From positions 1-20,102 of the IMG/VR virus record IMGVR_UViG_3300033993_002024: a DNA stretch of 20,102 nt. One strand, 5' to 3'. The notes below the pieces were generated by a model. It was not told the origin of the DNA, searched no databases, and was given only the letters and a program-made list of their open reading frames with translations. A program made the position numbers and the translations under genes. This document shows positions 1 through 20,102 of the stretch, piece after piece; the stretch's first letter is position 1; the number at the start of each line of letters is the position of its first letter. Origin of the DNA: a virus.

Positions 1-66
1 GCAGAAAGCGTAACCATAGGTCGGCGCCCTTATCAAACGTTCACATTTATTATAGGAGACATTAAA

Positions 67-189
67 ATGGACAAATTTGGTTTTACACAATTCGCAGAAT
101 TAGTAAATTGTAGACTAGGGGTCATCGGCCTAGTAGCTGCGCTCGGGGCCTATGCCATGACCGGGCAAATTATTCCGGGAATCTTTTAA
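67..189 (+). CDS. hli: High-light-inducible (Hli) protein, short phage type
   Basis: A 40-residue ORF too short for many gene callers. It has the single-helix chlorophyll a/b-binding-like pattern: E11, N14 and R16 correspond to the conserved ExxNxR of Hli proteins, followed by a hydrophobic Gly/Ala-rich helix (about residues 18-31) and the typical cyanophage ending TGQIIPGIF. Hli proteins sit in the thylakoid membrane and are thought to protect photosystem II and dissipate excess energy; phages carry them to sustain host photosynthesis during infection. The usual NGRxAM core is degenerate here (NCRLGV), so pigment binding may be altered. AGGAG at 54-58 lies 8 nt before the ATG and supports this start. 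The reading frame is open upstream to base 1, but the ribosome site argues for the short form. Confidence 0.82.
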   Translation: MDKFGFTQFAELVNCRLGVIGLVAALGAYAMTGQIIPGIF

Positions 190-234
190 TTACCAAATAC
201 CTGTATATTATAAATATAGGTAGTTATTTGGTAA
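190..234. repeat. Inverted repeat enclosing a late promoter
   Basis: TTACCAAATA (190-199) and TATTTGGTAA (225-234) are exact 10-base complements. An inner imperfect pairing of CCTgTATA with TATAGG continues the stem. The T4-like late promoter motif at 209-216 lies inside the loop. The region starts one or two bases after the hli stop codon, so it could act as a weak 3' hairpin for hli transcripts, but no U-tract typical of an intrinsic terminator follows. Confidence 0.6.
209..216 (+). promoter_or_regulatory. T4-like late promoter TATAAATA
   Basis: An exact match to the T4 late promoter element TATAAATA, which is read by the gp55/gp33-modified host RNA polymerase. It lies 22 nt before the ATG of the HNH endonuclease gene, a fitting distance for a short leader. 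A gp33 homologue is encoded in this same window at 10157, consistent with use of this promoter class. Confidence 0.65.
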
Positions 235-238
235 AATA

Positions 239-637
239 ATGGGAAATGGAAATCCAAAAGGAACAAATAGGGGTGGTGGACCAAGAAAAAATGCTTGTAT
301 ATACCATCCCAGACCATATGGTACTGTGTGGGTGGAAAGAAAAAAGCATTGTAAACAAGTTGGATATAAACATCATAAGGGATATATGGTGTTTAATCAC
401 GGATCTAGAGGTCAAGTTGCTATTCACCGATACATAGCGGAAGCTTTTATACCAAATCCAGAAGGAAAAGAACAAGTTGACCATATTAATGGAGTAAGAC
501 ATGATAATCGAGTTGAAAATCTTAGATGGGCAACTAGACAAGAAAATATGAGTAATACAGTTTGGGGAGGAACTGAACAAAACGCCATAGACTACTTAAC
601 TGGATTAGGTTATACCATAATTAAACCTGATAATTAA
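239..637 (+). CDS. HNH homing endonuclease (HNH_3-like)
   Basis: A 132-residue protein with a compact HNH core: IHR at 62-64, DHING at 81-85, N90, then NLRWAT (94-99) and QENMSN (101-106). This order is that of small freestanding HNH homing endonucleases common in phages, which nick or cut DNA at one specific site and promote spread of their own gene. The N-terminus is rich in Gly, Lys and Arg (residues 7-18) and may contact DNA. It has its own late promoter 22 nt upstream and no strong Shine-Dalgarno. Its place beside hli fits the pattern of freestanding endonucleases lying near photosynthesis genes in cyanophages. The start is set by the promoter; no earlier in-frame ATG is present after it. 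Confidence 0.88.
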   Translation: MGNGNPKGTNRGGGPRKNACIYHPRPYGTVWVERKKHCKQVGYKHHKGYMVFNHGSRGQVAIHRYIAEAFIPNPEGKEQVDHINGVRHDNRVENLRWATRQENMSNTVWGGTEQNAIDYLTGLGYTIIKPDN

Positions 638-657
638 AAATAAATCATTTTAATAAT

Positions 658-927
658 ATGCTTGAGGCTAATTTAAAAATTAAACTCCCAATAAATAATT
701 TTAAAAATATTTACTGTATTTTACGTGAAACACCATTTCCCCACAAGTTTTTAGAGTTTCAAGTTTATAGAGATAATGTTTTAATAGGTTTTAATTTTGA
801 ATATACTGTCAAAACGGATCATGCTGGACTCTGGACTTCTATTTCACTATTCTTCATTTCGATTGATTTTCAAATTTATGATAATCGACATTGGGACTTT
901 AAAACAAACACATGGGAGACTTACTAA
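658..927 (+). CDS. Conserved phage protein of unknown function (DHAG/RHW motifs)
   Basis: An 89-residue protein with no function I can name. Visible marks are TDHAGLW (about residues 53-59), a hydrophobic strand-rich middle, and IYDNRHWDF near the C-terminus. The DHAG ... D.RHW combination recalls a small family of phage proteins of unknown function that I have seen in cyanophage-type genomes; this match is from memory and not certain. Alternating hydrophobic residues suggest a small beta-sheet fold. The start ATG has no clear Shine-Dalgarno. The stop codon overlaps the next start by one base, so the two are probably translated together. Confidence 0.7.
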   Translation: MLEANLKIKLPINNFKNIYCILRETPFPHKFLEFQVYRDNVLIGFNFEYTVKTDHAGLWTSISLFFISIDFQIYDNRHWDFKTNTWETY

Positions 928-1082
928 TGATTACTAGAGAAGAATTTATTAAATTAGTTCCTATTGACCCAGAAATTGCTAGAAAAAGTTATGATGAATT
1001 AATAGATCAATTTGGGTATAATGAAAAAACAGAACAACATTTAGAAACTATTATTCATGGATTTAAGGGCATGAGCCTATAA
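927..1082 (+). CDS. Small hypothetical protein, 51 aa
   Basis: A short ORF starting in a TAATG overlap with the preceding gene and ending at TAA 1080-1082, just before the terminator at 1129. The product is acidic, mostly helical in appearance, and has no recognisable domain. GGGAGAC at 914-920 lies about 7 nt before the ATG and is a credible ribosome site. Its tight coupling and the terminator downstream support it as a real last gene of the hli/HNH group. Confidence 0.6.
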   Translation: MITREEFIKLVPIDPEIARKSYDELIDQFGYNEKTEQHLETIIHGFKGMSL

Positions 1083-1128
1083 TAATTTCACACCCTATTA
1101 ATAATCTTTCTGAGACTTATTGAATTTA

Positions 1129-1148
1129 GGGGCCTCATGGCCCCTTTT
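1129..1148 (+). terminator. Rho-independent terminator
   Basis: GGGGCC (1129-1134), loop TCAT and GGCCCC (1139-1144) form a perfect 6-bp GC stem followed by TTTT. It ends the hli/HNH transcription group. The next gene's only upstream ATG lies in the loop. Confidence 0.85.
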
Positions 1149-1403
1149 GCTCTAAATAGGACAACTAGAATAAAAATATGGGTGGGTTTATTTCTGATTG
1201 TGGTAATTATGGTGTTTTTAAGTTTGGAAAAAAAACAATGGATGGTGGTCTACCGTGGCCAGCAGCTAGAAGTTTTTAATACAATCCCGCAATGCAGAAA
1301 ATACATTAAAGAACATAGTGCCAGCCTAACAACTGTCACACCTGAACCCACTCCTAGTAAAACCCCTGCTAAACTTAAAACACGTTCCAAGAGAACCAAA
1401 TGA
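1137..1403 (+). CDS. Small single-pass membrane protein, unknown
   Basis: Residues 15-30 form one clear hydrophobic helix after a basic N-terminus (RTTRIK); the rest is polar and ends in a Pro/Thr/Lys/Arg-rich tail. Topology by the positive-inside rule is unclear because both sides are basic. The ATG at 1137 lies in the loop of the terminator at 1129-1148, so on transcripts starting at the nearby CTAAATA motif (1152) it would be absent; the real start may then be GTG 1182 or ATG 1209, the latter losing much of the helix. The stop overlaps the next start by 4 nt, which supports that the frame is translated. Function unknown. Confidence 0.55.
   Translation: MAPFALNRTTRIKIWVGLFLIVVIMVFLSLEKKQWMVVYRGQQLEVFNTIPQCRKYIKEHSASLTTVTPEPTPSKTPAKLKTRSKRTK
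1152..1158 (+). promoter_or_regulatory. Late-promoter-like motif CTAAATA
   Basis: CTAAATA is a variant of the T4-type late element TATAAATA. It sits immediately after a terminator and before the first gene of a long rightward cassette, where a promoter is expected. The same heptamer recurs at 3266, 8123, 8212, 11748 and 17130, mostly at gene-cluster boundaries. The motif alone is short, so chance matches are possible. Confidence 0.45.
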
Positions 1404-1711
1404 TTTCAACAAAAGTTAGGCTACAACTAGAAGAAATTTGCAGTAGGATCGAAAATAAACAACCCGTTTCTTTTCCTGATATGGTCCTGATCGAAAAATG
1501 GTCCAGGGCCAATCGCTCTGTCTATGACATGCTCCAGAAGGCCCGCAGGAGGGCCATTCAAGGCCCCGTAGAAGAAGGGAGTCTAGACGATTTCCTAGAC
1601 AAGATGAATCTAGGAAACCCTGATCCATCTACCCATATTACTGGAGAAAGTAGCATTGATGATCTGGCCGATTTTTTCAAAAACGATAATGACCACATGA
1701 GACGAGATTAA
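1400..1711 (+). CDS. Hypothetical protein, 103 aa
   Basis: A polar, mainly helical protein with a middle rich in Arg (SRANRSVYDMLQKARRRA, about residues 35-52) and an acidic C-terminal third ending DLADFFKNDND. No domain recognised. ATGA overlap with the gene before and TAATG overlap with the gene after place it firmly in the cassette and indicate coupled translation. The opposite-strand ORF across it is a shadow. Confidence 0.7.
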   Translation: MISTKVRLQLEEICSRIENKQPVSFPDMVLIEKWSRANRSVYDMLQKARRRAIQGPVEEGSLDDFLDKMNLGNPDPSTHITGESSIDDLADFFKNDNDHMRRD

Positions 1712-1956
1712 TGTTTTTAAATCCTTACTATTCTGGTTTACTTTTTATCTTTTTCATCCTGGCCGCCATGATGATCATTGATAGAAATGTGGCCGACTAC
1801 TTCATTTTGGTTCTCAGGATTGCCAAAATAACCCTTGAACGGTATCTTTGGATGCTCCGTTTCCACCCTAAAAACCCGATCACAAATTTTATTATGAAAA
1901 GGCGATACGCTAAAATTGCAAAAGAACTCCACCAAGAACTGAACACCCCTAAATGA
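1711..1956 (+). CDS. Small membrane protein, 81 aa
   Basis: Residues 8-23 form one strongly hydrophobic segment, followed by a more amphipathic stretch (29-50) and a basic C-terminal tail with KRRYAKIAKEL. This suggests a membrane-anchored protein with a cytoplasmic basic tail. No family recognised. Starts in a TAATG overlap with the gene before and ends in an ATGA overlap with the gene after. Confidence 0.65.
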   Translation: MFLNPYYSGLLFIFFILAAMMIIDRNVADYFILVLRIAKITLERYLWMLRFHPKNPITNFIMKRRYAKIAKELHQELNTPK

Positions 1957-2534
1957 TTATGGAAGAAAAGTTTGATTTATCTTCCTTGCAATCAAGGATT
2001 AATGACATCAAAAAAGATGGTCAAGAATCTGCTGATTTTACAGTTGAATATCTTGAGTGTCTTATGGAAAGGCATGATCTAGGCCAGTCTATTCCAGATG
2101 ATTATGAGCTTGAGGGAGTTCCAGAAACAATTTTTGAATCCTTAAGGAAAGGAGAAATTCCTAATAAGGAAGAAATTCTACTGATGGATTCTGATACCCA
2201 AAACTTCTTTTTATTTGAGATGATTTGGATTTGCGGTATGACCGCAATTGGGTATTATACTTCTGATGAGGAACTAGAAGAGGGTGAGCCAGGAACATTG
2301 GATTCTATTTTGGCCATGTCTAGTGTTTCTCCTGGGCACTGGAGCGCCTGTTATTTGATTGCTGTCCTGGCTCTTCTTATGGCCAGGGTCCCGTCAGAAG
2401 ATATGATCGCGGCCATTACAGATAATTTCTCCGATTCGCCTGATCAAATCCAGACTAATATGGATCATTTTATTGAATTCTCGGCTGCTGTACTTTGTAG
2501 GCATACGGAGGACGCTGTTTATCATGGTGAGTAG
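1953..2534 (+). CDS. Hypothetical acidic protein, 193 aa
   Basis: An acidic protein with a polar N-terminal half and two hydrophobic stretches in the C-terminal half (about residues 88-100 and 133-147) that look like buried helices of a soluble protein or weak membrane segments. No motif recognised. It could start at ATG 1953 (ATGA overlap with the previous gene, kept here) or at ATG 1959; neither has a convincing Shine-Dalgarno. The end overlaps the next small gene by 11 nt. Confidence 0.7.
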   Translation: MIMEEKFDLSSLQSRINDIKKDGQESADFTVEYLECLMERHDLGQSIPDDYELEGVPETIFESLRKGEIPNKEEILLMDSDTQNFFLFEMIWICGMTAIGYYTSDEELEEGEPGTLDSILAMSSVSPGHWSACYLIAVLALLMARVPSEDMIAAITDNFSDSPDQIQTNMDHFIEFSAAVLCRHTEDAVYHGE

Positions 2535-2679
2535 TCTGGATCCAACGACTCCCTGGTTTGAATTTTTGAGTTATTGTGAATGCTGTTATTCTTTAGGAGT
2601 TACTCCTTCAGTTTGGCGATTTGTTCGCTACAATCAATACTTCAAAAATAACTTCAATGAAGAGAAAACCAAGAGTTAA
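2524..2679 (+). CDS. Small hypothetical protein, 51 aa
   Basis: The same frame is open from 2473, but ATG 2524 gives only an 11-nt overlap with the preceding gene and is preferred. GGAGG at 2507-2511 lies about 12 nt upstream, slightly long for a ribosome site. The product is rich in aromatic residues (WFEFLSYCECCYSLG, WRFVRYNQYF) with three Cys near residues 18-21. No family recognised. The 23-nt overlap with the next gene is larger than usual here, so one of the two starts may be wrong. Confidence 0.55.
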   Translation: MVSSLDPTTPWFEFLSYCECCYSLGVTPSVWRFVRYNQYFKNNFNEEKTKS

Positions 2680-2878
2680 ACCAGAAGAAGTCAGTCTGGA
2701 ACTCCCTCCTTTTCACATTGCATTTCCATTTACATTAAAACATCAGGACGGGAAAGTAGAAAAAACTTGTTATTTTTCCTGTAAAGAACATCTACAGTCT
2801 TACATAACCAGATACAAACTCAAAAAAAATCAAGTAACCATTACAAAAACCGGAGAACAAAATCATGGCACTAACTGA
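2657..2878 (+). CDS. Conserved cyanophage-type hypothetical protein, 73 aa
   Basis: The frame opens at TTG 2621, but ATG 2657 (start MKRKPRVKPEE) is preferred because it shortens the overlap with the upstream gene. A basic N-terminus is followed by ELPPFHIAFPFTLKHQDG and a KTCYFSCKEH segment with two Cys, then a basic helix YITRYKLKK. It resembles small proteins that recur in cyanomyophage genomes, from memory; no function is known to me. The two Cys spaced by three residues with a nearby His might bind a metal, which is only a guess. Ends in a 14-nt overlap with the next gene. Confidence 0.7.
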   Translation: MKRKPRVKPEEVSLELPPFHIAFPFTLKHQDGKVEKTCYFSCKEHLQSYITRYKLKKNQVTITKTGEQNHGTN

Positions 2879-3089
2879 AAAAGTAGAAGACAAACTAAAA
2901 GAGGCCGAAGGAATTCTTCGGGATTGCCTGTACTGGGCAGCCAAAAACGAAAAGCCTGGGACTATTCACACCATTTCCAAAATCATTAACGAGCTTGACT
3001 ATCTGATTAAGATGGACAAGATCAATGATAAAATGGAAGACCTAATGAAAAAACAAGGCGGCGACATGTTTGGAGGACTGTTTGGATGA
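2865..3089 (+). CDS. Hypothetical helical protein, 74 aa
   Basis: Almost wholly helical and charged, with a pattern of two or three amphipathic helices and a Gly-rich end (GGDMFGGLFG). No known domain. GGAGAA at 2851-2856 lies about 8 nt before the ATG. It overlaps the preceding gene by 14 nt and the next by 4 nt (ATGA). It may form a helical hairpin or oligomer. Confidence 0.72.
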   Translation: MALTEKVEDKLKEAEGILRDCLYWAAKNEKPGTIHTISKIINELDYLIKMDKINDKMEDLMKKQGGDMFGGLFG

Positions 3090-3262
3090 TTAATCATCTC
3101 ACCGATTCTGAGCAAGAAGAGCTTATCGCCCTGAAAAGGGCCATTAACGACAATGTGTCCTCGGTCCATTATGATAAAATGGAACGCTTTACTGAATTAC
3201 TAGTTAAGACTCTTTCTGGCAAAGGAGCCGGTGAGATGTTTACAGAACCAACAAACTTTTAA
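3086..3262 (+). CDS. Small hypothetical protein, 58 aa
   Basis: Starts inside the stop of the preceding gene (ATGA) and runs to TAA 3260-3262. The product is helical and slightly acidic with no recognised motif. GGAGGACTG at 3073-3081 provides a ribosome site 5 to 9 nt upstream. Its end coincides with a cluster boundary: a late-promoter-like motif follows 3 nt later. Confidence 0.65.
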   Translation: MINHLTDSEQEELIALKRAINDNVSSVHYDKMERFTELLVKTLSGKGAGEMFTEPTNF

Positions 3263-3265
3263 TTT

Positions 3266-3272
3266 CTAAATA
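3266..3272 (+). promoter_or_regulatory. Late-promoter-like CTAAATA with small hairpin
   Basis: CTAAATA lies 19 nt before the ATG at 3292. TACTCT (3271-3276) and AGAGTA (3280-3285) form a 6-bp stem with a 3-nt loop partly overlapping the motif, followed by TAAAAAATG. Either a late promoter for the coiled-coil gene or a small hairpin hiding its ribosome site. Confidence 0.5.
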
Positions 3273-3291
3273 CTCTAAAAGAGTATAAAAA

Positions 3292-3531
3292 ATGAAAACC
3301 TATAGCCAGTTTTTAGAACAAACCTCTATTGCCGATAAACAACGTTTTGAACGTGAACAGAGACGGGCAATGTTAGATCAACAAGCCAAAGAAAGAGAAC
3401 AAGAGAGAGAAGAACGAGCAGCCCAACTAAAGGCCGAACAAGAAGAAAGAGACGCCGATAGGCGAGCAGCCCAAAAAGAGCGAGAAGAAGCAACCCTACG
3501 ACAAAAACTACAAAGACTAGAACAGCAATGA
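3292..3531 (+). CDS. Coiled-coil protein with capsid-targeting-like N-terminus
   Basis: Residues 17-78 are nearly all Arg, Glu, Gln, Lys, Asp and Ala, an uninterrupted highly charged helix typical of a long coiled coil. The N-terminus MKTYSQFLEQ closely resembles the capsid-targeting peptide of T4 internal head proteins (MKTYQEFIAE), which is cut by the prohead protease gp21 after Glu. The P3 residue here is Phe rather than the Ile/Leu preferred by T4 gp21, so cleavage is uncertain. A late-type motif precedes it, in keeping with a virion role. It could instead be a scaffold-like or DNA-associated protein. It overlaps the glutaredoxin gene by 4 nt. Confidence 0.7.
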   Translation: MKTYSQFLEQTSIADKQRFEREQRRAMLDQQAKEREQEREERAAQLKAEQEERDADRRAAQKEREEATLRQKLQRLEQQ

Positions 3532-3764
3532 AATTTACCATTTATTCCAAACACGGTTGTCCATACTGTGATAAAATTAAATCTGTAATGTACACATATA
3601 ATTTTGAACATGTCGTGTACACTCTTGATGAGGACTTTACTCGTCAACAATTTATTGATGAATTTGGTTTGGGCTCAACTTTCCCACAGGTTATTCTCAA
3701 TGATCAAAAACTAGGCGGTTGCGTCGATACTGTAAAATACTTAAGGGAGAATAATCTTGTTTAA
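3528..3764 (+). CDS. Glutaredoxin
   Basis: A 78-residue glutaredoxin with the dithiol active site CPYC (11-14), the cis-proline loop TFPQV (51-55) and the glutathione-binding GGC (63-65). It is a cytoplasmic thiol-disulfide carrier. In T4-like phages such proteins (T4 NrdC) supply electrons to ribonucleotide reductase, supporting dNTP synthesis together with ThyX, which is encoded downstream. Length is normal for the class I family. Starts in an ATGA overlap and ends in a TAATG overlap, so it is translated within the cassette. Confidence 0.93.
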   Translation: MKFTIYSKHGCPYCDKIKSVMYTYNFEHVVYTLDEDFTRQQFIDEFGLGSTFPQVILNDQKLGGCVDTVKYLRENNLV

Positions 3765-4114
3765 TGGAAGAAACGTTTTATGATGTCGAGAAAGCCATAG
3801 ACTTTGCCTTTAAGGAAAAGAAGTTTGTCATGAACTTCTATTCGTACCTTAAGGTAAAAAATGCCCGACGAATCGACGCCCAGGACTTTAAAACAAGTAA
3901 TGTGGCAACAAATATAAGAACCCTGGCCGAGGAACTAAATCTTTATCTTCAAGGCGGCCAGACCGAGGAGGCCAAACAATTAAGAGAGGCCTATGGGCAT
4001 TTATCAAAACCTGAGGCCAGAAAGATTATGAATTATATTTTAGGTTTCATTTCGGATTGTGATGTTTATATAAAAGAGAAGAATGCCAGAAAATCCAAAC
4101 GTAAGCCTAAATAG
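3764..4114 (+). CDS. Hypothetical protein, 116 aa
   Basis: A helical, Lys/Arg-rich protein with a central segment LRTLAEELNLYLQGGQTEEAKQLREAYG-like helix-turn-helix pattern and a very basic C-terminus (KNARKSKRKPK). The basic tail suggests nucleic acid contact, but no domain can be named. Starts in the stop of the glutaredoxin gene (TAATG). Its last codons overlap a CTAAATA motif (4107-4113), which is probably chance as it is 160 nt from the next cluster-like start. Confidence 0.7.
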   Translation: MEETFYDVEKAIDFAFKEKKFVMNFYSYLKVKNARRIDAQDFKTSNVATNIRTLAEELNLYLQGGQTEEAKQLREAYGHLSKPEARKIMNYILGFISDCDVYIKEKNARKSKRKPK

Positions 4115-4301
4115 TAAAAGAAATCGAGGATTCGATTGGATGCTTGATTCAAAAAGCAATAATAAGCAGGAGGAGCACTTTTTCAATTTTAACTTGCAGA
4201 AGTCTGTTTCTCTTTTCTCTAGAAGATTTCAGTTTTCTGTAAGTCTGACCGGAACCAAATCTAAGGAGAAAACAAATGTACAGTCTAGCAATTTTCATTA
4301 G
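4083..4301 (+). CDS. Hypothetical beta-rich protein, 72 aa
   Basis: It overlaps the preceding gene by 32 nt and the next by 26 nt, but without it 160 nt would be noncoding in a very compact cassette. The C-terminal half (HFFNFNLQKSVSL, RRFQFSVSL) shows strict alternation of hydrophobic and polar residues, as expected of paired beta strands and not of random translation. GAGAAGA directly precedes the ATG. Family unknown. Confidence 0.58.
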   Translation: MPENPNVSLNSKRNRGFDWMLDSKSNNKQEEHFFNFNLQKSVSLFSRRFQFSVSLTGTKSKEKTNVQSSNFH

Positions 4302-4545
4302 TGTTATTTTAGTATTATTGCTTTTTGTGGTCGGGGCGATTGTTGGTTGGATCGCTTCTTTTTATATGAACAAGAAAGAACCAGAACAACCTTTTATCCA
4401 TCCCGAATTTCTAGATGCTTCCGGAAATATTTTACCAGACGAAATTATTGCACTAAGATTTACACCCAAACTTGATATACATGAGGACTATTATGACACA
4501 GACTGCGACGGCGAAGAAGCCGAAGACTACGACCAAACCAATTGA
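4276..4545 (+). CDS. Membrane-anchored acidic protein, 89 aa
   Basis: Residues 4-30 form a long hydrophobic helix with a G..VG motif, then a short KK segment and an acidic soluble tail (HPEFLDASGNILPDEIIALRF, ending in a DCDGEEAEDYD cluster). By the positive-inside rule the C-terminal tail is probably cytoplasmic. AAGGAG (4263-4268) lies 7 nt before the ATG, the best Shine-Dalgarno in this stretch. The soluble part looks like a conserved cyanophage family from memory; function unknown. Confidence 0.75.
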   Translation: MYSLAIFISVILVLLLFVVGAIVGWIASFYMNKKEPEQPFIHPEFLDASGNILPDEIIALRFTPKLDIHEDYYDTDCDGEEAEDYDQTN

Positions 4546-5056
4546 ACTACCATCTAATCCATTTCAACATGAGATCCTAGAACTGGCCTGTTCCCAAAGA
4601 ACCAGAACCAAGAAGATTGAGGTTCTCCAGAAGTATCAAAATGATGCCCTTGTGGCCCTTTTTATCTGGAATTATGATGATTCTGTAATTACGGCCCTTC
4701 CAGAGGGGGAAGTTCCTTATTCCAGCAATCCAGATATTGCACCAGGAAATGACTCTCTTTCTGAGGCTATTAGAAAGCAGATTGATGATAAAATGGTTGA
4801 TGCTGTTGGTGGAAACATGAAAACCACCCTTAGAAAAGAATATGAAAAGTTTTATCTCTTTATCCAAGGAGGCGATACTACTCTAAGTTCTATTCGACGC
4901 GAAACCATTTTTATTCAACTACTACAAGGACTCCATCCAAAAGAGGCCGAGATTTTGTGCCTTGTAAAGGACAAAAAACTGACTGATAGGTATAAATTAC
5001 CATTTGATCTAATCCAAGAGGCCTATCCTTTCATCCGATGGGGTGGGAGGTCATGA
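4493..5056 (+). CDS. Conserved cyanophage hypothetical (possibly DUF6433-like), 187 aa
   Basis: The frame is open from TTG 4472, but ATG 4493 has GAGGA (4483-4487) at the right distance and is chosen. A Thr/Lys-rich leader (TATAKKPKTTTKP) precedes a helical domain. Notable segments are LPEGEVPYSSN, LRKEYEKFYLFIQGGD, SSIRRETIFIQLLQGLHPKEAEILCLVKDKKL and YKLPFDLIQEAYPFIRW. The pattern LRREWxKxYxFIxGG ... RRETxFIQxLEGLHPxEAEIL is one I recall as a widespread cyanophage/pelagiphage family of unknown function. The start overlaps the preceding gene by 53 nt. Function cannot be named. Confidence 0.8.
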   Translation: MTQTATAKKPKTTTKPIELPSNPFQHEILELACSQRTRTKKIEVLQKYQNDALVALFIWNYDDSVITALPEGEVPYSSNPDIAPGNDSLSEAIRKQIDDKMVDAVGGNMKTTLRKEYEKFYLFIQGGDTTLSSIRRETIFIQLLQGLHPKEAEILCLVKDKKLTDRYKLPFDLIQEAYPFIRWGGRS

Positions 5057-5361
5057 TGTGGTCTGAAGAGGAAATGCTAACATTACCCAAAAAGTACAAC
5101 TGCCAGCTACTTTTTGCAAATGCCACCATGGCCCAGGCCAAAGATAGAAGTCTGCCTAAGGACGCCTATCTGGTTTTTTATGAAAACGAGCAGGGTTCGG
5201 TTGTGATGGACGTTTGTAGATGCAGCAAACGGACAAGTTTATTCGATCTTTATTATGACAAGTTCCGGAACGTAAAGGAAATTCGTTTTGGTTATGGTAA
5301 TGTTAATCCTAAACTCTGGGGTGAACAAAACAAAAAAGAAAAGAAAAAGAGGAATTCTTAA
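5056..5361 (+). CDS. Conserved cyanophage hypothetical, 101 aa
   Basis: ATG 5038, 5053 and 5056 are possible; GGGAGG at 5045-5050 gives the best spacing (5 nt) to ATG 5056. The product begins MWSEEEMLTLPKKYN, has a beta-rich middle (DAYLVFYENEQGSVVMDVCRCS) and a conserved-looking LFDLYYDKFR ... IRFGYGNVNPKLWG ending, then a basic tail. I recall similar proteins (RGSRVDLFDMYYDKYG) in other cyanomyophages, without function. TAA abuts the next ATG exactly. Confidence 0.75.
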   Translation: MWSEEEMLTLPKKYNCQLLFANATMAQAKDRSLPKDAYLVFYENEQGSVVMDVCRCSKRTSLFDLYYDKFRNVKEIRFGYGNVNPKLWGEQNKKEKKKRNS

Positions 5362-5559
5362 ATGTCTGCTGGTTTTGGTGAGGGAAACAAAATCAAACTC
5401 TCGATAAATAAACAAGAAATTAACAACATTATTAAAAAGTATAAAAAGGCAAAGAAGATTATGAAATCAAATCTTTATCAGGTTCAAGTTATAGACGAAA
5501 CGGAAACTTATATTTCGGGTCTTATTCAAGAAGCCGAGGCGGACCCTCCTGTAGACTGA
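5362..5559 (+). CDS. Small hypothetical protein, 65 aa
   Basis: Begins right after the stop of the previous gene (TAA-ATG). The N-terminal half is very Lys-rich (KKYKKAKKIMKS) and the C-terminal half acidic. No motif is recognised. GAGG-like sequence (AAAGAGGAATTC) lies about 12 nt upstream. It precedes speD with a 1-nt overlap and may be co-translated with it. Confidence 0.65.
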   Translation: MSAGFGEGNKIKLSINKQEINNIIKKYKKAKKIMKSNLYQVQVIDETETYISGLIQEAEADPPVD

Positions 5560-5885
5560 TGGGGAAGCACTACATTTTAAACCTGTATGGGTGTAAGTTT
5601 GAACTCTTGGATGATCTAGAGTTTCTTTTGAAATTACTTATTGATTCGGCTCTTTTATGCAAAGCCACGATTTTACAAAAATCTTATCATAAATTTGAAC
5701 CACAAGGAGTGACAATTATTTTGCTATTAGCCGAGTCTCATATCTCAATCCATACTGTCCCTGAAAAGGGAGAGGCTTATGCAGATGTTTTTACATGTAG
5801 TGAGGTTGATCCGGTTATTGGGTGTCATAAAATAATCCAAGAACTGAACCCAGAAAGTTATAATTTGGAGTTTATTGCCAGATGA
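5559..5885 (+). CDS. speD: S-adenosylmethionine decarboxylase proenzyme (SpeD)
   Basis: A 108-residue prokaryotic class-1B AdoMet decarboxylase. The motif AESHISIHT holds the autocleavage site between E59 and S60; S60 becomes the pyruvoyl cofactor. H65 and C80 (DVFTCSE) match the catalytic His68 and Cys83 of the Thermotoga enzyme with a constant offset of three. HKFEPQGV (44-51) and LYGC (9-12) are also typical. The enzyme makes decarboxylated AdoMet, the aminopropyl donor for spermidine synthesis. Cyanophages are known to carry speD, possibly to supply polyamines for DNA packing or to help the host's photosystem; the role is inferred. The usual HTWPE is HTVPE here. Neighbours overlap by 1 and 4 nt. 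Confidence 0.93.
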   Translation: MGKHYILNLYGCKFELLDDLEFLLKLLIDSALLCKATILQKSYHKFEPQGVTIILLLAESHISIHTVPEKGEAYADVFTCSEVDPVIGCHKIIQELNPESYNLEFIAR

Positions 5886-6106
5886 AAAATGAAAAAGTGA
5901 AATTAATCATAAAGAACATTGAACTTCTTCTTGAGCAACTAAAACTAGAGGCAATTGATGAAGAAGTTGCTCCTGTTAAAAGTAAAAATGTTATTGATAT
6001 CAGGGATCTTATAACCAAGGATGATTATGAGGATCCGGAGTATTATGAAGAGCCAGAGTTTAATTTACCTAATGTATCTGTAAGATGGAGGAATGAGGAT
6101 GTATGA
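5882..6106 (+). CDS. Small acidic hypothetical protein, 74 aa
   Basis: Starts in an ATGA overlap with speD. An amphipathic N-terminal helix (residues 4-26) is followed by a strongly acidic, Tyr-rich stretch (DDYEDPEYYEEPEF). No domain recognised. Because it is directly coupled to speD it could modulate that enzyme, but nothing in the sequence shows this. The stop overlaps the next gene by 8 nt. Confidence 0.65.
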   Translation: MKNEKVKLIIKNIELLLEQLKLEAIDEEVAPVKSKNVIDIRDLITKDDYEDPEYYEEPEFNLPNVSVRWRNEDV

Positions 6107-6260
6107 TTTAGACGAATTTGAAAAGGGCCTAGGTAATTTTTCGGATCGTGTAGAAGTCATTGTCGGTTTAGAAATTGGCGATAAAATTTCGTCTGATGAT
6201 GCCTATAAAATGATCAAGGAAGAATACAAAAAACTTAAAAAACTACGTAAAGGAAATTAA
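6099..6260 (+). CDS. Small hypothetical protein, 53 aa
   Basis: ATG 6099 lies 7 nt after a GGAGG (6087-6091) and overlaps the end of the preceding gene by 8 nt. The product has an acidic N-terminus and a Lys-rich amphipathic C-terminal helix (KMIKEEYKKLKKLRK), the part most likely to bind a partner or nucleic acid. It ends 2 nt before thyX. No family recognised. Confidence 0.68.
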   Translation: MYDLDEFEKGLGNFSDRVEVIVGLEIGDKISSDDAYKMIKEEYKKLKKLRKGN

Positions 6261-6262
6261 TT

Positions 6263-6946
6263 ATGAGACCATCAGTGAAATTGATTGCCTGTACTCAAGG
6301 TGCAGGAGAATTAATTGGTAAGTCTGCTCAGGAGGTTATTAGTTATGTTGCCAGGGTGAGTAACCCAAATAATCAATTGAATTTTGATACGGCTGCTGGT
6401 CTTCTTAAATACTGCATTAAGCATCAACATTGGAGTATTTTTGAGACGTCTTATATGACCCTAGAGATTAATACTACCAGGGCGATTGCGGCTCAGATTT
6501 TACGACACAGAAGTTTTTGTTTTCAAGAATTTTCCCAACGGTATGCAGACACCAAACTTCTTTCTGATATCCCAGAACCACCAGATCTAAGAAGGCAAGA
6601 TACTAAGAATCGCCAAAATTCGATTGACGATTTGGGAGATTATTTAAAACTAACTATTCAAGATGAGATCTCTAAATACTTTGAAAGAGGTCAGGCTCTT
6701 TATAATTCTTTATTAGAACGGGGAATCGCCTCAGAATGTGCGAGATTTGTTCTACCACTCGCAACACCAACTAGAATTTATATGACAGGATCATGTAGAT
6801 CATGGATTACTTATATTGCTCTCCGTGAAAAAAATGGAACGCAAAAAGAACATATGGAAATTGCAAAACAATGTAAAGAGGTTTTTGGTCAGCAATTTCC
6901 TGATGTTTATGAGGCCTTAGGTGGAAATGTCGTTTGGGAGATTTAA
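6263..6946 (+). CDS. thyX: Flavin-dependent thymidylate synthase (ThyX)
   Basis: A 227-residue ThyX of normal length. The family signature RHRx7S is present as RHRSFCFQEFSQRY (81-94), with S91 at the position of the essential Ser88 of the Thermotoga enzyme. C-terminal LPLATPTRIYMTGSCRSWITYIALR and the following NGTQKEHMEIA match the dUMP- and FAD-binding half. It converts dUMP to dTMP using methylenetetrahydrofolate, NADPH and FAD in the cytoplasm, supplying thymidylate for phage replication; a glutaredoxin for ribonucleotide reduction is encoded in the same cassette. AAAGGAAATTAATT before the ATG gives a fair ribosome site (AAGGA at 6249-6253). Confidence 0.95.
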   Translation: MRPSVKLIACTQGAGELIGKSAQEVISYVARVSNPNNQLNFDTAAGLLKYCIKHQHWSIFETSYMTLEINTTRAIAAQILRHRSFCFQEFSQRYADTKLLSDIPEPPDLRRQDTKNRQNSIDDLGDYLKLTIQDEISKYFERGQALYNSLLERGIASECARFVLPLATPTRIYMTGSCRSWITYIALREKNGTQKEHMEIAKQCKEVFGQQFPDVYEALGGNVVWEI

Positions 6947-7108
6947 ATGAAATCCTATTGTATAAAAGACCATGAGACTGGTCATGTTTTTAAGATTCTT
7001 TTAACCAAAGAAGAGTTTTTAGAATTTCTGGCTGATAATCCAGAAATGGATGAATGCGTTGATTGTGTCGAATGCGAAGACGCGAGTAGTATCACATTGG
7101 AGGATTGA
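6947..7108 (+). CDS. Small protein related to the following gene, 53 aa
   Basis: Starts directly at the thyX stop (TAA-ATG). The N-terminal part, YCIKDHETGHVFKILLTKEEFLEFLADNPEMD, has the same layout as the next gene (Y-x-x-x-x-x-TG ... EF/V-F ... NP). The C-terminus holds three close Cys (CVDCVEC) and is acidic. It looks like a shortened paralogue of a small phage family with a FmdB-like N-terminal half. Three Cys plus C5 might bind a metal, but the set is not a standard zinc ribbon. Function unknown. Confidence 0.65.
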   Translation: MKSYCIKDHETGHVFKILLTKEEFLEFLADNPEMDECVDCVECEDASSITLED

Positions 7109-7110
7109 TG

Positions 7111-7359
7111 ATGCCCTTATATCCAGTAATTAACAAAAACACAGGTGAGACAAAAGAACTTAGCATGACTATTGCGGAGTGGGAGGTTTTTAAGGAAGAA
7201 AACCCCGATTGGTCACGTCACTGGGAAATGGGATGTGCAAGTTTGGGTGAAGTTGGAGAGTGGAAAGATGTCCTGAATAAAAAACATCCATCATTTAAGG
7301 AGGTTTTAAAAAAAGTCAAAAAATCTGGCGGCATGAATGCTAAAATGGACACACTATGA
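7111..7359 (+). CDS. Conserved small phage protein, 82 aa
   Basis: Starts at TTG 7105, ATG 7108 and ATG 7111 are possible; ATG 7111 has GGAGG (7099-7103) 7 nt upstream and yields the family-like N-terminus MPLYPVINKNTGE, so it is chosen. The frame then shows a helix ending in EENPDW, and a C-terminal HPSFKEVLKKVKKSGG...NAKMDTL, a pattern I recall in many cyano- and pelagiphage proteins (MPTY ... NPH ... FRDVLKE.KK ... N.NTF), of unknown function. Overlaps phoH by 4 nt. Confidence 0.78.
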   Translation: MPLYPVINKNTGETKELSMTIAEWEVFKEENPDWSRHWEMGCASLGEVGEWKDVLNKKHPSFKEVLKKVKKSGGMNAKMDTL

Positions 7360-8126
7360 CACGATCAAGAGCAACTCGTAAATCCAGGCAACAAGCAAAC
7401 ATCCCACTAAACAAGAAAAAAACTCAATCACCACTAATAACTCTTGAACATTTAGTCGAACTCCAACCATTAACTAAAAATCAAGAAAAACTTTTTTATG
7501 CCTATGATGATGGTAAAAACATCGTGGCTCATGGATATCCGGGAACCGGTAAGAGCCTTTCGCTACTTTACAAGGCCCTAGAAGAAGTGCTGGATCCATC
7601 GACTCCTTATAAAAAGGTAATTGTCGTCAGATCCACCGTTGCAACCCGCGATATTGGATTTCTTCCTGGATCAATTTCCGAAAAGATTGCGGAATTTGAA
7701 GTACCTTATAAGTATATGATCAAAAATCTTTTTGATTTTAATTCTGACGAAAAGTATGAGATGCTTTATGGGAACCTAAAGGCCCAGAAGAGTTTTTATT
7801 TTATGCCGACGAGTTTTATTCGTGGGATGACAATTGACGAGGCCGTTATAATTGTTGATGAATTTCAGAATTGTAATAATCATGAATTAACTTCGTTAAT
7901 TACGCGAGTGGGGCAAAACACTAAAATTCATTTTAGTGGGGATATTTTTCAAACTGATTTAACTAAAAAAAGTGATATTGAAGGAATTCTAGTCTTTATG
8001 AATATTTTGAATAATATGAATTCTTTTGAGCGAATCGACTTCAATATTGAAGATATTATTCGATCAGAATTATTAAAAGAGTTTATAATAGCTAAAGACA
8101 AAATGGGTTTATTTCTTAAAGACTAA
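7356..8126 (+). CDS. phoH: PhoH-like P-loop ATPase
   Basis: A 256-residue PhoH family protein. Walker A is GYPGTGKS (60-67), followed by VVRSTVATRDIGFLPGS (90-106), Walker B VIIVDEFQN (164-172) and the sensor-like SGDIFQTD (194-201). PhoH belongs to the superfamily 1 helicase-like ATPases; it is very common in marine phages and is linked to the phosphate-starvation regulon in bacteria, but its action in phage infection is not known. A Lys/Arg-rich N-terminal 25 residues may bind RNA or DNA. It is the last gene of the cassette; its stop codon lies in a CTAAATA motif (8123-8129) and a terminator follows 40 nt later. Confidence 0.93.
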   Translation: MTRSRATRKSRQQANIPLNKKKTQSPLITLEHLVELQPLTKNQEKLFYAYDDGKNIVAHGYPGTGKSLSLLYKALEEVLDPSTPYKKVIVVRSTVATRDIGFLPGSISEKIAEFEVPYKYMIKNLFDFNSDEKYEMLYGNLKAQKSFYFMPTSFIRGMTIDEAVIIVDEFQNCNNHELTSLITRVGQNTKIHFSGDIFQTDLTKKSDIEGILVFMNILNNMNSFERIDFNIEDIIRSELLKEFIIAKDKMGLFLKD

Positions 8127-8166
8127 ATAGTAAGTCTGTTAAGATGGCACTCTCTGCGGACAAAGG

Positions 8167-8194
8167 GGACACTTCTTTATGGAGTGTCCTTTTT
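8167..8194 (+). terminator. Rho-independent terminator after phoH
   Basis: GGACACTTC (8167-8175) pairs with GGAGTGTCC (8181-8189), nine pairs with one G-T wobble and a TTTAT loop, followed by TTTTT. It closes the long cassette that ends in phoH. Confidence 0.88.
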
Positions 8195-8211
8195 ATGAAA
8201 AAATTATTTTA

Positions 8212-8218
8212 CTAAATA
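8212..8218 (+). promoter_or_regulatory. Late-promoter-like CTAAATA
   Basis: The motif lies 25 nt before the endonuclease ATG at 8244 and directly after the phoH terminator, where a new transcript would start. It is the same heptamer found at other cluster boundaries in the window. Confidence 0.5.
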
Positions 8219-8243
8219 ATAATGCCATCTTAATAGAATATCA

Positions 8244-9385
8244 ATGACTAAGCAAAGTCCACGTATTTACGTATATAAAATTATCTTTTTAGAGATTCCA
8301 CATTATTATTTTGGATCTCACAAAGAAAAATATTTTAATGAATTTTACCTAGGTTCTCCAGTAACTAATAAGGACGTTTGGGTTTTTTATACTCCTATAA
8401 AAGAAATAATTAAGGAATTTCCATTTACAGATGAGGGGTACATTGAGGCTAGAAATTATGAAGATAGTTTAATTGAACCCGTTTATAAAACGGACCCATT
8501 TTGTTTAAATGAGGCATGTAAAGGTAGAATGACTATAAATTCCTGCAGAAGAGGAGGACAAAAAACAGGAAAATACCATTATGAAAACGGTACAGGCATA
8601 TTTTCTTTAACCACAGAAGAAAAACGTGAAGTCAGTAGAAAAAATGGACAAACTCATTATGAAAATGGTACAGGTATATTTTCTATAACCCCAGAAGAAA
8701 AACGTGAAATTAGTCGAAGAGTTGGACAAACTCATTATGAAATGGGACTAGTATTTTTTCTTTAACTGATGAAGAAAGGCGAGAAAATTGTAGAAAAGGG
8801 GGACAAACAAATAAAGAAAATGGAACTGGTATTTGTGGAATGTCAAAAGAACAGCTACAGGAAAATGGAAGAAATTCCGCAAGGAAATGTAAAGAAAGAG
8901 GAACTGGAATTTTTGGAATGACCCCAGAAGAAAAACGTGAACGTAGCAGCAAAGTAGGACAAAAACACAAAGAAAATGGAACTGGAATTTTTGGAATGAC
9001 CCCGGAAGAAAAGAGAGAGGCTAGTAAAAAAGGAGCACAAACAAATAAAGAAAATGGAACTGGATTATATGGAATTTCACCAGAACAAAGAAAAGAACAT
9101 GGTAGAAAAAATGGGCAAAAATCCCATGAGAATAAAACTGGACTTTTTGCTATGGCCCCGGAGGAAAAAACACAGGCGGGAAAAAGAGGAGCCCAAACCC
9201 AGATGGAGAAGGGTATTGGAATTTTTGGGAGAACTAAAGAAGAACAAAGAAAAAATGCTGCTAATGGATTACACGCTCAAAGGTGGCAATGCACCGTTAC
9301 TGGTTATGTTACTACGTCGGGTCCACTTACAGGATACCAAAAAGCCAGAGGCATCGACACCTCTAACCGCATAAGAATTCAATAG
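8244..9385 (+). pseudogene. GIY-YIG-like homing endonuclease with nine repeats, frameshifted
   Basis: The N-terminal domain (SPRIYVYKI ... HYYFGSHK ... FYLGSP) has the layout of a GIY-YIG nuclease, with Y-V-Y and Y-F-G-S as the degenerate motif; E in NYEDSLI could be the catalytic acid. LNEACKG leads into nine 26-residue repeats of the type ENGTGIFGMTPEEKRE, then a WQCTVTGYVTTSG ... YQKARGIDTSNRIR C-terminal domain. One A is missing in repeat 3 (AAA at 8740-8742 instead of AAAA), so the first frame stops at 8763-8765; the rest is in the -1 frame (from about 8766, with an internal ATG at 8840). Restored length is 380 residues. The intact paralogue at 12799 has the same N- and C-terminal domains with one repeat. 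It may be a decaying gene, a sequencing error, or translated in two parts. Confidence 0.82.
8577..9277 (+). repeat. Nine tandem 78-bp coding repeats
   Basis: Units start at 8577, 8655, 8733, 8810, 8888, 8966, 9044, 9122 and 9200. Unit 3 is 77 bp because of the deleted base. Each encodes 26 residues with consensus xxENGTGIFGMTPEEKREAxxKxGQT, probably a DNA-contacting helix pair. Units diverge in DNA but units 5 and 6 are nearly identical over GGAATTTTTGGAATGACCCC, suggesting recent expansion. Confidence 0.88.
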
Positions 9386-9403
9386 ACAGTTTTAAAATTG
9401 TCT
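9384..9403. repeat. 20-bp near-perfect palindrome
   Basis: AGACAGTTTTAAAATTGTCT is self-complementary except for one base pair. It overlaps the stop codon of the broken endonuclease gene and lies 19 nt before the sigma-70 promoter -35 box at 9422. It could be a weak terminator or an operator for that promoter; the sequence does not decide between them. Confidence 0.45.
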
Positions 9404-9421
9404 CATAAGCTCTCGGACCAC

Positions 9422-9450
9422 TTGACAGATCCCGATGATCATGCTACAAT
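9422..9450 (+). promoter_or_regulatory. Sigma-70-type (early) promoter
   Basis: TTGACA (9422-9427), a 17-bp spacer, and TACAAT (9445-9450): a perfect -35 box and a one-mismatch -10 box at ideal spacing. It would start RNA near 9457, giving a 15-nt leader with AAGGA before ATG 9472. It is the only strong host-type promoter I see in the window, as expected for early expression of the replication operon by unmodified host polymerase. Confidence 0.85.
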
Positions 9451-9471
9451 ACACCCAGGTTGAAGGATAAA

Positions 9472-10149
9472 ATGACTTTTACACATGTTGGAATAAATTT
9501 ACCCAAATTACAAAGGGAACACATAAATGGGGTTCGCTATTATACAATCAATGAGGAAAACAAAAAACTAGTCTCTATAACTTCTGTTATCAGTAATTAT
9601 AACAAAGAAAAATTCACACTCTGGAGACAAAAAGTAGGAGACGAAGAGGCCGATAGAATAGTAAAAAATTCTACCAGTAGGGGAACTGATACTCATACTC
9701 TTATTGAAAATTACCTCTTAAATAAGGATCTCCCTAAAGTACAACAGGTTATTTCAAATTACTTATTTAATTTTGCCAAACCAGATTTAAATAGGATTAA
9801 TAACATTTATACGCTTGAGGGGGCTCTTTATAGTCTAACTTTAGGCGTGGCCGGGACCGTAGATTGCATTGCAGAATTCGACGGTGAACTTGCGGTTATT
9901 GATTTTAAGACATCAAAAACTCCTAAACCAGTTGCCTGGCTTGAGGGATACTTCACGCAAACAATTTTCTATGCAATGGCCCTGTATGAGATGACAGGAA
10001 TTAAGGTCAAAAAATTAGTTATAATTATGACCTGCGAAAATGGTGAATGTGTTGTTTATGAAGAAAGAGACCTTAAAAAGTACATGAAACTGGTCGTTAA
10101 ATATATCGACAAATTTGTAGAAGACAAGTCAAAAACACTCTCCGATTAA
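9472..10149 (+). CDS. RecB/Cas4-like PD-(D/E)XK exonuclease
   Basis: The frame is open from TTG 9460, but that codon overlaps the predicted transcript start; ATG 9472 with GAAGGA 5 nt upstream is chosen, giving 225 residues. The nuclease motifs are GTDTHTLIENY (71-81, the RecB-type His75), LEGALYS with E116, GTVDCI with D131, IDFKTSK with D144 and K146, and QTIFYAMAL (163-171). This is the ordered set of the RecB/lambda-exonuclease/Cas4 fold, a metal-dependent DNA exonuclease. It probably acts in phage recombination or host DNA breakdown. It heads the operon with gp33, gp59 and gp32. Confidence 0.87.
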   Translation: MTFTHVGINLPKLQREHINGVRYYTINEENKKLVSITSVISNYNKEKFTLWRQKVGDEEADRIVKNSTSRGTDTHTLIENYLLNKDLPKVQQVISNYLFNFAKPDLNRINNIYTLEGALYSLTLGVAGTVDCIAEFDGELAVIDFKTSKTPKPVAWLEGYFTQTIFYAMALYEMTGIKVKKLVIIMTCENGECVVYEERDLKKYMKLVVKYIDKFVEDKSKTLSD

Positions 10150-10156
10150 CAGACTC

Positions 10157-10429
10157 ATGAAATCTTTTAATTACAAAGAAGAACTACAAAAAGAACTAGA
10201 AAAGAAGTTCCACTCGCCAGAAAAGTTTTCACAAGAAATCGAGAACCTCATCATAAAAAACCCAGAATATAATTACATCACGGCAATCATTGAATACTGT
10301 GAGTCCAATGATATTGACGTGGAGCTGGTTCCAAAGCTAATCACCAAGCCACTAAAAGAAAAACTCAAGTGGAACGCAACCGAACTCAACTTTTTAAAGA
10401 AAACCTCCCTAGGTAAACTTCCTATCTAA
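10157..10429 (+). CDS. 33: Late promoter transcription accessory protein gp33
   Basis: A 90-residue protein whose centre and end, YITAIIEYCESNDIDVELVPKLITKPLKEKLKWNATELNFLKKTSLGKLP, match the pattern of gp33-type proteins of T4-like phages (a single CE-DIE helix pair followed by PLKEKI and LNxLP). In T4, gp33 bridges RNA polymerase and the sliding clamp and is needed for transcription from late promoters together with gp55. Shorter than T4 gp33 (112), as in cyanophages. Seven bases separate it from the exonuclease; it overlaps gp59 by one base. The TATAAATA motifs in the window are its expected targets. Confidence 0.8.
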   Translation: MKSFNYKEELQKELEKKFHSPEKFSQEIENLIIKNPEYNYITAIIEYCESNDIDVELVPKLITKPLKEKLKWNATELNFLKKTSLGKLPI

Positions 10430-11010
10430 TGTCCCCTTTTGAAGTTTATGAAATGTATCTGGCCATAAAGATGCATTTCACCCAGCCGTCTTATGATTAT
10501 TTCAAGTATTCTGGTAAGGTCAAATCAAACATCGAATCATTTAATAAAAGAAAGGACAGATACTTCTTTGAAAAACTCTCAAGAAAAAAGGCCAGAAAAG
10601 ACGTTTTGGATTATTTTGTTTCAAACTTTATAGAATCTTCTGATCCTTCTAAAATGTGGGTCGGGGAAATGAAGACCTCTGGTGAGGATAATTACCTAAA
10701 ATGGAAAGGGCGGGTTCATTCTTTTACTTATTTGTTTGAGTCTGATTTAAACACTTTAACGGAGGATTGTCATCTTTATGAGGCTATTGTTTCAAAATCA
10801 GGCCATCCAAAAATCATAAAGTCCTATCTGGCAGGGAGGATCTGTTTAGAATCAATTGTTGTTATGGATGACCTGACGAAGTTTATGAGTAAGTTATCTG
10901 GGTCTTATGATCCTGTTTTAGATGTTATTCGGGCCAGGGTTAGTAAGTACAGGCCATTTTTTGTTTACGATAAGGATTCTGCTGTTCGTGTGATTAGGAG
11001 TAAAATGTGA
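10429..11010 (+). CDS. 59: gp59, loader of the gp41 helicase
   Basis: A 193-residue homologue of T4 gp59 (217). N-terminal VYEMYLAIKMHF, YDYFKYSGKV (22-31) and the basic helix KRKDRYFFEKLSRK (40-53) align with the T4 sequence YKLYLMIKQHM ... YDVIKYNWCMRV ... KRRDKYFFQKLSEK. T4 gp59 binds forked DNA and gp32 and loads the gp41 replicative helicase; gp32 is encoded three genes downstream in the same operon. It begins in a TAATG overlap with gp33 and ends in a TGATG overlap with the repeat protein. Confidence 0.9.
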   Translation: MSPFEVYEMYLAIKMHFTQPSYDYFKYSGKVKSNIESFNKRKDRYFFEKLSRKKARKDVLDYFVSNFIESSDPSKMWVGEMKTSGEDNYLKWKGRVHSFTYLFESDLNTLTEDCHLYEAIVSKSGHPKIIKSYLAGRICLESIVVMDDLTKFMSKLSGSYDPVLDVIRARVSKYRPFFVYDKDSAVRVIRSKM

Positions 11011-11345
11011 TGGAGTATGGAACGAAAGCGAAATTAGCAGAGCGTGCTGATACTCCTATTGAAGTTTTAGAGAAATTAGCGGCTGATGAAGAGTGGATGG
11101 TTCGCGGTCGGGTTGCATCAAACCCAAGTACACCACAAAAATCTTTAGAACTCCTGGCAACTGATAAAAATCCTGATGTTCGCGGTCGGCTTGCATCAAA
11201 CCCAAGTACGCCGCTAAAAACATTAGAACTCCTGGCGACCGATGAAAATTCTTGGGTTCGCTACTGGACTGCACAAAACCCGAACAGAAACGAACTAATC
11301 GAACGACTGGTTCTTATGACTAATTATAAACTGGGGGTGGGCTGA
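11010..11345 (+). CDS. Leucine-rich-repeat-variant (LRV) protein, copy 1
   Basis: GTG 11007 or ATG 11010 can start the frame; the ATG in the TGATG overlap with gp59 is chosen, giving 111 residues. It consists of four 26-residue LRV/HEAT-like repeats of the type TPxEVLExLAxDexWxVRxRVAxNPs, each two helices, and a short end NRNELIERLVLMTNYK. Such solenoids usually bind proteins. LRV proteins of nitrogen-fixing bacteria carry an FeS domain; no Cys is present here, so no cluster. It lies between gp59 and gp32 in the replication operon and is followed by a paralogue. Function unknown. Confidence 0.82.
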   Translation: MEYGTKAKLAERADTPIEVLEKLAADEEWMVRGRVASNPSTPQKSLELLATDKNPDVRGRLASNPSTPLKTLELLATDENSWVRYWTAQNPNRNELIERLVLMTNYKLGVG

Positions 11346-11733
11346 TGGATTATGACACAAAACTAGAATTGGCAAGGAGTCATGATACTCCTATCGAGAT
11401 TTTAGAAGAGTTGGCTGTTGATGAAAGTTGGGAGATTCGTGGCGAGGTTGCAACAAACTCAAATACTCTAGCAAAAACTTTAAAACTTCTAGCAACTGAT
11501 AAAAATAATTTGGTTCGCAGAAGGGTCGCAAAAAACCCAAACACCCCAGTGGAAATTCTGCAACAATTAGCGACTGATATATCATGGATCGTTCGCGCCT
11601 GTACTGCAGAAAATCCAAACATACCATTAGAAATTCTTGAACAATTAGCGACTGATAAAGATTCTGATGTTCGCTACTGGGTTGTGCAACATCCAAACCG
11701 AACCGAACTTATCGAACGACTGGTTCTTATGAC
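11298..11733 (+). repeat. 23-bp exact direct repeats in the two LRV genes
   Basis: The 23 bases at 11298-11320 recur exactly at 11711-11733; both encode the same IERLVLMTN end of the LRV genes, and identity continues after one mismatch. The spacing is 413 bp, about one gene copy. The repeats reveal a tandem duplication and could let a copy be gained or lost by recombination. Confidence 0.8.
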
Positions 11734-11755
11734 CAATTATAAGTCGGCTAAATAG
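11345..11755 (+). CDS. Leucine-rich-repeat-variant (LRV) protein, copy 2
   Basis: A 136-residue paralogue of the preceding gene with one more repeat unit: five 26-residue repeats (TPIEILEELAVDESWEIRGEVATNS and so on) and the same end NRTELIERLVLMTNYK. The TGATG overlap with copy 1 indicates coupled translation. One Cys only (in IVRACTAENP), so an FeS cluster is again excluded. The alpha solenoid suggests a protein-binding role, perhaps toward replication proteins given its neighbours gp59 and gp32, or toward a host factor. Its stop codon overlaps a CTAAATA motif (11748-11754). Confidence 0.82.
   Translation: MDYDTKLELARSHDTPIEILEELAVDESWEIRGEVATNSNTLAKTLKLLATDKNNLVRRRVAKNPNTPVEILQQLATDISWIVRACTAENPNIPLEILEQLATDKDSDVRYWVVQHPNRTELIERLVLMTNYKSAK
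11748..11754 (+). promoter_or_regulatory. Late-promoter-like CTAAATA before gp32
   Basis: The motif overlaps the LRV copy 2 stop and lies 76 nt before the gp32 start. T4 gene 32 also has late as well as earlier promoters. If used, the RNA would start near 11760 and include the leader described next. Confidence 0.45.
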
Positions 11756-11830
11756 ACGATTATGGGTTGGTAAACCTGTCAAAAAAGCTTCCGGTTTTAA
11801 TGTTATCTATCGTATCTATCGTATTAAAAA
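11756..11830 (+). promoter_or_regulatory. gp32 leader, possible autoregulatory operator
   Basis: AAACC (11772-11776) can pair with GGTTT (11793-11797), about 55 to 34 nt before the start. The 33 nt after it (11798-11830) are AT-rich, unstructured-looking, and contain two exact copies of TATCTATCG (11804-11812, 11813-11821). No Shine-Dalgarno is visible. In T4, gp32 represses its own mRNA by binding cooperatively to an unstructured leader from a folded element about 40-67 nt upstream; the layout here is similar. This is inference from layout only. Confidence 0.4.
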
Positions 11831-12766
11831 ATGGATTTTAAACAACTTAAAAAGCAGTCTTCCTTAGGTTCTCTGACCGAGAAACTTCTTAAGGAAGCAG
11901 AAAAAATGGGATCCTCCTCTTCTGAGAAGGACAGTCGGATTTTTACGGTGCAGAGAGATTCTTCGGGCCTAGGGTTAGCGATTGTTCGCTTTTTACCTCC
12001 CCCATCTGGAGAAGATTCAGCATTTGTAAGAATTTATAATCACGGATTTCAGGTTAATGGAAAATGGCTTATCGAAAATTGTTTAACAACTTTGGGCGAT
12101 AATTGTCCGATCTGTTCGGAAAATTCAGTTTTATGGAACAGTGGTATTGATGCAAATAAGAAAATTGCTAGTGCTCGTAAGAGAAAATTAAATTTTTATA
12201 GTAACATTCTTGTGGTAAAGAACCCGGCCAATCCAGAGCTAGAAAATAAAGTCATGTTATTTAGATATGGTAAAAAAATCTTTGATAAGATTATGAGTGC
12301 TATGAAACCGGAATTTCCGGATGACCCAATTATTGACGCATTTAACATGTGGGAGGGAGCGGATTTTAAAATCAAGGTAACAACTGTTAAAGAATCAAGT
12401 GGTGGCGCGACATACCCAAATTACGATTCCAGCGTATTTATGAACCCTCGCGCCATCTCAGAAGACGATGAAGAGATAGAAAAAATCTGGAAACAGTGCC
12501 ATTCCCTTCAGGATCTTATTTCCCCGGATAAATTCAAGTCCGAAGAAGAACTCCAGAAGCGCCTGAATTATGTTCTAGGAACTTCTACCCCCACACCTTC
12601 AGCGGTTCAACGGCAGGAGGAAGAGATCGAGGAACAATTCTCGACAACCCGAGATCATAATGTTATGGAAGACCTAGAAAAGTCCTTCAGCCGCTCCAAG
12701 GACCCTCTAGAAGAGGATGAGAATGAAGACGACGTGTTATCTCGTTTTCAAGAACTAGTCGATTAA
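11831..12766 (+). CDS. 32: Single-stranded DNA-binding protein gp32
   Basis: A 311-residue gp32 (T4: 301). A basic N-terminal B-domain-like segment (MDFKQLKKQSSLGSLTEKLLK) is followed by the core with zinc ligands H71, C84, C92 and C95 (YNHGF ... ENC ... GDNCPIC), as in T4 (His64, Cys77, Cys87, Cys90). RKRKLNFYSNILVVKNPANPELE is the conserved DNA-binding fold. The C-terminus from about residue 257 is strongly acidic, the part that contacts other replication proteins in T4. It coats ssDNA in replication, recombination and repair. Last gene of the operon before a terminator; no clear ribosome site, in keeping with leader-based control. Confidence 0.94.
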   Translation: MDFKQLKKQSSLGSLTEKLLKEAEKMGSSSSEKDSRIFTVQRDSSGLGLAIVRFLPPPSGEDSAFVRIYNHGFQVNGKWLIENCLTTLGDNCPICSENSVLWNSGIDANKKIASARKRKLNFYSNILVVKNPANPELENKVMLFRYGKKIFDKIMSAMKPEFPDDPIIDAFNMWEGADFKIKVTTVKESSGGATYPNYDSSVFMNPRAISEDDEEIEKIWKQCHSLQDLISPDKFKSEEELQKRLNYVLGTSTPTPSAVQRQEEEIEEQFSTTRDHNVMEDLEKSFSRSKDPLEEDENEDDVLSRFQELVD

Positions 12767-12773
12767 TTATATC

Positions 12774-12792
12774 GGCCCGCAAGGGCCTTTTT
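12774..12792 (+). terminator. Rho-independent terminator after gp32
   Basis: GGCCC (12774-12778), GCAA tetraloop, GGGCC (12783-12787) and TTTTT, starting 7 nt after the gp32 stop. It ends the replication operon. Confidence 0.88.
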
Positions 12793-12798
12793 AATTAT

Positions 12799-13350
12799 AT
12801 GAAAAATAAGTCCCCGAGAATCTACACTTACAAAATTACGTTTGAAGAAGTTCCACATTACTACTACGGATATCACAAAGAAGACAAGTTTGATGAGTAT
12901 TACATGGGCTCTCCATATACTCATAAATGGATGTGGGATTTTTATACTCCACAGAAACAAGTCTTAGAATTATTTGACTTTAGTGATAAAGGGTATATTG
13001 AGGCTAGTGAAGTAGAAAAAAGATTAATAAATCCTGTTTATAAAACTGATCCGCTCTGTTTAAACGAAAATTGTGGTGGTATAATTTCTTTAGACGCTCG
13101 TAGAAGAGGTGGAAAACTTGCGGGGAAAACAACCGGAAAAATAAATGGACATAAAACCTATGAAAATAAAACTGGAATTCATGGGATGTCTTATGAACAA
13201 AGAATGGGTGCGGTTAAGAGAGGCGGGCAGGCAACAAGTTCTCAAAAATGGCAATGCACGGTTACTGGTTTTATCACCAGTGCTGCAAATCTCTCACGTT
13301 ACCAAAAAGCCAGAGGCATCGACACATCAAACAGAATCCGCCTTCAATAA
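12799..13350 (+). CDS. GIY-YIG-like homing endonuclease, intact single-repeat form
   Basis: A 183-residue paralogue of the broken endonuclease at 8244. The N-terminal domain (SPRIYTYKI ... PHYYYGYHK ... YYMGSPYTHK ... YIEASEVEKRLINPVYKTDPLCLNENCGG) matches it closely and has a degenerate GIY-YIG layout; a Glu in EASEVEKRLI is the likely catalytic acid. One repeat of the type ENKTGIHGMSYEQR and the C-terminal domain KWQCTVTGFITSAANLSRYQKARGIDTSNRIRLQ follow. It sits 6 nt after the gp32 terminator with no own promoter or ribosome site that I can see, and ends 7 nt inside the convergent gp53 gene, as expected of an inserted mobile gene at a module boundary. Confidence 0.8.
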   Translation: MKNKSPRIYTYKITFEEVPHYYYGYHKEDKFDEYYMGSPYTHKWMWDFYTPQKQVLELFDFSDKGYIEASEVEKRLINPVYKTDPLCLNENCGGIISLDARRRGGKLAGKTTGKINGHKTYENKTGIHGMSYEQRMGAVKRGGQATSSQKWQCTVTGFITSAANLSRYQKARGIDTSNRIRLQ

Positions 13351-14060
13351 TCAAAAATCCTAACGTTCTCACCCCTCTTCAACTTCCGATTAATAAACTG
13401 CGACCCGCCTTCCTTATAAGTCATAATCTCCTCTAAATTTTCAAATAAAACGTTTAAATACGTAGGTTTTAAAATAAAAATATCCCTCTTCTTCTCTTCC
13501 TTTCTTACCTCATATTGATAATTCGTCACCTCAACAATAAAATCTTTAGACGAAACCAAAACATCCTGCTCGATCCCATCATCATAAAAACCAAAATAAT
13601 ACTCGCCATTATTTTCCACATAATTACCATTAGTACTCCAGGTCGGGCTAATTGTTTTTCCTGGTTCCAATAAAACCCGGCCTTTGGAATCCCTTATTTC
13701 CAGGGTCTCATAATGATGGATGCCACTATAAAGATTCTCATAAGAGCCATATTTTTGCAGCATGACTTTATCAAACGTCTGTTGTGGGAGAGGCCATTCT
13801 TCTTGGACGTTTATGATATTATTAGCAAGAAAAATAACCCAGTCTAGAGTCGGATCGCCATAAAAAGAATTGGCAATATTATCGGCCCTTTCGTTTCCGA
13901 CGATACTGTATTTTGTAAAAAAGGTCAGGTCATTAAAGATTTCTTCAAATAGTTTGCCTCTTCTGAAGAAGTTTTTAATCTGAGTATATTCACCTATCTT
14001 TGCGTTTGGTAGGCGATTTATGTATTCAAAGTTTGGAACGTAGTCGAAATAGTGGGCCAT
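13344..14060 (-). CDS. 53: Baseplate wedge protein gp53
   Basis: A 238-residue leftward protein. N-terminal MAHYFDYVPNFEYINR, the segment YSIVGNERADNIANSFYGDPTLDWVIFLANNI (about residues 51-82) and a C-terminal IFILKPTYLNVLFENLEEIM match gp53 of T4-like phages, where the second motif reads GSPRPEELANAIYGNPQLYWVLLMCND. gp53 joins the baseplate wedges to one another. It is larger than T4 gp53 (196) by a beta-rich insert in the middle (about residues 125-185). It starts one base into the gp48 stop and its stop overlaps the convergent endonuclease gene by 7 nt, with no terminator between. Confidence 0.9.
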   Translation of the reverse strand: MAHYFDYVPNFEYINRLPNAKIGEYTQIKNFFRRGKLFEEIFNDLTFFTKYSIVGNERADNIANSFYGDPTLDWVIFLANNIINVQEEWPLPQQTFDKVMLQKYGSYENLYSGIHHYETLEIRDSKGRVLLEPGKTISPTWSTNGNYVENNGEYYFGFYDDGIEQDVLVSSKDFIVEVTNYQYEVRKEEKKRDIFILKPTYLNVLFENLEEIMTYKEGGSQFINRKLKRGENVRIFDY

Positions 14061-15328
14061 TAGTAACCTATCGTATGAATAGAAGTTTCCCCTTCTTGTT
14101 TTCCATAATCAGATGCATAAATTGGAGTAAGTTCTTTAAATTGCAATGTTATCCTATACATGACCATCGTTGCTTCAGTATCATTAAAGGTCATGTAAGA
14201 TCCCATGGGAGTATAATCTACCGTGCAGGTTTGTAGAGCGCAGGTTTTTATTCTACCTATAGATTGATGTTCTTTTGCTTCAATTGGGGTGTTTCTATTG
14301 CTTATTTTACCTCTCATATATCTAATTTTAAAAACATAAGGAGAGTTTAAAAATACCCCAGCAGAAAATTCACTACTTCCTAATTGCCCTAATTCCCCAA
14401 TATTATCTCTGACCGCCATATTTGATTTAAAAAAATAAATAATGTCTTTTATTGCAGTAGCGTCTTTGTCGTCTTTTGCAAATAAGTCAAAGGCAAATGA
14501 AAATTGTCTCAATTGTGGACCATTAAAAAGTAATTCAATGTTGTTGTTTAGGATTGCGCCAGTAGCCCTTGTTAATAAATTATTAACCTGAACAGCCTGA
14601 CCCGCTAAGGCAACTTTTATTGCTGTTGTGGCTGGGCTACCCTCTTGAAACAAGTCTTTAAACCCATCTATTGAATCTAAATTTTTTGGATCAAATGCAT
14701 TATCTGATCGAGCAACATTTAAAGAAGCATTTGCAAAAACTCTCTGTATTTCTGAAAGCCGATCATCTAACCAATCAACGCTATTCGTATCACTAATTTT
14801 AGTAATCGGTAAAACAACAAATGGGGTAGAGTCCACTCTTTTATATTTTTTTTCTTCTCTATTTCCACCGACTCCGGCAATTACAATATCTTGTCCTAAT
14901 GTTGATAAGCTTCTACTTTCGGGATTGTATTCATAAACACTAAACTGTACATGATCTTGATCGTCGCTTATGTCTTGTGGATATTTTAAAAAAGTACTTT
15001 TTGTGCCTATGTTTCTATACTCAATTGTTGTATAAGCCTCTTTGGGTAGTGTAATAGAAAACGGTTGATTTTCTGTTATTCCGGCTTCTGTTAATGATTT
15101 CTTACTTTCCTTTACTAAATCTTTATTATTTTTTTGCTCATCATCAGTGGCCTTATCGGTTGGGGTAAACTTTCCATCTGCTCCATAAGAACCAATAGTC
15201 ACGAATTCAGTTGTCGAGGCCCTAGGAGACGGCCTTTCTCCCCGTTGAATTAAGGTTTTATCCCCTTCGACTACAGATTTATAGGTTTTGTTATTAAATC
15301 TATAGGGTTTAGATTCTTTTTCTTCCAT
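14060..15328 (-). CDS. 48: Baseplate tail-tube cap protein gp48
   Basis: A 422-residue protein (T4 gp48: 364). The C-terminal third carries the family pattern NNNIELLFNGPQLRQFSFAF-type strand (261-280), a helix IKDIIYFFKSNM (293-304), FLNSPYVFKIRYMRG (326-340) and KTCALQTCTVDYTPMGSYMTF (361-381), followed by YRITLQFKELTPIYASDY. This is the tail-tube-like fold of gp48, which lies on top of the baseplate hub and starts tube assembly with gp54. The N-terminal 80 residues are polar and probably flexible. An AATAAATA (minus strand, 15348-15341) lies 12 nt before the start, perhaps too close to act as a late promoter. Confidence 0.85.
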   Translation of the reverse strand: MEEKESKPYRFNNKTYKSVVEGDKTLIQRGERPSPRASTTEFVTIGSYGADGKFTPTDKATDDEQKNNKDLVKESKKSLTEAGITENQPFSITLPKEAYTTIEYRNIGTKSTFLKYPQDISDDQDHVQFSVYEYNPESRSLSTLGQDIVIAGVGGNREEKKYKRVDSTPFVVLPITKISDTNSVDWLDDRLSEIQRVFANASLNVARSDNAFDPKNLDSIDGFKDLFQEGSPATTAIKVALAGQAVQVNNLLTRATGAILNNNIELLFNGPQLRQFSFAFDLFAKDDKDATAIKDIIYFFKSNMAVRDNIGELGQLGSSEFSAGVFLNSPYVFKIRYMRGKISNRNTPIEAKEHQSIGRIKTCALQTCTVDYTPMGSYMTFNDTEATMVMYRITLQFKELTPIYASDYGKQEGETSIHTIGY

Positions 15329-15339
15329 CTATTTTATAA

Positions 15340-15924
15340 CTATTTATTAACTTTTACAGGATAAAAAGTAGGAATCCTTAAAACATAATTTAATTCTGAT
15401 GGCTCTATACGATACAATTTACTCTGAACCCTATCAAACCTATATTTTCTAAAAGGCGACTGAACATATTTCGATGCTGCCAAATCTTTCCAATGGAAAT
15501 TAATCCCTTCAAAATAACTACCCGAGGCGCTGGTTACCAAAACAACTGGATTTAGGTCATACCAATCCGGGGTCCGACCCACATATTTAAATGTATAAAT
15601 TTGATTCAACTGAAAAGAATCTGCGGTTCTTCCTTCTGTTGCCAGAACACCAATCAACAACTTAAAATAATAATTAGGATCATAACCACTAGGGATATTT
15701 TTAGATAATTCTTCTAGCTTGTTTATCTTTTCTTTTTCTTTCTTTGCCGTCTTATAATCAACAAATTCTTCTGGATCTCTTCCTTGTTGTTTGGCAAGAT
15801 AAACAATCCTTTGTTCATCAGCATCTATTTTTCGTCTTTTTGCATCGGATAATCGACCAAAAAGACTTAAGATTTTACTAACAGCACCCCAGGCTCTTTC
15901 CGCAATATTCGATAAAATCCCCAT
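15340..15924 (-). CDS. Unidentified virion-module protein, 194 aa
   Basis: It lies between gp4 and gp48 in a leftward structural operon, with a 1-nt gap to gp4 and 11 nt to gp48. Residues 1-75 are helical and highly charged (SDAKRRKIDADEQRIVYLAKQQGRD, KKEKEKINKLEEL). The C-terminal half is beta-rich, with IYTFKYVGRTPDWYDLNPVVLVTSASGSYFEGINFHW, a pattern (Y-x-x-x-PxxLV ... F.GINFHW) I associate with phage head or tail-neck proteins including gp2-type DNA-end protectors of T4-like phages. In T4 the order is 2-4-53, so a gp2 role is possible but I cannot confirm it. Confidence 0.75.
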   Translation of the reverse strand: MGILSNIAERAWGAVSKILSLFGRLSDAKRRKIDADEQRIVYLAKQQGRDPEEFVDYKTAKKEKEKINKLEELSKNIPSGYDPNYYFKLLIGVLATEGRTADSFQLNQIYTFKYVGRTPDWYDLNPVVLVTSASGSYFEGINFHWKDLAASKYVQSPFRKYRFDRVQSKLYRIEPSELNYVLRIPTFYPVKVNK

Positions 15925-15925
15925 A

Positions 15926-16366
15926 TTAAATGCCCAATTCTTTTTCTGTGACTACTCTGAATTTCATATTATTTGATTCACAAAATTGTGTTGCCTGGTT
16001 CCACTTGGACTGATTCTTTTCATAAGTAGCAACCTCATTAAGATAGGTCTGGGTTTTCTTTCGGCCCCTTTTGGGAGGCCTGGTTTGCTTTTCTGGTTTT
16101 ATTTCAACTAAATACTTATCAACTCCCCCGTTCCTGTTTCTTACCTTTAAAAAAAGATCAGGAAAATATCTCCTTACCTTATTGGTCGAAGAATCAAAAT
16201 ACTTTATAGGAAATGGTTCAGAAGACCATTCAAGAATACTTTCAGTAGTATCGGCCCATTTAAAGGCCCTTAGTTCCCATGAGGATCTGAATACAATTTG
16301 GTTCGCATCACCAATGTATTTTTGGGGATTTTGTGGTTTAAACAGTCCTTGTAAATAATTGGCCAA
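15926..16366 (-). CDS. 4: Head completion protein gp4 (TnsA-like nuclease fold)
   Basis: A 146-residue gp4 (T4 gene 4/50.65, 150). N-terminal KPQNPQKYIGDANQIVFRSSWELRAFKWADTTESILEWSSE and YFPDLFLKVRN ... YLVEIKPEKQTRPPK match T4 gp4 closely. The PD-(D/E)XK-type residues are E31, D70, E88 and K90, so it probably is an active nuclease that trims DNA at the filled head before tail joining. A Lys/Arg patch (99-104) follows. It is the first gene of the leftward operon; an AATAAATA on the minus strand at 16399-16392 lies 26 nt before the start. Confidence 0.9.
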   Translation of the reverse strand: MANYLQGLFKPQNPQKYIGDANQIVFRSSWELRAFKWADTTESILEWSSEPFPIKYFDSSTNKVRRYFPDLFLKVRNRNGGVDKYLVEIKPEKQTRPPKRGRKKTQTYLNEVATYEKNQSKWNQATQFCESNNMKFRVVTEKELGI

Positions 16367-16371
16367 GGGTT

Positions 16372-16379
16372 GATAAATA
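16372..16379 (+). promoter_or_regulatory. Late promoter GATAAATA for rightward tail genes
   Basis: A one-mismatch match to TATAAATA, 22 nt before the gp54/gp19-like gene. It sits on the gp4 side of a 35-bp divergent region, so its transcript crosses the opposing promoter at 16392-16399. Confidence 0.6.
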
Positions 16380-16391
16380 GTTATTATTACT

Positions 16392-16399
16392 TATTTATT
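16392..16399 (-). promoter_or_regulatory. Late promoter AATAAATA for leftward gp4 operon
   Basis: On the minus strand the bases read AATAAATA, one mismatch from TATAAATA, 25 nt before the gp4 start codon. With the rightward motif at 16372 it forms a crossed pair. Confidence 0.55.
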
Positions 16400-16401
16400 A
16401 A

Positions 16402-17133
16402 ATGGCCATTAAAGCAAGACCATTATCAGAAATAAAATCTAAACTTTTAAGGCCAGCGACGACTAGTCATTTTGAATGCAATTTTGTTATTCCTGAAAAG
16501 GTAGTAAGATTTATAGGACAACGTGGTGTTATTCTTGATAGAGAATTAATAAACCTCAGCTGCTGTGATGCTTCTCTTCCGGGGTCTACTCTTAATACGG
16601 CAACTCTTACTGATTCTTATACAGGTGTTACTGAAAATTATGCTTATAGGAGAGCCTATGATAATCGGGCCGATTTTAGTTTTTATGTCGATTATAATCC
16701 GGAAAAAACTCCTTACTCTGTAATTTTGGTATTTGAAAATTGGATTGCATTTGCAGCAGGAGAAAATAATAAAGCAAGATTAGACGATTTAAACTATTTT
16801 TATAGAGTAAATTTTCCATCTAATTATATCGCCAGACAATTTACGATTAAAAAATTTGAAAAAGATTATAAAAAATACATAGAATATACTTTTATAAATT
16901 CATTCCCACTTTCAATTTCATCAATGCCGGTTTCTTATGAGGGATCTCAAGTATTAAAATTTACTGTTTCCTTTTCATATCAAAGATACGTTCTAGGTAG
17001 TTTAACTGGCCCCGGTGTACCGGAACCACCACCGGCCCCGCAACTTCCACCGCCCACTACACCGCAAGGTCAACAACAATCTCCTACGGCACCCATAGTT
17101 AGCGAGGCTTTTAGGTTACCGACAGTGGCCTAA
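16402..17133 (+). CDS. Tail tube / tube initiator protein (gp54/gp19-like)
   Basis: A 243-residue protein with the cyanophage tube-family pattern: PLSEIKSKLLRPATTSHFECNF (7-28), SCCDASLPGSTLNTATL (53-69), FTGV-type YTGVTENYAYRRAYDNRADFSFYVD (73-97), a helix FENWIAFA (111-118), YFYRVNFPSNYIARQFTIKKFEKDYKKYIEYTFINSFPLSISSMPVSY and a closing TVSFSYQRYV. This is the fold shared by gp19 (tube) and gp54 (initiator that starts the tube on gp48). The extra Pro/Gln-rich tail (203-231) is unusual for a tube protein and favours gp54. gp48, its T4 partner, is encoded nearby on the other strand. It directly precedes gp26 and the tail assembly genes. Confidence 0.78.
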   Translation: MAIKARPLSEIKSKLLRPATTSHFECNFVIPEKVVRFIGQRGVILDRELINLSCCDASLPGSTLNTATLTDSYTGVTENYAYRRAYDNRADFSFYVDYNPEKTPYSVILVFENWIAFAAGENNKARLDDLNYFYRVNFPSNYIARQFTIKKFEKDYKKYIEYTFINSFPLSISSMPVSYEGSQVLKFTVSFSYQRYVLGSLTGPGVPEPPPAPQLPPPTTPQGQQQSPTAPIVSEAFRLPTVA

Positions 17134-17136
17134 ATA
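17130..17136 (+). promoter_or_regulatory. Late-promoter-like CTAAATA before gp26
   Basis: Overlaps the stop codon of the preceding gene and lies 29 nt before the gp26 start. It would give gp26 and the genes after it their own late transcript. Confidence 0.5.
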
Positions 17137-17165
17137 ATACCATAGTTATTACTTCATAATTTTTT

Positions 17166-17888
17166 ATGGCTCTTCCTATTGTTAATGCTCCTGAATACTT
17201 CCTTGAACTCCCTTCAAACGGAAAGAAAGTAAAATATCGTCCTTTTGTCGTAAGAGAAGAAAAGGTTCTTCTACTTGCCCTTGAATCCGAGGACGTTGCT
17301 GAAATGTCCAATGCGGTGAAAAATGTCCTGACTAGTTGCGTAAAAGGCGATAATCTTAATATTGAAACCCTCCCGACTTTTGACATTGAATATCTGTTCC
17401 TCAATATCCGAGGAAAGGCAGTTGGAGAAGAGATTGAATTGGAACTTCTTTGCCCCGACGATGGTGAGACTTATGCAAAAACCAAGATCTTTATTGATGA
17501 AATCAAGGTCAAAAAAGACCCGACCCATACAAATAAAATAAAGATCAATGATGACCTGATGATGGAAATGAAGTATCCATCACTTGAGCAGTTTATTAAA
17601 TCCAACTTTAACTTTGAAGACCGTAAAAATCAACTAGAGCAATCAATTGAACTAATCGCAGCCTGTGTTGATAAAATTTATAATCAAGAAGAAGTCTGGA
17701 CTTCTTCTGACGTGACAACTCAAGAAATTATTGATTTTCTTGAGAATCTAAATTCCACCCAGTTCAGTGAGATTGAAAAGTTCTTTGAGACCATGCCAAA
17801 ACTAGAGCATAAGGTACAACTTAAAAACCCAAAAACAGAAGTAGAGAGTACCATTACACTTGCAGGGCTAACCGATTTTTTCGGATAG
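17166..17888 (+). CDS. 26: Baseplate hub chaperone gp26
   Basis: A 240-residue protein (T4 gp26: 208). KVKYRPFVVREEKVLLLALESEDV (21-44) and DIEYLFLNIRGKAVGEEIELEL (73-94) match the T4_baseplate family, where T4 gp26 reads MRPFTVKEEKILLMASE ... DLEYLFINLRAKSVGE. The family helps assemble the baseplate hub around the tape measure. The last codons read GAT TTT TTC GGA TAG, containing a T TTT TTC slippery heptamer; a -1 shift there would skip the TAG and continue into the gene at 17900, giving a longer form. CTAAATA lies 29 nt upstream; no strong Shine-Dalgarno is visible. Confidence 0.87.
   Translation: MALPIVNAPEYFLELPSNGKKVKYRPFVVREEKVLLLALESEDVAEMSNAVKNVLTSCVKGDNLNIETLPTFDIEYLFLNIRGKAVGEEIELELLCPDDGETYAKTKIFIDEIKVKKDPTHTNKIKINDDLMMEMKYPSLEQFIKSNFNFEDRKNQLEQSIELIAACVDKIYNQEEVWTSSDVTTQEIIDFLENLNSTQFSEIEKFFETMPKLEHKVQLKNPKTEVESTITLAGLTDFFG
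17876..17882 (+). other. Putative -1 programmed frameshift site T TTT TTC
   Basis: In the gp26 frame the codons are GAT TTT TTC GGA TAG, so the heptamer T TTT TTC is in the X XXY YYZ register. Both Phe tRNAs can re-pair after a one-base slip. The -1 frame then reads CGG ATA GGT CTC AGC CAT ATG and enters the 17900 gene without a stop. The product would be gp26 residues 1-239, six linker residues (RIGLSH) and the 55 residues of the next gene, 300 in all. No clear downstream stem is visible. Confidence 0.7.
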
Positions 17889-17899
17889 GTCTCAGCCAT

Positions 17900-18067
17900 A
17901 TGGATCTGATGTCTTACTATAAATTAAATTTTAGTCTGGCCCAGTTTCATAAATGGTCAATATCAGAAATAGAAAACTTTATTCCTTATGAACGTGAACT
18001 TTATGTGATAATGCTGAATCAACACATCGAGGAAGAAGAACAAAAACAAAAAGCCCTGTCCCCATAA
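17900..18067 (+). CDS. 51: gp51-like small tail assembly protein / frameshift extension
   Basis: A 55-residue ORF in the -1 frame relative to gp26, 11 nt after its stop. The sequence YYKLNFSLAQFHKWSISEIENFIPYERELYVIMLNQHIEEEEQ has the pattern of the T domain of tail chaperones (HxWSxxEIExxxPxERxxYxxLLxxHLEEE), annotated as gp51 in cyanophages, from memory. It is far shorter than T4 gp51 (249). It may be made alone from ATG 17900 (no good ribosome site) or, more likely, as a C-terminal extension of gp26 by -1 frameshifting. It abuts the tape-measure-like gene exactly (TAA-ATG). Confidence 0.72.
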   Translation: MDLMSYYKLNFSLAQFHKWSISEIENFIPYERELYVIMLNQHIEEEEQKQKALSP

Positions 18068-20102
18068 ATGTCAATCAGAAACAAGTTAGACGCACTTAAA
18101 AGAATACTTGGGGCCGAGAACTTTTTTCTGGCCGAGGCATTTATTGACAAAAATTTAAAACCACTAAAGATCAGAAAGAACTCTAATCTTTATGTTGCGG
18201 CTGTTGAATATATTGGCACATTAATTCAAGAAGGAAAGCAAATATTATCAGATAAAGAGGCCGAAACCTTATCCAAAGACAACACAAAAAAGACTGTTGG
18301 TACTGTTCATAAAAGGCTAAAGAAAGAGTTCGATAATCTTGTAAAAATAAACCAAATAATAGAAGGAGAAAAGAAAGAACCAGCAAGAACTGCCACTAAA
18401 CCTTTACCCGATCCAATCCCGGCTGCTGCGGCAAAAAAAGAACCGCCAGAAGTAACTCTTGAGGCCGATCAAAAAAGAGTCCAAAAAGGCGGCTATGCAA
18501 CAGTAACCTGGGTATCTAAAAATGCGGCCAGGATATCAAGAACAGACATTCCAGGAGTAACGTCAAGATCTCCTTTGAGTGGTTCTATAGAAGTCAAGGA
18601 CATAAGAAGGAGACGGGATCTTTATATTGTTGTTGAATCTTTAGATGGTCAAAAGGCCGAGGCCAAGACTCAAATTTTTGTTGAGACCCAAGATTATCAA
18701 AGGAAAAGAGAGAAAGGAATAGTCGATGAAGAACCTCCTACTCCACAACCAAGACAACCATCAATTAATCTGGTCAGCCCTTCTTCTAGACCCCAACCAG
18801 AGCCAAGAAGGCGGCCAACACCGGATGCCGAATCTTCTAATATAAACACCAATATTCTAGTCAGTATTGAGAAGTCCCTTACAAATATTTCTAGGGTTCT
18901 TGCCTCTCAATTGAGGTTAGGTCAAAGAATTTTTGATACCGAAAGAAAGGCAGCCGAGGCCGCAAATCGGCTCAAAAAAGAAGAGCAAATGGAGGCAAAA
19001 GATGAGGGTCCTTCTGGAACTTCTCTGATGAAGGCCGGGGCCGAAAAGATGCTTTCGCCATTTAAGGCCATTATTGATAAGATCATTAACTTTTTGGTCT
19101 TTACATTTTTGGGCCGGGCCTTTACTGAGATCATAAAATGGATGAATGATCCGGCAAATAAAGGAAAGGTTGATGCCCTAGGAAAATTCTTAAAGGCCGC
19201 CTGGCCAATTCTTCTTGGACTTTCTGTACTATTTTTGACACCTTTAGGTAGTTTTATTTTAGGAACTGTCCAGTTTTTGACCGGAACCGCCAAGACCTTA
19301 AAGGGTCTAAAAAGATTAATTGATAAACTTATTTTCAAGAAAGGAGCCAAGCCGCCAGTAAAAGGTAGTCCAGGTACTGCTGGTAAACCTAAGGTAACAG
19401 TAAGCGGGGAAACTCAGGCCAGAGGACCATTTGCAAGGAAATTCCCAATATCTGGGGATGTCCAACCGAGAGGTTCTAGATTACCCAAGATTCCATCTTT
19501 AAAAGGAATTGGTCGCGGAAATTTAGTTACTGCGGCTATAACAACACTTGCTTCAATGTTTATGCCGCAAATTCAGAGTGCTGTTGGTGGTGTATATGGA
19601 GGCATGGGGCTTGGTGTTCAAAATTTAACTGATGATCAATTAGCAGAAGAAATTAAAAATGAATCTAAGATAAAAGATGATCCTTTTGGTAGACTCAGGC
19701 TATTACAGGAAGAAGCCGAACGAAGACAAAAGAAATTTTCATCGGGTGGCCAGATATTCTCAGGTCTCGTGACAGAAAAAGACGGAATAAAAGTATCTGG
19801 CGCAGGAAAAGATACTCAAGCATTCCCTGTTATGGGTGGTGGAACAGCAGTTCTTCAACCAGGGGAAGTCGTTCTTAATAAGCAAGGTGTAAAAAACGCA
19901 CTTTCTATAGGAATAGATCCATTAAAACTAAACACTGGACCAAATGCAAATAAACCGGCTAATATAACAACCGGAATAAAGGCCATGAAATCAGGTGGGG
20001 TTGTTGGTGGTATGAATATGATGCCAAGAATGAAGACACCATCAATGAATTTAAATTCTATTAAAAACATCACCAACAGGCCAACGAATTTAAATGTCAA
20101 CA
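18068..20102 (+). CDS. Large tail protein, tape-measure-like (partial, open at window end)
   Basis: An ORF of at least 678 codons with no stop before the window ends. N-terminal helical part (1-105), then a Pro/Ala linker and an Ig-like domain at about 128-207 (EVTLEADQKRVQKGGYATVTW ... SGSIEVKD ... YIVVESLDGQ). A Pro/Arg-rich linker (220-260), a helical stretch, and two hydrophobic segments near 340-360 and 378-405 follow, then basic Gly/Pro-rich sequence and, near 557-605, SSGGQIFSG ... GAGKDTQAFPVMGGGTAVLQPGEVVL, a motif recurring in phage tail tape-measure and related proteins. Position right after tube and chaperone genes supports a tape-measure/gp29 analogue; the Ig domain and linkers are unusual for that, so another tail structural role is possible. 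Confidence 0.65.
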   Translation, partial: MSIRNKLDALKRILGAENFFLAEAFIDKNLKPLKIRKNSNLYVAAVEYIGTLIQEGKQILSDKEAETLSKDNTKKTVGTVHKRLKKEFDNLVKINQIIEGEKKEPARTATKPLPDPIPAAAAKKEPPEVTLEADQKRVQKGGYATVTWVSKNAARISRTDIPGVTSRSPLSGSIEVKDIRRRRDLYIVVESLDGQKAEAKTQIFVETQDYQRKREKGIVDEEPPTPQPRQPSINLVSPSSRPQPEPRRRPTPDAESSNINTNILVSIEKSLTNISRVLASQLRLGQRIFDTERKAAEAANRLKKEEQMEAKDEGPSGTSLMKAGAEKMLSPFKAIIDKIINFLVFTFLGRAFTEIIKWMNDPANKGKVDALGKFLKAAWPILLGLSVLFLTPLGSFILGTVQFLTGTAKTLKGLKRLIDKLIFKKGAKPPVKGSPGTAGKPKVTVSGETQARGPFARKFPISGDVQPRGSRLPKIPSLKGIGRGNLVTAAITTLASMFMPQIQSAVGGVYGGMGLGVQNLTDDQLAEEIKNESKIKDDPFGRLRLLQEEAERRQKKFSSGGQIFSGLVTEKDGIKVSGAGKDTQAFPVMGGGTAVLQPGEVVLNKQGVKNALSIGIDPLKLNTGPNANKPANITTGIKAMKSGGVVGGMNMMPRMKTPSMNLNSIKNITNRPTNLNVN

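Follow-up and report, generated by a model that had tools for sequence, protein, structure and literature searches.

Organization of the gp26/gp51 junction

The window, that is, the whole stretch of 20,102 nucleotides of DNA from a T4-type cyanophage analysed here, carries a gene of the T4 gp26 type followed by a short open reading frame of the kind annotated as gp51 in cyanophages. The features of this region are as follows.

16402..17133, plus strand: tail tube protein gene, directly upstream (PF23849, 1.6e-11; phrog_45, 5.6e-28)
17166..17888, plus strand: gp26-type gene, putative short tail assembly chaperone (TAC-N), 240 aa
17864..17867, plus strand: AGGG, 8 nt ahead of the heptamer, a weak candidate for an internal Shine-Dalgarno-like stimulator
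17876..17882, plus strand: slippery heptamer T TTT TTC, proposed -1 frameshift site; TTT and TTC are zero-frame codons
17882..18067, plus strand: -1 extension, predicted C-terminal domain (TAC-C) of the long form, the cyanophage 'gp51'; 61 codons and TAA
17886..17888, plus strand: zero-frame stop TAG, one codon past the heptamer
17900..17902, plus strand: ATG, the usual annotated 'gp51' start, probably an internal Met codon of the fusion; opens a 55-codon ORF
18068..20101, plus strand: long gene, open at the window end, possibly a tape-measure gene by position only (phrog_35029, 2e-21)

In profile searches the gp26 ORF matched PF12322 (T4_baseplate; 1.8e-68) and phrog_150 (7.4e-71), and its frame ends GAT TTT TTC GGA TAG. 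An earlier note on this sequence had claimed that T TTT TTC at 17876-17882 stands in the correct register for a -1 slip, that the slipped frame is free of stops and is the frame of the gene starting at 17900, and that products of 240 and 300 residues would result. Direct reading of the window confirmed the heptamer and its register. The codons after the slip, CGG ATA GGT CTC AGC CAT ATG, run into the 17900 gene and stay open until TAA at 18065-18067, and translation gave a predicted fused product of 300 aa against 240 aa for the short form. From base composition, the chance of a stop-free frame of 61 codons is ~1%. The extension matched phrog_634 (6.4e-24) and the C-terminus of phrog_150 (0.014) and belongs to our aligned family A2; by itself the -1 ORF had no match in a Pfam search.

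The gene order had also been likened to that of siphovirus tail modules. The tail tube gene upstream agrees with this, but the profiles do not identify the gene at 18068 as tape-measure-like: its one strong PHROG match, phrog_35029, has no assigned function, and no Pfam family scored above the cut-off. Cr30 and RHph_I1_18 have an annotated tape-measure gene, separated from the -1 ORF by a single small gene.

The heptamer is conserved among relatives

Alignment of the junctions, which the earlier note had called for, showed the heptamer, its register and the open -1 overlap to be conserved. An in-register TTTTTTN was kept in 200 of 204 junctions (TTTTTTC 178, TTTTTTT 21, TTTTTTA 1), the four exceptions all lying within one clade, and in 104 of 108 dereplicated relatives (last base C in 95, T in 8, A in 1). 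These counts exclude L207 and L208, both of which run off the contig, and Atu_ph07 (L097), which has the heptamer. Three copies, L098 (Cr30), L100 (CC2) and L081 (the window), are counted in the 204 and omitted from the dereplicated set, in which the window is represented by L001, whose gp26 is identical. RHph_Y68 carries the heptamer as T TTT TTG; this case and T TTT TTA show the slippery run persisting even where the zero-frame residue has changed. The same two-ORF arrangement was present in 17 of the 25 named phages examined, and 103 of the 104 dereplicated relatives with the heptamer have the zero-frame stop directly after it or one codon further on.

The heptamer is not at this place by chance, given its presence in 104 of 108 relatives here and at only 6 of 24,343 other codon positions of gp26 in the 104. 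The codon preceding TTT ends in T in 104/104 (log10 P -22.6 from own codon usage, with relatives treated as independent). Elsewhere in gp26, Phe-Phe is written TTC TTT 76 times, TTT TTT 21 times, TTC TTC nine times and TTT TTC twice. The wobble positions of the heptamer are frozen. The run comprises 6 T in 96 of the 104 relatives, 7 in three and 8 in five; at the four loci where no run stands in register, the last 60 nt contain no six-T run at all.

The -1 frame is under protein selection upstream of any start codon

Relatives lacking the heptamer or having stops in the -1 overlap would have spoken against frameshifting. One clade does lack the heptamer, but premature -1 stops were found in 0 of 200 junctions; 195 of these frames reach at least 57 codons and the other five run to the contig end. 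The following comparisons used 102 relatives, i.e. the 104 minus L146 and L186, whose -1 ORFs are cut after 17 and 12 codons respectively. At 18 loci with the first ATG at codon 8, the three codons before it differed by 179 synonymous and 4 nonsynonymous single-base changes in the -1 frame, as opposed to 6 and 178, and 0 and 201, in the other two frames. The synonymous share was 0.68 versus 0.11 in a wider set of 92 loci that includes loci with ATG at codon 4 to 6. The -1 frame is thus under protein selection ahead of any start codon. The signal was kept in the 30 of 102 relatives whose first 20 -1 codons include no ATG (0.63 synonymous versus 0.15-0.21), and likewise in the 21 of 102 without ATG, GTG or TTG there (0.60 versus 0.15-0.21).

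A conserved start codon, as expected of a free-standing gp51 gene, was accordingly not found, and the prediction that the gp51 ATG would be poorly conserved held. ATG 17900 is absent from a 93% identical relative (L002) and is not conserved in farther relatives; an ATG occurs at codon 8 or earlier in 67/102, while Aeh1, S13, CC2 and S-WAM2 are named phages without an early one. The companion prediction of poor gp51 ribosome sites fared less well and is a weak argument. The gp51 ATGs of relatives show no enrichment (median anti-SD energy -0.1, versus -0.7 in the gp26 interior), which says little because next-gene starts are also weak (-1.0); in the window, however, the gp51 ATG, 12 nt past the gp26 stop, has an energy of -4.8 and outdoes the gp26 start (+1.8). 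Free gp51 from ATG 17900 is therefore possible as an additional product in the window.

Candidate stimulators of frameshifting

Averaged over the 102 relatives, the anti-SD energy of the 18 nt leading up to the heptamer codon was -6.73, compared with -5.40 for synonymous recodings (mean rank 0.40), whereas control windows gave -1.75 versus -1.92 (rank 0.64). RNA folding energy dips just downstream of the site, with a mean z of -1.55 across relatives based on an exact dinucleotide shuffle; the downstream RNA of the window itself folds no better than its shuffles (z 0.40). Perfect-stem hairpins scoring at least 12 occurred at 33% of loci, versus 14% inside gp26 and 3% 60 nt further on, but the mean hairpin scores differ little (7.5, 6.7 and 5.6 respectively). 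At 22 loci we found a 5-bp hairpin with a 10-nt spacer, mostly GGTCC-ATAT-GGACC with paired variants. When the cells of this hairpin were scored on all 102 sequences, pairing was 60.0% versus 55.1% in shuffled sequences and covariation 0.258 versus 0.199. A single shared stem-loop was nonetheless rejected as a candidate: RNAalifold gave no conserved downstream structure on the 102 sequences, and sliding the hairpin cells by -1 scored 0.270, above the 0.258 in place.

Correspondence to T4 gp26 and gp51 and possible likeness to the HK97 chaperone

Profile comparison aligned T4-type gp51 collinearly with a gp26-type domain (residues 6-198) followed by the -1 domain (200-246). The -1 extension matched T4-type gp51 residues 200-246 with an hhalign probability of 95.9% (E 5e-9; control 0.4%). 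A PF12322 domain followed by a C-terminal domain of ~47 residues in one polypeptide is thus also the architecture of the predicted fusion in the window. PF12322 genes number two in T4 and one in each of 15 other records, four of which have no heptamer. Judged from these profiles, T4 gp51 corresponds to the fused long form and T4 gp26 to the short form. In contrast to the single locus here, T4 genes 26 and 51 are separate and divergently oriented, and T4 gene 26, unlike gp26 of the window, has no heptamer.

An AlphaFold model of gp26 (mean pLDDT 84.5) suggests that its N-terminal domain resembles a chaperone in fold. In structure comparison the N-terminal ~90 residues gave 3fgx, 2ob9 and 3klu as top matches (Z 7.8, 7.8 and 6.9), followed by 5ir0 (Z 5.3) and 1p32 (Z 3.3). 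The entry 2ob9 is the HK97 tail assembly chaperone, and we take 3fgx and 3klu to be chaperone relatives. The likeness calls for caution, with all three Z-scores under 8 and sequence identities of 6-14%, and it is confined to the N-terminal domain, since the remaining ~150 residues had no match above Z 3.3. Foldseek with the model returned no match at E <= 0.001 (E about 1), and the whole gp26 sequence found no relative in the PDB (best E 0.71).

A single chaperone gene with two predicted products

We propose, with a probability of about 0.92, that this locus makes a single tail assembly chaperone as a short and a long form by means of a -1 slip on T TTT TTC, as in lambda G/GT, and that what is called 'gp51' in cyanophages is the C-terminal part which gp26 gains by frameshifting. 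The conserved heptamer, the selection on the -1 frame, the correspondence of T4 gp51 to the fused form and the HK97-like N-terminal domain all point to this reading. Most ribosomes would stop at TAG 17886 and release the 240-residue short form. In a minority, the two Phe-tRNAs would move back by one base at 17876-17882 and pair anew with TTT TTT; these ribosomes would continue in the -1 frame as far as 18067 and yield a long form of 300 residues that ends in the 61-residue 'gp51' domain. By analogy to lambda G/GT, the role of the short form may be to coat the tape-measure protein, and that of the long form to bring in tail tube subunits through its C-terminal domain. T4 would make the same two products from two genes, the short one from 26 and the long one from 51. 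The locus resembles lambda gpG/gpGT in pairing a short chaperone with a frameshifted long form, in the -1 direction and in the site near the end of the first ORF; it differs in the heptamer, which is GGGAAAG in lambda, and in the short protein, which has 240 aa and belongs to PF12322.

If gp51 were instead a normal small gene whose translation always began at ATG 17900, either at a ribosome site of its own or by ribosomes re-initiating past the nearby gp26 stop, the T run would just spell a conserved Phe-Phe end. Many annotations call the gene in this way, the ATG of the window with its fair anti-SD energy and the early ATGs of 67 relatives would suit it, and Phe-Phe does end the gp26 family, T4 gp26 included. 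Yet the frame is selected in relatives that have no start codon, and before the ATG where there is one. Moreover, Phe-Phe alone cannot account for the choice of TTT TTC with a T before it, and the run persists where T TTT TTA or T TTT TTG no longer encodes Phe-Phe. We therefore consider an independent gp51 gene highly improbable as the sole explanation.

Slippage by the polymerase, adding an extra T to some mRNAs, could also yield a -1 product, and the run does reach 7 or 8 T in eight of the 104 relatives. Six T, as in the other 96, are few for efficient polymerase slippage. The codon register is kept, and the loci without an in-register run have no displaced six-T run either, which favours the ribosome because only ribosomal slippage depends on the register. 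The stop 0-1 codon past the site and the downstream dip in folding energy also suit a ribosomal event, leaving transcriptional slippage with even less probability than an independent gene. A single shift would join the two frames as well if one gene had been split, whether by a genuine indel or through an error in sequencing, but the conservation of the arrangement in 104/108 dereplicated relatives and 17/25 named phages refutes this explanation, to which we give no weight. Ribosomal -1 frameshifting of the G/GT kind thus stands as the preferred reading of the gp26/gp51 sequences, strengthened by the chaperone-like fold and by the fused T4 gp51.

Lineages without the heptamer

One group, comprising eight named phages and 18/18 contigs, has no heptamer. 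The junction reads TAATG in YC, K397, K475, Cygsa01, Ag3, phiD3 and SD25. It reads TAATA in phiEa2809, and 15 of 18 further contigs of this group have TAATT and no ATG at the junction; the label TAATG in the tree is therefore a loose one, as it covers phiEa2809 too. These cases led us to reject TAATG re-initiation as a general third solution in this Ackermannviridae-centred group. A slip on T TTY is possible there instead.

Taken together, the sequences allow a tentative evolutionary reading, to which we assign a rather low probability as a whole. T-run -1 frameshifting may be ancestral for the chaperone pair of T4-superfamily myoviruses and persist in cyanophages, KVP40-like, CC2-like and Aeh1-like Straboviridae, Menderavirus, Otagovirus and Rhizobium phages, among which each of the four bases is represented at the final position of the heptamer. 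In T4 and its nearest relatives, gene duplication would have taken its place, while the Ackermannviridae-centred clade would still frameshift, but on a shortened site of T TTY followed by a sense codon and TAA, as the 15/18 contigs without an ATG suggest.

Relation to earlier work and implications

The earlier note knew of no description of such frameshifting for T4-type gp26/gp51. Under the names of the cyanophage proteins, we likewise found none in the literature searched, which mostly comprised sources open without subscription, but the kind of arrangement is probably known already. The sections consulted of Atkins et al. (2016; PMC5009743) give the lambda G/GT frameshift as conserved 'except T4'. 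To judge from its title and from papers citing it, the work of Vladimirov, Gautam and Davidson (2022; Virology 566:9-15) concerns tail assembly chaperones of T4-like phages, and the title stresses a mechanism other than frameshifting. The citing papers, as far as consulted, mention poly-T slippery sites in T4-like TAC-N genes and a two-gene arrangement in some phages; a frameshift-made chaperone pair is therefore probably not new in kind. Beyond the two-gene case, the ancestral-frameshift reading may not be in print.

The portion consulted of a study that compared 26 T4-like genomes in 2010 describes the gp51 of cyanophages as lacking its first ~200 residues, and Aeh1 as the only phage without a gp51. 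One mechanism would cover both observations: the truncated cyanophage gp51 would be the frameshifted tail of gp26, which annotation misses where there is no early ATG. Aeh1 gp26 ends GAT TTT TTC GAC TGA, and the -1 frame there encodes a homologous domain that lacks an early ATG and was left out of the annotation. The -1 domain is also unannotated in CC2, S-WAM2 and S13, and syn9 annotates it from a later start.

A 2010 review, in the part available, describes gp26 and gp51 as hub assembly chaperones and also refers to genetic studies that locate gp26 within the T4 hub. The latter speaks against a pure chaperone role, which would not predict such a location. If the proposed frameshift is true, T4 gp26 and gp51 would gain a clear role as a short and a long form of one chaperone pair, and this would bear on the old question of gp51 as the 'catalyst' of hub assembly.

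A predicted frameshift at the end of gp26

We predict, with a probability of roughly 0.92, that a −1 ribosomal frameshift joins gp26 to the gp51-like frame in this record, a linear IMG/VR contig of 20.1 kb. Reading the sequence bore out what the earlier note had described, namely an in-register T TTT TTC, a stop-free −1 frame and products of 240 and 300 residues, the longer one translating as ...LTDFF-RIGLSHMDL... across the slip. The features are:

17166-17888, gp26 ORF, 240 codons, with the zero-frame end GAT TTT TTC GGA TAG
17876-17882, slippery heptamer T TTT TTC, in X XXY YYZ register
from 17882, −1 frame extension, open up to TAA at 18065-18067

A tail tube gene lies immediately 5′ of gp26, which matches PF12322 and phrog_150; the extension hits phrog_634, labelled 'baseplate hub assembly catalyst', and shows a weak match to the C-terminus of phrog_150 as well, a family spanning 282 positions. 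Judged by gp26, Synechococcus phage B23 (Kyanoviridae, 76%) is the nearest named relative, and gp32, gp59-like and PhoH genes elsewhere in the record are consistent with the T4-type cyanophage that had been proposed. An AlphaFold model of gp26 (mean pLDDT 84.5) gave no significant Foldseek match. Among the 50 matches listed, 2ob9, the HK97 tail assembly chaperone, had the highest probability (0.75), followed by 3fgx (0.54). When Foldseek's candidates were realigned, these two (Z 7.8 each) and 3klu (6.9) ranked first, over gp26 residues 1-96, with 5ir0 (5.3) and 1p32 (3.3) behind them. We take 3fgx and 3klu to be phage chaperone relatives.

Three other loci in the window deserve mention. The PhoH-like gene (7356-8126) carries GGGTTTA in register four codons ahead of its stop, probably by chance. 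Tandem repeats of 78 bp (ENGTGIF..TPEEKRE type) occur in two ORFs that lie in different frames, 8244-8765 and 8840-9385. Taken together, these two begin and end like the single ORF 12799-13350, which would fit a single gene with such repeats having been interrupted by an indel within them. Two neighbouring ORFs with leucine-rich-repeat-variant/HEAT-like repeats (PF01816; 11007-11755) sit between the gp59-like and gp32-like replication genes.

Conservation of the slippery site

An initial scan found T TTT TTC at the gp26 end in 80 of 80 viral contigs (gp26 58-100% identical). After further scans for in-register runs, the 204 junctions (189 viral contigs, 14 named phages and the window's own record) read TTTTTTC in 178 cases, TTTTTTT in 21 and TTTTTTA in one; the remaining four had no six-T run in any register within the last 60 nt. 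Dereplication at < 85% protein identity left 108 representatives, 104 of which kept the heptamer (C 95, T 8, A 1), so that the expected conservation of run and register was found. Outside the 204, T TTT TTC also occurs in Atu_ph07, KVP40, S-WAM2, S-PM2, Aeh1 and S13, and T TTT TTG in RHph_Y68; overall, the heptamer is present in 17 of the 25 named phages. The zero-frame stop follows 0 or 1 codon past it in 103/104 (nine codons in RHph_I1_18). The −1 overlap was likewise free of premature stops in 200 junctions, the frame extending at least 57 codons from the heptamer in 195 and reaching the contig end in the other five.

The site reads T TTT TTN in 104/104, and the codon ahead of TTT ends in T in every one, whether it encodes Ser, Asp, Asn, Ala or Gly. 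Elsewhere in gp26, TTT makes up 67% of Phe codons, Phe-Phe is written TTC TTT (76), TTT TTT (21), TTC TTC (9) or TTT TTC (2), and T TTT TTN occurs in register at 6 of 24,343 other codon positions. The single TTA form and the single TTG form point to the T run, not Phe-Phe, as the feature that is kept.

Stimulators are possible and would be lineage-specific. The 18 nt 5′ of the heptamer codon pair with the anti-SD at −6.73, versus −5.40 for synonymous recodings (mean rank 0.40); control windows showed no such excess (−1.75 versus −1.92, rank 0.64). Folding energy had its minimum in the fold window starting 15 nt past the heptamer start (mean z −1.55), compared with 0.30 to −0.69 for starts at least 50 nt upstream and 0.03 to −0.65 for starts at least 20 nt downstream. 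No consensus RNA structure was found downstream of the heptamer, and the window's own downstream RNA folds no better than shuffles.

Translation of the −1 frame

If gp51 were solely a free gene, its translation would begin at an ATG such as that at 17900. The window's own anti-SD energies (−4.8 at this ATG versus +1.8 at the gp26 start; −0.1 at the next gene) make a free product possible in this phage. Across relatives the medians are −0.1 for the putative gp51 ATG, −0.7 for the gp26 interior, −1.0 for the next gene and −3.1 for gp26 starts, and such energies say little. The poor conservation expected of the gp51 start was seen for the ATG, with 30 of 102 representatives (those with at least 21 −1 codons) having none in the first 20 −1 codons, while the ribosome sites were uninformative. 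One of the 102 has a start codon within the open −1 frame 5′ of the heptamer. The lack of an ATG close to its 5′ end explains why the C-terminal chaperone ORF goes unannotated at the junctions of Aeh1 (L263), S13 (L264), CC2 (L092) and S-WAM2 (L242) and is annotated from a late internal start in syn9 (L096).

Substitutions, read as frame contrasts and not as tests since sequence pairs are non-independent, point to translation ahead of any such ATG. Codons 5-7 lie after the gp26 stop and ahead of where the window has ATG 17900. In these codons, 92 loci with the stop one codon past the heptamer show single-base differences that are 68% synonymous in the −1 frame versus 10-11% in the other two, similar to the 69% within annotated gp51. 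In many of these loci an ATG already occurs at codons 4 to 6, which gives cleaner sets more weight: 18 loci with the first ATG at codon 8 gave 179 synonymous versus 4 nonsynonymous differences, the 30 without ATG had a synonymous share of 0.63 over codons 5-19, and the 21 without ATG, GTG or TTG had 0.60 (other frames 0.15-0.21). By this pattern, we read the −1 frame as translated from the heptamer onward. A solely free gp51 is accordingly very unlikely in our estimate, and transcriptional slippage as the source of the −1 product is less probable still; ribosomal frameshifting is preferred.

Relatives lacking the heptamer

Absence of the heptamer from relatives had been named as evidence against frameshifting. 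It is absent from one supported clade (99/99) comprising YC, K397, K475, Cygsa01, Ag3, phiEa2809 and SD25, which still keeps the −1 C-terminal ORF; Dickeya phiD3, left out of the tree, has an Ag3-type junction. In this Ackermannviridae-centred clade, 26 of 26 junctions (eight named phages and 18 further contigs; handles L236-L239, L245-L262, L089, L090, L093, L094) read T TTY, a sense codon, then TAA. An ATG overlaps the TAA in seven of the eight named phages (not phiEa2809), and 15 of the 18 contigs have a junction without ATG (TAATT). With the heptamer absent and the ATG lacking in these 15, the usual two-tRNA slip does not suit every member, and nor does re-initiation at a start codon.

Relation to T4 gp26 and gp51

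T4 gp26 (208 aa) and gp51 (249 aa) both match PF12322; gp26 ends ...GLKEFFELL, whereas gp51 runs ∼48 residues further. In profile comparisons, 42 gp26 sequences aligned to residues 6-198 of T4-type gp51 (E 7.5e-11) and 31 −1 products to residues 200-246 (95.9%, E 5e-9), while the −1 products did not match the gp26 profile used as control (0.4%). Among 16 whole phage records, T4 has two PF12322 genes and the other 15 one each (11 with, four without heptamer). Given these alignments and gene counts, T4 gp51 is, as judged from sequence, the fused long form. Two-gene rows cluster weakly (59/34) in a 33-sequence tree. In contig L234, the T4-type gp51 gene matches only if the frame changes; the matched span of 746 bases is not divisible by three, and a sequencing indel may be the cause.

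In passages of Leiman et al. (2010; PMC3004832), gp26 and gp51 appear among the hub assembly chaperones, gp51 is described as essential and of unknown function, and genetic work placing gp26 in the hub is cited. Cyanophage gp51 is called short, and gp51 absent in Aeh1, in part of Sullivan et al. (2010; PMC3037559); contrary to this, Aeh1 has the heptamer and the −1 domain. The earlier note knew of no description for T4-type gp26/gp51. This held for the cyanophage pair by name, as no paper naming its frameshift was found in the literature searched, but not for poly-T slippery sequences in TAC-N (short-form) genes of T4-like phages, mentioned in a passage of the Adele paper citing Vladimirov, Gautam and Davidson 2022. 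An excerpt of the PRFect paper cites the same work for some T4-like phages with a short and a long gene in place of frameshifting. We therefore take the kind of system as already known and the cyanophage case as a further example. G-T frameshifting is conserved 'except T4' in the relevant part of Atkins et al. (2016; PMC5009743). By the comparison above, T4 uses two genes for what the other phages appear to make by frameshift.
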